Assembly: GCF_030644385.1 (NCBI RefSeq)
Contig: NZ_CP130060.1
Coordinates: forward strand, 620,001 to 684,000
Origin: Stomatobaculum sp. F0698
GTDB lineage: Bacteria > Bacillota > Clostridia > Lachnospirales > Lachnospiraceae
Length of the DNA: 64,000 bases
Direction: 5' to 3'
Below the pieces are notes generated by a model, which had not been told where the DNA came from, did no database searches, and was given only the letters and a program-made list of their open reading frames with translations. This document shows, in pieces, positions 1 through 64,000 of this stretch. The position numbers and the translations under genes are program-made. Each line of letters opens with the position of its first letter. Position 1 is the stretch's first letter.

Positions 1-2514
1 GCCATTCAGGAGAGCAACAGCATCAACCGTGCGCATCTGAAATATTTCGGCGCAGGGATGGGCGATATTGAAAAGAATGCCGCTAAAATGCAGATGGAAG
101 GTCTACTGGACACCCTGACCGATGCCAAGGAGTACGGCTCTATCCTGAATGTGGAGAACTACAACTGGGAGCTGCTGCGCCGCTTTGTGTCCGCTGCGGA
201 TGCCGGAGAGCAGATTACGATGGATAGCGCCGGTTTGGAAGGAACCGTGGCGCAGCTGTTGACCCTCATTGACATCGCGGAGACGATGGAGTGGAAGTAT
301 GATGTGGTTGTGACCAATCCACCGTATATGGGCAGTTCGGGGATGGATGCCAAGCTCTCGGATTTTACGAAAAAGAACTATCCAGACAGCAAAAGTGATT
401 TGTTTGCCTGCTGCATTGAAAAAGGAAATCAGATGACCGTTAAAAACGGATTTAACTGCATGGTTACCATGCAAAGCTGGATGTTTTTGAGCAGCTTTGA
501 AAAAATGCGTACCACTATTTTGCTGAGTAAAGATATTACAAATTTGATGCACATGGAAAATATGGTGATGGGGATTGCTTTTGGAACGGTAGTTACTGTA
601 TTTCGCAATAGCTATACATCTGGCTATAAGGGAACCTATAATTACATTAAAATGCAAGATATTAAAGATGAAGTTCCCGCAGAGTTTCCTATTAGCGTAA
701 ATCGCTTTGCTCAAGTGAGCACAGACTGCTTCTCCAAAATACCGGGAAGTCCAATAGCGTATTGGCTTGGAAGGCAGATGCTTGCAGCATTTAATAATCC
801 CGCAATAAATACTATTGGTGCGGCAAAACAAGGTCTTGCCACTGGCAACAATGATTTATTTCTTCGATTATGGTATGAGTGCAGTTTTGCAGATATTGGT
901 TTTAATTGTGCCTCAAGAGAACAGGCAATGAAATCTCATTGTAGGTGGTTCCCCTGTAATAAAGGTGGCGCATTCAGAAAATGGTATGGTAACAATGATT
1001 ATGTGGTAGACTGGGAGAATGATGGATATAGAATACGCAACTTTAGAGACGAAAATGGAAAGCTGCGTTCAAGGCCGCAAAATATGGATTACTATTTTAG
1101 GGAAGGAATTACTTGGTCTACTCTGAGCATAGGGCAATTATCAATGCGTTTAAGTCCGGAGGGGCATCTGTTTGAAACAAAAGGATCGGTTTGCTTTTTC
1201 AGCTCAACTTCCCATTTATACTATGTTCTTGGTATTGTGAATTCAAAGGTTGTATATGAACTTTTGCAGGTTCTTTGTCCTACAGTAGATTTTCATGAAG
1301 GGCCAATAGGAAAAATACCCGTTATCATAGACACCGAAATGGAAAGTGCTGTAATTCAACTTGTTAAAGATAATGTTCAGCTTGCTAAGGCAGACTGGAA
1401 TGTAGCTGAAACAGCATGGGACTTTCAACGGCATCCACTTGTTCCCTCACATCAGATGAAACAAGAGCAACTGAATTCACAATTTGCTTCTTCCAGAATG
1501 GAGAAGTTCGGAAGATTATCATGGCATTTTGATAACTGGAGCAAAGAATGTGAAAGCCGATTCGCCCAGCTCAAGGCTAATGAGACAGAATTAAACCGCA
1601 TTTTTATTGACATTTACGGCTTGCAGAATGAGTTGACTCCGGAAGTAGAAGATAAAGATGTGACCGTACGCAAGGCTGACTTGCAGCGGGATATCAAGAG
1701 CCTGCTCAGCTACGCCGTGGGTTGTATGTTTGGCCGCTACTCTACTTATAAGGATGGCTTGCTTTTTGCGGGAGAACCGTATTCCTTGCAGGCGTTTGTG
1801 GATAAGATGAACGACCGCCCCGGAACGATTTCTGCCGAAGAATTGCAGCGCGCATACCGCAATGAGGGTGTTGTGGTTGATGAAATGTTCTTCCCGGATG
1901 CCGACAATGTTATCCCTATCACCGATGAAGAATATCTGGACGATGATATCGTATCGCGCCTGTGTGCATGGCTGAAAGCAGCGTACGGTGCTGATACACA
2001 GGAAGCAAACCTCGATTATATCGCAAAAGCCCTTGGCAATAAGGGCAGCACCAGCCGGGAGATTATCCGTAACTACTTCCTGAACGATTTCTTCAAGGAT
2101 CACTGCCAGACTTACTCTGTCACTGGCTCCGGCAAGCGTCCAATCTATTGGCTGTTTGACAGCGGCAAGCAGAACGGCTTCAAGGCGCTGATCTACCTTC
2201 ACCGCTACACGCCGGACACCATCGGCAACCTGCGTATCGACTACCTGCACAAGATGCAGCGCGTGTATGAATCCGAGATCAACCGGATGCAGGATATGAT
2301 GGATCACAGCGAGAATGCCCGTGAAGTGGCAGCAGCCTCCAAGCGCAAGGATAAACTTGCCAAGCAGCTGAAGGAATGCCGGGAATACGATGAGAAGATC
2401 AGCCATCTGGCACTTTCCCGTATCGAGCTTGACCTTGATGACGGCGTGAAGGTCAACTATGAGCAAGTCCAGACTGTGGACGGCGTAAAATACCCGGTAT
2501 TGGCAAAGATATAA
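1..2514 (+). CDS. pglX: BREX type 1 adenine methyltransferase PglX (BrxX), 5' end cut by window
   Basis: The reading frame is open from the first base, so this is the 3' part of a longer gene (PglX is usually about 1,200 residues; about 837 are visible). The NPPY(MG) motif of N6-adenine DNA methyltransferases lies near visible residue 106; the SAM-binding motif I should be upstream. PglX marks host DNA at a non-palindromic site so that BREX spares it. The identification rests on this motif, on the long C-terminal region typical of PglX, and on the pglZ and brxL genes downstream. The middle (about 340-1600), where target recognition is expected, is visibly more AT-rich than both flanks, which suggests exchange of the recognition domain. 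The next gene starts 36 bases downstream on the same strand. Confidence 0.9.
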   Translation, partial: AIQESNSINRAHLKYFGAGMGDIEKNAAKMQMEGLLDTLTDAKEYGSILNVENYNWELLRRFVSAADAGEQITMDSAGLEGTVAQLLTLIDIAETMEWKYDVVVTNPPYMGSSGMDAKLSDFTKKNYPDSKSDLFACCIEKGNQMTVKNGFNCMVTMQSWMFLSSFEKMRTTILLSKDITNLMHMENMVMGIAFGTVVTVFRNSYTSGYKGTYNYIKMQDIKDEVPAEFPISVNRFAQVSTDCFSKIPGSPIAYWLGRQMLAAFNNPAINTIGAAKQGLATGNNDLFLRLWYECSFADIGFNCASREQAMKSHCRWFPCNKGGAFRKWYGNNDYVVDWENDGYRIRNFRDENGKLRSRPQNMDYYFREGITWSTLSIGQLSMRLSPEGHLFETKGSVCFFSSTSHLYYVLGIVNSKVVYELLQVLCPTVDFHEGPIGKIPVIIDTEMESAVIQLVKDNVQLAKADWNVAETAWDFQRHPLVPSHQMKQEQLNSQFASSRMEKFGRLSWHFDNWSKECESRFAQLKANETELNRIFIDIYGLQNELTPEVEDKDVTVRKADLQRDIKSLLSYAVGCMFGRYSTYKDGLLFAGEPYSLQAFVDKMNDRPGTISAEELQRAYRNEGVVVDEMFFPDADNVIPITDEEYLDDDIVSRLCAWLKAAYGADTQEANLDYIAKALGNKGSTSREIIRNYFLNDFFKDHCQTYSVTGSGKRPIYWLFDSGKQNGFKALIYLHRYTPDTIGNLRIDYLHKMQRVYESEINRMQDMMDHSENAREVAAASKRKDKLAKQLKECREYDEKISHLALSRIELDLDDGVKVNYEQVQTVDGVKYPVLAKI

Positions 2515-2550
2515 GGGTATACTTATCAAAAAGCGTTTAGAGGGATGACA

Positions 2551-3975
2551 ATGGAAAAGGATATGCTGTTTTCTGGCGAGTCCGTCAATGTGGAATATAA
2601 AGTCGCTGTTCCGAAGGACAGTGCAAAGTACATGAAGACAGTAGTGGCCTATGCCAATGGCCGTGGCGGCAAAATCATTTTTGGCGTAGATGATAAGACG
2701 CTGGAAGTGGTGGGCATGGATACGGACAGCATCTTCCAGACGATTGATGCCATTACCAATGCAATTTCGGATAGCTGTGAGCCGACCATTCTTCCGGATA
2801 TAACCTTGCAGACCGTGGGGGATAAGACTGTCATCGTGGTGGAGATATTCCCCGGCAAAATGCGGCCATACTTTATCAAGTTCAAGGGAATGGTCAGTGG
2901 TACGTATGTCCGGTCGGCTGGAACCACAAGGCCGGTGGCCGATTACATGTTAAAAGAGCTGATTCTGGAAGGCCAGAACCGCTATTATGACTGCGAGATT
3001 TGCGAAGGTTTGACAATTTCGCCGGAGGATATTGAACGCCTCTGTGCTGAAATGAAGGCTACGGCGATCCGCAATACCCTGACCGAAGGCGAGAAGCTGA
3101 ACGTCAAGGACGTGACACAGAATGTTCTGATTTCTTGGGGCGTTCTGGCTGAAAAGGATGGAGCTGTTGTTCCTACCAATGCCTATGCCCTGCTCACCGG
3201 GCAGGCAAGGTACAAGCCGGTTATCCAGTGCGCCGTTTTCAAAGGCAAAGACCGGGCGTATTTTGTAGACCGGCGTGAGTTTGAAGGCCCTATACAAAAT
3301 CAGATGGAGGCCGCTTTCCAGTATGTGCTGGAGAAGATCAACCGTGGGATGCGGATACAGGGCATGTACCGGCAGGACATGTACGAGCTGCCAGTGGACA
3401 GTGTGCGGGAAATGATCGCAAATTCTGTGGCACACCGGTCATATCTGGAGCCGGGCAACATCCAAGTGGCACTCTTTGATGACCGTTTGGAGGTTACTTC
3501 CCCCGGTATGTTGCTGAATGGCGTTTCCATCAAAAAGATGAAGGAAGGCTATTCCAAGCCCCGGAACCGTGCCATTGCCTCCGCCTTTTCTTATATGAAG
3601 ATCATTGAAAAATGGGGCAGCGGCATTCCCCGGATCCTCCGTGAGTGTAGCAAGTATGGCTTGCCGGAGCCTGAATTTATTGACTTTGACGGGGATTTCC
3701 GGGTGAATATGTACCGTCAGCTCCCGGAAAAAGATTGGTCTCATACCGATGATACCAAATATGATACCAATGATACCATTTCCGAAAATGATACCAAAAT
3801 CCTGAACCTGATCCGGGAGAAGCCTTCCATCACGCAGGCTGAGTTGAAAGAAAAATTGCATGTGTCCATCGTGACCGTAAAGCGCTTGATGGCTGATTTG
3901 CAAAAGCGAGGCCTGATTGAGCGACAAGGCTCCAGCAGGAAGGGGAAATGGATCATTATCGGTCAGCAGGAGTAG
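2551..3975 (+). CDS. Schlafen/AlbA_2-type ATP-binding protein with C-terminal winged helix, BREX accessory
   Basis: The N-terminal 140 or so residues look like an AlbA_2 (Schlafen-like) domain: a GESVNVEYK start, an ANGRGG loop and an IFGVDD strand. Residues about 285-370 resemble the divergent histidine-kinase-type ATPase fold found C-terminal to AlbA_2 (IANSVAHR, WGSGIPRI). The last 60 residues form a winged helix-turn-helix (ITQAELKEKLHVS). The family is annotated as transcriptional regulator or ATP-binding protein and is frequent in defence islands. It sits between pglX and pglZ, where accessory genes are often found in type 1 BREX loci, and its stop is 3 bases before pglZ. I chose the ATG at 2551 because GAGGG lies six bases upstream; an in-frame ATG at 2545 abuts that site. 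A role in regulating BREX is inference. Confidence 0.75.
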   Translation: MEKDMLFSGESVNVEYKVAVPKDSAKYMKTVVAYANGRGGKIIFGVDDKTLEVVGMDTDSIFQTIDAITNAISDSCEPTILPDITLQTVGDKTVIVVEIFPGKMRPYFIKFKGMVSGTYVRSAGTTRPVADYMLKELILEGQNRYYDCEICEGLTISPEDIERLCAEMKATAIRNTLTEGEKLNVKDVTQNVLISWGVLAEKDGAVVPTNAYALLTGQARYKPVIQCAVFKGKDRAYFVDRREFEGPIQNQMEAAFQYVLEKINRGMRIQGMYRQDMYELPVDSVREMIANSVAHRSYLEPGNIQVALFDDRLEVTSPGMLLNGVSIKKMKEGYSKPRNRAIASAFSYMKIIEKWGSGIPRILRECSKYGLPEPEFIDFDGDFRVNMYRQLPEKDWSHTDDTKYDTNDTISENDTKILNLIREKPSITQAELKEKLHVSIVTVKRLMADLQKRGLIERQGSSRKGKWIIIGQQE

Positions 3976-3978
3976 CAG

Positions 3979-6591
3979 ATGGCAGAATTGAACCTGAAAC
4001 AAATTATAGACCGCCTGAATGCGGAATTTACCGGGGAGACCCGGAAACTGGTTTTCTGGTACGATGACAAGGCAGAATTTGCCGAGGATATGGAGACGGT
4101 GGAGCTCCAGAATGCGAAGATCTACTATCTTCAGCCGGATAACCAGTTCTATACAAAGTATTTTCTGGAGCGTGTGGATAAGACCACGAATTATCTGATC
4201 TATGCGCCGTTCCGCAAGCCGGATGTAAGGGACAACCATCTGGAAGACACTTGTGCTTATTCCAGGCGGTTCTTTGCCGACCGTGCCTCCCTGCTGTCGG
4301 TTGACCTTGGTATTGAGGAAAAGTATAAGCCGGTTATTGAGAAGCACATCAAGTTTTTCGCCAACAAGGAGCGTACTCAGCGATTCTATGATTTGGAAAT
4401 CGAGAACTTTAATGAAGAAAATATCCTTGTCGGCCTGCTGAGTGCAGTCTGCAAGGCGCGTACCTGCTCTTTTGAGGAAGTTGTGCGCATCGTGTTGACG
4501 GAGAAGGTGAATTTCGCCGAAGGCGAAAGAGAGACCGGCCTGGGCCGTGGCGAGCTGGTGGACAATGCTTTCTTGCAGGAGTTTGAAAAATACGATCTGC
4601 TGTCTGCATTCTGGCAGCTCTGTGAGCAGCATTTCGGATACACTGATACAAAGCCGAGTCTGGAACGGCTGCTGGTAACATTGTTCGTTACTTATACTGG
4701 TCGATATGTGCAGGCAGAGCTTCCGGCAGCATGGAAGAGCTTTGTCTCCTACAAGTCCGGTAATATCATCGCATTTCTCGATAGCCTGATGAACAGCATC
4801 CTGTACCGGGACAAATACGACGCTCTGTCGGCGCACGTTGCCAAAGGGCTGAATGTTTTTTCGGCATTTGCAGGAATGCGAGTGGACGATTTGATGGAGT
4901 GCGATACTTTCCTTGCCGTGGATCAGGTTCTGGTAAAGTGGCTCATTGACAGACTTGTCTCGGAAGATATTGGTGCAATCGTAAACGGATTTACCATTCC
5001 GGAACTCTGTGAAAAACGGGCTAAAATGCACTTTGGAAGAAAGACCGGGAAGACCTATCAGCTGCTTTCCAGTGCATACAGCATGGTGAAGGAAGCGGAT
5101 TACCATGCCGCAGATGGCTTAAAGCCAATCATCGACCGATATCTGGCTGCGGATTACAATATGGATCAGCAGTATCGGAAATTTTATTATTATTACGACA
5201 AGGTGAATTGCACCGAAGGGGCAAGAGAGGGTGGCCTGGGCCAACAGCTGGAGAGCACGGAAAGCTTTGAGCCGCTTCGTGAACTGGTGGAAAATATCTA
5301 CACGAACGAATATCTGGCTTGTCTGCTCCCAGCCTGGAATGCTGGAATCCAGCAGGATGCTGCATTTTCGGCAATTCCGTTGCAGCGGGAGTTTTACAAT
5401 GCCAACCTGCGCTATACCAAAGAACGCACCGTGGTTATCATTTCGGATGCCATGCGTTACGAGGTAGGACAGGAGTTGTTTTCCAGAATGCAGGATGACC
5501 CGAAATGCACGGCAAAACTTTCTGTACAGTTGGGTGTTCTTCCGTCTTATACGAGGCTCGGTATGGCAGCACTTTTGCCGCATAAAACACTGGAGATGAC
5601 GGATGACTTCCAGGTGCTGGTAGATGGTATCCTTTGCGATAATCTGGCAGGTCGGCAGCAGGTGCTGCAAAGCTATAACCCGGATAGTGTCTGTGTACAG
5701 TTCGATGATATCAAAAATCTGAAAGTGGCAGAGCTGCGAGATGTGCTGACAAAACGTCAGATTATCTATGTATACCATAATCAGATCGACGCGCGTGGAG
5801 ACAAGGCTAATACCGAGGATGAGGTGTTTCATGCGTGTGAGGAAGCTGTTCAGGAAATTATGGATTTGATTCATCGAATCTCCGTCAGCGGCAACACCTA
5901 TCATTTTATCGTCACTGCCGATCATGGCTTTATTTACAAGCGTGATAAGTTGACAGAAAGTGACAAGATTTCCGGGAAAATCGCGGACAAAGCATTTGTC
6001 AATCGCAGATTTATTGTTTCCAAGGCGGCACTGGAAAATGACGGCATCGATCATATGAGCATGGGACGCGTTCTGGGGAATGAGGACAGCAAGGTGGTCT
6101 CCTATCCTGTCAGCAGCAATGTCTTTAAGGTGGCCGGAGGCGGTGCTAACTATGTGCATGGCGGTTCCTCACCACAGGAAATGCTGGTGCCTGTACTGGA
6201 GTTTAAGATGGAACGCGGTCACATGGAAACAAAGAATGCAGAGATTGCCCTGGTCAGCATCGTCCATAAGATTACGAACCTGATCACTTCCATGGACTTT
6301 ATCCAGTCGGATGCCGTCAGTGATACTGTAAAAGCGGCAAAGTACCGCATTTTCTTCCTCTCGGAAGACAATGAGAAAATCTCGAACGAAAACAGTTATG
6401 TGGCGGACAGTCGTGAGGAAAATGCGCAGAAGCGTATCTTCCGGATGCGGTTCACATTCAAGAATAAGAAATACGACAAGGACAAGCAATATTACCTTGT
6501 GGTTTATGACGAAGAAAGCGGTCTGGAGCAGTGGAGGCAGCCTGTTATCATGGACATTGCCTTTGCGGATGACTTTGGATTCGGATTCTGA
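3979..6591 (+). CDS. pglZ: BREX type 1 alkaline-phosphatase-superfamily protein PglZ (type A)
   Basis: An 870-residue protein with the PglZ domain in its C-terminal half. The metal-site motif ISDAMRYE is near residue 487 and TADHGF near residue 647, both typical of the alkaline phosphatase fold. PglZ is a core BREX protein that acts with PglX and BrxC; its enzymatic role in defence is poorly defined. The length suits type 1 PglZ. The start lies 3 bases after the stop of the preceding gene and brxL follows after 23 bases, so all are probably one transcript. No truncation or frameshift is visible. Confidence 0.92.
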   Translation: MAELNLKQIIDRLNAEFTGETRKLVFWYDDKAEFAEDMETVELQNAKIYYLQPDNQFYTKYFLERVDKTTNYLIYAPFRKPDVRDNHLEDTCAYSRRFFADRASLLSVDLGIEEKYKPVIEKHIKFFANKERTQRFYDLEIENFNEENILVGLLSAVCKARTCSFEEVVRIVLTEKVNFAEGERETGLGRGELVDNAFLQEFEKYDLLSAFWQLCEQHFGYTDTKPSLERLLVTLFVTYTGRYVQAELPAAWKSFVSYKSGNIIAFLDSLMNSILYRDKYDALSAHVAKGLNVFSAFAGMRVDDLMECDTFLAVDQVLVKWLIDRLVSEDIGAIVNGFTIPELCEKRAKMHFGRKTGKTYQLLSSAYSMVKEADYHAADGLKPIIDRYLAADYNMDQQYRKFYYYYDKVNCTEGAREGGLGQQLESTESFEPLRELVENIYTNEYLACLLPAWNAGIQQDAAFSAIPLQREFYNANLRYTKERTVVIISDAMRYEVGQELFSRMQDDPKCTAKLSVQLGVLPSYTRLGMAALLPHKTLEMTDDFQVLVDGILCDNLAGRQQVLQSYNPDSVCVQFDDIKNLKVAELRDVLTKRQIIYVYHNQIDARGDKANTEDEVFHACEEAVQEIMDLIHRISVSGNTYHFIVTADHGFIYKRDKLTESDKISGKIADKAFVNRRFIVSKAALENDGIDHMSMGRVLGNEDSKVVSYPVSSNVFKVAGGGANYVHGGSSPQEMLVPVLEFKMERGHMETKNAEIALVSIVHKITNLITSMDFIQSDAVSDTVKAAKYRIFFLSEDNEKISNENSYVADSREENAQKRIFRMRFTFKNKKYDKDKQYYLVVYDEESGLEQWRQPVIMDIAFADDFGFGF

Positions 6592-6614
6592 TACAGAGGA
6601 GGCAGGAATTCCGT

Positions 6615-8735
6615 ATGGAAATGATGGATATGGCGGTAGACGATACCCGTGAAGAACTGCGTCGAAAGCTGCGTAGCAACTTTGACGGTCGTATCGTCCG
6701 CAAAGACCTGACAAAGAAAATAAAAGAAGGAGCAAATGTTCCGGTCTATGTGCTGGAGTTCCTGCTGGGTCAGTATTGTAGTTCAGACGATGAGGCAATC
6801 ATTGAGCAGGGCGTTCAGAATGTGAAACGTATTCTGGCAGACAACTTTGCCCGCCCGGATGAGGCTCAAAAAATTCTCTCACAACTGCGCAAGAACGGGA
6901 GCCATACCATTATTGATATGGTGACAGTGCATCTGGACATCAAGAAAGACTGTTTCTTTGCCGAATTTTCCAATCTTGGCCTGACGAATGTGCCAATTTC
7001 CGACGACTATCCGGAGAAATACGACCGGCTGCTGTGCGGCGGTATCTGGTGCATTGTGCAGCTGGAATATGAAGTGGAGGGCGACAGCAGCTTTGGCATT
7101 ATCAATGCCGATGGCGATCCGTTGCGCTCTAAACAGAAGAAACAGAAGGACATTTCGCCCATCAGCATCCGCAAGCTAACACCGATTCAGATGCCGCACA
7201 TTGACATTGACGAGCTGAAGCAGGGACGCAAGGCATTTACAAAGGATGAATGGCTGGATGTACTGCTGCGCTCCATCGGTATGGAGCCAGACGAGTTTAC
7301 TTATCGTGAAAAATGGCTGTTGCTGACCCGTATGATTCCGTTGGTTGAGAACAACTTCAACCTGTGTGAGCTGGGGCCGAGAAGCACCGGTAAATCACAT
7401 CTGTACAAAGAAATCTCGCCAAACAGTATTCTGATCTCCGGTGGGCAGACGACGGTGGCAAACCTGTTTTATAACATGGGCCGCAAGACAGTTGGTCTGG
7501 TTGGCCTATGGGATTGTGTTGCCTTCGATGAGGTGGCCGGTATTCGCTTCAAGGATAAAGACGGCGTGCAGATTATGAAGGACTACATGGCCTCCGGTTC
7601 TTTCGCTCGCGGCAAGGAAGAAAAGGCTGCAACGGCCTCGATGGTCTTTGTCGGTAACATCAATCAGAGCGTGGACGTGCTGCTGAAAACGTCCAGCCTG
7701 TTTGACCCGTTCCCGCCGGAAATGGGCACCGACACGGCATTTCTCGACCGTATGCACTGCTATCTCCCCGGCTGGGAGATTCCGAAGTTCCGCCCGGAGC
7801 ATTTCACGAATGACTATGGCTTTATCAGCGATTATCTGGCAGAGTTCATCCGGGAACTGCGCAAGGAACAGTACGGCGATGCGCTCGACCATTACTTCCG
7901 TTTGGGCAAGAACCTGAACCAACGTGATACCATCGCCGTGCGCCGTATGGTGGATGGCTATCTGAAGCTGCTCTATCCTGATGGGGAGTTTACCAAGGAA
8001 GAACTGGAGGAAGTCATCCAGATTTCGCTCGAAATGCGCCGTCGTGTGAAGGATCAGCTGAAAAAGCTGGGCGGCATGGAGTTCTACGATGTGAACTTCT
8101 CCTACATAGACAATGAGACCTTTGAGGAGCATTACGTTTCCGTTCCGGAACAGGGCGGCGGCAAGCTGATTCCGGAAGGGATGTGCAATCCGGGTCAGGT
8201 CTATACCGTTTCGCAGGGCAAGTCCGGTATGATCGGCGTATTCCGCCTTGAAAGCCAGATGCTGCCCGGCAACGGAAAATTTGAGCGCACTGGCCTTGGT
8301 AGCGACCGTGATTGCAAGGAATCCACGAATACGGCGTTCAATTTCCTGAAAGCAAACGGAAATCGTATCAGTGGCAGCATCAGCACTACGATGCGGGATT
8401 ACATCATCAACTATCAGGATTTGCAGGGCATCGGGATGACTGGGAAACTAGCGCTGCCGACTCTGATTGCGCTGTGCTCCATCGCGCTGGGCAAGCCCGT
8501 ACTTAGCAGTATGGCTGTCCTGGGGGAGATCAGCATCAGCGGAACAATGATAAAAGCCGATGAACTGGCGAATTCCTTGCAGGTATGCATGGACAGCGGT
8601 GCGAAGAAAGTGCTGTTGCCGATTACCTCGGCGGCGGATTTGACGACAGTTCCGGCAGATTTGATTGGGAGCTTTAATTTGATCTTTTATAGCAGCGCTG
8701 AGGATGCAGTGTTTAAGGCATTGGGGGTGGAATGA
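6615..8735 (+). CDS. brxL: BREX type 1 Lon-like AAA+ protein BrxL
   Basis: A 706-residue AAA+ protein. The P-loop reads GPRSTGKSH near residue 253 and Walker B is VAFDEVAG near residue 302. The C-terminal 200 residues (SISTTMRDYI, LPTLIALCSIALGKP, KKVLLPITSA) have the Lon-protease-like fold of BrxL. BrxL forms a large DNA-binding assembly and completes the type 1 BREX set (BrxA, B, C, PglX, PglZ, BrxL); brxA-brxC are expected left of the window. AGAGGAGG sits about 12 bases before the first ATG, a rather long spacing; further ATGs in frame follow closely, so the start is uncertain by a few codons. The stop overlaps the start of the next gene (ATGA). Confidence 0.93.
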   Translation: MEMMDMAVDDTREELRRKLRSNFDGRIVRKDLTKKIKEGANVPVYVLEFLLGQYCSSDDEAIIEQGVQNVKRILADNFARPDEAQKILSQLRKNGSHTIIDMVTVHLDIKKDCFFAEFSNLGLTNVPISDDYPEKYDRLLCGGIWCIVQLEYEVEGDSSFGIINADGDPLRSKQKKQKDISPISIRKLTPIQMPHIDIDELKQGRKAFTKDEWLDVLLRSIGMEPDEFTYREKWLLLTRMIPLVENNFNLCELGPRSTGKSHLYKEISPNSILISGGQTTVANLFYNMGRKTVGLVGLWDCVAFDEVAGIRFKDKDGVQIMKDYMASGSFARGKEEKAATASMVFVGNINQSVDVLLKTSSLFDPFPPEMGTDTAFLDRMHCYLPGWEIPKFRPEHFTNDYGFISDYLAEFIRELRKEQYGDALDHYFRLGKNLNQRDTIAVRRMVDGYLKLLYPDGEFTKEELEEVIQISLEMRRRVKDQLKKLGGMEFYDVNFSYIDNETFEEHYVSVPEQGGGKLIPEGMCNPGQVYTVSQGKSGMIGVFRLESQMLPGNGKFERTGLGSDRDCKESTNTAFNFLKANGNRISGSISTTMRDYIINYQDLQGIGMTGKLALPTLIALCSIALGKPVLSSMAVLGEISISGTMIKADELANSLQVCMDSGAKKVLLPITSAADLTTVPADLIGSFNLIFYSSAEDAVFKALGVE

Positions 8736-11098
8736 TGATTGAGTCGGTTCGTAAAATAAAGTTCACTGGGGGTTCTTTTACATCTGCAACGGAATTGCCC
8801 ATATTTCGGAATCAAAATGAACGAATGGCTCTTGTGTATGGTAGAAACGGAAGCGGAAAAACCACAATAGCAAAGGCTTTTATAAAAGTTAACGGTGGAG
8901 ATGTAAGCGATATTGATAGTGCAGCATTGCTCGACGAAAACGGCAATCCTGTGGTGCAGGGAACAGATGAAGCTACGCGGCGAGTCTATGTTTTTAATGA
9001 GGAGTATATACAAAGAAATGTTCGTTTAAAAGAAGATGGTTTAAGTACGATAATTATGCTTGGCGTACAAGCAGAGTTAGAGGAAAAAATTATTGCAGCA
9101 CAGGACGCATTGACGGCTAGCGAAAATGCGAGAAAGCAGCAGGAAGAAGTATGCAACACATATTCAGATAGATCGTCTGTTCTTGCGCCCGCATATCACC
9201 GCGCTAAAATGAATAATGCTTTATCTGGAGATACTCACTGGGCTGGCAGAGAAAGAGTAATTAAAGAATATCGTCGTAACGCCGCTGTTAATGATAGCAC
9301 TTATAATACGATTATCTCATCAGCCCCAGCACTATCTGAAGCTGATGTAGAATCTGAATATCGTAAAAAATATGATGTGCTTTCTGCTGCGAAAAGCGGA
9401 AGTGCAGCGATTTCACAAAGCGTTCAAGTTCATATTCCTGAGTTTAGAGATGATGATATTATCATGATCCTGGCAGAAAGAATAGAAAAGCCTGAATTGA
9501 CACCACGAGAAGAATTTCTACTCACTCTGGTTGAGTCCGGTCAACTTCAGAAAATAGAGGAAACTTTCTCTAATGAAGCTGTGAAACAATGTCCTTTCTG
9601 CTTACAGCCAGTTACGGAGGAATATAAGAATAATTTAATTGAAAGTATAAAAAAGGTACTATCCAGGCAAGTTGAGGATCACAAGGAATGCTTATCAAAG
9701 CTAATATTCCAACAGATAAGTTTTGATATTAATCCATTTAGTAAACTTAATCAATCGACGGTAAATAACGTAAAAAATGCGGTTGCTGCATTAAATGATG
9801 CAATAGAAAAGTGCAATACGGAAATCAAGAAGAAAATTGCCAATCCTTTTGAACCAATATTAGGGGTAGAATTTGGACTCCAAGAAAAGCGGGCTGCGTT
9901 AGAGAGTGCAATTAGAGACTTGGAAGCCGCAAGAGTAGAGTACAATAAACCTTTTCGTGATATTAGCAAGATCAGATCCGAATTGCAGGTGTTAAATAAG
10001 CAAAGGGCCTATTATGAGATTTTGCCAATCTATGAGACCTATTTAAAACAGTCCAAAGAAAAGGAAGATGCTGATTCCAAGTTCGAGCAATTAAAGGAAG
10101 ATGCGCTGACCAAGAAGAAGACGCTTGACGAATTACTTGCGCAGAAGAAGAACATTATGATTGCAGTTGATGTAATCAATAGTAATCTTCGCTATATCTT
10201 TTTTGCTAATGACAGATTGGCAATAAAAGTGAAAGACGGTGTATATCTGCTCCAGTCAAATAAAGCAGACGTAAAACCAAACGATATATCGCTCGGGGAA
10301 CGTAATATAATTGCACTCTGTTATTTCTTCGCAGAAATGCTTTCGGGCTGTGCTATAGAAGATGCGTATACAAATGAGGTATTGGTAGTCATCGACGACC
10401 CAGTTTCAAGCTTTGATTTTGAAAACAAAATCGGTATCATATCTTTTTTGAGATCGCAAATGCGAAAAATTATGTGTGGAAATCGCAATTCAAAATTATT
10501 GGTCATGACGCATGATCTACCAGCTGTATTTGACTTGGAAAAAACCTTTAATGAGATAAAAGCTACCGCAAAGGATGAAATCGGCACTGAATGTAACTAC
10601 CTCCTTCTGGAATTGAAAAATCGGCAGCTTGTTGATTTCAGGTACAAAAAAAGGCACGAATATAGCGAGCTTTTAAAAACGATTTATGATTTTGCAGTTA
10701 ATGGTACTCCTGATAATGATATGATAATTGGGAATACAATGCGACGGGCATTGGAGACTTTTTCGACTTTTGTTTATAAAAAGCCCATAGATGCAATATC
10801 ATGTGACAAGGATGTCTTATCTTTACTTGGTGAAGAATGCTATGTAACATATTTTGAAAACTTGATGTACCGCCTGGTTCTTAATGGAGAAAGCCATATG
10901 GAGGAACGAGCTAAAACTCTTGTAGATGCCGATTTTGTTGCAGTCCTCTCTCCGGATGAAAAGAAAAGAACGGCTCGGGATATTTTGTGTTTTATGTATT
11001 TGCTGAATCCGGTTCATGTAAAGGCACATTTGGCTGATATAAATGATGCGGATTGTCAAATTCAGGGCTGGTGCAGCAAGATAAAAGAATTCACATAA
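8732..11098 (+). CDS. RloC-like zinc-hook ABC ATPase, probable anticodon nuclease
   Basis: A 788-residue AAA_13-type protein. Walker A (GRNGSGKTT) is at residues 37-45, a coiled-coil region carries CPFC at 287-290 (zinc-hook type), the ABC signature LGERN is near 521, Walker B is IDDPVSSFD near 552, followed by the H-loop THDLP. The C-terminal domain has R671/R672 and E675 (MRRALE) and H722 (ESHME), in the order of the Arg-Glu-His triad of PrrC/RloC anticodon nucleases. RloC is the zinc-hook relative of PrrC and cleaves tRNA anticodons after DNA damage or phage attack. The gene overlaps the brxL stop by 4 bases, so it is translationally coupled to BREX, yet it is clearly more AT-rich than brxL, which suggests separate acquisition. 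The family call is fairly sure; nuclease activity is inference. Confidence 0.78.
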   Translation: MMIESVRKIKFTGGSFTSATELPIFRNQNERMALVYGRNGSGKTTIAKAFIKVNGGDVSDIDSAALLDENGNPVVQGTDEATRRVYVFNEEYIQRNVRLKEDGLSTIIMLGVQAELEEKIIAAQDALTASENARKQQEEVCNTYSDRSSVLAPAYHRAKMNNALSGDTHWAGRERVIKEYRRNAAVNDSTYNTIISSAPALSEADVESEYRKKYDVLSAAKSGSAAISQSVQVHIPEFRDDDIIMILAERIEKPELTPREEFLLTLVESGQLQKIEETFSNEAVKQCPFCLQPVTEEYKNNLIESIKKVLSRQVEDHKECLSKLIFQQISFDINPFSKLNQSTVNNVKNAVAALNDAIEKCNTEIKKKIANPFEPILGVEFGLQEKRAALESAIRDLEAARVEYNKPFRDISKIRSELQVLNKQRAYYEILPIYETYLKQSKEKEDADSKFEQLKEDALTKKKTLDELLAQKKNIMIAVDVINSNLRYIFFANDRLAIKVKDGVYLLQSNKADVKPNDISLGERNIIALCYFFAEMLSGCAIEDAYTNEVLVVIDDPVSSFDFENKIGIISFLRSQMRKIMCGNRNSKLLVMTHDLPAVFDLEKTFNEIKATAKDEIGTECNYLLLELKNRQLVDFRYKKRHEYSELLKTIYDFAVNGTPDNDMIIGNTMRRALETFSTFVYKKPIDAISCDKDVLSLLGEECYVTYFENLMYRLVLNGESHMEERAKTLVDADFVAVLSPDEKKRTARDILCFMYLLNPVHVKAHLADINDADCQIQGWCSKIKEFT

Positions 11099-11150
11099 AA
11101 TCATGAAATGAACCAGCGCATAAATGGTAGAAACTGCCCCTTCACTGATA

Positions 11151-11212
11151 ATTGTGCAGACGGCATCTGCACAATTTGCAACAAAATAGAGGAGCCGGTT
11201 AAGACTCCTCGA
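11151..11212 (+). terminator. Two stem-loops after the BREX operon
   Basis: A perfect 10-base stem with a 5-base loop (11151-11175, arms ATTGTGCAGA and TCTGCACAAT) is followed by a second hairpin (11189-11210, GAGGAG with CTCCTC). They lie just after the RloC-like gene. No long T run follows, so rho-independent function is not certain. Confidence 0.5.
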
Positions 11213-11219
11213 TGGCACG

Positions 11220-11480
11220 TTATTTCAAAAAGTTGCTCTTATGTTCCAGTGCGTGCAGATTATAGCCAAGGGTGGCCAGGTGTGCTACCTTCAGCACAAC
11301 CAGATTGATGTCAGTGGACATCGCACTGGCAATCTGTTCGGCGGTGTATCCATATTCATAGATGTAGCGAAGGACTTCATCGCTGTCCATCAGGATTTCT
11401 GCTGCTACGATGTTGGCTTCATATTCAGGTTTGGATTTCATATCGTAAAGCATGAACTCATGAATCGGGGTGGTTTTCTC
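11220..11480 (-). pseudogene. ImmA/IrrE metallopeptidase, C-terminal fragment
   Basis: The minus strand encodes HEF..YDMKSKPEYEANIVAAEILM followed by a helix-turn-helix-like tail. The EYEAN..AAEILM stretch is typical of the zinc-ligand and following helix of ImmA/IrrE peptidases, which cleave phage or ICE repressors. Everything upstream, including the HEXXH motif, is missing because the IS256 element begins at 11481. A short ORF from an internal ATG (11453) remains but should be non-functional. The fragment points to an earlier prophage or integrative element here. Confidence 0.65.
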
Positions 11481-12900
11481 GAGTGTGTGAAGAAATCTCT
11501 GTAAATAGGATTTCCTGTGATAGGATTTATGTCTGAGGGCTTACAAAAAGCAGCGTTATCGACCTTCAGACGGTTGCTTATTTTATAACGGATACAGGTT
11601 GACATGTCTACAGCGGGCGGAGAAATCCGCCCGTTTCGGCTGTTTATCGTGTCATTCGGGAAGCCGGTCTTCGTACATGATCGACAGCTCGCCGTAAACC
11701 TGCCCCCAGTTCCGGATTGTCATGCTCCATTTTTTCGTGGCTTCAAAGGTGGCCGGATACAGGGCCTTCAGAAGAGCCTGGGCACTGGGGAAAACGCTTC
11801 TCTGACGATTCAGCTTGCGGTATGTGGCGTTCAGACTCTCGATTGCGTTCGTCGTGTAGATGACGATTCTCACATTTGCGGAAAACTTGAAGATCGGAGT
11901 GATGACATCCCAGTCGCGTTCCCAGCGTTTCATGGCGTTCGGATATTTCTCCGACCACTTCTCTGTGATTCGGTCCCGGTTGGCGCGCCCCTGTTCCTCG
12001 TTGGGAGCATTATAGATCGTTTTAAGGTCATTGGCGAAGGCCTTGCGGTCTTTGTCTGACACGTATTTTAACGTGTTCCGGACCCGGTGGACGATGCAGC
12101 GCTGATATTCTGTCTTCGGGAAAGCCGTCTGGATCGCCTCGCGGATCCCAGTCAGCCCGTCAGCTGAGATAATCAGGATATCCTTAACCCCACGGTTCTT
12201 AAGGCTGTTGAGGACGGCCAGCCAGTACTTAGCACTCTCGTTATTGCCGACCTCGATTGTCAGGACATCTTTCTTTCCTTCGCAGCTGATCCCGAGTATG
12301 ACGTAAGCCGCCATCTTCCGAATAATCCCATTATCCCGAACCGAGTAGTGGATTGCATCGATGTAGAGGATGGGGTGCAGGATCTTATCCGTCACGTCCG
12401 ATATGAATCCCTCAGAGGCCTCAAAACCATAGATATCCATGAGTGTGGCAGAGATCTGGCGGGTGGTCATCCCCTTGGCATACATGGAGATGATCTTCTG
12501 ATCGATGTCAGAAATGTCTTTCTGCCGCTTCTTTAAGACTTTAGGCTCAAACGTGGACTTGCGGTCCTGCGGGACGTCGATTCGCATAGAACCGTAGCTG
12601 GAGTTGACAGTCTTTTCCTTGTAGCCGTTACGGTAGTCATCCATTTCGGCTTCCATCATCTCCTTGATGGTGCCGCCGAGCAGGTCTTTTAGAGCATCAT
12701 GGATATCCTCGGCAGTCTCAATGTCGTATTCCTGTAGGAGTTGCTGGATGATCTGGCGTTTGCCTTCGGTCATCACGACTTTGTGGACGGGTTTCTTTTC
12801 TCTTTTTGCCATAGTAAAGGCCTCCTGTGATTAGTGTATATCACAGAAGCCCCTGAAGGTATTTCTTATTCCGTTTTTACAGAAAAACTTTCATACTCTC
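11481..12900 (-). mobile_element. IS256-family insertion sequence
   Basis: Imperfect 25-base terminal inverted repeats, 11481-11505 and 12876-12900, each begin with GAG and end with TCTGTAAA when read inward. About 1.4 kb with one transposase gene on the minus strand, usual for IS256. The flanking bases do not form a matching 8-9 bp target duplication, and the flanks belong to different genes (ImmA fragment on the left, IS30 fragment on the right), so one side was probably rearranged after insertion. Confidence 0.8.
11652..12812 (-). CDS. IS256-family mutator-type transposase, probably with internal deletion
   Basis: A 386-residue protein with the DDE residues of the IS256 family: the first D in YIDAIHY, the second in ISADGLTG, and the E in TTNAIESLN. 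Related transposases normally have about 16-18 more residues between TDKIL and the YIDAIHY strand (a WQ.RPL segment); here TDKIL runs directly into HPILYIDAI. This looks like a small in-frame deletion and may have inactivated the enzyme, although all three acidic residues remain. It starts at ATG 12812 with AGGAGG-type ribosome binding upstream. Confidence 0.85.
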   Translation of the reverse strand: MAKREKKPVHKVVMTEGKRQIIQQLLQEYDIETAEDIHDALKDLLGGTIKEMMEAEMDDYRNGYKEKTVNSSYGSMRIDVPQDRKSTFEPKVLKKRQKDISDIDQKIISMYAKGMTTRQISATLMDIYGFEASEGFISDVTDKILHPILYIDAIHYSVRDNGIIRKMAAYVILGISCEGKKDVLTIEVGNNESAKYWLAVLNSLKNRGVKDILIISADGLTGIREAIQTAFPKTEYQRCIVHRVRNTLKYVSDKDRKAFANDLKTIYNAPNEEQGRANRDRITEKWSEKYPNAMKRWERDWDVITPIFKFSANVRIVIYTTNAIESLNATYRKLNRQRSVFPSAQALLKALYPATFEATKKWSMTIRNWGQVYGELSIMYEDRLPE

Positions 12901-13278
12901 GAACGTTCCATCCTTCAGAGTGCGGTGGGCACAGACATCCAGCGACCATTCGTCTTCAAAGAAGTGCACTTCTACATAAGAGATGAATGCGCTCTTTTCA
13001 AGAAGATCATAGCGACGGCAACAAGCTTCACGATTCTTCTCGTAGGCGGCCTGCCCGACTTTCGTCTTGTAACGGAAGATGTTGCCTCTATAAAGAGTGA
13101 CGGTACCGCGTTTGATCTCGTTACGAACGGTGTTTGGCGCGCAACCTAACTCTCCGGCGATCCTGTTGGGTGTCCATCCATCTTTGAGACGAGTTTGAAT
13201 GACAACACGTTCTTCAAATGAAAGATGTTTACCCTTCCTGTGTTCAGGTATAGAATGTACTTGGTCAATAGGGTCTTC
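12901..13278 (-). pseudogene. IS30-family transposase, N-terminal fragment
   Basis: Minus-strand reading gives KHLSFEERVVIQTRL, then a helix-turn-helix (PNRIAGELGCAPNTV.NEIKRG), then YEKNREACCRRY, all typical of the N-terminus of Clostridia IS30 transposases. The frame stops at the IS256 border (12901) and the DDE domain is not found on the other side, so it is a remnant. There is no ATG at the expected start; an ATT near 13278 preceded by AAGGAG is the best candidate. Confidence 0.75.
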
Positions 13279-13410
13279 TCCTTGTGAATGATGATTGAGC
13301 TCCTACATTCTACCCAAGAGAAGCTTTATGGACTTTTCAGTTTATCTGTTCAACATGATTTTACAATCGGCCATTTAAAAAAAATACACCAACCGAGGGA
13401 AGCACATATC

Positions 13411-14187
13411 ATGAAAAACACAAGGGTAATCAGTTTGATGATTTTCTCCATGATTTTAGCATTATCAAGCGGCTGCACAAATGCAACCCATGCCAAAAAT
13501 GAAGTTCCCGCTGATAGTCAAATTGGTGTTGCTGCAGATCAGGAGAATGCGCCAGAAGAAACAACAGAGGCAGAAGAAACAACAGAGGCAGAAGAAACAA
13601 CAGAGGCAGAAGTCAAAGAGCCGGAGCTTAGTCATACCTATGTAACACATTTCGGAGAAATAAACGCAGTTACTTATCCCGCTTTTTCCTTTAATTGTCC
13701 TGACGGCTGGAACGTTACAAAGGAAGATGTTACTGCAATTTCAGAATGGGTAACATTGTCTAATGAGCGAGGCGTGTCCATTGATTTTATCAATCTTCAC
13801 CAAAAGGATATCGGCGGAGGTAGTGCGGTTCACTATTCAGAACTTGAAGTTTCAAAGATTGCTGATTCTGATTTTGTCCCCGGTTATGTTCAAGCAGAAG
13901 ACTATTCTGGCCTTGGTAAATTCATGGTCGCTGAATTGAAAAAAATAGGTGAAATGGACGCAATAAGCGATTCAGACTTTGTTCCCGTTGAAAATGGGAC
14001 TGTCAGCTATGCAGTATTGCCCGAAAGCAGCGCAGGAGTGCAAATCATGAACAGCGCGTATTATATGGACTTGGCTTTTTTTTATTCTGCGAATGTTATG
14101 TTTGTGGCATTTGCCCCAGACGGACAGTTTACGCAACAGGAGGAAACAGAAGTCATCGCCATTCTATCTAGTTTTAGAGTTGAATGA
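13411..14187 (+). CDS. Predicted lipoprotein with EETTEA repeats
   Basis: A 258-residue protein starting at ATG 13411; the frame is open further upstream but the signal peptide begins here. MKNTRVISLM with a hydrophobic stretch ending in LSSGC fits a lipoprotein signal with the lipid-anchored Cys near residue 22. An acidic linker with three exact EETTEA units follows, then a globular domain of about 190 residues that I do not recognise (FSFNCPDGWN, YYMDLAFFYS). It is AT-rich compared with the backbone and stands between IS30 debris and another unknown gene. The next gene begins 30 bases downstream and may share the transcript. Confidence 0.65.
   Translation: MKNTRVISLMIFSMILALSSGCTNATHAKNEVPADSQIGVAADQENAPEETTEAEETTEAEETTEAEVKEPELSHTYVTHFGEINAVTYPAFSFNCPDGWNVTKEDVTAISEWVTLSNERGVSIDFINLHQKDIGGGSAVHYSELEVSKIADSDFVPGYVQAEDYSGLGKFMVAELKKIGEMDAISDSDFVPVENGTVSYAVLPESSAGVQIMNSAYYMDLAFFYSANVMFVAFAPDGQFTQQEETEVIAILSSFRVE
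13555..13608 (+). repeat. 18-bp tandem repeat, three exact copies
   Basis: The unit GAAGAAACAACAGAGGCA occurs three times without a mismatch inside the lipoprotein gene and encodes EETTEA. The exact identity suggests recent slippage and possible length variation of the linker between strains. Confidence 0.95.
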
Positions 14188-14217
14188 TATCTGTGTAAGC
14201 TTGCAAAAGGAGAATAT

Positions 14218-15096
14218 ATGCATAAAAACCTTGAAATGTATCTTGTATCCGGAAATTCTTTAGAATCATTGATTACATACGATTTCAAAAACGAAGGCCC
14301 TTGGCCGGATGTAAATAATGAGACAAATCCACTCAAAAAGTTTCAGCTCTATAAAGCAAAAGAAATGCCAAAATTTGACTGTGATAGTTCTAATGGAACG
14401 TGTTCTTTGACATCTGACATTTATAATAGGCTATGGGGCTGGACATACGAAAACCGCTTTCATTTGCCTGAACCGCTGTCTGGCTGTTTTCAAGGACAAT
14501 GGAAACGAATGGGCAGCGATACGATGAATTCTTTTTCTACGATTTATCGTACCGCAAAATCTGTTTATTCCAACACACCCCATTTACTTGAACAGAACAA
14601 CTTTTTAGCAAGATTCGCTTCTTTAACACATACCATTGGCAACTTTACATTGGTGCCATTCCAACTCTCACCGCAAAGGGACACTCGTTCTTTTAATCAA
14701 TACAGAGGGTTTCGAGGGAATGATGACAACCCTTATTTCGTCTATGACTTCTTCGATTTGTCTTTGAAGCTGATTCAAGAAAATACAAGCACACAGGTTT
14801 TTAAGGACTATATTGACACGTTTTTTCTGAATGACTATGTAGATAAGGACTATCGGATTATTCCGCTATTCAAGCGGCATCAAGTGTTTTTGGAGGAGAG
14901 CTATCTTTCGGTCAAAGATCCGGGCGCATTTCTGCCTCAAAACGAAACAGAGTTAAATGAATATTTGAGCAATGTAAATCAACTAATTCAAATGCGAGGC
15001 AGAAGAATTGTCGCTGCATTGAAAAAGCAAGTTCCAAATATCGAAGATGATAGTTCCACAACTATGAACCAAATGCAGGAAAAAGCTAAGGGATAA
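14218..15096 (+). CDS. Conserved hypothetical protein (possibly DUF6994-like)
   Basis: A 292-residue cytoplasmic-looking protein with no signal peptide or membrane segment. AAAGGAG lies a suitable distance before the ATG. The most recognisable part is SLTHTIGNFTLVPF near residue 138, resembling the HTIGN-type motif in families annotated as DUF6994 and, more distantly, in DUF1524-like nucleases. No catalytic set can be named with confidence. It is AT-rich and isolated by a terminator downstream, so it is probably accessory rather than core. Confidence 0.6.
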   Translation: MHKNLEMYLVSGNSLESLITYDFKNEGPWPDVNNETNPLKKFQLYKAKEMPKFDCDSSNGTCSLTSDIYNRLWGWTYENRFHLPEPLSGCFQGQWKRMGSDTMNSFSTIYRTAKSVYSNTPHLLEQNNFLARFASLTHTIGNFTLVPFQLSPQRDTRSFNQYRGFRGNDDNPYFVYDFFDLSLKLIQENTSTQVFKDYIDTFFLNDYVDKDYRIIPLFKRHQVFLEESYLSVKDPGAFLPQNETELNEYLSNVNQLIQMRGRRIVAALKKQVPNIEDDSSTTMNQMQEKAKG

Positions 15097-15099
15097 GCC

Positions 15100-15150
15100 A
15101 AATAGCGCCTTAATTGCCGTAGTTGTGTATGCGCTATTTTCTTTTTTAAA
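15100..15150 (+). terminator. Rho-independent terminator of the preceding gene
   Basis: Arms AAATAGCGC (15100-15108) and GCGCTATTT (15131-15139) form a 9-base stem followed by a T-rich tract, four bases after the stop codon at 15096. Confidence 0.75.
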
Positions 15151-15821
15151 GCTTTTGGCAAAGAAATTTTCTTAATAAAACAGGAGACAAAGGAAGTGCG
15201 TTCCTCAGTCTCCTGTCTTGTTTTGTTGCAGAGCATCTTTCTTTTGTGGCGCAGCATAAGCCGCCACATTTCCGCCACAAACTGGCATGGAAGTTTATAT
15301 TGTTATATTTGGGATTATGAACATTAGGCATCAAAAAAGCCTTGTCCTATCTTTGCTTATGGAGGTGTGGGCGTGTTCATAAAAATATATGAAACCGTCA
15401 AAAAGCTCCATAGATTGACTTCGCTTGCAATATGAAATGCTGTGCTGCGGCGCAACGACAATAACAAATGGTATGGTGTAGCTCCGGAAGTATCAGCTGA
15501 TAAGTTGTGATTGCCGGAGCTATTTTTTGTGCGTGTTACGCGGGGGTGAGCGGGAAGTGTTTCGAAACGCCGAGCTATGGACGGGATTTCGTAGTCTTGC
15601 ACGGGCAATAAATGCAAACAGAGTGCAAACTTGTATATACTGCCAAAATAATGCACGGAATTTAGAACATAAATTCAGCAATTTTAATGAAAAGCTTGTA
15701 GACGAATTCGTGTCCGCATGCTATGTTTGTCTTAACAAAAGTGAATTATTTAACAGAGTTAACCGCTGTAAGCCACAGGCATACAGTTAAAAAACAAACA
15801 CAGTTTAGAAGGAGGTATTGA
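15151..15821. other. Island border region without a convincing gene
   Basis: About 0.67 kb with only short, implausible open frames. It contains two further stem-loops: 15180-15216 (ACAGGAGAC with GTCTCCTGT) and 15480-15521 (see separate entry). Composition shifts from AT-rich accessory DNA to the GC-richer backbone at its right end. No tRNA or clear attachment repeat was recognised. GAAGGAGG just before 15822 is the ribosome site of the dehydrogenase gene. Confidence 0.5.
15480..15528 (+). terminator. Terminator-like hairpin with T run, no gene upstream
   Basis: Arms AGCTCCGG (15480-15487) and CCGGAGCT (15514-15521) followed by ATTTTTTG. No protein gene precedes it within 350 bases on the plus strand, so it is either left over from a deleted gene or ends a small RNA. 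Confidence 0.6.
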
Positions 15822-16883
15822 ATGAAGGGTTACGCAATGCTCAAAATCGGAGAGTCCGGCTGGATTGAAAAGGAGCGTCCGCAGTGTGGTCCTATGGACG
15901 CCATCTGCCGCCCCTTGGCAGTTGCGGTTTGTACCTCGGACGTTCACACGCTTTGGGAAGGTGCCATCGGCGACCGTCACAACATGATCCTCGGTCACGA
16001 GGGTTGCGCGGAAGTGGTCGAGGTCGGCTCCCTCGTCAAGGACTTTAAGCCGGGTGACCGTGTCCTGGTTCCGGCAATCACCCCGGACTGGAACTCCCTG
16101 GAGGCACAGGCGGGCTATTCCATGCATTCCGGCGGCATGCTGGCAGGCTGGAAGTTCTCCAATTTCAAAGACGGCGTTTTCTCCGAGTTCTTCCATGTGA
16201 ACGATGCGGACGGAAACCTTGCAAAGCTTCCGGACAACATCAACACGGTAGATGCCTGCATGCTCTCCGATATGGTCCCGACCGGATTCCACGGCGTTGA
16301 GCTCGCGGATGTCCAGTTCGGTGATACGGTTCTTGTCATCGGCATAGGTCCGGTCGGTTTGATGTCGGTTGCGGGTGCGAACATGCGCGGTGCGTCCAGA
16401 ATCCTTGCTGTCGGAACCCGTAAGGTCTGCGTAGAGGCAGCGAAGGGCTACGGCGCAACAGATTTCATCAGCTATAAGGACGGCCCGATTTACGAGCAGG
16501 TGCTGGCTATGACCAACGGCAAGGGCGTTGATAAGATTGTCATTGCAGGCGGCGGTGTTGAGACCTTCGCGGAGGCAGTCAAGTGCCTGAAGCCGGGCGG
16601 CAAGGTCGGTAACGTGAACTATCTCGGCTCCGGCGATTCCATCGAGATTCCGCGCACCGAATGGGGCGTGGGCATGGGGCATAAGATGATCAACGGCGGT
16701 CTGATGCCGGGCGGACGTCTCCGCATGGAGAAGCTCGGGGCGCTGGTTGCGGCAGGCAAGCTGGATGTGAGCCCGCTCAGCACCCACGTTTTTGACGGCT
16801 GGGATCACATGGAAGAGGCGCTGTTCCTGATGCGCGACAAGCCGGCCGATTTGATTAAGCCTGTTGTGAAGCTGGCTGACTAA
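15822..16883 (+). CDS. adh: NADP-dependent secondary alcohol (isopropanol) dehydrogenase
   Basis: A 353-residue zinc-type medium-chain dehydrogenase that follows the Clostridium beijerinckii and Thermoanaerobacter secondary ADHs closely: MKGYAML start, C37TSD, GHEG with H59 and E60, and D150 in LSDMVPTGFHG give the catalytic zinc site. The Rossmann motif GIGPVGL follows at about 174, then VGTRK. In the clostridial enzymes, G198, S199, R200 at this site select NADP; here Gly-Thr-Arg keeps the Arg. The expected reaction is reversible reduction of acetone or other ketones. It lacks the structural four-cysteine zinc loop, as do the relatives. GGAGG lies 8 bases before ATG. cobW follows after 15 bases and may be co-transcribed. 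Confidence 0.92.
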   Translation: MKGYAMLKIGESGWIEKERPQCGPMDAICRPLAVAVCTSDVHTLWEGAIGDRHNMILGHEGCAEVVEVGSLVKDFKPGDRVLVPAITPDWNSLEAQAGYSMHSGGMLAGWKFSNFKDGVFSEFFHVNDADGNLAKLPDNINTVDACMLSDMVPTGFHGVELADVQFGDTVLVIGIGPVGLMSVAGANMRGASRILAVGTRKVCVEAAKGYGATDFISYKDGPIYEQVLAMTNGKGVDKIVIAGGGVETFAEAVKCLKPGGKVGNVNYLGSGDSIEIPRTEWGVGMGHKMINGGLMPGGRLRMEKLGALVAAGKLDVSPLSTHVFDGWDHMEEALFLMRDKPADLIKPVVKLAD

Positions 16884-16898
16884 TAACCGTTTGGATTC

Positions 16899-17891
16899 AT
16901 GAAAATACTCGTGATATCGGGTTTCCTCGGCGCCGGCAAGACTACCTTTATTCGGGAGCTTGTCCGGCGCAACGCCGGGGAAATTGCCGTATTTGAAAAC
17001 GAATACGGATCCGTCGGTGTAGACGGAGATGTATTGAAGAACAGTGCGGAGACGGGACAAGTCAATATCTGGGAAATGGCAGAAGGCTGTATCTGCTGTT
17101 CGATGAAGGGCGACTTTACTGCCTCTGTATTGACGATTGCGAACACGGTGGATTCCGACTATCTTGTGATTGAGCCGACCGGCGTGGGCATGCTGTCCAA
17201 TGTCATAGAGAGCCTGAATCGCATCACCTATGAGCGCATTCAGATCTTAAAGCCACTGACTCTGGTGGACGGCCTCAGTTTTCAGCGCTATCGCGCCAAA
17301 TATACGGAACTCTATCTGGATCAGATTCGCAATGCCTCGTATCTTGCAATTACCAAGATGGAACAGGCATCCGCGGAAGAAGTGCGGCATTTAATCGGCG
17401 AATTGCGGAAGATTAATCCGAGTGCCGAGATATGCCCGACGCATTATAAAGACGCGGATGATGCATGGTGGGAGCAACTCCTACGCAGCGCGGCCGATGT
17501 AGGCGAGCCGAAGTCGGAGCTTCGAAGTGCGACGCCGCAAACGGAAACGCAATTACCGGATACGTTTTCGATGGAGAAAGCCTATGTAGGCGCTCCGGAA
17601 CCGTTTCTACTGTTTCTGGAAGCGCTGATACGTGGGCGCTACGGAAATATCATTCGTGCCAAAGGCCTGATTCCTGCAGGGGCTTGCGCGCTTCGCTTTG
17701 ACGTGGCGGACGGACGCTACAGTGTGCGCCTCGAAGATCCCGACTCTGCCGTACAAGAGACAGATCAAAATGCCGTCGCGGTCTTCATAGGGCACGGAAT
17801 CGCGAAGCAGGCGATACGCCGTGTGATACATCAAAAGAACATCGCGCAGCGCGGAAAGATACGCTTCACCGCCGCGGTAAATCAGAGATAA
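16899..17891 (+). CDS. CobW/G3E-family GTPase (metal chaperone-like)
   Basis: A 330-residue P-loop protein: Walker A GFLGAGKTT at residues 8-16, ENEYG near 35, the metal-binding CxCC motif (GCICCS) near 67, Walker B IEPTG near 94, and TKMEQ in place of the usual NKxD guanine motif. G3E GTPases insert or deliver metals such as Zn, Ni or Co to client proteins. The zinc-dependent dehydrogenase gene 15 bases upstream is a possible client; this is only inference. The C-terminal third has the CobW_C-like fold. A truncated second copy is at 30388. Confidence 0.85.
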   Translation: MKILVISGFLGAGKTTFIRELVRRNAGEIAVFENEYGSVGVDGDVLKNSAETGQVNIWEMAEGCICCSMKGDFTASVLTIANTVDSDYLVIEPTGVGMLSNVIESLNRITYERIQILKPLTLVDGLSFQRYRAKYTELYLDQIRNASYLAITKMEQASAEEVRHLIGELRKINPSAEICPTHYKDADDAWWEQLLRSAADVGEPKSELRSATPQTETQLPDTFSMEKAYVGAPEPFLLFLEALIRGRYGNIIRAKGLIPAGACALRFDVADGRYSVRLEDPDSAVQETDQNAVAVFIGHGIAKQAIRRVIHQKNIAQRGKIRFTAAVNQR

Positions 17892-18008
17892 GAGATTTTC
17901 CGACCTACACGTTCGCAGGGGCGAGAGGTGAGGGGAAGGTCTCTTTTTTTGTGGTATAATCCGGATGAAACAAAAGGGAAGGACAATGCACAGCGCGGGG
18001 GGTATCGC

Positions 18009-19346
18009 ATGTCAAAAGATGAATATTTGATTACAGATGCGCCGCTCAAGGCGCTGACCGTTTTTGCGATGCCGCTGATTCTCGGCAGCTTCTTTCAGCA
18101 GGTCTACAACATGGCCGATTCCATTATAGTCGGTCAATTTGTGGGATCGTCTGCCCTCGCTGCGGTCGGTGCCTGTGCGGCGCTCACGAATGTCTTCATC
18201 TGTGTGGCCCTCGGCGCAGGTGTCGGTGCCGGTGTGCTGGTGAGTCGCTATTTCGGGGCCAAAGAATACGACAAGATGAAGACCATCGTGTCGACTTCGC
18301 TTATCAGCTTTTTGCTGCTCAGCATATGCCTCGGCATCATCGGCTTTTGCTTTTCGCGGCGGATGCTGCGCGTCTTACAGACGCCGGATGATATCCTGGA
18401 CACGGCGGTGTTGTATCTTCGTGTCTATTTTGTCGGTTTTCCGTTTTTGTTCATGTACAATATTCTCTCGAGCATGTTCACGTCCATAGGCGAATCCAAG
18501 ATTCCGCTGGGACTTTTGATTTTTTCCTCGGCTTTCAATATAGGGTTGGATTACCGAATGGTGGCGGGACTGGGACTCGGCGTGTTCGGCGCAGCGCTTG
18601 CGACATTGATTGCACAGGGCATTTCCGCAGTGTTATCGCTTCTTATTTTTTTGAAGCGGATGAAGCGCTATCAGGGAAGTTTTCGTCGCTTTGACAGGCA
18701 GGAATTACAGTCCATGCTGCGGATTGCGGTCCCGTCTGTACTCCAGCAGTCCACCGTCTCCGTCGGGATGATGATTGTTCAGGCGGTTGTGAATCCCTTC
18801 GGAACCCAGGCACTCGCAGGGTATGCGGCTACCATGCGGGTCGAGAATGTCTTTTCGCTGATTTTTGTTTCCATCGGCAATGCGGTTTCTCCCTTTGTCT
18901 CCCAGAACCTCGGTGCCAAGAAGACGGAGCGGATTCGGAAAGGGTATCGTGCCGCACTGCTGCTGGATGCATGTTTTGCTTTACTTGCGTTTCTGATCAT
19001 TGAAAGCTTGCACACACGCATTTCCGAGCTGTTTTTGGGTAGGGACGGAACAGAACTCGCGTATCGGGTGTCCGGAGAATACATGAAGTGGCTCGGCTAT
19101 TTCTTTCTTTTCATGGGAATTAAAATGGCGACGGACGGCGTGCTTCGCGGACTCGGTAAAATGCTCCTGTTTCTCCTTGCAAACATGGTGAATCTCGCGA
19201 TTCGCCTCTCGGTCGCCCTGCTGTTTGCGCCGCGTTTTGGCATTGCTTTTGTCTGGCTTGCGGTTCCGGCAGGTTGGTTTGCGAACTTTTTGATCTCTTA
19301 TATCGCGCTCAGGAAGGCGTGGCCCGAAAGGAAAGTGCAGGCCTAA
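18009..19346 (+). CDS. MATE-family multidrug/sodium antiporter, copy 1
   Basis: A 445-residue membrane protein with twelve predicted membrane segments. The N-terminal LKALTVFAMPLILGSFFQQVYN and ADSIIVGQF are typical of MATE exporters (NorM/DinF-like). Such proteins extrude cationic compounds using Na+ or H+ gradients. ATG 18009 was chosen because the family begins with a short hydrophilic stretch before helix 1. A hairpin with T run separates it from cobW, and TATAAT at 17955-17960 may be its own -10 box. The second copy is at 31219. Confidence 0.9.
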   Translation: MSKDEYLITDAPLKALTVFAMPLILGSFFQQVYNMADSIIVGQFVGSSALAAVGACAALTNVFICVALGAGVGAGVLVSRYFGAKEYDKMKTIVSTSLISFLLLSICLGIIGFCFSRRMLRVLQTPDDILDTAVLYLRVYFVGFPFLFMYNILSSMFTSIGESKIPLGLLIFSSAFNIGLDYRMVAGLGLGVFGAALATLIAQGISAVLSLLIFLKRMKRYQGSFRRFDRQELQSMLRIAVPSVLQQSTVSVGMMIVQAVVNPFGTQALAGYAATMRVENVFSLIFVSIGNAVSPFVSQNLGAKKTERIRKGYRAALLLDACFALLAFLIIESLHTRISELFLGRDGTELAYRVSGEYMKWLGYFFLFMGIKMATDGVLRGLGKMLLFLLANMVNLAIRLSVALLFAPRFGIAFVWLAVPAGWFANFLISYIALRKAWPERKVQA

Positions 19347-19376
19347 GCACCCGGAAAAGGGATTACGTTGCATTCG

Positions 19377-19413
19377 AGACAGCCTCTTACGAAAGTGAGG
19401 GGCTGTCTTTTTG
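19377..19413 (+). terminator. Terminator after MATE copy 1
   Basis: AGACAGCC pairs with GGCTGTCT (19401-19408), followed by TTTTT. The same structure follows the second MATE copy. Confidence 0.85.
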
Positions 19414-19609
19414 ATGCGGCAACAATTATCTATGCGCACTGATTTTCCGGTGGAAAGACAGGACGCGATGCGTTAAACGCTTATTAGCAATACTTAACTC
19501 GCTGCTCAAACGTTGCAAAGGACAAGCCTTGAAATCCCGGTTTGATTTTTCCACCGGAAAACAGTGCAGTGCCGTTAGCGGCAAATGTTCTTATGAAGGG
19601 AGTGATACG

Positions 19610-20452
19610 ATGCAAGATTTAAAAGAGATATATGAACGGCTCGGAAAGCTATACGAAACCGAGCGGGAAGAAATGCCGGTTTTGGATGAGTTTATCCTTG
19701 AGTACCGCTGGTTCATGTGCGCAGATACGAGGGGCCGGGTCTCGCAGTGCTTACGTGTGGGGAAGGAGAAGAGCCCGGAGGCGTATCAGGCTGTATTGTC
19801 AAAAGAGCTCGGAATGCCGGTTGATCTGGTAATTAAAACGTTTTTGGAATCGGGAGACGAAACGCTTCGAGAGCCGCTTGTCGCACTGTTGAATTTGATG
19901 AGTAAGCCCTTCAACACCGCAGAGCGACTCTCAGAGCAGGGAATTGTGCGCGAGCCGGGATTGCAGTTTCCCTATGATGTTTCGGGCAAGAAAGTCGGCA
20001 TTATAGGCTATGGACTTTACAATCAGTTTTTCCTCGGAAAATGCGAGGAGTTTCATGCCTTTGATTTACGACCGGAGAAGGGACTTTTGAATTACCGCAT
20101 CGGGAGAGAGGGCATGAAAGTCTATCCGGAGGGAATTCACTGGCACCTCGGGAAGAGTGCCATCGACTATGCGGAGGTGCTAAAGACTCTGGATATGGTT
20201 ATTATGACGGGATGCACGATCGTCAATGACAGTTACCGGGATATCCTGGCCTGCTGTGAGAAGGCAGAGGTACGCGGTATTTACGGCCCGAGCAACGAGC
20301 TTTGCCCTGCATATCTCTTTAATCGCGGCTACAATTTTATTTTCAGTGCCTCGGTACGAGATAAAGAGAGCTATTTGCAGGCGCAGCTTGCGCCGCTACC
20401 CGTGGGGGAGGATTTAAAATTCATGGATTTATATATTCTGCGCCGGAAATAA
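19610..20452 (+). CDS. DUF364-like Rossmann-fold protein (putative heavy-metal chelation family), copy 1
   Basis: A 280-residue protein with a Rossmann-like second half: VGIIGYGLYN, then FDLRPEKG, DMVIMTGCTIVND and GIYGPSNELCP. This pattern fits the DUF364 family, called putative heavy-metal chelation proteins; no activity is proven. ATG 19610 is preceded by AGGGAG at good spacing, although the frame is open for 27 more codons. The copies differ at about residues 73-83 (GMPVDLVIKTF here against GKPVNQVIENL in copy 2), the most diverged stretch. A terminator follows. Confidence 0.65.
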   Translation: MQDLKEIYERLGKLYETEREEMPVLDEFILEYRWFMCADTRGRVSQCLRVGKEKSPEAYQAVLSKELGMPVDLVIKTFLESGDETLREPLVALLNLMSKPFNTAERLSEQGIVREPGLQFPYDVSGKKVGIIGYGLYNQFFLGKCEEFHAFDLRPEKGLLNYRIGREGMKVYPEGIHWHLGKSAIDYAEVLKTLDMVIMTGCTIVNDSYRDILACCEKAEVRGIYGPSNELCPAYLFNRGYNFIFSASVRDKESYLQAQLAPLPVGEDLKFMDLYILRRK

Positions 20453-20463
20453 TCCGGGGGAGC

Positions 20464-20500
20464 AGGGCAGTCCTATTAAGGGCTGCCTTTTCCTTTTTTT
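20464..20500 (+). terminator. Terminator after DUF364-like gene, copy 1
   Basis: GGGCAG and CTGCC arms with a T-rich tail (CTTTTCCTTTTTTT). The equivalent hairpin in copy 2 has a better stem. Confidence 0.7.
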
Positions 20501-20721
20501 TAAATGCTACGGGCATACCGGCATCTTCCGTGTTCTAACTTGACGGAAGTCTATGCAGGAAGTAAGGTGAATCGAAAAGAAATACGGAGAAGTGCACCCT
20601 TTGCCCCCTGTGTTGTTTCCGTAAGTACGGAAGAATGAGTATAGTTGGAAACGCATGGACAAACCTTGCCTATGGATTGAAAGATTTGCTTTTGACAAAC
20701 ATGTGACAGTTGTCTGAAAGG

Positions 20722-21172
20722 ATGAATATGAAACAATATGAGGCAGAGCAATCCCCGGAGATACTGGAAAAACTGATACAGCTGTCCGCGCAGTGGGCGG
20801 CGGAACAGAGTTGCTACGGCTATTATCCGAATACGGAAGCGGACATCGAGGGAAAGCGGATTTTCCTCGCGGAGGATGAAGACGGAATTGAAGCGTACCT
20901 GCTCGGCAAGATTGAGACCGCGAAGAACATGAAATCTATCATGCCGGAGGGAACCCTGTACTTTGAAGTTGAGGAGTTGTATGTTGTTCTGGAAAAGCGC
21001 TCGCAGGGAATCGGCGAAGCGCTGTTTCGCTTTGCAGAAGAAACAATCAAGAAGGATGTGCAATTTATCGTGCTCAGTACTGCGAGTAAGACAGCAAGGC
21101 GATTTTACATTTTCACTTGGATGAACTGGGGATACAGCTCCGGAGTGCGAGGTTATTTAAGAAGATAGGAGA
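20722..21172 (+). pseudogene. GNAT acetyltransferase, copy 1, frameshifted
   Basis: Equivalent to the intact gene at 33844. The first 120 or so codons agree (MNMKQYEAEQ, GTLYFEVEELYVV, RSQGIGEALF with the acetyl-CoA loop). At about 21089-21092 one A is missing from AAGAACAGC of copy 2, so the frame switches and the last helix and strand (LHFYLDELGMQFW in copy 2) are lost, replaced by an unrelated basic tail. The gene product is therefore probably inactive. Substrate unknown. Confidence 0.9.
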
Positions 21173-21394
21173 AGAGCCGGATATTACCGTGTGAAGATAA
21201 AATGTAATCGGTACAGGGTTATTTTGGGAAATCAACGACGTCCGGAAACGAGGAAAGAATGTGACATAAAACTCACGCTTGCGGATTTGCAGATGATTGT
21301 TAGTTTTTGAATTTCCGACGCTACTCTTCGGTAAAGAACTCTGTAACAAGAATAACTGTGCCTGGCATGTTTGTGTCGGGCACTTTTGGTGAAG
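21173..21394. other. Spacer between acetyltransferase copy 1 and the composite element
   Basis: About 220 bases with no gene, and no counterpart in front of copy 2, where cobW abuts the IS end. It shows a GTGCCTGGCA ... TGTCGGGCAC imperfect hairpin close to the IS border. Confidence 0.4.
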
Positions 21395-22414
21395 TGTAGT
21401 GGTCAACCCTTTTTGTAACACTACTGCTTAATGCTACACTCCGATCTCTTTTCAAACGGAGTCAGATATCCGTTATATGAGTGCGGGCGTATCTGATTGT
21501 ACCAATCGTAAGCAAACTCTGAAACGGCATAATCCGGTTCTGCTGCAGTTTCAAAATTATGCTGATAAATCAACTCGGTCTTTAAGGTATTGTAATCGCG
21601 TTCCATCGGCGCATTGTCATACGGACAGCCCGCACGGCTCATGCTTTGAGAAATTCTGAGTTCCCGGCAATGTTGTACAAACTCTGCGGAAGTAAACTGA
21701 CTTCCTTGATCCGAGTGCAAAATCAGGTTCTGTGAGGTAGCCTTTGCACTTGACAACGCTTTTTCAAACGTCCGCACGGCCAGGGAACTTGTGATAAAAG
21801 AGCTGTTTTCACCGGCAACAACGCTTCTGTCGTATAAATCAATAATGGAACAATGATAGCGCATGGTTCCATTTGTCAGTGTCATATATGTGAAGTCGGT
21901 ACACCAAACACGATTCGGCCACTCAGGAGAAAAATTCCGCTTTCATAGATTCGGGAAAATTTTATGAGCTAATCCCCGATGGTATGCGGGTCTCTTTCGG
22001 CGACAAATCGAGTACAGTTGCAGTTCACGATTCATGTATTTGTGAACTGTTGTTTTGCTCACGGTGTCCCATGACACCAGGAGAATCATGATAAAGTGCT
22101 TGAATCCGTTGACAACAATGAGCTTTCTGAGCGTGCTGACTCGCTTTCGCATTTCTGAGGTAGTTGTAATAAGCGTTTACTTCTCCTCATCCATGTTTTG
22201 GCATTCTTAGCGATACGAGCGTACCCAGTTGGAAACAGTGGCTCCGGATATGCCGTACTCAGCTACAAGGCTGGCAATCGTGCGCCCGTCCTGAATGTGT
22301 GCACGGACAACTTTTCGTCTGGTTTCGTCTGTTATTCAAGTCATGTGCTTTTCTCCTCTGCTGACATTATAATCCTATCAGGCAGAGGTATTACAAATTC
22401 ACTGTACCACTACA
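21395..22414 (-). mobile_element. IS3-family element, left copy, internally decayed
   Basis: Terminal repeats: 21395 onward begins TGTAGTGGTCAACCC; the other end finishes with ACTGTACCACTACA at 22414. Gene order is on the minus strand. Only the start of orfA remains (near 22200-22360, with a TGA codon in its fifth position), then orfB without its N-terminus. The outer 80 or so bases match the outer end of the right copy in inverted orientation. No 3-4 bp target duplication is seen around this copy alone. Confidence 0.85.
21421..22152 (-). pseudogene. IS3-family OrfB transposase, broken
   Basis: Minus-strand DDE integrase: first Asp in WCTDFTYM, second in LHSDQGSQF, Glu in APMERDYNTLK, and C-terminal YNQIRPHSYNGYLTP. 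An in-frame TGA at 21945-21943 interrupts it between FPNL and KRNFSPEWPNRVW, and the segment before the HTH_21 part (KYMNRELQLYSICRRKRP) is unlike normal OrfB, so a deletion is also likely. Not expected to be functional. Confidence 0.85.
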
Positions 22415-22615
22415 ATTCTTTTGGATGTTTTGTTTGAACACAATCATTATTCGGAGTTGGTTCAGAAAGAAATTCAGAATGATCTTCTCTTGACAGAACC
22501 GGAATACCTTACTGTTTCCCTACCGTCAGCAAACTGTATGAAGCTGTAAGGATTCAGCTTGGATATTACATTCCGGAACAAGCAGAGATAAAAAGACAGG
22601 GCAAATGCCGAAAGG

Positions 22616-22861
22616 ATGGCGAAGAAGGCGATGGATAAACTGATTACAAGGAAAGAGGCAGCCAGCATACTGGGAATCAGCGTAAAAACACTGGATGCTG
22701 CAAGAACAGACGGTTTGATCTCCTATGTTCAGTATGTGGAAAACGGCTGCGTTTATTTCAAAGAAGTGGGGATTCAGGAGTACATTGCAAAATGTACGCA
22801 CCGTGCAAAACCGATGGAACGTGCTACGACATATTGCGAACCTCGAAGCTTTCGGCGGTGA
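22616..22861 (+). CDS. Small helix-turn-helix protein, excisionase/MerR-like
   Basis: About 76-81 residues (ATG at 22616 or 22631). ITRKEAASILGISVKTLDAAR is a winged-helix DNA-binding motif of the excisionase and HTH_17 type, followed by FKEVGIQEYI. Such proteins direct excision of integrative elements or regulate them. The tail is Cys- and Arg-rich. The 200 bases before it, after the IS end, hold only short broken frames. This may be residue of a conjugative element that once brought the metal-resistance genes. Confidence 0.55.
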   Translation: MAKKAMDKLITRKEAASILGISVKTLDAARTDGLISYVQYVENGCVYFKEVGIQEYIAKCTHRAKPMERATTYCEPRSFRR

Positions 22862-22932
22862 AAATCGACATCGTTGAGTATGGACGATGAATCCGCAATA
22901 ATGAAAGCAACAACAGGATTGGAGGTAATGAT

Positions 22933-23037
22933 ATGGCGGCAAGAAGAATGATGCTTCCCGATTATGGTAATGTGGAACGTCATGCAGATGGAAGTGTGAC
23001 AAGAAAGCAAAAACAGTATACTGGGAGAAAAGACTAA
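22933..23037 (+). CDS. Possible 34-residue peptide
   Basis: ATG 22933 has GGAGG five bases upstream and encodes a short basic peptide (MAARRMMLPDYGNVERH start, ending in YTGRKD). I do not recognise it; it may be the truncated start of a larger lost gene. The stop lies inside a 13-bp tandem repeat. Confidence 0.3.
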   Translation: MAARRMMLPDYGNVERHADGSVTRKQKQYTGRKD

Positions 23038-23066
23038 GAAAAAAGACTAAGAAAAAAGACTAAGAA
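23028..23066 (+). repeat. 13-bp tandem repeat, three exact copies
   Basis: AAAAGACTAAGAA occurs three times back to back between the small ORF and the cad promoter, with partial further A-rich sequence. Confidence 0.95.
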
Positions 23067-23121
23067 AAAAATAAAGAGCTGATTTCAATTGTAAAATTTA
23101 TGGGGAACTAACATCAGCTTA

Positions 23122-23149
23122 TTGACATAAATTTTAAAATAAGTATAAT
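23122..23149 (+). promoter_or_regulatory. Sigma-A promoter of the metal-resistance operon
   Basis: TTGACA at 23122-23127 and TATAAT at 23144-23149, 16 bases apart: close to consensus and 45 bases before the regulator ATG. The -10 box overlaps the start of the operator palindrome. Confidence 0.88.
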
Positions 23150-23178
23150 AATAGTTGAGCAATTGCTCAACTATTATT
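23147..23178. promoter_or_regulatory. CadC/ArsR-type operator, perfect 32-bp palindrome
   Basis: Half-site AATAATAGTTGAGCAA (23147-23162) is followed directly by its exact reverse complement. It overlaps the -10 box and the expected transcription start, so a bound repressor would block initiation. The core TTGAGCAA-TTGCTCAA resembles ArsR/SmtB-family operators. Confidence 0.85.
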
Positions 23179-23193
23179 ACGGGAGAAAAATAT

Positions 23194-23553
23194 ATGTTAA
23201 AAACGTCTTATATTTGTAATTGCGATGTAATTCATGAGGATATTGTGAATGATGTGAAATCCAAGATGCAGCCAAAAGATGATTATATCCAGTTGGCTTC
23301 TTTGTTTAAGCTATTTGGAGATGGAACTAGAGTACAAATCTTACACGCTCTAGAACAGAGTGAGATGTGTGTATGTGATCTTGCAGTGCTACTGGGGGTA
23401 ACAAAATCTGCAATTTCGCATCAGTTAAAGGCATTACGCCTAGCGAATCTGGTAAAATTCCGTAAAGAAGCACAGATAGTTTACTACTCGCTGGCAGATG
23501 ATCATGTGAAAGAGATTATTGACAAGGGATTTGAGCATCTTTGGCAGAGATAA
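23194..23553 (+). CDS. cadC: ArsR/SmtB-family metal-sensing repressor, CadC-like
   Basis: About 119 residues from ATG 23194 (GGGAGAAAAATAT upstream; an upstream in-frame ATG lies inside the operator and is unlikely). Two cysteine pairs match the alpha3N site of CadC: CNC near residue 7-9 and CVC in the recognition region (SEMCVCDLAVLLG). The helix-turn-helix is DLAVLLGVTKSAISHQLKALR. CadC represses a metal exporter until Cd(II), Pb(II) or Zn(II) displaces it from DNA. The promoter, operator and target ATPase gene surround it in the expected way. Confidence 0.9.
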   Translation: MLKTSYICNCDVIHEDIVNDVKSKMQPKDDYIQLASLFKLFGDGTRVQILHALEQSEMCVCDLAVLLGVTKSAISHQLKALRLANLVKFRKEAQIVYYSLADDHVKEIIDKGFEHLWQR

Positions 23554-23568
23554 TATTTTTTAATATTA

Positions 23569-23590
23569 TAGTTGAGTGATTGAACAACTA
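23569..23590. promoter_or_regulatory. Imperfect second operator before cadA
   Basis: TAGTTGAGTG ... AACAACTA in the 59-base gap between regulator and ATPase resembles the half-sites of the 32-bp operator with mismatches. It may bind the repressor weakly. Confidence 0.45.
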
Positions 23591-23612
23591 AACAAATTAT
23601 AAGGAGATTATC

Positions 23613-25967
23613 ATGAAACGCATATTTCTATTAAAAGGGTTGGACTGTCCAAATTGTTCCGCAAAAATTGAAAAAGAAGTCGGAGAATTGGATGGAGTAC
23701 AATCCTCAGTTGTAAATTTGATGAAGCAGACGCTGACAATCAATGTTGCTTCAGCTGCCGCAAATACAATAGCCAGTCAGATTGAAACGATTGTCCACAG
23801 CCATGAGCCGGGTGTGGAGGTTCAGGAAGAAACAATTATCCCCGTTACAAAGAGTTATTTGTTAAAGGGCTTGGACTGTCCGAACTGCTCCGCAAAAATT
23901 GAAAAAGAAGTCGGAGAATTGGATGGAGTACAATCCTCAGTTGTAAATTTGATGAAGCAGACGCTTACAATCAATGTTACTCAGAAAGCCGTAGATACGA
24001 TAGCCAGTCAGATTGAAACGATTGTTCATAGTCATGAGCCCGATGTGGAAGTTTCTGAAATTGTACAGGAATCTTATATACCGGAAAAAAAGCAGGAGGC
24101 CAATGAATCCTATAACAATGAGGACAAGAAGTTGACGATTCGTTTAGCGATTGGCGCAGCAATCTATGCTATTGGTATGGCATTGACTGTTTTTGCGAAA
24201 GTGCCACTGCCTATCGAGTTAGCTTTTCTCATTGTTTCTTATGTTATTCTTGGTGGAGATGTTGTATGGCAGGCTGTGAGGAATATTTCAAAGGGACGTG
24301 TGTTTGATGAACATTTTCTAATGAGCGTTTCTACGATTGGTGCTTTTGTCATTGGTGAATATCCGGAAGCAGTTGCTGTTATGCTGTTCTATCAAGTTGG
24401 TGAATTTTTCCAGTCATTGGCTGTTAAGCGTTCCAGAAAATCTATATCAGATTTAATGGATATACGTCCGGATTGTGCTACAGTCAGAAGGAACGGAGAA
24501 TTGATTACCATATCTCCTGAAAGTGTTGCCATTGGTGAGATTATTATTGTAAAGCCTGGTGAAAAAATCCCATTAGACGGTGTGGTATTGGATGGAGATT
24601 CTATGCTGGATACGAGGGCTTTAACTGGAGAATCGGTTCCGAGAAGCGTTCATAAAGGAGACGAAGCACTTTCCGGTTGTATGAATCAGACGGGTGTTTT
24701 AACGATTAAGACAACGAAAGCATTTGGTGAATCTACTGCTTCAAAGATTATTGATCTTGTGGAGAATGCGTCCAGTAGAAAAGCACCAACAGAAAATTTC
24801 ATTACTACATTTGCACGTTATTACACTCCTGTTGTTGTAATCTTAGCAGCTATTCTGGCAATTCTGCCACCGATCCTTCTTGGTGGAGGTTGGACAGAAT
24901 GGATTCGCAGAGGATTTGTTTTCCTTGTGGTATCTTGCCCATGTGCATTGGTCATTTCAATCCCGTTGACTTTCTTTGGAGGCATTGGTGCGGCATCTAA
25001 ACGAGGTGTTCTTGTAAAAGGAAGTAATTATTTAGAGGCGCTTAATAATGTCAGCGTTATTGTGTTCGATAAAACCGGAACACTTACAAAAGGTGTTTTC
25101 AATGTGACGGATATTTTGCCTGCAAATGGATTTTCAAAAGAACAGGTTCTGGAGTATGCGGCAGAGGCAGAGAGTTTTTCTAACCATCCTATTGCAAAAT
25201 CCATTCTTGCTGCTTATGGAAAAGAAATTGATCAGTCAGTGATTTCTGATTATAAGGAAATTTCAGGATATGGAATCAGTGTAATAGCAAGGGAAAAGAA
25301 AGTTTCTGCTGGCAATACGAAACTTATGGATACAAAATGTATAGAGTACACAACCTGTGAAAACGCAGGTACAAAAGTTTATTTGGCTGTAGATGGTCAA
25401 TATGCAGGATGTATTTTGATAACAGATGAAGTGAAGCCGGACAGTAAAAAAGCAATTTCTGACCTGAAACATATCGGCGTGGAAAAAACAGTCATGCTTA
25501 CCGGTGATGATGAAAAAATTGGGAAGTCCGTTGCAGAAGAATTGCAGTTGGATGAATATTATGCACAGCTGCTTCCTGACCAAAAAGTGGAAAAGGTTGA
25601 GCTTTTAGATAGTAAAAAGAGACCGGGAAGCAAATTGGCTTTTGTTGGTGATGGTATCAATGACGCTCCTGTCCTTGCACGTGCAGATGTTGGTATTGCA
25701 ATGGGTGGGCTTGGTTCGGATGCGGCCATTGAAGCAGCAGATGTAGTTCTGATGACAGATGAACCGTCTAAGCTGGTGGACGCGATTGAAGTAGCAAAAG
25801 CGACAAAACAGATTGTCATGCAGAATATAGTGATTGCTCTTGGAATTAAGAGTGTGTTCCTGATTCTTGGCGCTCTCGGTATTGCGGGAATGTGGGAAGC
25901 TGTATTTGGTGATGTAGGCGTTACCATAATTGCTGTTTTGAACGCAATGAGAATTTTGAAAAAATAG
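23613..25967 (+). CDS. cadA: Heavy-metal P-type ATPase (Cd/Zn/Pb exporter), CadA/ZntA-like, with duplicated HMA domain
   Basis: A 784-residue P1B ATPase. Two N-terminal metal-binding domains each carry GLDCPNC (near residues 9-14 and 86-91) and are almost identical. The membrane CPC motif (SCPCALV, near 441-447), phosphorylation site DKTGTLT near 486, TGDDEK and GDGINDAP are all present. CPC plus the CadC partner points to Cd(II), Zn(II) or Pb(II) export from the cytoplasm. AAGGAG lies upstream of ATG. The downstream gene starts 16 bases later, so the operon probably continues. Confidence 0.92.
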   Translation: MKRIFLLKGLDCPNCSAKIEKEVGELDGVQSSVVNLMKQTLTINVASAAANTIASQIETIVHSHEPGVEVQEETIIPVTKSYLLKGLDCPNCSAKIEKEVGELDGVQSSVVNLMKQTLTINVTQKAVDTIASQIETIVHSHEPDVEVSEIVQESYIPEKKQEANESYNNEDKKLTIRLAIGAAIYAIGMALTVFAKVPLPIELAFLIVSYVILGGDVVWQAVRNISKGRVFDEHFLMSVSTIGAFVIGEYPEAVAVMLFYQVGEFFQSLAVKRSRKSISDLMDIRPDCATVRRNGELITISPESVAIGEIIIVKPGEKIPLDGVVLDGDSMLDTRALTGESVPRSVHKGDEALSGCMNQTGVLTIKTTKAFGESTASKIIDLVENASSRKAPTENFITTFARYYTPVVVILAAILAILPPILLGGGWTEWIRRGFVFLVVSCPCALVISIPLTFFGGIGAASKRGVLVKGSNYLEALNNVSVIVFDKTGTLTKGVFNVTDILPANGFSKEQVLEYAAEAESFSNHPIAKSILAAYGKEIDQSVISDYKEISGYGISVIAREKKVSAGNTKLMDTKCIEYTTCENAGTKVYLAVDGQYAGCILITDEVKPDSKKAISDLKHIGVEKTVMLTGDDEKIGKSVAEELQLDEYYAQLLPDQKVEKVELLDSKKRPGSKLAFVGDGINDAPVLARADVGIAMGGLGSDAAIEAADVVLMTDEPSKLVDAIEVAKATKQIVMQNIVIALGIKSVFLILGALGIAGMWEAVFGDVGVTIIAVLNAMRILKK
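23631..23978 (+). repeat. Near-identical HMA-domain duplication inside cadA
   Basis: Units 23631-23747 and 23862-23978, 117 bases each, differ at only a handful of positions, mostly near the 5' end around the GLDCPNC codons. The match at DNA level suggests a recent internal duplication or gene conversion. Confidence 0.93.
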
Positions 25968-25983
25968 GAAATGAGGTGGAAAT

Positions 25984-26502
25984 GTGAAACGAAAACTGAT
26001 TCTGTTAGTTGTTACGATTGTTTTTCTTGTAGGGTTTGGTGCCATTTTACATTCACCGCTTTCTATGATTGATGCAGTCACAGGAGTAACACCGAAGTCA
26101 AAAAAGGCGGCTCAAGCCTCCGCACAGTTGGAAGGCTCTTATGTTCTCGGCATTAATATGGTGTCAGATGGTCTCGACAACGAGAATACCCGGAATAAAT
26201 TAAAAGAATTGGCACTGGACGATTCGGAAACAAATGAAACAGATCTCATGAAAACGGACATTAGTTTTCGGTTATATGTATCTGAGACGGATTATCCGCT
26301 TGTCAGTTATGCTAAGAAACTCTGTGACAGGTTGAAACAGGCCGGTTTCTCCGTAGATCTGAAAGAGTACAGTAACACAATGATGCTATCAAGAGTGGTA
26401 AGTGGAAAGTATGATGTATTCCTGGCATCGGATGATTTTATTGACGTTACAACGCTAACACAGATGGACTATATGATCATGGACAGCGAAGAAATGAGGT
26501 GA
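25984..26502 (+). CDS. Membrane-anchored fragment-like protein with half an SBP_bac_5-type lobe
   Basis: A 172-residue protein from GTG 25984 (GAGGTGG upstream). Residues 4-22 form a hydrophobic anchor. The rest, especially ISFRLYVSETDYPLV, AKKLCDRLKQAGFSVDL and VVSGKYDVFLASD, resembles one lobe of family 5 (peptide/nickel-type) solute-binding proteins, but at well under half their size. No lipobox and no permease genes are nearby. Position between cadA and a cytochrome b-like gene suggests a role with the fumarate-reductase module. Function unknown. Confidence 0.55.
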   Translation: MKRKLILLVVTIVFLVGFGAILHSPLSMIDAVTGVTPKSKKAAQASAQLEGSYVLGINMVSDGLDNENTRNKLKELALDDSETNETDLMKTDISFRLYVSETDYPLVSYAKKLCDRLKQAGFSVDLKEYSNTMMLSRVVSGKYDVFLASDDFIDVTTLTQMDYMIMDSEEMR

Positions 26503-26512
26503 GCGGGAATTT

Positions 26513-27052
26513 ATGAGAAAATGGAATACGATTTTGTCTGTTTTAATGCTTCTCATTTTTATGATTCATGGAATCATGGGCAGCTTTATGCTGAACGGAG
26601 TTGGAAGTAGTGCAGGGAAAATTCTTGCATGGATTGGTGTTGGTATTCTTGTTGTGCATACGGTGATGGGTACCGTCCTGACAGTTCAGAGTTTACGGGC
26701 AGCGAAACAATCCGGAAAAATGTATCTGAAACAGAACGCCATATTCTGGGCGAGACGAGCCAGTGGGATGGCAATACTGATCCTGCTGTTCTTCCATATT
26801 GGCTTGTTTGGAAAGGTGCAGAATGGGACATATATTTTGTTCCCTTTTACAACGGTAAAGATGGTAACTCAGCTTTTGTTCGTGGCGGCAATCTTTATTC
26901 ATGTTTTTATCAATATCCGCCCATTGCTCGTATCGCTGGGAATCATCAGTTATAAAGAACGAAGGGGTGATATTTATTTGATTCTTTCGGTACTCCTTCT
27001 GTTTATAGCGGGCTCAGTTATTTTCTATTATATTGGGTGGCAATATCTATGA
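26513..27052 (+). CDS. Cytochrome b-like membrane subunit of fumarate reductase
   Basis: 179 residues, five predicted membrane helices. Histidines sit within helices at MIHGIMG (about 20), VVHTVMG (about 48), FFHIGLF (about 101) and FIHVFIN (about 129), suitable as axial ligands of two b hemes. No family signature was recognised with certainty, but the overlap of its stop with the flavoprotein start (ATGA at 27049) and the iron-sulfur gene that follows make it the likely membrane anchor and quinone site. Confidence 0.68.
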   Translation: MRKWNTILSVLMLLIFMIHGIMGSFMLNGVGSSAGKILAWIGVGILVVHTVMGTVLTVQSLRAAKQSGKMYLKQNAIFWARRASGMAILILLFFHIGLFGKVQNGTYILFPFTTVKMVTQLLFVAAIFIHVFINIRPLLVSLGIISYKERRGDIYLILSVLLLFIAGSVIFYYIGWQYL

Positions 27053-28593
27053 GTAAGACAATTATTATTATAGGTGCTGGACTGGCAGGACTTTCAGCGG
27101 CTTTGCAGGCAGCGGAAAATGGATGCAATGTAAAACTGGTTTCCTCCTTTCCATCAGAGCGGGCGCAGTCTGTTATGGCGGAGGGCGGTATCAACGCAGC
27201 TTTGAATACAAAAGATGAAAACGACAGTCCCGAAGAACATTTCACAGATACAATCAAGGCGGCTTGCGGTCTGGCAGACCCAAATGCAGTTTGGGGAATG
27301 ACACAGGCAGCACCGGAGCTGGTGCACTGGCTGTTAAAACTTGGAGTTCAATTTAACATGAGCGGCTATGATGATGTGGATCTGCGGAATTTTGGCGGGC
27401 AGAAAAAGAAAAGGACTGCTTTTGCGCAGAGCGATACCGGGAAGCAGATTATGACAGCTATGATAGACGCTGTTCGCAGGAAAGAAGCATCTGGTATGGT
27501 AGAACGGTTCAGCCATCATTCTTTCCTAACACTTCGTCTGTGTGACAATATTTGTTGTGGCTGCGTAATCAGGGATGAATACAGTCAGGAGACTGTGGAA
27601 TTACCGGGGGATGCGGTTATTGTTGCCACCGGTGGTATGCACGGATTGTTTGGAAATACAACGGGTTCGCTGAGCAATACAGGAGAAGTCACCGCAGAAT
27701 TGTTCCGGCTTGGTGTTTCTCTGGCAAATGGCGAGATGATCCAGTATCATCCGACAACTGTGAAATGTGGTGGAAAACGCATGCTCATCAGCGAGGCGGC
27801 CAGAGGGGAAGGTGGCAGGTTGTTTGCCATGAAAGATGGAAAACAATGGTATTTCATGGAGGAAAAATACCCGGAGCTTGGAAATCTGATGCCACGAGAT
27901 ATTACCGCCAGAGAGATATGGAAGGTCAGCCATGAATCAGAGGTATTTCTTGACATGACGGAAATATCGGACGAGATTATTTCAAATAAGCTATCTGGCC
28001 TGGCAGACGATTGTATGACCTATCTGCATAAAGATATACGAAAGGAACCGGTGTCTGTTTTACCGGGAATTCACTATTTTATGGGAGGCATTCTGGTGGA
28101 TGAGCAGCACAGAACGCCGATTCAGAATCTTTACGCTGCCGGAGAATGCTGTGCCCAATATCATGGTGCCAACCGTCTTGGCGGAAATTCTCTGTTAGGA
28201 GCGTTATACGGAGGACGTGTTGCGGCAAAATCAGCATGCGAACAGGCAGATGTAGTAGATCTATCTTGTGCGACACAGATAGATTTTCCACCAGCGTCTC
28301 AAATTTCAGAAATAAAGCAATTAAACAAAGTGATGCAGGAGACTATGGGCGTTGTCAGAAATGAGAATACGTTGTTAAATGGGATTCAAACGGTACAAGC
28401 GCTGACAGGAAATCTTCCATTGCTTGGCGTGGCAGTTCTAAAGAGTGCTCTTGCAAGAAAAGAAAGCCGTGGTGCACACTGGCGGGAGGATTATCCTAAG
28501 AGCAATGACGATGATTACCTTAAAACAACGGTAGCCAGATTTGATGGAAAGCAGATACAGATTTCCTTTGTACCTGTTCCAGAAAGGCGGTGA
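27049..28593 (+). CDS. frdA: Fumarate reductase/succinate dehydrogenase flavoprotein subunit
   Basis: About 514 residues from ATG 27049, which overlaps the upstream stop. FAD-binding GAGLAGLSAAL lies at residues 8-18, then AEGGINAAL; the substrate region has YHPTTVK and the catalytic-type RGEGGRLF; near the C-terminus are GIHYFMGG, AAGECC and GANRLGGNSLLGAL, all landmarks of the FrdA/SdhA family. The protein is shorter than E. coli FrdA (about 600) at the C-terminus. In an anaerobe with a metal exporter it would most likely reduce fumarate to succinate using quinol. Confidence 0.88.
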   Translation: MSKTIIIIGAGLAGLSAALQAAENGCNVKLVSSFPSERAQSVMAEGGINAALNTKDENDSPEEHFTDTIKAACGLADPNAVWGMTQAAPELVHWLLKLGVQFNMSGYDDVDLRNFGGQKKKRTAFAQSDTGKQIMTAMIDAVRRKEASGMVERFSHHSFLTLRLCDNICCGCVIRDEYSQETVELPGDAVIVATGGMHGLFGNTTGSLSNTGEVTAELFRLGVSLANGEMIQYHPTTVKCGGKRMLISEAARGEGGRLFAMKDGKQWYFMEEKYPELGNLMPRDITAREIWKVSHESEVFLDMTEISDEIISNKLSGLADDCMTYLHKDIRKEPVSVLPGIHYFMGGILVDEQHRTPIQNLYAAGECCAQYHGANRLGGNSLLGALYGGRVAAKSACEQADVVDLSCATQIDFPPASQISEIKQLNKVMQETMGVVRNENTLLNGIQTVQALTGNLPLLGVAVLKSALARKESRGAHWREDYPKSNDDDYLKTTVARFDGKQIQISFVPVPERR

Positions 28594-29300
28594 TTCACTT
28601 GGTATATAAAATAAGAATCAGGCGGCAGGAGAGTCAGAAATCAGACAGTTATTGGCAGGAATTTGAGGTTGACGGAAGCAAAAACAGCTCTGTTGCCAAT
28701 GTTCTAAAGGAATTGAACAGTAGAACCCCTTTGAAAGATAATTCAGGGAATATAGTTACTCCCATCAGCTGGGAATGTAGCTGTATGGTGCGAAAATGTG
28801 GGGCTTGCGCCATGCTGATTAACGAACGTCCGAGGCTGGCATGCTCTACATTTCTACATACGTTAAAAGGTTCTACAATTACCTTGGAACCTTTAAGCAA
28901 ATTTCCGCTTGTAAGAGATTTGATCGTTGACCGGTCAAATCTGTTTGAAAATTTGAAAAAACTGAACCTTTGGCTTGAAAGTGAAGCTTATATGAGTTCG
29001 TGGACACATGAACCGAGATACCAGTCGGCACGCTGTCTGATGTGTGGCTGCTGCCTTGAAGTGTGTCCTAACTTCTCTGCAAATGGGACTTTCGCAGGCG
29101 CTGTTGCTGCAGTCAACGCATTTCGGATTCTGAATGAAGAACAGGAAAGCACTCATTTGAATGAGATTTCTGCTGAATATAAGAAGAAATATTTTGAGGG
29201 ATGCGGGAAGTCGTTATCTTGTCATGATATTTGTCCGATTGGTCTGCCTGTGGAAGAACTGCTTGTAAGGTCGAATGCAGCGGCTGCTTGGGGCAAATAA
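28590..29300 (+). CDS. frdB: Fumarate reductase/succinate dehydrogenase iron-sulfur subunit
   Basis: 236 residues from GTG 28590, overlapping the flavoprotein stop; a TTG at 28599 with AAAGGCGG eight bases upstream is a good alternative start. The plant-type [2Fe-2S] motif CSCMVRKCGAC...C is near residues 64-89, the CLMCGCCLEVCP cluster motif near 150, and CHDICPIGLP near 212, the full set expected for 2Fe-2S, 4Fe-4S and 3Fe-4S centres. It would pass electrons between the cytochrome b subunit and FAD. Confidence 0.9.
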   Translation: MIHLVYKIRIRRQESQKSDSYWQEFEVDGSKNSSVANVLKELNSRTPLKDNSGNIVTPISWECSCMVRKCGACAMLINERPRLACSTFLHTLKGSTITLEPLSKFPLVRDLIVDRSNLFENLKKLNLWLESEAYMSSWTHEPRYQSARCLMCGCCLEVCPNFSANGTFAGAVAAVNAFRILNEEQESTHLNEISAEYKKKYFEGCGKSLSCHDICPIGLPVEELLVRSNAAAAWGK

Positions 29301-29334
29301 AATGGATGATAAAAGCTATAATGAATGTATGAAG

Positions 29335-29380
29335 GGGCTGTTGCACAAGGATAAAAGCCAGTGCAACAGCCCTTTTTCTT
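29335..29380 (+). terminator. Strong hairpin at the IS1182 end, likely frd operon terminator
   Basis: Arms GGGCTGTTGCAC (29335-29346) and GTGCAACAGCCC (29361-29372) form a perfect 12-base stem followed by TTTTTCTT, 34 bases after the frdB stop. Confidence 0.8.
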
Positions 29381-29510
29381 GCACTCTCGGCGCAAAGACG
29401 TAGAAAACCAGCGTCAAACGAGCAAAATGTTGAAAACTCAGGTAGCAGAAGCAGACCCTTCCGACTTTTTGGTGTCATTGGAAGAGTCTGTTTTTTCGAT
29501 TTTCAGAAAA

Positions 29511-29945
29511 TCAAAATTTCAAGTAGGCCTTTGGCTGGAGGAGATGCTGTTTCTGTAAACCTCTGTTGTACTTGGAAATGAAATGAGCAATGTTCTGAGA
29601 AAGCCCCAGAAAGAGTAGCTCTGCCAGAACTTTAATGTTTCCACCAGTCAGGAAGCGTTTGAAGCTGCGGTTGTGCTTGAGCTGTCCGAAAGTTCCTTCC
29701 GCCTGAATGGAACGGTTGCAACGAAGCAGCTTTCCCTCTTCGGTGGTAATATTCTGGTAAGACTGTTGACGCATCTTCTGAAATTCCCAGCAGACGTAGA
29801 TCTCTTTTCTCCTGTTCTCATCTTTTGTCTTGCAGCAGACAGAACGATAAGGACAGTCCGAGCAGTCTTCACAGCGGGAAACAGAGACTTCTCGCACTGT
29901 CCCATCTTTGGCATACTCTGCATCGCAGCACAAGGACTTTGATAC
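29511..29945 (-). pseudogene. IS1182-family transposase, C-terminal fragment
   Basis: Minus-strand coding with CEDCSDCPYRSVCC (the zinc-like cysteine cluster of this family), EGTFGQLKHNRSFKRFLTGG and a LGLSQNIAHF tail. The N-terminal catalytic part is absent because the frame runs into IS3-family sequence at 29946. Confidence 0.85.
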
Positions 29946-30387
29946 TGTAGTGGTACAGTGAATTTGTAACACCTCTGCCTGATAGATTATAATGTCAGCA
30001 GAGAAGAAAAGCGCATGACTCGAATATCAGACGAAAAGTTGTTCGTGCGCACATTCAGGATGGGCGCACGATTGCCAGCCTTGTGGCTGAGTACGGCATA
30101 TCCGGAGCCACTGTTTCCAACCGGGTACGCTCGTATCGCGAAGAATGCCAGAACAATGATGAGGAGAAGTCTCAGTTGGAGATGATGGAAGAACGTCGTC
30201 GTCTCCGGCGTGAAAAAGCCGAATTGGAAAAGGAGAACAGCTTTTTAAAAAAAGCAGCGGCATTCTTCGCGAAGGAAATCGATTAGTGACATATCGTTTT
30301 CTTGAATAACGGATATCTGACTCCGTTTGAAAAGAGATCGGAGTGTAGCATTAAGAAGTGGTGTTACAAAAAGGGTTGACCACTACA
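29946..30387 (+). mobile_element. IS3-family element, right copy, internally deleted to 442 bp
   Basis: Starts TGTAGTGGTACAG (29946) and ends TTGACCACTACA (30387). It keeps most of orfA and the last codons of orfB (AACGGATATCTGACTCCG) with the middle deleted. It is inverted relative to the left copy at 21395, so the two outer ends are the same IS end. The flanking triplets (TAC left, CGG right) do not match. Confidence 0.85.
30015..30286 (+). pseudogene. IS3-family OrfA, frameshifted
   Basis: ATG 30015 begins MTRISDE, but compared with the left copy eight bases (ACCAGACG, between two GACGAAA repeats) are missing, so the frame changes. The proper frame resumes as AEYGISGATVSNRVRSYREE and continues to a leucine-rich coiled coil (EKENSFLKKAAAFFAKEID). 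Remnant only. Confidence 0.8.
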
Positions 30388-31048
30388 CGGCGTGGGCATG
30401 CTGTCCAATGTCATAGAGAGCCTGAATCGCATCACTTATGAGTGCATTCAGATCTTAAAGCCGCTGACTCTGGTGGACGGCCTCAGTTTTCAGCGCTATC
30501 GCGCCGAATATACGGAACTCTACCTGGATCAGATTCGCAATGCCTCGTATCTTGCAATTACCAAGATGGAACAGGCATCCGCGGAAGAAGTGCGGCATTT
30601 AATCGGCGAATTGCGGAAGATTAATCCGAGTGCCGAGATATGTCCGACGCATTATAAGGACGCGGAAGAAGCGTGGTGGGAGAAACTTTTGACCGGCGCG
30701 GCCGATGTAAGCGAGCCGAAATCGGAGACCGGGAGCTCGACGCCGCAAGCGGAAACGCAATTACCGGATACGTTTTCGATGGAGAAAGCCTATGTAGACA
30801 CCCCGGAACCGTTTCTACTGTTTCTGGAAGCGCTGATACGCGGGCACTACGGAAATATCATTCGTGCCAAAGGGTTGATTCCGGCCGGGGCTTGTACGCT
30901 TCGCTTTGACGTGGCGGACGGACGCTACAGCGTGCGTCTCGAAGATACCGAGTCCGCGGAAGAGACAGATCAAAATGCTGTCGCGGTCTTCATAGGGCAT
31001 GGAATGACGAAGCAGGCGATACGCCGTGTGATACATCAAAAAACATAG
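30388..31048 (+). pseudogene. CobW-family GTPase, copy 2, 5'-truncated
   Basis: Lacks the first 93 or so codons of the copy at 16899, including Walker A, the CxCC metal motif and Walker B; the sequence starts at the codons for GVGMLSNVIESLN. It cannot bind nucleotide. An ATG at 30392 would allow a 218-residue product, but no ribosome site is evident. Confidence 0.93.
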
Positions 31049-31218
31049 CGCAGCGCGGAAAGATACGCTTCACCGCCGCAGCAAATCAGAGCTAAGAGAC
31101 TTTCCGATCTACACGTTCGCAGGGTGGCGAGAGGTAGGGGAGGGTCTCTTTTTTATGTTATAATTTAAGAAGAATGTGACGAAAGGAAGGATGATGCACA
31201 GACTGCGGGGATGACTGA

Positions 31219-32556
31219 ATGTCAAAAGATGAATATTTGATCACAGATGCGCCGCTCAAGGCGCTGACAGTTTTTGCGATGCCGCTGATTCTCGGCAGCT
31301 TCTTTCAGCAGGTCTATAACATGGCCGATTCCATTATAGTCGGTCAATTTGTGGGATCGTCTGCCCTCGCTGCGGTCGGTGCCTGTGCGGCGCTCACGAA
31401 TGTCTTCATCTGTGTGGCCCTCGGCGCAGGTGTCGGTGCCGGCGTGCTGGTGAGTCGCTATTTCGGGGCCAAAGAATACGACAAGATGAAGACCATCGTG
31501 TCGACTTCGCTTATCAGTTTTTTGCTGCTCAGCATATGCCTCGGCATCATCGGCTTTTGCTTTTCGCGGCGGATGCTGCGCGTCTTACAGACGCCGGATG
31601 ACATCCTGGACACGGCGGTGTTGTATCTTCGTGTCTATTTTGTCGGTTTTCCGTTTTTGTTCATGTACAATATTCTCTCGAGCATGTTCACGTCCATAGG
31701 CGAATCCAAGATTCCGCTGGGACTTTTGATTTTTTCCTCGGCTTTCAATATAGGGTTGGATTACCGGATGGTGGCGGGACTGGGACTCGGCGTGTTCGGC
31801 GCAGCGCTTGCGACATTGATTGCACAGGGCATTTCCGCAGTGTTATCGCTCCTTCTTTTTTTGAGCCGGATGAAGCGATATCAGGGAAGTTTTCGTCGCT
31901 TTGACAGGCAGGAATTACAGTCCATGCTGCGGATTGCGGTCCCGTCTGTACTCCAGCAGTCCACCGTCTCCGTCGGGATGATGATTGTTCAGGCGGTTGT
32001 GAATCCCTTCGGAACCCAGGCACTCGCAGGGTATGCGGCTACCATGCGGGTCGAGAATGTCTTTTCGCTGATTTTTGTTTCCATCGGCAATGCGGTTTCT
32101 CCCTTTGTCTCCCAGAACCTCGGTGCCAAGAAGACGGAGCGGATTCGGAAAGGGTATCGTGCCGCACTGCTGTTGGATGCATGTTTTGCTTTACTTGCGT
32201 TTCTGATCATTGAAAGCTTGCATACACGCATTTCCGCGCTGTTTCTCGGAAAGGACGGAACGGAATTCGCGTATCGGGTGTCCGGAGAATACATGAAATG
32301 GCTCGGCTATTTCTTCCTCTTCATGGGAATTAAAATGGCGACGGACGGCGTGCTTCGCGGACTCGGCAAGATGTGTCCGTTCCTCATCGCGAATCTCGTG
32401 AATCTCGCGATTCGCCTCGCGGTTGCGCTGCTCTTTGCGCCGCGCTATGGCATCGCTTTTGTCTGGCTCGCGGTTCCGGCCGGCTGGTTTGCGAACTTTT
32501 TGATCTCTTATATTGCGCTCAGGAAGGCGTGGCCCGAAAGGAAAGTGCAGGCCTAA
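31219..32556 (+). CDS. MATE-family multidrug/sodium antiporter, copy 2
   Basis: 445 residues, nearly the same as the copy at 18009. The two differ at scattered positions, for example LLFLSRMKR here against LIFLKRMKR, LFLGKDGTEFAY against LFLGRDGTELAY, and KMCPFLIANLVN against KMLLFLLANMVN. All membrane segments are intact. Both copies could be active; divergence in one terminal helix could change substrate preference (inference). Confidence 0.9.
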   Translation: MSKDEYLITDAPLKALTVFAMPLILGSFFQQVYNMADSIIVGQFVGSSALAAVGACAALTNVFICVALGAGVGAGVLVSRYFGAKEYDKMKTIVSTSLISFLLLSICLGIIGFCFSRRMLRVLQTPDDILDTAVLYLRVYFVGFPFLFMYNILSSMFTSIGESKIPLGLLIFSSAFNIGLDYRMVAGLGLGVFGAALATLIAQGISAVLSLLLFLSRMKRYQGSFRRFDRQELQSMLRIAVPSVLQQSTVSVGMMIVQAVVNPFGTQALAGYAATMRVENVFSLIFVSIGNAVSPFVSQNLGAKKTERIRKGYRAALLLDACFALLAFLIIESLHTRISALFLGKDGTEFAYRVSGEYMKWLGYFFLFMGIKMATDGVLRGLGKMCPFLIANLVNLAIRLAVALLFAPRYGIAFVWLAVPAGWFANFLISYIALRKAWPERKVQA

Positions 32557-32586
32557 GCACCCGGAAAAGGGATTACGTTGCATTCG

Positions 32587-32623
32587 AGACAGCCTCTTAC
32601 GAAGGTGAGAGGCTGTCTTTTTG
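32587..32623 (+). terminator. Terminator after MATE copy 2
   Basis: AGACAGCCTC...GAGGCTGTCT with TTTTT; the pairing is one base better than in copy 1. Confidence 0.85.
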
Positions 32624-32819
32624 ATGCGGCAACAATTATCTATGCGCACTGATTTTCCGGTGGAAAGATGCAACGCAATGCGATAAACTCTTATTAGCGT
32701 TACTTAACTCGCTGCTCAAACGTTGCAAAGGACAAGCCTTGAAATTACGGTTTGATTTTTCCGCCGGAAAACAGTGCAGTGTCGTTAGCGGCAAATGTTC
32801 TTATGAAGGGAGTGATACG

Positions 32820-33662
32820 ATGCAAGATTTAAAAGAGATATATGAACGGCTCGGAAAGCTATACGAAACCGAGCGGGAAGAAATGCCGGTTTTGGATGAG
32901 TTTATCCTTGAGTACCGCTGGTTCATGTGCGCAGATACGAGAGGCCGGGTCTCGCAGTGCTTACGTGTGGGTAAGGAGAAGAGCCCGGAGGCGTATCAGG
33001 CAGTATTGTCAAAAGAGCTCGGAAAGCCGGTTAATCAGGTGATTGAGAACCTTTTTGCGGCGGATGATGAGACGCTTCGAGAGCCGCTTGTCGCACTGTT
33101 GAATTTGATGAGTAAGCCCTTCAACACCGCAGAGCGTCTCTTAGAGCAGGGAATTGTGCGTGAGCCGGGATTGCAGTTTCCCTATGATGTTTCAGGCAAG
33201 AAAGTCGGTATTATAGGCTATGGACTTTACAATCAGTTTTTCCTCGGAAAATGCAAGGAGTTTCATGCCTTTGATTTGCGACCGGAGAAAGGACTTTTGA
33301 ATTACCGCATCGGGAGAGAGGGCATGAAAATCTATCCGGAGGGGATTCACTGGCATCTCGGGAAGAGCGCAATCGACTATGCGGAGGTGCTAAAGACTCT
33401 GGACATGGTTATTATGACAGGATGCACGATCGTCAATGACAGTTACCGGGATATCCTGGCCTGCTGTGAGAAGGCAGAGATTCGCGGCATTTACGGTCCG
33501 AGCAATGAGCTCTGCCCCGCATATCTCTTTGATCTCGGCTACAATTATATTTTCAGTGCCTCGGTGCGCGATAAAGAGAGCTATTTGCAGGCACAGCTTG
33601 CGCCGCTCCCCGTGGGCGAAGATTTAAAATTCATGGATTTATATATTCTGCGCCGGAAATAA
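32820..33662 (+). CDS. DUF364-like Rossmann-fold protein, copy 2
   Basis: 280 residues, same architecture as the copy at 19610: VGIIGYGLYN, FDLRPEKG, VIMTGCTIVND, GIYGPSNELCP. Differences cluster at residues about 73-83 and near LFDLGYNYIF against LFNRGYNFIF. The start ATG has AGGGAG upstream. It may take part in metal handling with CobW, but this is speculative. Confidence 0.65.
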   Translation: MQDLKEIYERLGKLYETEREEMPVLDEFILEYRWFMCADTRGRVSQCLRVGKEKSPEAYQAVLSKELGKPVNQVIENLFAADDETLREPLVALLNLMSKPFNTAERLLEQGIVREPGLQFPYDVSGKKVGIIGYGLYNQFFLGKCKEFHAFDLRPEKGLLNYRIGREGMKIYPEGIHWHLGKSAIDYAEVLKTLDMVIMTGCTIVNDSYRDILACCEKAEIRGIYGPSNELCPAYLFDLGYNYIFSASVRDKESYLQAQLAPLPVGEDLKFMDLYILRRK

Positions 33663-33677
33663 TCCGGGGGGTAGCAG

Positions 33678-33708
33678 GGCAGCCCGATAAAGGGCTGCCT
33701 TTTGTTTT
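33678..33708 (+). terminator. Terminator after DUF364-like gene, copy 2
   Basis: GGCAGCCC (33678-33685) pairs with GGGCTGCC (33692-33699), loop GATAAA, then TTTTGTTTTT. Confidence 0.85.
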
Positions 33709-33843
33709 TCGGATTGCAGCAGGTATACAAGTATCTCTTGCTTTCTGACTTGACGGAAGCCGGTACGGGAACTAAGGTAAATTGAAAGAAATATGTTGCA
33801 GTGCGCTTTTTCTGCAGTGCGTTGTTGATGTAAGTACGGAAGG

Positions 33844-34299
33844 ATGAACATGAAACAATATGAGGCAGAGCAATCCTCTGAGATACTGGAAAAACTGATA
33901 CAGCTGTCCGCGCAGTGGGCGGCGGAACAGAACTGTTACGGCTATTATCCGAATACGGAAGCGGACATCGAGGGGAAGCGGATTTTCCTCGCGGAGGATG
34001 AAGACGGAATTGAAGCGTACCTGCTCGGCAAGATTGAGCCTGCGAAGAACATGAAATCTATCATGCCGGAGGGAACCCTGTACTTTGAAGTTGAGGAGTT
34101 GTATGTTGTTCCGGAAAAGCGCTCGCAGGGAATCGGCGAAGCGCTGTTTCGCTTTGCGGAAGAAACAATCAAAAAGGACGTGCAATTTATCGTGCTCAGT
34201 ACTGCGAGTAAGAACAGCAAGGCGATTTTACATTTTTACTTGGATGAACTGGGGATGCAGTTCTGGAGCGCGCGGTTATTTAAGAAGATAGGAGAATAG
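33844..34299 (+). CDS. GNAT-family acetyltransferase, copy 2 (intact)
   Basis: 151 residues with the GNAT pattern: substrate-side strand GTLYFEVEELYVVPEKR, acetyl-CoA pyrophosphate loop RSQGIGEALF, then FIVLSTASKNSKAILHFYLDELGMQFW. The substrate is unknown. GAAGG lies directly before the ATG; a second ATG two codons later is equally possible. It keeps the reading frame that copy 1 has lost, so it is likely the only functional one. Confidence 0.85.
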   Translation: MNMKQYEAEQSSEILEKLIQLSAQWAAEQNCYGYYPNTEADIEGKRIFLAEDEDGIEAYLLGKIEPAKNMKSIMPEGTLYFEVEELYVVPEKRSQGIGEALFRFAEETIKKDVQFIVLSTASKNSKAILHFYLDELGMQFWSARLFKKIGE

Positions 34300-34471
34300 A
34301 GCCGGTCTTTTTTAACAGATTATATTTGAATATGGTCCCGTACTTGATCTTGAGATTTGAATGAATCAGGTCCATAATTTAACCTGTAAAGTGATCAGAT
34401 AGTCACATAGAAATTTGGCTGTTGACACAATAGGAAAATAATGAACCAGTGATTCATACCGGGGGTAAAAC

Positions 34472-37400
34472 GTGCTGTATGATGGAATCTATGAACAACT
34501 AATCAGCAAGGGCTTGGAGCGTGAACTAGAGAAGAGTGATAAGTACAGCTTGACGGAACCAATCGATACCGCAGAGGCCTCTAAAATTCTTGCTAAGTAT
34601 GTCGCCACGGTTGTGGAGCGCGGCATGGAGAATCTGAAGGATCAGGGGGCTGATTTACAGGAGCAGGTTGCACTTGCAAATCACTTGATTGATGCCATTT
34701 TGGAAAGAACCAAGGAGGCTGACTTTGCCGCACTCTCCGTAGCGGAGCGTGCGGAGCAATTACTGGCACTCTTTGACCGGAAGAACAGCATCCTCGCACT
34801 GGATGAAAAGGCACAGCTCGTGAGACCGGAGACCTCGATTGCGCAATCAAGTCTCTTCACCGGAGCTGTACATGAGCCACAGATGTACAGCGAGCTCAAA
34901 AAGGAGATTGTATCCAGCAATCGCATTGACATCTTGGTCTCGTTTATCAAATGGAGCGGCTTGCGGCTCATGATGGACGAGCTGAAGCACTTCACCGAAA
35001 ATGGCGGGGAACTGCGCTTTATCACGACCTCCTATATGGGTGCCACAGATGTCAAGGCCATTGAGGAGCTAAGGAAGCTCAGCAACACACAGATTAAAGT
35101 CAGCTACAACACAAAGATTACGCGACTTCATGCGAAGGCATACATCTTTTATCGCGACAGCGGTTTTACCACGGCTTATGTGGGCTCTTCGAATATATCG
35201 AACGCGGCTTTGACGAGTGGGCTTGAGTGGAATACCAAGATTACCAAGCAGGATTTACCGGAGACCATAGCAAAAGTCGCAGCTACGTTTGAGTTCTACT
35301 GGAATGATAAGGAATTTGAATACTACGATGAGGGACAGAAAGAGCGTTTAAGCCGCGCCTTGCAGGCTGAGAAGTACAGTGGAGAACAGCCGACCGAAGT
35401 CTACACGATGGACATTCAGCCCTATTCTTATCAGCAGGAGATTCTGGATAAGCTGGAGGCCGAGCGGAGCATCCGAGGTTATACCCGCAATCTGGTTGTG
35501 GCGGCAACTGGTACGGGTAAGACCGTGATTTCTGCGCTTGATTACCGACGTTTTCGGAAGCAGAATCCCGGGAAACCCTGCCGACTTTTGTTCGTCGCAC
35601 ATCGGGAGGAAATTTTAAAGCAGAGTCTCTATACCTTCCGCGCGGTGTTGAAGGATGCGAACTTTGGCGAGTTGTTTGTTGGGAATCATAAGCCGGAGAG
35701 CATCGACCACCTTTTTCTCTCTATACAGACCTTTAGCAGTCAGGCATTTACGGATAAGACTTCGGAAGACTTTTACGATTACATCGTAGTGGATGAGTTC
35801 CACCACGCAGCTGCAAAGAGTTACCAGAGTTTACTCGCGTACTACAAACCGAAAATCTTGCTCGGACTCACGGCGACACCGGAGCGCATGGACGGGAAGA
35901 ACATTCTCGCCTATCTGAGCAATCGCATTGCCGCAGAGATACGGCTTCCGGAGGCCATTGACCGCAAACTTCTCTGCCCCTTCCAGTATTTCGGTGTGAC
36001 CGACAGCGTTGACCTGGATGGTTTAAAGTGGGCTGCGGGCGGCTATGATAAGACCGCACTCTCAAATATCTACAGTATGAGTGGTTATGTGGCAAAGCAG
36101 CGCGCCAACTTAATTCTGTCCTCCATGCTGAACTATGTGACAGACATTAACGACGTAAAGGGACTCGGTTTCTGCGTGACGGTGGAACATGCGGAATTTA
36201 TGAGTCGCTTCTTCAATGAACACGGCATTCCTTCCTTGGCATTGACGGGAAAGTCGCCGGAGGAGGAGCGCCGCAGCGCCGGAAGTGCCCTGGTTTCCGG
36301 GGAGCTTCGTTTCTTATTTGTCGTTGACATCTACAACGAGGGTGTAGATATTCCCGAAATCAACACGGTCATGTTCCTCCGGCCAACGGAGTCGTTGACT
36401 ATCTTTTTACAGCAGCTGGGACGCGGTCTCCGGCTCGTAGAGGGAAAAGAGTGCCTGACGGTTCTCGACTTTATCGGACAGGCAAACAAAAAGTATAATT
36501 TCGAGGATAAGTTTGCCGCCCTGCTCTCGAACAGCGGTCAGAGCGTAGCGCGGGAGATTAAAAACGGATTTGTCTCAGCGCCGAAGGGCTGCTATATCCA
36601 ACTGGAGCGGCAGGCAGCGAAGTATATCCTAGAGAATATTCGTGCGTCCTATGGAAACACAGCAGGCTTGGTTGCGCGGATTGCCTCCTTTGAAGAGGAC
36701 AGCGGTTTGGCGCTGACGCTTGCAAATTTCCTTAGGTATTACCACCTGGATCCGCGAAGTCTTTATAAGTTTACTTCTTTCTCGCGGCTGTCCGTGCGTG
36801 CCGGTGTAAGGGACGAATTCACGGAGCCCTTGGAGGAAGTTTTGACCAAAGCGATGGCAAAGTTCGCGGTCGTGGATTCCAGACGTTGGATTCAGTTCAT
36901 CCTGAAACTACTCGAAAACTTGTCGACACTCCAAATCGAGGAATTCTCTGCGCTCGAACGGCGGATGTTTCGTATGTTCTATATGACCATTTGGGGCAAG
37001 GCCTTCGATGAGGAAAGCCGGGAAGCATTGGCAGAAAAGCTCACAGCGCTTGCGGAAAGTCCGCTTATGGTGCGAGAATTGCAGAAACTCCTTCGCTATC
37101 AGTATGACCGCATTGATTTTATCGATGAGCCGGTAAATCTCAGCTTTGACTGCCCGCTTGACTTGCATTGCAGCTACAGTAGGGACCAGATTCTGGCAGC
37201 GATGGACTTTTTAAAGCCCGCAACCGTCCGCGAGGGTGTCAAATGGCTTCCGGAGCAAAAACTGGATGTTTTCTTTGTGACCCTGAATAAGTCCGACAAG
37301 GACTATTCGCCGACCACCATGTACAACGATTACTCGATCAATGAGACGCTGTTCCACTGGCAGAGTCAGAGCACCACGGGGGAGCAGTCCGCGACCGGGC

Positions 37401-37621
37401 AGCGTTACATCCACCACAAGGAGCGCGGCAGCCGTATTCTACTCTTTGTCCGCGAATTTAAGTCGGACCGCATCAGCAATACGGCTGCGGCCTATACCTA
37501 TCTCGGAATTGCGAACTATGTAAAGCACGAGGGCAGCAAGCCGATGAATATTACATGGAAGCTGGATTGTCCCATCCCTGCAAAGTATCTCAGGAAGACT
37601 AACAAGCTGGTGGTCGGATAA
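34472..37621 (+). CDS. PLD-nuclease/SF2 helicase/DUF3427 protein
   Basis: 1,049 residues, GTG start with GGGGG eight bases upstream. An N-terminal helical region is followed by a phospholipase D-like domain with HxK motif (LHAKAYIF, near residue 220, then GSSNIS). A superfamily 2 helicase core follows: ATGTGKT near 345, VDEFHH near 440, LTATPERMDG, and motif VI QQLGRGLR near 650. The C-terminal 250 residues correspond to DUF3427. Such proteins are found in many bacteria and are suspected restriction- or repair-type enzymes acting on DNA. About 170 bases without clear promoter precede it. Assignment of domains is firm, biological role is not. Confidence 0.85.
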   Translation: MLYDGIYEQLISKGLERELEKSDKYSLTEPIDTAEASKILAKYVATVVERGMENLKDQGADLQEQVALANHLIDAILERTKEADFAALSVAERAEQLLALFDRKNSILALDEKAQLVRPETSIAQSSLFTGAVHEPQMYSELKKEIVSSNRIDILVSFIKWSGLRLMMDELKHFTENGGELRFITTSYMGATDVKAIEELRKLSNTQIKVSYNTKITRLHAKAYIFYRDSGFTTAYVGSSNISNAALTSGLEWNTKITKQDLPETIAKVAATFEFYWNDKEFEYYDEGQKERLSRALQAEKYSGEQPTEVYTMDIQPYSYQQEILDKLEAERSIRGYTRNLVVAATGTGKTVISALDYRRFRKQNPGKPCRLLFVAHREEILKQSLYTFRAVLKDANFGELFVGNHKPESIDHLFLSIQTFSSQAFTDKTSEDFYDYIVVDEFHHAAAKSYQSLLAYYKPKILLGLTATPERMDGKNILAYLSNRIAAEIRLPEAIDRKLLCPFQYFGVTDSVDLDGLKWAAGGYDKTALSNIYSMSGYVAKQRANLILSSMLNYVTDINDVKGLGFCVTVEHAEFMSRFFNEHGIPSLALTGKSPEEERRSAGSALVSGELRFLFVVDIYNEGVDIPEINTVMFLRPTESLTIFLQQLGRGLRLVEGKECLTVLDFIGQANKKYNFEDKFAALLSNSGQSVAREIKNGFVSAPKGCYIQLERQAAKYILENIRASYGNTAGLVARIASFEEDSGLALTLANFLRYYHLDPRSLYKFTSFSRLSVRAGVRDEFTEPLEEVLTKAMAKFAVVDSRRWIQFILKLLENLSTLQIEEFSALERRMFRMFYMTIWGKAFDEESREALAEKLTALAESPLMVRELQKLLRYQYDRIDFIDEPVNLSFDCPLDLHCSYSRDQILAAMDFLKPATVREGVKWLPEQKLDVFFVTLNKSDKDYSPTTMYNDYSINETLFHWQSQSTTGEQSATGQRYIHHKERGSRILLFVREFKSDRISNTAAAYTYLGIANYVKHEGSKPMNITWKLDCPIPAKYLRKTNKLVVG

Positions 37622-37656
37622 CGCTGCTGTAATAACAGATGAGAGAGGTTCTTTTC

Positions 37657-38187
37657 ATGATACAGACGATAGAGACCGAGCGCCTTTTCCTTAGGCGGAT
37701 CAGAGCGGAAGATTGGAAGGATATTCAGGCAATTTGGGTCAGTGCGGCAAAATCCGTGTACGCCCAATATGACTGGCCGAACGATTTGGATGATGACTCT
37801 GTTCAAACCCGAGTTGCAGGCTTAGATTTGCTTGCGGAGAGTGACGCCCACATTTTTCTTGCGATTTGCCTGAATAACAGGGTGATAGGTTATTTTTCTT
37901 TAAATTCATGCGGAGAGGGCTATGAACTCGGCTATTGCTTTCATTCGGATTTCCACGGAAAGGGCTATGCGAGGGAGAGCTTGGGGGCTGTGTTAGGGTT
38001 CCTGCGGAACCGGGGTGTTCCGTTCGTTGAGGCGGGGACGGCGCTCCGGAATACGCCCTCGCTGCGTTTGCTGCGCTCGCTCGGCTTTGAACTCCGCGGA
38101 ACAGAGAAGGTATCCTTTTACCAAGACGCGGAAGGCAAGGATATCTTCTTTGATGGCGGCATCTTTGTGCGGCGCTTGGCCCGTTAA
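37657..38187 (+). CDS. GNAT acetyltransferase, RimJ/RimL-like
   Basis: About 176 residues from ATG 37657 (AGAGAGG nine bases upstream; the frame extends 6 codons further). TIETERLFLRRIRAEDW is the classic start of the RimJ/RimL group; acetyl-CoA loop near HGKGYARESLGAV; C-terminal SLRLLRSLGFELRG. Likely acetylates an N-terminal or small-molecule amine. A strong terminator follows. Confidence 0.85.
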   Translation: MIQTIETERLFLRRIRAEDWKDIQAIWVSAAKSVYAQYDWPNDLDDDSVQTRVAGLDLLAESDAHIFLAICLNNRVIGYFSLNSCGEGYELGYCFHSDFHGKGYARESLGAVLGFLRNRGVPFVEAGTALRNTPSLRLLRSLGFELRGTEKVSFYQDAEGKDIFFDGGIFVRRLAR

Positions 38188-38199
38188 TTGTGAAAGTTG

Positions 38200-38232
38200 G
38201 AGCTCGAAACCTCATGGTTTCGGGCTCTTTTT
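38200..38232 (+). terminator. Terminator after the RimJ/RimL-like gene
   Basis: GAGCTCGAAACC pairs with GGTTTCGGGCTC (38216-38227) around a TCAT loop, then five T. Confidence 0.88.
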
Positions 38233-38388
38233 ACATTTGCAACTTGACGAAAAACAGCCGTGGAAGTATGGTAATTTATGAATATTTTATGAAAAGAAGC
38301 AGGGCATTGTGCGGGAAATTGTGTTGTGAAAGAAGTAAAACGCACCGTGGAGCGCGCTGCTTTCTATTAGGAAGGCGGAATAAACAGT

Positions 38389-40479
38389 ATGCATCCGGAA
38401 GAAAGAGAAAAATTGACGCCGCAGGTTTGGCATATCATACGGGGGCGGCAGGCATCACCCGACAATATGGTGGATGTTGCAACCCTTGAACCGCTCTTTA
38501 TGGCAGAGGGGCTTCGCTATGCGGACTTCGGTTTTGCGAGCCTTCGGGATTTTTTGAATGAATTCCGGGCAGTTTTAAATCTGGTGGACGGAGCGCCTGC
38601 GGGCGGTGGGCTTCCCGCAAAATCCTATGTGCAGCTGAAGGACTTTGATACCTCAGAAGCGACAGTGGGGCAGAAAGCGGAAGCTCCCGAACAGCCGTTA
38701 CGGCCTGTCTCGCCGGAAGACACCGAACAGCCGGAACTTTCCGCGGCAGAAAAGGCAGCGCTTGCACCGAAGATTCAAGCTGCTTTTCGAAGTGCGGTTT
38801 CCAATGAAGAGGGCTGGGTGAACCTCGCGAGTCTCGGTGCCCTGCTCAAAGAAAACGGGGCGGATGCGAAGCAACTCGGTTTCCCGAAGATGAGGCCCTT
38901 CCTTGAGCAGTTCCCGGAACTTCTCGAGCTAAAGTACGAGCCCTCGCCGAGCGGCAAGGCCTGGGTTGCCTATGCGCGGCTCCGCGCTGCGGAGTCAGCT
39001 CTTCCGTCGGGGCACGCAGGAGATGTGCCGTCAGAGCATACGGCGCGTGCAGATGCAGAGCAAACGGTCACTGAACCGTCCGTGCCGCCTGCGGGCACCC
39101 AGACAACGAAGGCATCTTCGGGAAGCGAAGAAGCATTGCACCCGGAACTCTCTGCGGAAGAGAAAACAGTGCTCGGCCCGAAGGTTTGCGAGGCGGTTCA
39201 GAGTGCTGCTTCGAATGAAGCGGGCTGGGTTAACTTAGCCGGAATCGGTGAGGCACTCAAGGGAAACGGGATTGATGTGAAACTGCTCGGCTTTCAGAAG
39301 ATACTGCCCTTCCTCGAGCAGTTCCCGGAACTTCTCGAGCTAAAGCACGAGCCCACAGCGAGCGGTAAGGCTTGGGTGGCCTATGCGCGACTTCGGGAGG
39401 ACGAGAGAAGAGAGGTAGATGGCAAGGCAGAGAAGAGCGCCGCAAAGCCGTATGCGCCGAGGCCAAACCTGCCCGAGCACAGAACGCTTGAGAGTAAGTT
39501 CCCGAATAAGGATTCCTGGCTCTTTTACTGGGCCAGAATCCCGAACCTGAAAATCAAAGAACTTGCGGAAAAGGCGCTGGCGGAAAAGTGGTATTACGGC
39601 GCGGCGAATGCGGCCGATGCCGAGAATAACCCTATTTTAAAGAATTATCTTGCCTACACCTTTAAGCGTCTTGTGTTCGAAGACAAAATTTTATACGGCG
39701 ATGTTGCGGATGCGGGACATGCCGGCGAGGAGTATGCGGCCTTCAATACCGGCCTGGTCGATCAAAAGTACGAGTATATCTACGCGCTCTTTAAGAAGAA
39801 CACCATGTCGCCGCAGCCCTACTGGTATCTCCTCGACTTTGTGGTCGCGGGAGAGCAGTCCGGAAAAACCTTGGCAAGACTTTTTTATCCGCTGCCGAAG
39901 CGCGCCGACTATTTTGAAAATCAGTTTCGGAACATGGTCTACGACACTTCGACCCAGCTGCTCTGCGATTACACGCACATCATTGTGGAGCGCATCGGGC
40001 GTTTTCCGCTCCGTTTTTTGCAGGAGAATTGCCCGCCGAATATGCTTGATATCGACGGTATCAAATTGGAAGAGGTGTATCCGAAGCACGCAAAGGACAG
40101 CGAGAGAAAGCGCTATTTTGAGCAGCTCGGTGAGCGCATCCGGAATACGCCCGTTGTGCTGAACAATTTGAAAAACCGGCTGGAGGCGGCCATTCATTTA
40201 ACCTTAAAGCGGGTTGAGTGGAATTATAAAACGGCAATCCCGGTGTATTTCCCGACCAGAAATCTCTGCTCGCTCTTGCTGCCGCTCTGCCTCTCGGAGG
40301 AGGGACAGGTGGATCTTGCGCTGGTGGTCGAGCCTTTGCAATCCGGCGCGTATCAGGGGCAGACGGTGCTGCCGCTGGATCTTGCCTACAATAACAGCCG
40401 TCTTCTCACGCGGCCGGACAGCGACTGGCTGCGTCCGGACAGCATTCAGTCGAACGGAAGCGATGACGAGGAGGAATAA
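38389..40479 (+). CDS. Triple LOTUS (OST-HTH) plus DUF3825 protein
   Basis: 696 residues. Three winged-helix repeats of about 75 residues lie near positions 5-75, 120-200 and 255-335; the second and third are very similar (EEGWVNLASLG against EAGWVNLAGIG; both PFLEQFPELLELK.EP and GKAWVAYARLR). This is the pattern of LOTUS/OST-HTH domains, which bind RNA in other systems. Low-complexity linkers rich in A, E and P separate them. The C-terminal half (about 365-690: SWLFYWARIPNLKIKELAEKAL, PYWYLLDFVV, IPVYFPTRNLCSLLLPL) fits DUF3825. No catalytic motif could be named. GGAAGG lies upstream of ATG. Confidence 0.75.
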   Translation: MHPEEREKLTPQVWHIIRGRQASPDNMVDVATLEPLFMAEGLRYADFGFASLRDFLNEFRAVLNLVDGAPAGGGLPAKSYVQLKDFDTSEATVGQKAEAPEQPLRPVSPEDTEQPELSAAEKAALAPKIQAAFRSAVSNEEGWVNLASLGALLKENGADAKQLGFPKMRPFLEQFPELLELKYEPSPSGKAWVAYARLRAAESALPSGHAGDVPSEHTARADAEQTVTEPSVPPAGTQTTKASSGSEEALHPELSAEEKTVLGPKVCEAVQSAASNEAGWVNLAGIGEALKGNGIDVKLLGFQKILPFLEQFPELLELKHEPTASGKAWVAYARLREDERREVDGKAEKSAAKPYAPRPNLPEHRTLESKFPNKDSWLFYWARIPNLKIKELAEKALAEKWYYGAANAADAENNPILKNYLAYTFKRLVFEDKILYGDVADAGHAGEEYAAFNTGLVDQKYEYIYALFKKNTMSPQPYWYLLDFVVAGEQSGKTLARLFYPLPKRADYFENQFRNMVYDTSTQLLCDYTHIIVERIGRFPLRFLQENCPPNMLDIDGIKLEEVYPKHAKDSERKRYFEQLGERIRNTPVVLNNLKNRLEAAIHLTLKRVEWNYKTAIPVYFPTRNLCSLLLPLCLSEEGQVDLALVVEPLQSGAYQGQTVLPLDLAYNNSRLLTRPDSDWLRPDSIQSNGSDDEEE

Positions 40480-40502
40480 AACAGACAGGAGGTAAGGGGG
40501 AA

Positions 40503-41747
40503 ATGAGACGAAAACTCTGGCTACTGCTTTGCGCGCTTGGCGTACTCGGCATGGCGGCCTGCGGCGCGGGCGAGAGTAAGGCGAATGCCGCGGCAAAGAC
40601 TAAGGTCGTGAAGAGCAGCGCGGCTGCAAAAACTTCAGCGGAGTCAAAGACCAACGAGAGCGAAAGCGCTGCCACGGCAAAGGCAGCGGCTTCGGACAGC
40701 GCGGAAGCGGCGACAGAACCCGCTATGCCTGCATCGACCGCGGCGGGCACGGCGGAAGCAACGCTCGGCATCATTCAGAGCGGAGACTATCTCTGCTTTC
40801 AGAGCAGCCTCTATACCTACGGAGAGTTTCAGCGGGACATGGTTGTGCTGCAAAAGAACGCGGGTGCCGCGCTCCGCGTGGATGAAATCGGGCAGACCGT
40901 GGACGGAAACAGGCTCTATGACTTTCGTGTGGGCAACCCGGCGGCAGAGCGGCATCTATTGGTCTTCGGCGGGATTCATGCGCGGGAGTACATCACGGCG
41001 CAGCTTGTCATGCGGCAGCTGGTGCAGCTCCTAAGCGACCAAAGCGCTAACGGAAGCTATGAGAACATGGCTGTCCGGGAGCTGCTCTCGAACACGGAAA
41101 TCCACTTTATTCCGATGGCAAATCCGGACGGCATCGGCATAAGCCAACTGGGGATTGAGGGACTGCGCACGGAGGCGGTTCGGGAGACGGTGCGGCAAAT
41201 TGCCTCTAAGGACGGAAAAGCGCTCACGGAAGCTTATTTAAGGCAGTGGAAATCCAATGCAAACGGCGTTGACTTAAACCGAAACTTCGATGCGCTCTGG
41301 GAATCCTATAACGATCATCTGGGGCATGCCTCGGCGGATCACTATAAGGGCACGGCGCCGGAGTGCGAACTTGAGTCGAAGGCGCTCGCGGATTTGACGC
41401 GGCAGTTTCAATTCGATGCGACGCTCAGCTATCACACGCAGGGCGAGGTGATTTACTGGAACTTCGGCCAGGAGGGGGAACTGAAAGACATGAGCTTGCT
41501 GCTCGCGAACCGCGTTTCGGAGCTCACGGGCTATCGCTTGGACGGCAACTTTCAGGCGCTCGATACGGCGGGGTATAAGGACTGGGCCATTTCAAAGATG
41601 GGCATCCCGAGTCTCACGATAGAGGCGGGGCACGGCGGCAATCCGGTGGATCCCGCACAGATGGATGCGATTTGGCGCGAGAACCGAAACGTGGTGCCTA
41701 TGACTTTGAAGCTCCTAAAAGAGGGGCAGTTGCGGCGCGTGCGGTAA
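40503..41747 (+). CDS. M14-family zinc carboxypeptidase, lipoprotein
   Basis: 414 residues. Lipoprotein signal (LWLLLCALGVLGMAAC, Cys about 20), then a long A/S/E/K-rich linker to about 95. The M14 domain shows the zinc motif HAREY (His159, Glu162), NPDG, DLNRNF, the third zinc His in SYHTQGEV and the catalytic Glu in TIEAGHG. It resembles gamma-D-glutamyl-meso-diaminopimelate peptidases and other wall or peptide carboxypeptidases, and is anchored outside the membrane. AGGAGG precedes ATG. It heads a run of three surface-protein genes with short gaps. Confidence 0.85.
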   Translation: MRRKLWLLLCALGVLGMAACGAGESKANAAAKTKVVKSSAAAKTSAESKTNESESAATAKAAASDSAEAATEPAMPASTAAGTAEATLGIIQSGDYLCFQSSLYTYGEFQRDMVVLQKNAGAALRVDEIGQTVDGNRLYDFRVGNPAAERHLLVFGGIHAREYITAQLVMRQLVQLLSDQSANGSYENMAVRELLSNTEIHFIPMANPDGIGISQLGIEGLRTEAVRETVRQIASKDGKALTEAYLRQWKSNANGVDLNRNFDALWESYNDHLGHASADHYKGTAPECELESKALADLTRQFQFDATLSYHTQGEVIYWNFGQEGELKDMSLLLANRVSELTGYRLDGNFQALDTAGYKDWAISKMGIPSLTIEAGHGGNPVDPAQMDAIWRENRNVVPMTLKLLKEGQLRRVR

Positions 41748-41772
41748 ATTTTTGATTCGGGGGGAATGAAAA

Positions 41773-42612
41773 ATGGCAGCCGGAACGGGCAAAAAGTATT
41801 TGGTAATACTGGCATCCGCACTCATTGTGTCCGGAGGTATTGTCGCAGGGGCGCTCATTGCGACGCGGAGACCGGCGGTGCGGACCGAAACGCTTGCGGA
41901 GCGCGAGGAGAGTCGGGAGGAAACGCGCGAAGAGAACCGTGCGGCAGAGAGCGAGGCAAGCGGCGAGCGGGACGGAAACTATACCGCTTCGGTCGCGGCG
42001 GATGTTGCGAATCTGGCTTCCGCGGTGACGGAGGCGGAGGCCGCGCTCACGGCGCAGGCAAGCGTTGCGGCGACCGAGCCCGCGACAACGGCAGCTGTGG
42101 TCGCAAGCTCTGCCCCGGTGACGACTGCTCCTGTGACGACCGCGGCGAACTATTCTCAGACCATGTTTGTCTCAAACTGTGCGGAGTCGATTTCGCTCCG
42201 TGAATCTCCGTCCACGCAGGCGCGGGCCCTGCGGCAGATTCCCTTCGGGGCACCGGTCACGGTACTCGGAAGTGCGGAAAACGGTTTCTATCAGGTCATC
42301 TACAACGGCGTGACCGGTTATTCTCTGGCTTCCTATCTCGTGTCGTATCGGCCGAGTGAGTCGGAGCGCCTCGAAAGACCGGCGGGCAGCACGGTATCGA
42401 GCAATACGAGCGGCGGCTACCGTACCATGTACTGCGTGAACTGCCGCGAGTACATTACGCTGCGCAGCATTCCGAGTACGAGCGGCGCAGACCTCGCGCA
42501 CATTCCGCTCGGCGCCTCGGTGAGCTATGTCGGCACGGCGGAAAACGGTTTCTATGAGGTCATTTATAACGGCAGACGGGGCTATGCGCTGGCGCAGTAT
42601 CTGAGCTACTGA
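41773..42612 (+). CDS. Membrane-anchored protein with two bacterial SH3 domains
   Basis: 279 residues: an N-terminal membrane anchor (residues 8-28), an A/E/T-rich linker, then two SH3b repeats (about 135-195 and 215-279) with the shared pattern ITLR.IPST, FGAPVTV/LGASVSY, AENGFY.VIYNG and GY.LA.YL. SH3b domains bind peptidoglycan, so the protein probably tethers to or senses the wall. No enzyme domain. GGGGGAATG lies upstream. It is 25 bases after the carboxypeptidase gene. Confidence 0.82.
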   Translation: MAAGTGKKYLVILASALIVSGGIVAGALIATRRPAVRTETLAEREESREETREENRAAESEASGERDGNYTASVAADVANLASAVTEAEAALTAQASVAATEPATTAAVVASSAPVTTAPVTTAANYSQTMFVSNCAESISLRESPSTQARALRQIPFGAPVTVLGSAENGFYQVIYNGVTGYSLASYLVSYRPSESERLERPAGSTVSSNTSGGYRTMYCVNCREYITLRSIPSTSGADLAHIPLGASVSYVGTAENGFYEVIYNGRRGYALAQYLSY

Positions 42613-42645
42613 GTGGCTGAAACATCATTGAAAGGGGGATGAAAG

Positions 42646-44208
42646 ATGAAAAAGCAAAAGCTTGCCACTGTGGTTCTCGCCGCGGGCCTGGTTCTCGGCA
42701 TTGCGGTCTTTGTGGGCTATGAGAGCACGCGCTATACGCGGACGGTGCAGGCGGCCGAACGGGAGTGGCAGCTCGGAGACACGGAAGAAGCAATCCCAAT
42801 CTACGAGAAGGCTATCCGAATGAAGCCGAAGCGCGCAGAGGCGTATCTTTCACTCGCGGAGATTTATGAGAGAAACAATCGACACGCGGATGCGGTCACG
42901 CTTCTAAAGACCGCCGCTGAGGCGATGTCCGGCAAAACTTCGAAAGATGCAGCGCTGATTCAAGAGGCACTGGAGCGCTACAATCCCACGGTCAAAGCAT
43001 CGCTCGAATCCGGCAGTTATGAGGATCCGGTGGATCTGGAGTTAACGAGTAAGGGCGTTTCGATACGCTATACCCTTTTGGAAGCGCCCGAGAGCGAGAG
43101 CGCGGAAGAGCAGGATTATGAGAAGCCGCTGCGCTTCCGCAGAAACGGAACCTATCGCCTGCAGTGCTATGCGGTCAATCAAAAGGGGGAGGCCGGTGAG
43201 CCGGTGGAGCTTAGCTACGTGATTCAACTCGACCCGGAAAAGTATCATATGAACAGCTGGTACCAAAAGGACAACGGCTGGTACTACAACGACGATACCG
43301 GGGTGCCGGTGGTCGGCTGGCGGCAGATTGACGGCAACTGGTATCACTTTGCCGAGAACGGCAAGATGATGACGGGTTGGCTGGAACTCGGCGACAACTT
43401 CTACTACCTCGATGAGAACGGTGTCATTGCAAACGGCTGGCGCAATCTGGACGGAAAGTACTATTACTTCCTCGAAGACGGCAGCATGGCGGTGAATCGT
43501 TGGGTGGAAGGAGATTACTATGTCGGCGCGGACGGCGTTATGCTGGTCTCGACAACGACCCCGGACGGCTATCAGTTGGATGAAAACGGCAAGAAGATCG
43601 AGAAGAGCCAAAACGAGAAGGCGGTCGAAGCCTACCGAAGCATACTCCTCGACCGGAGTTGGAACGGCAGAAAGCTGCCCGGCGGACAGTTCGCGGTTGT
43701 GGATATCAACGGCGACGGGGTGTGGGAGTTATTGACGGACTTGGATGCAGGCTATGACGACAGCATCGACAGACTCTTCTACTTTACGGATAGTTTACAG
43801 ATGTACGCTTTGGATTCTAATGAATATGATCCACCGAGCAATCTCCAAATTTGGGATGTATTTATTCCTGCGAATCAGACCGTGATTATCGGTCGCAGGC
43901 GTGGCAAAGCCTACACGAGTGCTATAGTACAGAGCAATAATCAGACGATTTCCGAGCCTGAAGAGGGACAAATCGGATGGCCGTATGTAGGACGCTACAA
44001 AGAAGAGAGCGGTGTTACGGCAGAGCAGAAGAAATCTTTGGAGCGTTGGCGCGTGGGGGCAAAGAAATATTATTCGGCACCCTGCTATTATCCGAACTTT
44101 GTGGACATCAACGCGGCGAATGTAGACAAGTATCTGAGCGGACAAGGGGAAAGCACGGGGATGCAATATGCGTTTAGCGAGTATCCCGGCGTAGAAGAAC
44201 TTCGGTGA
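42646..44208 (+). CDS. Cell-surface protein: TPR, beta-sandwich and choline-binding-type repeats
   Basis: 520 residues. Membrane anchor at 6-24, a TPR pair (residues about 35-110: EAIPIYEKAIRMKPKRAEAYL), a domain like the chitobiase C-terminal beta-sandwich (SYEDPVDLELTSKGVSIRYT), then five or so cell-wall-binding repeats with aromatic motifs (GWYYNDDTG, NWYHFAENGKMMTGW, NFYYLDENG, KYYYFLEDG), and a C-terminal region of about 190 residues with an EF-hand-like VVDINGDGVWELLTDLD. It should sit on the outer face of the membrane. AAGGGGG lies upstream. Confidence 0.82.
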   Translation: MKKQKLATVVLAAGLVLGIAVFVGYESTRYTRTVQAAEREWQLGDTEEAIPIYEKAIRMKPKRAEAYLSLAEIYERNNRHADAVTLLKTAAEAMSGKTSKDAALIQEALERYNPTVKASLESGSYEDPVDLELTSKGVSIRYTLLEAPESESAEEQDYEKPLRFRRNGTYRLQCYAVNQKGEAGEPVELSYVIQLDPEKYHMNSWYQKDNGWYYNDDTGVPVVGWRQIDGNWYHFAENGKMMTGWLELGDNFYYLDENGVIANGWRNLDGKYYYFLEDGSMAVNRWVEGDYYVGADGVMLVSTTTPDGYQLDENGKKIEKSQNEKAVEAYRSILLDRSWNGRKLPGGQFAVVDINGDGVWELLTDLDAGYDDSIDRLFYFTDSLQMYALDSNEYDPPSNLQIWDVFIPANQTVIIGRRRGKAYTSAIVQSNNQTISEPEEGQIGWPYVGRYKEESGVTAEQKKSLERWRVGAKKYYSAPCYYPNFVDINAANVDKYLSGQGESTGMQYAFSEYPGVEELR

Positions 44209-44606
44209 CAGGTTTACGGCTGCGAGTTGCAAGATACCCTTGACAACGCCTGTCTTAGCGCGTAAAATAAGGCCATAATTCAAAACGTTGAGACCGAGGT
44301 CTCGACAGAGTGAATAGGTTAATAAACACAGGATTCGTGTACCTATTTTTACTCTGTTGAGGCTTCGGTTTTTTGTTTTGCCTCAAATCCTGTGGCACCT
44401 TGACAAGTGAATCCGCAGCTGTTCGGAGCAAGCGCTCGGGGAAGCACGCCGGGATCTGCAAGCGCAGAGAGCGTGCCAAGGCGCGTATCCTGACTGACTG
44501 CGACCAAGAAACAAAAAATACAACGTAAAAACAACGGCAAAGGTTAAGGCAAAGAGACAGCAAGCAGACAAGAAAGGTTTGCATACAGGAAAGTGAGGCA
44601 AGAAAG
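44209..44606. other. 398-base intergenic region with three adjacent stem-loops
   Basis: Three hairpins follow one another: 44287-44306 (GAGAC with GTCTC), 44305-44357 (ACAGAGTGAATAGGT with ACCTATTTTTACTCTGT, 21-base loop) and 44358-44385 (TGAGGC with GCCTCA, T-rich loop). No ORF of note. The first or last may terminate the surface-protein transcript; the middle one is not explained by this. Confidence 0.55.
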
Positions 44607-46472
44607 ATGAAGAATCAGAATGACAAGGCATTCGGGCGTCAGGAAAAGGTTTCGGTGTTTTCGTTGCGGTTGCCGACAGATGGGAAGTATGCTTTTCATC
44701 AGGCGTCGGGGGTCACTGCAGAGCGTTTCTTACAGGCTTCGGAATTGCTTCCCGCGGGGGGCTTTCTCGGGGTAGAGTTACTACCGGAGCGCGGTGCAAA
44801 GCAAGAGTTCTTTCTCTTCTCTGCGCCGGATGCGACGGTGAGCGATGAGGACTACAGCTGGATTTTTGAGAACTGCGCGGCGGAGGAGCCGACAGAGACA
44901 AGGGCGCTTGATAGTCTCTTCGCGGAAGGGCACAAGGTATATGCCCTTGCCGAAACCGCGAGCGGAGAAGCTGTAGCTACCGCGGAATCAAATTCTTTTA
45001 CGGTTGAAAGTTACTACCGGAGGGATGCGGAAGAGCGCTATCGTTTGGATCTGGTTCTGCAGTTTTATGAGCTCCTCTTGCAAGAAGGCGGACGGCTTCG
45101 CATGGTAGCGGCAAGTTCGGCGGGAAGTGAGAACTCCGCGCATACGCGCGGTCGCATTTTACTGAGTCTTCCGAACGCTATGAGCCTGCGTCTTCGCGCG
45201 CAGCTTGCGCTCACCTTCCCGGGAACGGAGATGCAAGCGCTTTCTGAGGAAGCGGAGACAGAAACGAAGAAGCCCTGTGTCAGCGAATCCTATCTCTCTG
45301 TGGGCATGATTCGCTTTCTGTTACTGCTCTTCGCGCTTGAGCGGCAGCAGGAGAAAAGCAATGCGGAGGAAGTTCCGGAAGAATGGAAAGAGCCTGAGAA
45401 CTGCAGAAATCCCATCCTCATTGAAGATTTGGAACTCAGCGTTCGCAGCTATAACTGCCTGAAACATGCCGGCATTCTTACGGTGGAGCAGTTGAAGCGA
45501 CTCAGCGAGGATGAGCTTAGGCGTATCCGGAATATGGGATTAAAAAGCGTGCGGGAAATTCAGTATAAGCTGGAAGAAATCCGGAACATTCCCGCAATCA
45601 GTCAGCTCCCCGAGAAGGATTACTTTGCGGAACTGGAGACGCTGATCGGTTTAAACGAGGTAAAAATGCAGGTTAAAAAAATTGCGGCGTTTGCCAAAAT
45701 GCAGAAAGAAATGAAGGCGCAGGGAAAGGGAAATCTCAGCGTGGCGCTCAATATGGAGTTCAGCGGGAATCCCGGCACGGCAAAGACTACGGTGGCGCGC
45801 ATTCTCGCCGGGATTCTGAATCAGGTCGGTATTCTCGAGAGCGCCGAGATTGTTGAAGTGGGGCGTGCTTCTCTGGTGGCAGGCTATGTGGGACAGACCG
45901 CGGAGCGCGTCCGGGAAGTGTTTCGAAGTGCCAAGGGCAAGGTTCTCTTCATTGACGAGGCTTACTCTCTGGTCGAGCACTGGGAGGGTGGTTACGGCGA
46001 TGAGGCCATCAATACGATAGTCCAGGAGATGGAGAACAACCGGGAGGATACGGTCGTGATTTTCGCGGGCTACCCGAAGCAGATGGAGGATTTCTTTGCG
46101 AGAAATCCGGGACTCCGTTCCCGTGTTCCGTTTAAAATCAGTTTTTGCGATTATTCGCTCGAGGAAATGCTAAAGATTACCGCCCTGGAGGCAGAGCGCC
46201 GCGGCTTTACGCTTGCGCCCGAGGCGGAAGAAACAATCAAGAGGCTTGCTGCTCCGGAAGAGCGGCAGTCCGGCTTCGGAAACGGCCGTTTCTGCAGAAA
46301 CCTGGTCGAGAATGCGCTGCTCTCCTATGCGCTGCGTGTCTACGGCGAGGACAAAGGCACTGAGACGGAAGTGACACATGACTTTGTGCTGCGCCCGGAG
46401 GATTTTTCCGCACCGGAAGTATCGGCAGAGGCGAAGAGGGCGGCAATCGGGTTTCAGCCCTATGCGGCATAA
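44607..46472 (+). CDS. CbbX/SpoVK-like AAA+ ATPase fused to an RNA-polymerase alpha-CTD-like domain
   Basis: 621 residues. An N-terminal region of about 260 residues is not recognised. Residues about 268-325 (NPILIEDLELSVRSYNCLKHAGI, LKRLSEDELRRIRNMGLKS) match the C-terminal domain of RNA polymerase alpha, a helix-hairpin-helix DNA/protein-binding module. An AAA+ domain of the CbxX/CfqX/SpoVK type follows: Walker A GNPGTAKTT near 386, Walker B LFIDEAYSL near 448, sensor region GLRSRVPF. CbbX-like proteins remodel partner proteins; the alpha-CTD suggests the target is linked to transcription (inference). Confidence 0.82.
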   Translation: MKNQNDKAFGRQEKVSVFSLRLPTDGKYAFHQASGVTAERFLQASELLPAGGFLGVELLPERGAKQEFFLFSAPDATVSDEDYSWIFENCAAEEPTETRALDSLFAEGHKVYALAETASGEAVATAESNSFTVESYYRRDAEERYRLDLVLQFYELLLQEGGRLRMVAASSAGSENSAHTRGRILLSLPNAMSLRLRAQLALTFPGTEMQALSEEAETETKKPCVSESYLSVGMIRFLLLLFALERQQEKSNAEEVPEEWKEPENCRNPILIEDLELSVRSYNCLKHAGILTVEQLKRLSEDELRRIRNMGLKSVREIQYKLEEIRNIPAISQLPEKDYFAELETLIGLNEVKMQVKKIAAFAKMQKEMKAQGKGNLSVALNMEFSGNPGTAKTTVARILAGILNQVGILESAEIVEVGRASLVAGYVGQTAERVREVFRSAKGKVLFIDEAYSLVEHWEGGYGDEAINTIVQEMENNREDTVVIFAGYPKQMEDFFARNPGLRSRVPFKISFCDYSLEEMLKITALEAERRGFTLAPEAEETIKRLAAPEERQSGFGNGRFCRNLVENALLSYALRVYGEDKGTETEVTHDFVLRPEDFSAPEVSAEAKRAAIGFQPYAA

Positions 46473-46509
46473 AAAAGGCGCTTGGATTTTGGCGTTGGCC
46501 GTGTCATCG

Positions 46510-46560
46510 CCTTTTGGAAGGCGTATAATAGTCGTAGATAACACGTCTTCTACTACGACT
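46510..46560 (+). promoter_or_regulatory. Possible -10 box flanked by hairpins
   Basis: TATAAT at 46524-46529 lies between a GCCTTTTGGAAGGC hairpin (46510-46522) and an AGTCGTAG ... CTACGACT stem-loop (46530-46560). No good -35 box is visible at the right distance. Confidence 0.35.
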
Positions 46561-46697
46561 CCCGAGCAGGCAATGCGGGGGAAGCTAAAATCGTAGGAAA
46601 AACACGCTTTCAGAATAAGCGTAAGCAATGCAAGAACGCGATTGGGAATAAGGTGATAACGATACGAAATCGTTCGGAGGAAGAAAGGAGGCGGCGC

Positions 46698-48062
46698 ATG
46701 GGAAGCTTGGCAAAACGGATTGCCGCCCAGCGGGTATATTTTGACGGGGACAGAACAAAACCCCTTGCGTTTCGGCTTGCGATGCTGGAACGCTTGGAAA
46801 CGCAGATTCGCGAACAGGAGAATGCCATCCTTGCGGCGCTCCGACTGGATCTCTCGAAATCGCGGGCGGAGGCCTATATGACGGAGCTCGCCTTGGTCTA
46901 CGGGGAGCTCCGGGAAGCGCGTCAAAATCTGAGAATCTGGGCGAGAACAGAACGAGTGCGGGGCAGTCTCGCAAGCTTTCCGGCAAAGAACTATGTGTAC
47001 CGGGAGCCCTACGGCGTGGTGCTGATACTAGCTCCTTGGAACTATCCCTTTTACTTGAGTATTGCGCCCCTCATAGCGGCAATTGCCGCGGGAAACTGCG
47101 CCGTTGTAAAGTGCTCGGCGGAGAGCGTGCACACATCGGCGCTCATACGAAAACTCCTGCAGGCGGTATTTCCCGCATCGTATGTGTACGCGGCGGCACC
47201 GGACACGGACCATGCGGAATTACTTTGTCAGCGCTACGACTATATCTTCTTTACCGGAAGTCCGCGAGTCGGAAAGATTATTATGCGAGCTGCGAGCGAA
47301 CATCTGACGCCTGTCACTTTGGAGCTCGGCGGCAAGAGTCCCTGCATTGTCGATGAGAGCGCGGACATAAAGCTCGCGGCGCGGCGCATTGCCTGGGGAA
47401 AATTCTTAAACGCCGGTCAGACCTGCATTGCGGTCGACTATGTGCTCGTACAGCGCCGTGTTAAGGCTGCGCTGGTACAAGCCTTAGGGGCGGAAATTTC
47501 GCGGCGCTATCCCAAGGCAGAGCGGCAGGAGAGCTACCCGAAAATCATCAACCGCAGGCACTATGCGCGTCTGGCAGGCCTGATTGCCGCAGAGAAAGAG
47601 GTAATCGGCGGGGCAATGAACGAGCGCGCGGCAAAAATTGCACCGACCCTCTTTCCGGAGGCGGCGTTTGACCACCCTTGTATGCAGGAAGAAATCTTTG
47701 GCCCCTTGCTGCCCATCATCGTCTACGATGAACTTGAGACGGCGATTCAAGAAATCAAGGCGCGGGAAAAGCCGCTCGCCTGCTATGTCTTTACGCGGGA
47801 TAAGCGGAAGGCGGAGGCGCTCATATCCAGGCTCTCCTTCGGCGGCGGCTGCGTGAACGATGTCTTGCTGCAAATCGGGAACCACCGCCTGCCCTTTGGC
47901 GGCGTGGGGAACAGCGGCATGGGCGCGTATCACGGAAGATACGGCTTTGAGACCTTCAGCCATAAAAAGGCGGTCGTGAAAAACACCGGCTTTCCGGATT
48001 TTCCGTTTCGCTACGCGCCTTTTGGCGAAGGAAAGCTGAAACTCCTAAAGAAGTTCCTATGA
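46698..48062 (+). CDS. Aldehyde dehydrogenase (class 3-like)
   Basis: About 454 residues from ATG 46698, chosen because AAAGGAGG lies 6 bases upstream (the frame is open 15 codons further). Catalytic Cys in NAGQTCIA, general-base Glu in LELGGKSP, cofactor motif FTGSPRVG, and EEIFGPLLPI. The N-terminus (LETQIREQENAILAALRLDLSKS) and overall length fit class 3 and fatty-aldehyde dehydrogenases that use NAD(P). It ends with a basic, hydrophobic tail as in related enzymes. Substrate probably medium or long-chain aldehydes. Confidence 0.88.
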   Translation: MGSLAKRIAAQRVYFDGDRTKPLAFRLAMLERLETQIREQENAILAALRLDLSKSRAEAYMTELALVYGELREARQNLRIWARTERVRGSLASFPAKNYVYREPYGVVLILAPWNYPFYLSIAPLIAAIAAGNCAVVKCSAESVHTSALIRKLLQAVFPASYVYAAAPDTDHAELLCQRYDYIFFTGSPRVGKIIMRAASEHLTPVTLELGGKSPCIVDESADIKLAARRIAWGKFLNAGQTCIAVDYVLVQRRVKAALVQALGAEISRRYPKAERQESYPKIINRRHYARLAGLIAAEKEVIGGAMNERAAKIAPTLFPEAAFDHPCMQEEIFGPLLPIIVYDELETAIQEIKAREKPLACYVFTRDKRKAEALISRLSFGGGCVNDVLLQIGNHRLPFGGVGNSGMGAYHGRYGFETFSHKKAVVKNTGFPDFPFRYAPFGEGKLKLLKKFL

Positions 48063-48260
48063 GCGGACGCCGGGAACCGGGGAGTAGGAGGCTTTCGTGA
48101 CGGAATATCGAAAACGGAAAGCGAACGGAAGGATATGCGCCGGCGTTTGAAAGCGTAAGCAGATAAGAGAACGCTGCGTATAGAGATGCGATAAGGTCCT
48201 TGGAATTCGAATGAACGAGCGGCGGTATGTGTTCCGCAAGAGTGGTAAAGGAGTGATGAT

Positions 48261-49106
48261 ATGTCAGAGAAGTCTACGGCGTTTCAGCACAAGTTTATGA
48301 GTTGGATGTATCGGGGCAAGGGGATTTTTAACCCTTTGAATACGGGGTGGATCGATGAGCACCTGGCCTGTGTGCGGGAGTGGGTCGCCAACGTGTTTTT
48401 CTACCGAAAGGGCGACACGGTGCTTATGATCGATGCGGGCTATCATTACGAGCGGCTTGAAGAAAAAATGGGCTGGCTCGGCCTAAAACCGGCGCAAATT
48501 TCAAATGTGCTGCTCACCCACCTTGACACCGACCACATAGGCGCGGTCGAGGCGGACGGCGGCGGTCTGTTCCGCGATGCGACCGTGTATCTCGGCGAGA
48601 TTGAAAATCGCTATCTTACCGGCGAACGGAAGCGCCGTGTGCTCTACCGTCTGGGAAGCTTGCCCCGCGTTCGGATTCCGAACGAAAAGGTTCTGCTTCG
48701 GGACGGGCAGGTGTTCACAATCGGCGACATTCAAATCGAGTGTTTTCTGGTGCCGGGTCACACTTGGGGCCATATGGTCTACTTGTTGGACGGACGCTAT
48801 CTCTTGACCGGGGATGCGATATGGCTCGGCGCGGACGGCGGCTACAGCTTCATTGCCTCTCTTGCGGAGGATAATCGCCTCGCGGTTCGCGCCCTCGCGG
48901 AATTTGAGGAAAAACTCCGCGCGCGGAATTTGCAGCCGCTCGTGGTCACCGGACACACGGGCTATTCGGCGGATTTGGACTTTGTGTTTGCGCACTGCGA
49001 TCTCTGCTGCAAGACTTCGGGCAGGCGCTTTTACAATCCCGCGGCGCCCTACGATGCCTACGACGAGAGCGAGGACACGCGCGCGCGTGCGGCTATGCCC
49101 CTGTGA
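48261..49106 (+). CDS. Metallo-beta-lactamase-fold hydrolase (lactonase-like)
   Basis: 281 residues. The metal motif HLDTDH near residue 92-97, then PGHTWGH (about 168), TGDA, and TGHTG (about 231) give the dinuclear-metal site of the MBL superfamily. The spacing resembles N-acyl homoserine lactonase-type and other small hydrolases; the real substrate cannot be told. Cytoplasmic. It has its own ribosome site (AAAGGAG) and stands alone, about 200 bases after the aldehyde dehydrogenase gene, a gap in which I see nothing else. Confidence 0.82.
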   Translation: MSEKSTAFQHKFMSWMYRGKGIFNPLNTGWIDEHLACVREWVANVFFYRKGDTVLMIDAGYHYERLEEKMGWLGLKPAQISNVLLTHLDTDHIGAVEADGGGLFRDATVYLGEIENRYLTGERKRRVLYRLGSLPRVRIPNEKVLLRDGQVFTIGDIQIECFLVPGHTWGHMVYLLDGRYLLTGDAIWLGADGGYSFIASLAEDNRLAVRALAEFEEKLRARNLQPLVVTGHTGYSADLDFVFAHCDLCCKTSGRRFYNPAAPYDAYDESEDTRARAAMPL

Positions 49107-49264
49107 TTCGTTGCGGCCGGTTTCTCTGAATACGGTTACGTTGTGGCGCAAAAACTTGCGAAACCCTAAGAAAATCGACAGATTTGCGATCTATGTGCGA
49201 ATAGACAGCAGAATGCGGCTCTGTTATGATGGGGAAACATGACAAAATTTCGAGAGGATCACAG

Positions 49265-50509
49265 ATGAAGAAAACAATGCTCTGCGCGGCGGTTTTGGCA
49301 CTCAGCGTTGCGGCCACAGGCTGCGCATCCGGAAAAAAGGCAGAGAGCAGTGCGGCGAGCACGGCGGCCGAGAGCTCTACGGCGACTGTCGAGACAAGCG
49401 CGGCTTCGACTGCGGCCGAGACCAAGGCGGCACAGGCGGACGATGCGGACATGAAGGTGCCGGGCTATGAGCTCGGACAGATTCCGGAGATTCCGGCGGT
49501 TGTTTTGCCGGAACTCGGCATTGCGGAGAATCCGGCCGCTAAGATTACGCTCGATAAGACCAAGGCGCTGAGCTCGGTTCCCGGCATTACGGTCACGGCG
49601 GTCAAGGTGGAGAACGATCAGATTCAGCGCGGTTCCACGGTCATGCAGCTCGGCAGCAACGGTGACGGGCAGTATAAGGACGGAAATTTGACGGTGCAGA
49701 CCGACGGAAACGGTGAGGGCCAGTACATTGACAAGGAGCGCGGCATCACGATTCAGCGCGACGAAGACGGCTCGGGTCAGTACATTGACAGTAAGCAGGG
49801 CATCTCCCTCCAGGTGGATGATGACGGCTCCGGAATTTACAGGGACGGACGTTACGGCATCTCACTGATGGTGGATGACGACGGCGAGGGACTGTACACA
49901 AACACGCAGAACGGAGTCACCGTCACCGCGGACGATGAGGAGATGAGCTACCGCGCGGGTAAGGTGCAGATTACACAGAACAAGGACGGCTCGGGCAGCT
50001 ATCACGATTACGCGAATATGCTTACCATCAAGAACGATGGCAAGGGCAAGGCGACGGTCACCAAGGGAACAAAGAGCGTGACCGTGGATGCGGCGCCGCT
50101 CGGCACATTGCCGCGCCTCCCGCGGCTCGGCTCTGTTCCGGCCGTCCCGAGTCTTGAGGCAAACAGTCTCTTGATCACCCTGGATTCCGGCGTGCTCTTC
50201 GATGTGGACAAGTATGACATTCGCCCGGAGGCGCAGGAGACCCTCAATCAGCTTGCAAAGCTCCTCACGGAGGCAGGGATTACGGCCTTTGAGATTGACG
50301 GTCACACGGATTCCAATGCGGACGATGACTACAACCAAACGCTTTCGGAGAACCGCGCGAATTCGGTCAAGGCGTATTTGAAGGCGCAGGGCGTGAGCGC
50401 GGAGATTACGACCCAGGGCTACGGCGAGAGCCGTCCGGTCGCGACCAACGAGACCGTGGAGGGCAGACAGCAGAACCGCCGCGTGGAGATTATCATCCCG
50501 ACGGTATAA
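49265..50509 (+). CDS. Lipoprotein with OmpA-like peptidoglycan-binding domain and acidic repeats
   Basis: About 414 residues from ATG 49265. Lipoprotein signal (LALSVAATGC, Cys near 19), an A/S/E-rich linker, then about seven short repeats near 140-275 with the pattern DGxGxYxD...GIxxxxDDDG. The C-terminal 120 residues are an OmpA-C domain: LFDVDKYDIRPEAQ, the Asp/Arg peptidoglycan-binding motif EIDGHTDS...ENRANSVKAYL, and QGYGESRPVATN. In a Gram-positive host it probably links membrane to wall. The repeats look like a beta-propeller or solenoid built of metal-binding-like loops (inference). Confidence 0.85.
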   Translation: MKKTMLCAAVLALSVAATGCASGKKAESSAASTAAESSTATVETSAASTAAETKAAQADDADMKVPGYELGQIPEIPAVVLPELGIAENPAAKITLDKTKALSSVPGITVTAVKVENDQIQRGSTVMQLGSNGDGQYKDGNLTVQTDGNGEGQYIDKERGITIQRDEDGSGQYIDSKQGISLQVDDDGSGIYRDGRYGISLMVDDDGEGLYTNTQNGVTVTADDEEMSYRAGKVQITQNKDGSGSYHDYANMLTIKNDGKGKATVTKGTKSVTVDAAPLGTLPRLPRLGSVPAVPSLEANSLLITLDSGVLFDVDKYDIRPEAQETLNQLAKLLTEAGITAFEIDGHTDSNADDDYNQTLSENRANSVKAYLKAQGVSAEITTQGYGESRPVATNETVEGRQQNRRVEIIIPTV

Positions 50510-50552
50510 GCGATAGGCGCAATCGAAATAGCGCTAAGTGAGAAGAATGAAG

Positions 50553-50584
50553 AAAGACCGGGAAGCATGATTTCCCGGTCTTTT
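50553..50584 (+). terminator. Terminator after the OmpA-like gene
   Basis: AAAGACCGGGAA pairs with TTCCCGGTCTTT around a GCATGAT-type loop; T run follows. Confidence 0.88.
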
Positions 50585-50670
50585 GTGTTACCGAAAAATG
50601 CATCCGCAGCAAACAAATCGCAAAGTATATAAAACGCGGCGAAAAAGTTATGTAATACTAACAGAATGCC

Positions 50671-50699
50671 TTGACATTGCCTTCATTTCCGAGTAGAAT
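50671..50699 (+). promoter_or_regulatory. Promoter of the zinc-binding lipoprotein gene
   Basis: TTGACA (50671-50676), 17-base spacer, TAGAAT (50694-50699), 64 bases before the ATG. Confidence 0.78.
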
Positions 50700-50732
50700 T
50701 GCAATCACCTTGCAAATGGAAAAAGCTTGCAA
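50699..50732 (+). promoter_or_regulatory. Three TTGCAA repeats at the transcription start, candidate metal-regulator site
   Basis: TTGCAA at 50699-50704, 50710-50715 and 50727-50732, the latter two within TTGCAAAT. They lie just downstream of the -10 box of a zinc-uptake gene, where a Zur or AdcR-type repressor would bind. The sequence does not match a consensus I can name with confidence. Confidence 0.4.
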
Positions 50733-50762
50733 ATATCAATGAGGGGATAACAGAGGAGGCAT

Positions 50763-52334
50763 ATGAAAAAGTTCGGACAGTTTCTTTTGGTCTCCGCGCT
50801 TTCGGCAGCATTATTGGCCGGCTGCGGCGGAAGCAAGAAGGCAGAGAGCAGTGCTGCGGGAAGTAGCGAGGCGAAGACAGAGAGTACGGCCGCAAGCGGT
50901 CAGAAGCTTAAGGTTGTCACAACCATTTTCCCGGAGTACGACTGGGCAAAGGCAGTGCTCGGTGACAAGGCGGAGAATGCGGAGCTCACCCTGCTCTTAA
51001 AGAGCGGCGTGGACCTGCACAGCTTCCAGCCGAGCGCAGAAGATATCGCGAAGATCAGCGAGGCGGATCTATTCATCTATGTTGGCGGCGAGTCCGACGG
51101 CTGGGTTGACGATGCGCTCAAAGAGGCGAAGAACAAGAACATGAAGGTCATCAACCTCATGGAAGTCCTCGGCGACAAGGCCAAGGAAGAGGAGATGAAG
51201 GAGGGCATGCAGGAGAGCGAGCATGAGCACGAGCACAGCCACGGCAAGGAGGTTTCGACCTTCGAGGACAGCGAGGTTAAGGACAGAAGTTTAAGTGACT
51301 GGAAGGGCGAGTGGCAGTCCGCTTACCCGCTCGCAAAGAGCGGCGTGCTCGACGAGGCATTTAAGGAGAAGGCCGAGAAGACCGGCAAGATGACGGCGGA
51401 AGAGTACAAGGCTTACTACCTGAAGGGCTATGAGACCGATATCGCGAAGATTAACATCGACGGCGATACGATCAGCTTTACGGATGAGAGCGGCAAGGAA
51501 GTGAAGTCCGCGTATAAGTACCTCGGCACCTACATCCAGAACTGGTCCACGGGCACCAAGGCTGCGATGTATCGCTTTGAGGCCGAGGATAAGAATTCCG
51601 GCGCGCCGATTTACGTTGAAATCAACGACCACATGATCGAGCCGGCGGAGCCGGAACATTTCCACATCCGCTTTAGCAACGAGAGCTTCGACGCAATCAA
51701 GGATCCCGAGAGCTACTGGCCGACCTTCTATCCGGCTGCGATGACGGCAGAGGAAGTGAACGATGAGCTCGCAGGCCACGATCACCACGAGGAGACCGAG
51801 TACGACGAGCACGTATGGCTCTCCCTGAAGAACGCAGAGCTCTATGTGAACAAGATTGCGGAGGATCTCTCCGCGCTGGATGCGGCAAACGCAGAGAACT
51901 ACAAGAAGAACGCAGAGGCTTACAATAAGCAGCTCTCCGAGCTCGACACGCAGTATGCGGATGTCGTAAAGAACGCTGCGAATAAGTACCTGCTCTTCGG
52001 CGATCGCTTCCCGTTCCGCTATCTTGTGGACGACTACGGCCTTGACTACAGCGCGGCGTTTGTGGGCTGCTCCGCGGATACCGAGGCAAGCTTTGAGACC
52101 GTACGCTTCCTTGCGGAGAAGGTGGATGAGAAGAAGCTGAACAACATCCTTGTGATTGAGAACTCCGATCAGAAGATTGCAAACACGATTCAGCAGAACA
52201 CGCAGGAGAAGAATCAGAAGATTCTGGTTCTCGACTCCATGCAGTCCGTGACCGAGAAGAACATTGCGGACGGCGAGACCTACCTAGGCGTGATGCAGAA
52301 GAACCTTGAGGTTCTGAAGCAGGCACTGCAGTAA
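50763..52334 (+). CDS. Zinc ABC transporter solute-binding lipoprotein with an inserted ZinT domain
   Basis: 523 residues. Lipoprotein signal (LSAALLAGCGG, Cys near 20). Residues about 45-150 are the first lobe of a ZnuA/AdcA-type cluster 9 binding protein (VVTTIFPEYDWAKAVLG, metal His in DLHSFQPS). A His-rich run (HEHEHSHG, about 155) leads into a ZinT domain at about 174-338 (DWKGEWQSAYP, YLKGYETDI, NDHMIEPAEPEHFHI, WPTFYPA). The second ZnuA lobe resumes at a second His-rich run (GHDHHEE) and HVWLS, then GDRFPFRYLVDDYGL. Both domains scavenge Zn(II). In streptococcal AdcA, ZinT is C-terminal; here it sits in the His-rich loop. No permease or ATPase gene is adjacent. Confidence 0.88.
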   Translation: MKKFGQFLLVSALSAALLAGCGGSKKAESSAAGSSEAKTESTAASGQKLKVVTTIFPEYDWAKAVLGDKAENAELTLLLKSGVDLHSFQPSAEDIAKISEADLFIYVGGESDGWVDDALKEAKNKNMKVINLMEVLGDKAKEEEMKEGMQESEHEHEHSHGKEVSTFEDSEVKDRSLSDWKGEWQSAYPLAKSGVLDEAFKEKAEKTGKMTAEEYKAYYLKGYETDIAKINIDGDTISFTDESGKEVKSAYKYLGTYIQNWSTGTKAAMYRFEAEDKNSGAPIYVEINDHMIEPAEPEHFHIRFSNESFDAIKDPESYWPTFYPAAMTAEEVNDELAGHDHHEETEYDEHVWLSLKNAELYVNKIAEDLSALDAANAENYKKNAEAYNKQLSELDTQYADVVKNAANKYLLFGDRFPFRYLVDDYGLDYSAAFVGCSADTEASFETVRFLAEKVDEKKLNNILVIENSDQKIANTIQQNTQEKNQKILVLDSMQSVTEKNIADGETYLGVMQKNLEVLKQALQ

Positions 52335-52359
52335 GAAGTAGCGGGCAACCGAAACCAAT

Positions 52360-52401
52360 AAAAAGAGAGGCACATGCAAATTTGCATGTGCCTCTCTTTT
52401 T
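52360..52401. terminator. Perfect palindromic bidirectional terminator
   Basis: A 42-base perfect palindrome (half-site AAAAAGAGAGGCACATGCAAA) between two convergent genes; A and T runs at the ends make it work in both directions. Confidence 0.92.
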
Positions 52402-52413
52402 GTAGCTGCTTGT

Positions 52414-54549
52414 TTACGGTTCGCTGACTTCAAACAGGAGATCTCCGTAACTCGGGAGCGGCCAGAGGTCCTTGTCGACCACGGTCTCCAGCGCATCGGC
52501 GCTCTCGCGAAGCACCCGCATGTCCGCGACAATTTGGGTGTGATAGGCCGCGGCACGCGCCGCCGGATCCTGAATCGAAGCGGCGAGGTCGGTATCGCTC
52601 AGCAATTTCTCGCGGCTTCGCTTCATATCGCTGAGAAGCTCACTCGCGCGGAGCAGCAAATCTTCCTGCGTGCTCACATCGGCTGCGGGACAGGCGCTCT
52701 TCACCTGGTTAACGGAACTTGCAAGCCGGGTCACATAGTGAATCGCCGCCGGAATCAGCTGTTTTCCGGAGATATTAATCATGGCGCGCGCTTCGATGTT
52801 AATGCGCTTTGCATAGTTTTCATAGGCGACAATGCTGCGGCTCTTTAACTCGGTCTCGGAATAAATGCCGAAGGCCGAAAAGAGTTCCACGGCCTTCTTG
52901 CTCGTGAAGGCGGGAATTGCGTCGATTGAGGATTTTAAGTTCGGGAGACCGCGTCGCGCAGCTTCCTGTACCCATTCCTCGGAGTAGCCGTTTCCGTTGA
53001 AGACAATGCGCTGATGCGCAGTAAGGAGCTCGCGTATCAGGTCCTGCGCGGCATCTTTGACCGAAGCGGCTGTCTCAAGCCGATCGGCCGCGAGGCGGAA
53101 CTGTTCTGCAAGTATCGTATTCAGGACAATGTTGGCGCTTGCAATGCTGTCGCCGGAGCCGACCATGCGGAACTCAAATTTATTGCCGGTGAAGGCGAAG
53201 GGCGAGGTGCGATTTCGGTCGGTCACATCGGCATAGAGATTCGGGAGCGTGTTTACATGGGTCTCCAGGCTCTTTCCGGAAATCGAGCTGCTCGCGCTGC
53301 CGGTCTCAATGATCTGCGCGACAATGTCCTCGAGCTGGGTGCCGAGAAAACAGGAGATGATGGCGGGCGGCGCCTCGTCTGCGCCGAGGCGGTGGTCATT
53401 GCCGACATTCGCCGCAGAGAGCCGCAGCAAATCCGCGTGGGTGTCCACGGCCGCAAGTACGCAGGCAAGAGTCAGAAGAAAGAGTTGATTCTCGTGCGGG
53501 CGCTTGCCGGGATTCAGGAGATTTAAACCGGTATCGGTCGCGACGGACCAGTTGTTGTGCTTGCCGGAGCCGTTGACGCCGGCAAAGGGCTTCTCGTGCA
53601 GGAGACATTCGAGTCCGTGGCGCCCCGCCTGCTTCTGGAGTATTTCCATGGTCAGCTGATTGTGATCCACGGCGAGATTCGCCTCTTCAAAGATGGGAGC
53701 CAGCTCATGTTGCCCGGGCGCAACCTCGTTGTGTTCGGTCTTTGCGCTGACCCCGAGCTTCCAGAGTTCCAGGTCCACATCGCGCATAAAGGCGGCGATG
53801 CGGCGGCGCAGTACGCCGAAGTAGTGGTCATCGAGCTCCTGCCCCTTTGCGGGCATGCTGCCGAAGAGGGTGCGACCGGTGTAGATTAAGTCCTTGCGCT
53901 TTAAATACTTCTCGCGGTCTATAATGAAATATTCCTGTTCGGCACCGACCGAGGGTTTGACCCAGCGAGCATCGTTCACGCCGAAGAGTTTTAAAATGCG
54001 CATGGCCTCGCGGTTTAAGGCTTCCATGGAGCGGAGCAGAGGCGTCTTCTGATCGAGCGCCTCGCCCGCGTAGGCGCAAAATGCGGTCGGGATACAGAGG
54101 GTCACACAATCTCCTTCTTTTCGGAGAAAGGCGGGGCTGGTGCAGTCCCAAACGGTGTAGCCGCGTGCCTCAAAGGTTGCGCGGAGGCCGCCGGACGGGA
54201 AGGAGGAGGCATCGGTTTCGCTGCGCACCAAATTCTTTCCGGAGAATTCGAGCAGAGCGCGGCCCTCGGAATCTACCCCGGAGAGAAAGCTGTCGTGTTT
54301 CTCGGCGGCGACGCCGGAGAGCGGCTGGAACCAATGCGTGTAGTGGGTCGCCCCGTTTTCGACAGCCCAGGCTTTCATGGCTTGAGCAACCGCATCCGCG
54401 GTGTCGCGTTCCAGTTCATAGCCTTCGGTCATGCTCTTTTTGACGCGCCGATAGACAGCGTTCGGAAGGCGTTCCCGCATCACGCGATCGCTGAATACAT
54501 TTTCACCGAAAAGTTCTGCGATACTGATTGTTTCACGCTTTTCTTCCAT
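52414..54549 (-). CDS. glnN: Glutamine synthetase type III
   Basis: 711 residues, usual for GSIII. Family marks: WFQPLSG near 93, SFPSGGLRATFEARGYT near 130, KPSVGAEQEYFII (metal-binding Glu pair) near 200, KTEHNEVAPGQHE near 275, GSGKHNNWS near 330, and NRTSPFAFTGNKFEFR near 445. It condenses glutamate and ammonia with ATP to give glutamine. The C-terminal helical region is complete. AGGAGGAGC precedes the ATG. Monocistronic, with a candidate promoter upstream and the palindromic terminator downstream. Confidence 0.95.
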   Translation of the reverse strand: MEEKRETISIAELFGENVFSDRVMRERLPNAVYRRVKKSMTEGYELERDTADAVAQAMKAWAVENGATHYTHWFQPLSGVAAEKHDSFLSGVDSEGRALLEFSGKNLVRSETDASSFPSGGLRATFEARGYTVWDCTSPAFLRKEGDCVTLCIPTAFCAYAGEALDQKTPLLRSMEALNREAMRILKLFGVNDARWVKPSVGAEQEYFIIDREKYLKRKDLIYTGRTLFGSMPAKGQELDDHYFGVLRRRIAAFMRDVDLELWKLGVSAKTEHNEVAPGQHELAPIFEEANLAVDHNQLTMEILQKQAGRHGLECLLHEKPFAGVNGSGKHNNWSVATDTGLNLLNPGKRPHENQLFLLTLACVLAAVDTHADLLRLSAANVGNDHRLGADEAPPAIISCFLGTQLEDIVAQIIETGSASSSISGKSLETHVNTLPNLYADVTDRNRTSPFAFTGNKFEFRMVGSGDSIASANIVLNTILAEQFRLAADRLETAASVKDAAQDLIRELLTAHQRIVFNGNGYSEEWVQEAARRGLPNLKSSIDAIPAFTSKKAVELFSAFGIYSETELKSRSIVAYENYAKRINIEARAMINISGKQLIPAAIHYVTRLASSVNQVKSACPAADVSTQEDLLLRASELLSDMKRSREKLLSDTDLAASIQDPAARAAAYHTQIVADMRVLRESADALETVVDKDLWPLPSYGDLLFEVSEP

Positions 54550-54600
54550 GAGCTCCTCCTTTGATTCACAGCTGTTGCTGTCGTCATTCTGTTTGAAAGG

Positions 54601-54629
54601 ACTGTATCACAGCGGAAATGAGCTGTAAA
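54601..54629 (-). promoter_or_regulatory. Candidate glnN promoter
   Basis: Reading the minus strand: TTTACA, 17 bases, TACAGT, about 50 bases before the ATG. Confidence 0.5.
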
Positions 54630-54655
54630 CGGAGGCAGGGGAATTTTGTTGATTG

Positions 54656-54687
54656 TCATACAATTGTACATGCATATTAATGCATGT
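54656..54687. promoter_or_regulatory. Nested palindromes between the S66 gene and glnN
   Basis: TACAATTGTA and ACATGCAT-ATTA-ATGCATGT (54668-54687) lie upstream of the glnN promoter. They could be a regulator site for glnN or the end of the S66 transcript; there is no T run to decide. Confidence 0.4.
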
Positions 54688-54698
54688 TTGTGCGGATT

Positions 54699-55751
54699 TC
54701 AGCGAAACTCGTAGCGGAGCTGTAAGCGGTTCCCGGTCCGTTCTACGGTCGCGACTGCCCCGTTGATAAGCGGAAGGGCGGGCGGCAGGTGGCCGAAGTC
54801 TGCATCCATGATGATGGGGATGCGGTACTGCTTAAGACGATGAAGGACAGCGGCGTACTGGTCAAGACCGAAGAGCGGCTCGTCAAAGTGCAAGGGGCGC
54901 CCGATCAGGAAGCCGCCGACGCGGGAGAACCAGCCGCAGTGCGCGAGCCGCCAGAGGACGCGCTCCATATCGAAGACATTGAGGTCGCAGGACTCAAAGA
55001 ACCAGAGTATGGGCTCATCCGGATAGCGCTCTAAAAATTCTTCCACGCGGTCAAAGGAGGTTCCCGCGAGCCCGCCTAGGATATCGAGGCAGCCGCCAAG
55101 CAAGCGCCCGCGGAGCGTGAGGGGAGCGGCGGTCTCCCGCATTTCGCCCGCGGCGTCCGGCTGAAAGCAGCGCAGCTTGGTTTCGCGGTCTAAGTGATAG
55201 GGGAGCAGCGGGTGTTCTTCATCGCGGAGGGCGGTGTACTGCCAGCGGTCATAGTTTTCAAATTCCGAGCGCTTGCCGCAGAGTAAATCGAAGGCATCGA
55301 AAAGCGCCGGGTGCCAGGGCTCCATGCCGAAGGCGGGCGCGTTCGGGGCGTAGATCGCTGCCGTGTCGCAGAGGGTCGGCAAGAGGAAGTTCAGATTCGT
55401 ATTGTCCGAGTAGCCCATGAACCACTTTGGGGGAGCGGTCGCGATGGCGGGAAAATCGACCGCATCCAGAATGGTGCACATGAGCTCACCGCCGCCGAGG
55501 GAAATCAGAATGTCCGTATCGTTCCGCGTAAAAAAGTCATTGACCTCCGAAGCGCAGGCTTCCGGCGTATTGCTGATGCCGACGCCCTCTTGCACAAAGG
55601 CATTCGGGCCGGTCACGCAGCGGTAGCCCATGGCTTCGAATTTAGCGCGGGCATTCAGAAAGGCGGAGCGGTAGGGTTCCGTGGCAGCGCCGAAGGAAGG
55701 GGCAATAAAGCCGATGCTTCCGTTTTCGGGTAAAAAATGGGGGTAACGCAT
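54699..55751 (-). CDS. S66-family serine peptidase (LD-carboxypeptidase/MccF-like)
   Basis: 350 residues from ATG 55751, preceded by AGGAGG with 4 bases between; a longer frame exists but lacks a ribosome site. N-terminal IGFIAPSFGA, then RNDTDILISLGGGELM, nucleophile Ser in GYSDNTNL near residue 117, and later Glu (FESCDL) and His (GHLPPALPL). S66 enzymes are murein LD-carboxypeptidases or, in the MccF group, detoxify peptidyl-nucleotide antibiotics. The length and the GYSDNTNL form fit the MccF-like branch. Monocistronic. Confidence 0.85.
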   Translation of the reverse strand: MRYPHFLPENGSIGFIAPSFGAATEPYRSAFLNARAKFEAMGYRCVTGPNAFVQEGVGISNTPEACASEVNDFFTRNDTDILISLGGGELMCTILDAVDFPAIATAPPKWFMGYSDNTNLNFLLPTLCDTAAIYAPNAPAFGMEPWHPALFDAFDLLCGKRSEFENYDRWQYTALRDEEHPLLPYHLDRETKLRCFQPDAAGEMRETAAPLTLRGRLLGGCLDILGGLAGTSFDRVEEFLERYPDEPILWFFESCDLNVFDMERVLWRLAHCGWFSRVGGFLIGRPLHFDEPLFGLDQYAAVLHRLKQYRIPIIMDADFGHLPPALPLINGAVATVERTGNRLQLRYEFR

Positions 55752-55915
55752 GGGGCCTCCTAAAAGCAAAGTGAATTTCGGGAATCAATCGTTATCGTTT
55801 AAACTCTATTATGCCATCGAAGGCGCTTTCTTAACAGGGAATTGCGGGGTAAAATAGGATGAGAAGAAAGCATGAGAAGGAAGAATGAGAGCAGTATAAA
55901 ACGGGAGGAATGACT

Positions 55916-56425
55916 GTGAGCTGGAGCGGCATGCGGAGCAAACTGGAAAACGAATATTTGGCGGCGTCTCTCCGCGGGCATATTCAATATTATGCGACGA
56001 GTTACAGTAAGAGTCCCGATCACGAGGGACGCGCGGCGATACGTTTTGACGGTAAGGAGATCATTGCGGGCTGCTATTACAACAACTGGCTGAAAGCCGA
56101 GCTCTTTCCGCGGGATGCGCGCTACGAGAGGCGGATGAAAGAGGAGATGGCTTTTACGGACGACACCGCGGTGCAGCTCGGGGTCTTTGATCAGCGGAGC
56201 TTTTACGAGGCGTTTTCAATCTTTGACAATCAGAGCATAGAAGAGAGCCTATCAAGCGAAAATATGCTGGTCCGCATTTTCGCGATTCTGGACCGCAGGG
56301 TAGGAAAACGGAGACTTGAAAAAATAAGGCGGGGAATCGAAGGGGAAGAAAAAACGTTTCGCGAATTTTTTGCGATACGGGCAGCTGCGGAGGGACTGCG
56401 CGCGGAGAGGGGAGGGGAGGAATGA
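55916..56425 (+). CDS. SF0329-family hypothetical protein
   Basis: 169 residues. The start MSWSGMRSKLENEYLAASL with RIQYYATSYSK-like strand matches proteins annotated as SF0329 family (unknown function). I prefer GTG 55916, since GGGAGG ends seven bases before it, while ATG 55910 is only one base from the same site. No signal peptide or membrane segment. The C-terminal half is helical and charged. Its stop overlaps the next start (ATGA). Confidence 0.65.
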   Translation: MSWSGMRSKLENEYLAASLRGHIQYYATSYSKSPDHEGRAAIRFDGKEIIAGCYYNNWLKAELFPRDARYERRMKEEMAFTDDTAVQLGVFDQRSFYEAFSIFDNQSIEESLSSENMLVRIFAILDRRVGKRRLEKIRRGIEGEEKTFREFFAIRAAAEGLRAERGGEE

Positions 56426-57696
56426 AGAGAGAGATGAAACGGGTCGCGGGACTTCCGCTGCCGCTTTACCTAGCCTTGCTCGGGCTGCTCTTTCTCGCGC
56501 TGTGGCGCGGTGTGATTCCGGCGGGTATGCCGGGCGGCCTGTTTTTACTCTTGGTGCTCGGTGAGGGCTTAAACGAACTCGGAAAGAACGTGCCGATTGT
56601 GAGGACTTATTTCGGCGGCTCCGTGGTCTGCGTGCTCGGCGGTGCGGCGCTTTCTGCGCTCGGGCTCTTTCCCGCGGGCAGTATGGGCTTACTCGATCGC
56701 TTTGTTCAGCAAGAGGGCTTCTTGATTTTTTACATTGCGGCGCTGATTACGGGCAGTCTCTTTCAAATCGACCGGCGGCTTTTGTTTCGCGCCTCGCTCC
56801 GCATTCTGCCGACCGCGTTTGCGGGCGTCGCGGCGGGCACGGCGGTGGTTGTGCTGCTCGGGCTTTTGCAGGGCTTCTGCCCCGCTGAGAGCCTGCTCTA
56901 TATCGCGATTCCCATGACTTCCGGCGGCATGACCGCGGGCGCGGTGCCGCTCTCCGGGATTTATGCCGAGGCGACCGGAATTCCGGCGGGCGAGATTTTA
57001 ACGCGAATTGCGCCGGCTACGGTGCTCGGGAATATTGTGTCCATCCTCTTCGGGGCGCTCTCGGTGCAGCTGTCTCGAAGTTTTCCGAAAATCAGCGGCG
57101 GCGGGCAGCTGCTTCGCGGCGAGACGGCCGAAAAAAGCTTGGAAACACCGCGCATCGACTTTTCCAAGCTGCTCGCGGGGCTTCTGCTTTCGCTCGCCTT
57201 CTACATGGGCGGAGCGCTGTTGCACGGCTTTGTCCCGGCTCTCCCCGCCTATGCCGGCATGATACTCTGCATTATGGCGGCAAAGGGCTTTTCTGTCCTG
57301 CCGACGGAGATGGAAGAGGCAGCAGCGGTCTGGGGGCAGTTTGTGATACGCGCCTTTACGGCGGCAGCCCTCACGGGAATCGGCATTGTGCTTCTCAATT
57401 TAAACCGACTCGCGGCTGTGCTGACGCTTCCGTATCTCCTGACCGTTGTGCTCGGCGTACTCGCAATTACTCTGACCGCGGGCTTTGTGGGCAGCAGGCT
57501 TATGGGCTTTTATCCGCTCGAGGCTTCGATTGCGGCGGGCATGTGTACGACCAATATGGGAGGCTCCGGCAACGTGGCCGTGCTCTCGGCGGCGGACCGC
57601 ATGGCGCTCCTGCCCTTTGCGCAAATTGTGACCCGGAGCATAGGTGCGCTTATGCTGACGCTCGGCGGCATTTTGGTGGGACTGCTTACGGGCTGA
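56422..57696 (+). CDS. 2-hydroxycarboxylate transporter family protein (CitS/MaeN-like)
   Basis: 424 residues, about eleven hydrophobic segments. The family motif (T)SGGMTAGAVPLS near residue 162 and the second repeat GMCTTNMGGSGN near 372 are the paired reentrant-loop GGxG motifs of the 2HCT family. Known members import citrate or malate with Na+ or exchange them for lactate. Coupled by 4-base overlap to the SF0329-like gene, probably by position only. Confidence 0.88.
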   Translation: MKREMKRVAGLPLPLYLALLGLLFLALWRGVIPAGMPGGLFLLLVLGEGLNELGKNVPIVRTYFGGSVVCVLGGAALSALGLFPAGSMGLLDRFVQQEGFLIFYIAALITGSLFQIDRRLLFRASLRILPTAFAGVAAGTAVVVLLGLLQGFCPAESLLYIAIPMTSGGMTAGAVPLSGIYAEATGIPAGEILTRIAPATVLGNIVSILFGALSVQLSRSFPKISGGGQLLRGETAEKSLETPRIDFSKLLAGLLLSLAFYMGGALLHGFVPALPAYAGMILCIMAAKGFSVLPTEMEEAAAVWGQFVIRAFTAAALTGIGIVLLNLNRLAAVLTLPYLLTVVLGVLAITLTAGFVGSRLMGFYPLEASIAAGMCTTNMGGSGNVAVLSAADRMALLPFAQIVTRSIGALMLTLGGILVGLLTG

Positions 57697-57783
57697 CGGT
57701 GCATTGCTTGCAAAAACTATATCAGCGTGCTATAACTGACATCAGTCGCAAAAAAATACGGTTATGAAAGAGAGGTTTATATT

Positions 57784-58050
57784 TTGAGCATTAAGCAGAA
57801 AATTAATACGGCAATCGGCAGTGTAGGAGCGTTTCTCGGTGTGTTTGTTTTCGTCGCCTATATTCCGCAAATCCTTGCGAATTTGCACGGCGTCAAGGGA
57901 CAGCCGTATCAGCCGCTCTTTGCGGCGGTTTCATGCTTAATCTGGGTGCTCTACGGGTTTACCAAAGAGCCGAAGCGAGATGTGATTTTGATGATTCCGA
58001 ATTCGGTCGGTGTTGTTTTGGGTCTGGCAACTTTCCTGACCTCGCTCTGA
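57784..58050 (+). CDS. SemiSWEET-type sugar transporter
   Basis: 88 residues with three membrane helices and the PQ motif YIPQILANLHG in helix 1, as in bacterial SemiSWEETs that dimerise to move sugars. TTG start; GAGAGG lies ten bases upstream. The SLIWVLYGF and IPNSVGVVLG pieces match helix 2 and 3 of the family. Confidence 0.85.
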   Translation: MSIKQKINTAIGSVGAFLGVFVFVAYIPQILANLHGVKGQPYQPLFAAVSCLIWVLYGFTKEPKRDVILMIPNSVGVVLGLATFLTSL

Positions 58051-58066
58051 TGATTGGCGGGCTGGA

Positions 58067-58096
58067 TTGTCGCAAAAGTGAAGATATGCTATGATA
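58067..58096 (+). promoter_or_regulatory. Promoter candidate before the peptidase-like gene
   Basis: TTGTCG (58067-58072), 18-base spacer, TATGAT (58091-58096). Confidence 0.55.
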
Positions 58097-58115
58097 AAAG
58101 ATAGCGCTAATCATA

Positions 58116-58148
58116 ACGCGGAGTTCTCGTTCGGAGGACTCCGCGTTT
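58116..58148 (+). promoter_or_regulatory. Leader hairpin before the peptidase-like gene
   Basis: AACGCGGAGT pairs with ACTCCGCGTT, 13-base loop, between promoter and ribosome site. No long T run, so it may act as an mRNA stabiliser or weak attenuator. Confidence 0.5.
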
Positions 58149-58175
58149 GCAACATGAGAGAGGGGGGAGAAGGTC

Positions 58176-58841
58176 ATGGAAATCGATCCGCGGGCACTGA
58201 CGGAAGACGGTTATTTAAAGGATCAGGATTATCTCAAAAATTTTCCCTACGGTCGCTATCCGACTTCGTTTAACGGTTGCGGCTGGGTAGCGATTTACAA
58301 TGTCGAGCATGCGATCGGACAGAGCATTGCGGCGGAGGCGGTCTACGAGGTGATGCGTAAGATGCTCCCCTATGACGGGACCCAGGGGACGCCGTTCCCG
58401 ACCATGGTGCGCTACTATGCGGAGCGGAATATTCCCGTGGCGCGCATTTACGGGAGTGGAGAAACTTTGATTCGGGTGGTGAAAGAGCACAGCGCACCGC
58501 GGGGGATACTCCGCTATATGGAGGGCAGAGAGCCGCACTACATTGCCTTTGTACTGGTCGATGCCGAAGCGCCCGCCCGCTATCGCTTTTTTAACGCGGC
58601 GGACGGCAAAGAAGATTTTGTCGAGACCATGGAATATTTTCGGTCGGAACACATACGCGGGCGGCGTATCGTGAGATTGCTGCTGCCGGGGGAGGAGAGA
58701 AACGATGCACGAGCGCGTGGCAAAAACCATATTGTCGACGCAAAATGGTCTGAACATTTACCGAGGCGGCGTGTGCAGTATCCTGTCCTGCGATGCAAAG
58801 CTTGCATCGAGCCGCTTTCGGGAGTCGGACGGGGAGCTTGA
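58176..58841 (+). CDS. Hypothetical protein with possible papain-like cysteine-protease core
   Basis: 221 residues. NGCGWVAIYNVEH near residue 34 (Cys in a helix start), PHYIAFVLVD with His near 115-120, and FFNAADG a little later give the Cys...His...Asn/Asp order of papain-like and C39-like peptidases; the family is not recognised. No signal peptide. The last 46 residues lie in the 137-base overlap with the next gene and look unlike conserved protein (Arg-rich), so the functional protein may end near residue 175 and the stop may have been lost or moved by a frameshift. Confidence 0.55.
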   Translation: MEIDPRALTEDGYLKDQDYLKNFPYGRYPTSFNGCGWVAIYNVEHAIGQSIAAEAVYEVMRKMLPYDGTQGTPFPTMVRYYAERNIPVARIYGSGETLIRVVKEHSAPRGILRYMEGREPHYIAFVLVDAEAPARYRFFNAADGKEDFVETMEYFRSEHIRGRRIVRLLLPGEERNDARARGKNHIVDAKWSEHLPRRRVQYPVLRCKACIEPLSGVGRGA

Positions 58842-59604
58842 GGCAAAAATCAATGCCCCCGATCTCCTTGAGGTGACGCTTCGGCGAAAACAGAGCCGCT
58901 GTATGATTATGGTGGGTTCCGCGAGCGAGCCCTACCCGAAAGAAGAAGAGGAATTGCTCCTTATGCGCCGTTCCCTCGAAGTGATAGACCGCTTCGAGTT
59001 CGGCGTCTCACTTAGAACCAAGTCGATACGCTTGCTTCGAGATCTGGATGTGCTTAAGAGCATCCAGAGAAAAACGCGCTGCGTGGTCGAGGTCATGCTG
59101 ACCACGGCGGATGAGGCTCTTTCCGCACGGCTTGAACCCGCGGAGAGCACGGTCGCAGAGCGGCGGCAGCTGCTGAAGGCGCTCCGTGATGCCGGGATTC
59201 CGACTGTCGTTACACTGGGACCGGTGTTGCCGTATTTGACGGACAGCCTTGAAAACCTGCAGGCGCTACTCGCGGATTGTGTGGACGCTAAGGTCTACGG
59301 CGTCCTTCTGAACGGCTTTGGGGTAACACTCCGCGCCGGTGCTTCGGCCTACTTTTTCTCCTGTCTCCGGGAACTGTCGCCGGAGCTGCCGGAAGCTTAC
59401 GAAGCGCTCTTGCCGCCCGGGAAAGCAGGCAAGAACGCAAGTTTTCTCTCGCCGAATGCAGAGGCGCTCGCGGAATTTTTCGAGACGAGTACGGCGGCCT
59501 GCGGTCTCGTGACGGATCCGGAGGATTTGTTTGCGTTCCGCCATGCGTTTCAAGACAGACGCGGCGGGCAACAGCTCTCACTCTTCGATTTTTACGATCT
59601 CTGA
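58705..59604 (+). CDS. Spore-photoproduct-lyase-like radical SAM relative lacking the cluster motif
   Basis: 299 residues. The start KTILSTQNGLNIYRG, then LLEVTLRRKQSRCMIMVGSASEPY, FGVSLRTKSIRLLRDLDVLKSI, ALRDAGIPTVVTLGPVLPY and AKVYGVLLNGFGVTLR follow the SplB-like family of radical SAM proteins step by step. Family members have RGCxHxCxYCD right after NIY; here it reads RGGVCSILSCD, so the first two of three cluster cysteines are absent and only the last position is kept. The frame is open, so this is not a frameshift artefact. The protein probably cannot hold a 4Fe-4S cluster in the usual way. Confidence 0.78.
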   Translation: MHERVAKTILSTQNGLNIYRGGVCSILSCDAKLASSRFRESDGELEAKINAPDLLEVTLRRKQSRCMIMVGSASEPYPKEEEELLLMRRSLEVIDRFEFGVSLRTKSIRLLRDLDVLKSIQRKTRCVVEVMLTTADEALSARLEPAESTVAERRQLLKALRDAGIPTVVTLGPVLPYLTDSLENLQALLADCVDAKVYGVLLNGFGVTLRAGASAYFFSCLRELSPELPEAYEALLPPGKAGKNASFLSPNAEALAEFFETSTAACGLVTDPEDLFAFRHAFQDRRGGQQLSLFDFYDL

Positions 59605-59610
59605 GGCGGT

Positions 59611-60384
59611 TTAAATTTCCCAGCCGCCCGAGAGGGTCAGAATGTTGCCGGTGAGATATGCGGGGGCTGCGGCAATTTGGCAGACAAGCGCGGCGACTTC
59701 TTCCGGAAGCCCCATGCGTCCCGCCGGAATTTCTTCTTCGAGCACGGCGCGCTCCTCTTCCGTAAGCCAGGCGTTCATGTCGGTATCGATTGCGCCGGGG
59801 GCTATCGCATTGACCTGGATGTTGGAGGGGGCCAGCTCCTTGGCGAGCGCCTTCGTGAAGGCATTGACGCCGCCCTTGGCCGCCGAATAGGCGACCTCAC
59901 AGGAGGCACCGCGGCTGCCCCAGACCGAAGAGATGAAGATTAGTTTGCCGCCGCCGGCGTGCAGCATACGCGGAATGGCAAGCCGCGACAGATAGAAGCA
60001 GGAACTTAAATCGGTGCGCAGCATGGCATCCCAGTCGTCGGGCGTCATATCCTGAAGCAGGCCGAGCTTTGAGATGCCGGCGTTTGCGACGAGGAGTTTT
60101 AGACGGCCGAGGAGGTCGTCCGGAGCCGCAAAGATGTCCTCGCAGGCTTTGCTGCAGCTGATGTCCGCGCAGCGGAGCTCGACAACGGCACCGAGGCTGC
60201 GGCAGCGCTCTGCGGTGTCCTTCAGTTTTTCCGCTTCCTTTCTGGCAATCAGAAATAAGTCATAGCCCGCTTCCGCGAGGGCAACGGCGATTGCACGGCC
60301 TATGCCGCGGGAAGCGCCGGTCACCAGAGCAAGCGGGCGGGTTTTTCTTGTTGCTTCTTCAATCGGGGAATACGGTTCCGTCAT
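59611..60384 (-). CDS. Short-chain dehydrogenase/reductase, FabG-like
   Basis: 257 residues. NAD(P)-binding TGASRGIG near 22, NAG (ANAGISK) near 100, catalytic Ser in FISSVWG and Tyr-x-x-x-Lys in YSAAKGG, C-terminal TGNILTLSGGWEI. Typical of beta-ketoacyl-ACP reductases and other 3-oxo reductases; no other fatty-acid genes are near, so the substrate is open. AGGAG lies eight bases before the ATG. Convergent with the radical-SAM-like gene (6-base gap). Confidence 0.88.
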   Translation of the reverse strand: MTEPYSPIEEATRKTRPLALVTGASRGIGRAIAVALAEAGYDLFLIARKEAEKLKDTAERCRSLGAVVELRCADISCSKACEDIFAAPDDLLGRLKLLVANAGISKLGLLQDMTPDDWDAMLRTDLSSCFYLSRLAIPRMLHAGGGKLIFISSVWGSRGASCEVAYSAAKGGVNAFTKALAKELAPSNIQVNAIAPGAIDTDMNAWLTEEERAVLEEEIPAGRMGLPEEVAALVCQIAAAPAYLTGNILTLSGGWEI

Positions 60385-60458
60385 GGGGTGAACTCCTGTC
60401 TTGGGGGGTGAACTCTTTTTTGTTTGGTTTCGTTACCAGTGTAGCACGTCGCGGGGAC

Positions 60459-60512
60459 TTGCGCCAATTCCTAGCACTGTGCTAGACTATAAGCGCGCAA
60501 ACGGGCGCGCTT
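60459..60512 (+). promoter_or_regulatory. trxB upstream region: possible promoter, palindrome and hairpin
   Basis: TTGCGC (60459) and TAGACT (60483) are 18 bases apart. Between them lies the palindrome CTAGCACTGTGCTAG (60471-60485). A second hairpin, AAGCGCGC with GCGCGCTT (60491-60512), lies just downstream. An operator inside the spacer would fit redox control of trxB, but no regulator is identified. Confidence 0.45.
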
Positions 60513-60533
60513 TTCTTAAGAAAGTGAGGCAGT

Positions 60534-61454
60534 ATGAGTCGTATTTATGACATGATTATTATAGGTTCGGGACCGGCCGGTCTTGCCGCGGCGGTTTACG
60601 GCCAGAGAGCCAAGTTGGATTTAATTGTCATCGAAAAGCAGATGATCAGCGGCGGTCAGATTCTCAATACGACCGAGGTCGATAACTATCCCGGGCTCCC
60701 GGGCATCGGCGGTTTTGAGCTCGGGCAAAAGTTCCGCGAGCATGCGGAGAAGCTCGGCGCACCCTTTGTGACGGATGAAGTATCGGAGGTCCGCATCAAC
60801 GAGGACGGCACCAAGACCGTGGTCGGCAGCGAAGAGAGCTATACCGCAAAGACCCTTGTGATTGCAAGCGGCGCGGAGCACTCCCTGCTCGGCGTTCCGG
60901 GCGAGAAAGAGCTGACCGGCAGCGGCGTCTCCTACTGCGCAACCTGCGATGGCAATTTTTACCGGAATAAGGTGACGGCCGTGGTCGGCGGCGGCGATGT
61001 GGCGCTCGGCGATGCGCTTTATCTTGCGAGACTCTGTCAGAAAGTATACCTGATTCACCGTCGGGACAGCTTTCGCGGTGCGAAAATTCTGGAAGATAAG
61101 GTCAGAGCAACAGAGAACATCGAGTTGGTGCTCGATTCGACGGTCGAAGAAATACGCGGTGAGGGGCAGTTAAAGTCCATCCTCGTGAAGAACAAAAAGA
61201 GCGGCGCGGAGAGTGAACTCGCAATCGACGGTCTCTTTATCGCGGTCGGCATCGTCCCCGAATCGAAAAATTTCCCCTTCCTTGCGACGGATGAGAGGGG
61301 CTATGTGCTCGGCGACGAGAGCTGCGAGACCAATGTGCCCGGCGTCTATGCGGCGGGCGATGTGCGGAAGAAGCAGCTGCGCCAGGTCATCACCGCGGTG
61401 GCGGACGGCGCGAATGCCGTGGAGAGCGCGGTGCGCTATCTGACCGAACAATGA
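60534..61454 (+). CDS. trxB: Thioredoxin-disulfide reductase
   Basis: 306 residues. FAD motif GSGPAGLAAA near 11, redox-active CATC at 136-139, NADP motif GGGDVALGDA near 151 followed by HRRDSFRG, and C-terminal YAAGDVRKKQLRQVITAVADGA. It reduces thioredoxin with NADPH. GAAAGTGAGG lies upstream. Stop overlaps the barnase gene start by 4 bases. Confidence 0.95.
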   Translation: MSRIYDMIIIGSGPAGLAAAVYGQRAKLDLIVIEKQMISGGQILNTTEVDNYPGLPGIGGFELGQKFREHAEKLGAPFVTDEVSEVRINEDGTKTVVGSEESYTAKTLVIASGAEHSLLGVPGEKELTGSGVSYCATCDGNFYRNKVTAVVGGGDVALGDALYLARLCQKVYLIHRRDSFRGAKILEDKVRATENIELVLDSTVEEIRGEGQLKSILVKNKKSGAESELAIDGLFIAVGIVPESKNFPFLATDERGYVLGDESCETNVPGVYAAGDVRKKQLRQVITAVADGANAVESAVRYLTEQ

Positions 61455-62197
61455 GAGAGAAGCTGATGCGGGGGCTTCGGCGCCTACTGGTACTGCTTCC
61501 CGTTCTCTTCCTGCTGGTTGGCTGTGCGGCGCAGGGAAGCGGTGCAGAGAGCCGGGCGGAAAGCCAATCCGAGCAGACGGCCCTTGCAACGGAAGCGGAG
61601 AGCACGCAGAGGGAAAGTTCGGAGAGCGGCACCGCGAAGTCGAAGAAGAAACAGAAGAAGTCCAAAAAATCCAAGAAATCCAAACAGTCCGACAAGCGGC
61701 AGAGTGACAAAGCAGCGACAAGTGCCTCCGAGACTCTGACCGAAGCAGAGACGAGCGAAGCACTTGCGAGCACAGCCGCCGAGGAGACGCGCGCCGCAAA
61801 GAAGAGTGCTACCGCGACGCGTGCGTCGGAGCGTGGTACCGAGGCAGGAGCCGGTATCCGCGAGGACGGCAGCTACACCTCCCGCGATGAGGTTGCGCTC
61901 TACCTCCACACCTACGGAAAGCTCCCGAAAAACTTTATTTCGAAGAAGGACGCAGAAGAACAGGGCTTCCGCTTCGGAGAAGGTGATTTCGGTGAGGCCT
62001 TTCCCGGCATGAGTGTCGGCGGTTCCCGCTTCGGCAATTACGAGGGACAGCTCCCCGAGAAGGCGGGACGGCGCTATTACGAGTGTGACATCGACTATCA
62101 GGGCGGGCGGCGCAATGCAAAGCGCTTGGTCTACTCAAACGACGGGCTGATTTTTTACACCGACGATCACTACAAGAGTTTCACGCAGCTCTATTGA
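61451..62197 (+). CDS. Barnase-like secreted ribonuclease, lipoprotein form
   Basis: 248 residues. Lipoprotein signal (LLVLLPVLFLLVGC, Cys near 25), then a low-complexity linker with a Lys/Ser-rich block (KKSKKSKKSK) of about 110 residues. Residues about 140-248 follow Bacillus barnase: YLHTYGKLPKNFISKKDAEEQGF, GGSRFGNYEGQLPEK, GRRYYECDIDY, GRRNAKRLVYSNDGLI and TDDHYKSFTQLY. The catalytic Glu (YECDI), both Arg (GRRNAKR) and His (DDHY) equivalents are all present. It would cleave RNA outside the cell. No barstar gene is visible in this window. Confidence 0.88.
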   Translation: MREKLMRGLRRLLVLLPVLFLLVGCAAQGSGAESRAESQSEQTALATEAESTQRESSESGTAKSKKKQKKSKKSKKSKQSDKRQSDKAATSASETLTEAETSEALASTAAEETRAAKKSATATRASERGTEAGAGIREDGSYTSRDEVALYLHTYGKLPKNFISKKDAEEQGFRFGEGDFGEAFPGMSVGGSRFGNYEGQLPEKAGRRYYECDIDYQGGRRNAKRLVYSNDGLIFYTDDHYKSFTQLY

Positions 62198-62205
62198 GGA
62201 GGATC

Positions 62206-63924
62206 ATGCGAGATACCAAGTGGATGGTTTACAGCAAGCGGGCCGATTTCGGGGCGATTTCGGCCCGCTTTTCCGTGTCGCCCATGCTCGCGCGTATTTT
62301 GATTAACCGCGATATCGCCGAGGATGAGATGGATACGTATTTGAACGGGAGTCTTGATGCGATTCCGAGCGGAGATCTGCTGCCCGACATGGCGCGGAGT
62401 GTCGAAATTCTGGCGGAAAAAATACGGGCGCGAAAGTCAATACGCATCATCGGAGACTACGACATCGACGGTGTTTGCTCGACCTACATTCTATTGCAGG
62501 GCATGCGGGCGCTCGGCGCAAATGCGGACTATGATATTCCGGACCGCATTGCGGACGGCTACGGCCTAAACCTGCGCCTGGTGGAGCGCGCGGCAGCCGA
62601 GGGTGTGGATACCATCGTGACTTGCGACAACGGCATTGCGGCGCGGAACGAAGTTGCGGCCGCCGTGGAGCAGGGGCTCACGGTCATCGTGACAGATCAC
62701 CACGAGGTGGCGCACGGCGAAGACGGTGAGGAGTTACTGCCGCCCGCCCACGCGGTCATAGACCCGAAGCGCGAGGGGGCGCAGTATCCCTTTTCTTCGA
62801 TCTGCGGCGCGGTGGTCGCCTGGAAGCTGATTGAAGAGCTCTACCTGCACTTCGGAAAGCCCAAAGAGGATGCAAGGGTGCTGTTGCCCTTTGCGGCGAT
62901 TGCGACGGTCGGCGATGTGATGCCGCTCCGAAAGGAGAACCGCATCATCGTGCGAGAAGGGCTGAAAGCAATCGGCAGCTGCGAGAATTCGGGGCTTCAA
63001 AAGCTGATTGCGCGCTGCGAGTTAAACCCGGCGGCGCTTTCTACCTATCACATCGGCTTTGTGATAGGCCCTTGCTTAAACGCGGGCGGCCGTCTGGAGA
63101 GCGCAAAGCTCGGACTCTCGATGCTTTTGGAAGAAGATGAAACGCGGGCCGAAGAGGCTGCGGAGCGCCTGAAGGCGCTGAACGATCAGAGAAAGCAGAT
63201 GACGGAGAACGGCATACGCGCGGCCTCGGAGGAGATCGATGCGCTGCCCGAACTCCCGAAAGTATTGGTGGTCTATCTAAAGGATTGTCACGAGTCGGTG
63301 GCCGGCATCATTGCGGGGCGGCTCAAGGAGAAGTACTACCGCCCGAGCTTTGTGCTGACGGACAGTCAGGAAGCCGGATTTTTAAAGGGCTCGGGGCGAA
63401 GCATTGAGGGCTATCACATGTTTCATGCGCTCGAGGAAGTCTCTCCCCTCCTCAGCAAATTCGGCGGGCACCCCATGGCGGCGGGGCTCACGCTTCCGGA
63501 GACCGAATTGACGAGCTTCCGGGAGCAACTCAATCGAAACGCCGAACTCAGCGAAGCGCAGCTCATAGAGACCCAGTGGATTGACATTGCGCTTCCCTTT
63601 GCCTATGCGAACGAGGATTTGATTGCGGAGCTCTCGCGCATGGAGCCCTTCGGACAGGGCAATGTGCGCCCCTGCTTCGGGCAGAGGCATGTGGAGATAC
63701 GGAGCGCCAGGGTGCTCGGAAAGAACCGGAATGTCGTGAAATTAAGTCTCCGGGACGAAGCCGGAACGGTGAGAGAGGCAATTGCCTTCACCGACGGCGA
63801 CGCCTTCCTTGCGGAGATGGCGGAAAGCAAGTATTTCGCTGTCCTCTATTTTCCGGAACTGAACGAATATCTCGGCAGAACAAGCTTGCAACTTGTGTTG
63901 AAAGCATGGAAATTTGAGCGCTGA
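62206..63924 (+). CDS. recJ: Single-stranded-DNA 5'-3' exonuclease RecJ
   Basis: 572 residues from ATG 62206; GGAGG lies directly upstream and overlaps the stop of the barnase gene region. DHH-family motifs: GDYDIDGVCST near 84, TCDNGIAA, TDHHEVAHG, and CLNAGGRLESAKLGL in the DHHA1 part; OB-fold domain at the C-terminus (PFGQGNVRP). RecJ degrades ssDNA in recombination, mismatch and base excision repair. The apt-like gene next to it fits the common recJ-apt order in Firmicutes. Confidence 0.92.
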   Translation: MRDTKWMVYSKRADFGAISARFSVSPMLARILINRDIAEDEMDTYLNGSLDAIPSGDLLPDMARSVEILAEKIRARKSIRIIGDYDIDGVCSTYILLQGMRALGANADYDIPDRIADGYGLNLRLVERAAAEGVDTIVTCDNGIAARNEVAAAVEQGLTVIVTDHHEVAHGEDGEELLPPAHAVIDPKREGAQYPFSSICGAVVAWKLIEELYLHFGKPKEDARVLLPFAAIATVGDVMPLRKENRIIVREGLKAIGSCENSGLQKLIARCELNPAALSTYHIGFVIGPCLNAGGRLESAKLGLSMLLEEDETRAEEAAERLKALNDQRKQMTENGIRAASEEIDALPELPKVLVVYLKDCHESVAGIIAGRLKEKYYRPSFVLTDSQEAGFLKGSGRSIEGYHMFHALEEVSPLLSKFGGHPMAAGLTLPETELTSFREQLNRNAELSEAQLIETQWIDIALPFAYANEDLIAELSRMEPFGQGNVRPCFGQRHVEIRSARVLGKNRNVVKLSLRDEAGTVREAIAFTDGDAFLAEMAESKYFAVLYFPELNEYLGRTSLQLVLKAWKFER

Positions 63925-63968
63925 ACTGTTATAGTAAGGCTGAATTTTTTCGCGTTGGAGGAAAAGCA

Positions 63969-64000
63969 ATGAAGACAGTGGCGGATTATGTGCGCACCAT
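63969..64000 (+). CDS. apt: Start of a probable adenine phosphoribosyltransferase gene, cut by window end
   Basis: ATG 63969 has GGAGG ten bases upstream and encodes MKTVADYVRTI, which matches the start of Firmicutes Apt (usually ...YVRxIPDFP). Only 10 full codons are visible. The position right after recJ supports the call; a RelA gene would be expected next. Confidence 0.55.
   Translation, partial: MKTVADYVRT

Follow-up and report, generated by a model that had tools for sequence, protein, structure and literature searches.

The gene that begins at the very end of brxL in the window, by which we mean the whole stretch of 64,000 nucleotides analysed here, raises the question of what an ABC ATPase with a nuclease-like C-terminus might do in a BREX operon. 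By gene content and order, it lies next to the genes of a BREX of type 1: when the wider stretch (L015) was considered, brxA, brxB, brxC, pglX, pglZ and brxL were found in this order, with brxA and brxB above the Pfam cut-offs and brxC, pglX, pglZ and brxL above the NCBIfam cut-offs (Table 1). The whole pglX gene encodes 1243 aa and starts upstream of the window (L015:13783). The slot between pglX and pglZ is variable, since a Schlafen-type accessory gene occupies it in the window, a gene for a DUF3990/PDC-M13A protein occupies it in F. naviforme (L002:4295-4777) and a third congener (G393) lacks any gene of 100 aa or more at this place. The Schlafen/minimal histidine kinase/wHTH architecture has been counted in at least 1017 BREX/BR taxa (PMC12839542).

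Table 1. Features of the BREX-rloC region in window coordinates (feature, position, strand, remarks)
pglX, 3' part	1..2514	+	NF033452 1462 bits, cut-off 500
Schlafen AlbA_2 + HATPase_c_4 + winged-helix protein, 476 aa	2545..3975	+	accessory gene, pglX-pglZ slot
pglZ, 870 aa, BREX-1 type A	3979..6591	+	TIGR02687 583 bits, cut-off 270
brxL, 706 aa	6615..8735	+	TIGR02653 1040 bits, cut-off 628
brxL/rloC junction	8731..8737	+	brxL stop TGA 8733-8735 inside ATGATG
rloC-type gene, 788 aa, AAA_13 (PF13166)	8732..11098	+	intact ORF; alternative start 8735
Walker A GRNGSGKT, residues 37-44	8840..8863	+	
CPFC zinc-hook motif, residues 287-290	9590..9601	+	
ABC signature ISLGE, residues 519-523	10286..10300	+	
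Walker B / D-loop start VVIDDP, residues 552-557	10385..10402	+	
Switch histidine H594	10511..10513	+	
Putative C-terminal anticodon-nuclease (HEPN-type) region, residues 605-788	10544..11095	+	predicted all-helical
R671 ... E675	10742..10756	+	putative catalytic triad
S721-H722	10892..10897	+	putative catalytic triad

The brxL and rloC ORFs overlap by ATGA, the four bases reported in the first-pass annotation of this DNA, but the overlap would be of one base (TGATG) if translation began at the second Met, which is the first Met of most relatives. The same annotation had described the gene as fused to BREX, which holds for the operon and not for the protein. It had also described rloC as more AT-rich than brxL, and this was confirmed (GC 0.382 vs 0.515; GC3 0.337 vs 0.638). 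Promoter-like and terminator-like sites were present at chance level (8 vs 7.7 and 4 vs 2.9). Downstream of rloC, an IS256-family transposase is encoded on the minus strand (window 11652-12812); the extended similarity between the window and F. naviforme stops at 11478, before this transposase.

The 788-aa protein matched AAA_13 of Pfam with an E-value of 2.4e-55 and PDC-S06 of PADLOC, a name that occurs a single time, within a table of loci, in one of the open-access papers that have it. The ABC ATPase, the CPFC motif and the R671-E675-H722 set noticed in the first pass were all located in this ORF, the C-terminal residues having the form R671-X3-E675-X46-S721-H722. The bare motif is weak evidence, because shuffling the last 184 residues reproduced R...E-36..52-SH in 127 of 20,000 trials and shuffling the whole protein did so in 797 of 20,000; N..R...E-36..52-SH arose in 3 of 20,000 shuffles of the C-terminal part. 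The conservation of the putative triad is stronger evidence than the motif itself. R671, E675, S721 and H722 are invariant in all eight subfamily members of alignment A1, which were gathered by overall similarity without selection for the motif, and the R, E, S and H residues are also present in a ninth member (L056). The subfamily has a motif style of its own, MR(R/Q)xLE and xSH.

Furthermore, five columns (N668, R671, E675, S721 and H722) were invariant when 20 C-terminal regions, including viral RloC-type rows, were aligned. Since 18 viral rows (A5) were retained of 23 candidates for carrying R-X3-E..(S/N)H, part of the invariance at R, E and H follows from this selection, and what the alignment adds is the coincidence of the columns. 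R-X3-E-36..44-SH was found in 11 of 35 viral loci, and the rows of A3 were likewise picked after that. An E. coli plasmid protein annotated as 'anticodon nuclease' (LC744502) carries RTILE and NILSH on the same columns as the window triad.

When C-terminal regions were compared with hhalign, the window subfamily matched the RloC-type set, delimited by motif (18 of 23 candidates) and not by assay, with 95.5% probability and an E-value of 1.4e-8, versus 24.6% for the C-termini of other AAA_13 proteins. Hence, the similarity is not limited to AAA_13 and, together with the triad conserved in eight of eight members, it upholds the RloC-like nuclease proposed in the first pass. The match to the PrrC C-terminus (0.6%) says little, because the RloC-type set itself reached only 16.4% with PrrC. 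Nothing relevant was obtained from sequence searches of the PDB with the window protein (one chance match), with subfamily A1 (two P-loop-only matches) or with the RloC-type set A4 (three matches, all to AriA, spanning residues 1-57), and PrrC gave no matches; Foldseek with the C-terminal model returned no match at E <=0.001. The full-length predicted model was of low confidence. An SMC/Rad50-like protein without a nuclease was ruled out by the conserved triad and the C-terminal domain.

RloC proteins cleave tRNA in the anticodon loop and excise the wobble nucleotide, and they are activated by DNA breaks and restrained by zinc. They were defined by R-X3-E-X36-52-H, often with a Ser preceding the His, by a CXXC-bearing insert and by a length of 658-897 aa (PMC2610378). 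With 788 aa, an ABC ATPase split by a CPFC-bearing insert, 46 residues between E675 and the His of S721-H722 and C-terminal homology beyond general AAA_13, the window protein is, on these traits, a real RloC-type member of a kind already known. Size, CXXC insert, ABC motifs and triad are shared with the RloC proteins of Geobacillus kaustophilus and Acinetobacter baylyi (PMC2610378), whereas the spacing from Glu to His is 40 in GkaRloC (R692-E696-H737). The window protein is 19-21% identical to the RloC-type proteins compared, a set without the G. kaustophilus and A. baylyi proteins. Its gene is placed within BREX, whereas RloC genes occur alone or near hsd, and R-M loci of type I or III accounted for 8 of 72 (PMC2610378); the usual location beside restriction systems, which the first-pass annotation gave for PrrC and RloC alike, is thus correct for PrrC and not for RloC. 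In 2013, 'a few instances' were noted of RloC-family HEPN genes that share an operon with genes for PglZ, PglX and a Lon-type ATPase, in a passage that describes no rloC-free sister locus (PMC3710099).

PrrC proper was ruled out by the 788-aa length and the CPFC zinc-hook insert of the window protein, since PrrC has 341-416 aa and no zinc-hook insert with its coiled coil (PMC2610378). PrrC is linked to type Ic hsd genes and the window gene to BREX genes, which one congener has alone. Nevertheless, the two have in common a nuclease gene within a DNA-modification defence operon (EcoPrrI in the case of PrrC), a stop/start overlap and aligned N-R-E-SH columns. A plasmid PrrC gene overlaps both hsdS and hsdM by four bases. 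In a congener with no BrxL match (G394, L052:5306-12633), a PrrC gene (PADLOC PrrC, E 1.3e-137) lies between hsdS and hsdM, with four-base overlaps on both sides and hsdR upstream. The genus thus has both pairings, PrrC-Hsd and RloC-BREX.

We take the ATPase-DUF4435 pair of the Salmonella BREX to be PARIS. The pair lies inside that operon, between pglX and pglZ (PMC9009780), and PARIS modules are recruited by BREX (PMC12839542). As with AriA/AriB of PARIS, an ABC ATPase and a tRNase would be accessory BREX cargo (PMC12839542), but PARIS has two genes and a TOPRIM nuclease, whereas a single gene with a putative HEPN-type nuclease lies behind brxL in the window. HEPN and Schlafen back-up effectors are listed in a BREX survey of 2026 (PMC12839542); searching its main text for 'RloC' and for 'PrrC' gave no occurrence of either. 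In the open-access literature on RloC, or on PrrC/anticodon nuclease, with BREX, no title or abstract opening among the matches listed concerned a BREX-linked RloC.

The place behind brxL was then considered in other BREX loci. BrxL was found in 38 of 392 genomes of the order and in 54 of 388 of the phylum, two partly overlapping sets that both include the window's own genome. Flanks were taken for part of these places, and 75 loci, the F. naviforme locus (L002) among them, were scanned. The survey set comprised 48 other loci from 46 genomes, each with pglZ and 3 kb or more of downstream sequence; loci in which blastp did not find pglZ or brxL, and loci whose downstream flank was short, were excluded. 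In 34 of the 48, the next gene after brxL is on the same strand and at most 150 bp away, and in two loci (L033 and L043) it shows the same four-base overlap, taking longest-ORF starts. The first few genes behind brxL vary, encoding HEPN_Cthe2314, GmrSD, protein kinase, caspase, PLD nucleases, HamB- and SspE-like proteins and others, and several of the scanned proteins had no match. In this survey, the place behind brxL is a cargo slot.

The order sought by such a survey, which had been suggested in the first pass, was the same in F. naviforme, but only one of the 48 other loci carries a RloC-type gene, of another subfamily, and 47 lack one. In this locus (L046:3698-9301, genome G254, another genus), the RloC-type gene is second behind brxL and encodes 749 aa with CPFC and RRIIE-38-SH; the 398-aa protein encoded between them has no Pfam or PADLOC match. 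Among the loci examined, RloC-type genes have thus joined BREX at least twice, though rarely.

Within the genus, BrxL was found in three of seven genomes and the rloC-type gene in two. The linkage of rloC to brxL is common to a second species, F. naviforme ATCC 25832 (G392, L002), where rloC is retained and the junction is identical to that of the window; the two proteins differ at 45 of 788 residues, and all 24 motif residues checked are unchanged. In the third congener (G393), the BREX operon spans brxA to brxL, and rloC is absent behind brxL. Its alignment with the window ends at 8731, just ahead of the brxL stop codon, and the stop of its brxL, TAA, takes the place of the window's ATGATG. 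This rloC-free BREX operon is new here, and it supports the first-pass view that rloC was added later. The AT-richness offered there as a sign of late addition is weak evidence and was rejected, because all seven relatives examined are likewise AT-richer than their surroundings. A gain of rloC in the genus is more likely than a loss, judging by the 47 of 48 other BREX loci that also lack a RloC-type gene, although three species cannot fix the direction.

The DNA identity between the window and F. naviforme is 84% in brxL, 97% in pglZ and 97% in rloC; on these comparisons the BREX operon is a mosaic and brxL a recombination mosaic. The middle of brxL (window 6800-8700) is mostly 74-82% identical, and dS is 0.85 in brxL vs 0.05-0.10 in pglZ/rloC. 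The dN/dS of rloC between the two species is 0.585 (Fisher p 0.053 for a departure from neutrality, over 71 changes), significantly higher than the 0.10 of pglZ (p 1.9e-6). Such a ratio reflects either weak constraint or fast evolution and, alone, is no proof of a working gene.

Outside the genus the subfamily is scarce (4 of 391 other genomes of the order and 1 of 390 other genomes of the class, at E 1e-20). No BREX genes were found by tblastn with BREX proteins near seven relatives outside the genus, five genomic and two plasmid, in 5-42 kb each, the stretches of L012 and L014 being short or at contig ends. Three relatives (L004, L005 and L011) lie near recombinase genes. Viral contigs searched with the window protein alone gave five pattern matches and no relatives, and phage records gave one remote match. 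In three relatives belonging to other genera, the nuclease region is followed by a C-terminal Peptidase_S24 domain of the LexA/UmuD type (L012:5108-7885, +, E 9e-20; L013:13608-16355, -, E 1e-19; L014:21-2054, +, E 1e-22). These relatives share a serine conserved in GDSM, a lysine in CK and an LPLSAG/IPLSAG linker; the window copy is without this domain. We take the serine and the lysine to be S24 motifs, and the linker resembles an Ala-Gly self-cleavage site. The fusion could couple a RloC-type nuclease to the SOS response, and none of RloC with LexA/S24 was described in the titles and abstract openings among the literature matches listed.

The explanation that we consider probable is that of a RloC-type anticodon nuclease joined to the BREX operon as a break-triggered back-up. 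It builds on the domain make-up, the triad, the linkage and the rloC-free sister site read from the DNA. The protein would be a Rad50-like ABC ATPase with a coiled-coil hairpin insert bearing the CXXC zinc hook; behind it would come a HEPN-type RNase domain that needs no metal and has Arg, Glu and His in its active site. The gene would have been attached at the 3' end of the BREX operon, of type 1, in the ancestor of the window species and F. naviforme, or by transfer between them, and it is probably read on the BREX mRNA and translationally coupled to brxL. The ATPase may hold the nuclease off until DNA ends, arising from phage damage to host DNA or from BREX nuclease action, elicit ATP hydrolysis and the release of the nuclease. 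The released nuclease would cut the anticodon loop of tRNA and stop translation, so that infections outlasting BREX may be aborted.

A self-contained, break-triggered back-up is favoured because double-strand breaks in DNA suffice to elicit a response of RloC in A. baylyi when the host is R-M-deficient; RloC has its own internal DNA-break switch (PMC3874168). This same point weighs against a guard of the PrrC kind, in which bound BREX proteins would keep the nuclease silent until a phage inhibits BREX, for example with an Ocr-type protein, and so frees it, as with EcoPrrI and PrrC. The stop/start overlap, of the same kind as that of PrrC with hsdS and hsdM on the plasmid and in L052 of the same genus, the precedents of PrrC and PARIS (PMC12707154, PMC12839542, PMC9009780) and the second RloC-type gene in the BREX operon of another genus speak for it. 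However, none of the seven relatives outside the genus has a BREX gene in the sequence searched, just one of the other surveyed BREX loci has a RloC-type gene and G393 has BREX without rloC; we consider this guard unlikely. That BREX would play the part of the type Ic enzymes for PrrC, with the complex, perhaps BrxL, silencing the nuclease and phage inhibition of BREX unleashing tRNA cleavage, we regard as rather unlikely. If it were true, BREX would be the guarded system, as the first-pass annotation proposed, and the sister species with bare BREX a natural control.

It is improbable that rloC is merely a passenger, a mobile defence gene now decaying or acting alone at its landing place behind brxL, with no functional tie to BREX. 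Its elevated dN/dS relative to pglZ, its low GC, the recombinase genes near three relatives and the IS256 element downstream are what such a passenger might show, but rloC has no frameshift, none of the 24 motif residues is among the 45 substitutions, the junction at the brxL stop is exact and rloC is far closer between the two species than brxL. A HEPN RNase of RloC-like architecture with another substrate, be it mRNA, rRNA or tRNA outside the anticodon loop, is quite improbable. The low identity to RloC-type proteins, the subfamily's own motif style and the negligible direct profile match to PrrC would be consistent with it; on the other side, the Asn, Arg, Glu, Ser and His residues fall on RloC-type columns, RloC-type C-termini are matched far better than other AAA_13 C-termini, and the PrrC score carries little weight.

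Accessory RNases in BREX operons have so far mostly been catalogued via comparative genomics. The break-triggered RloC-type nuclease proposed here adds a case in which RloC, usually a loner, shares its operon with a defence system that modifies DNA; there, rloC has the look of a second line of defence added on to the first. Furthermore, one genus provides a clean comparison, the same BREX with and without a RloC-type gene attached at the stop codon of brxL, and because of this pair the role of the gene as guard or back-up becomes directly testable.
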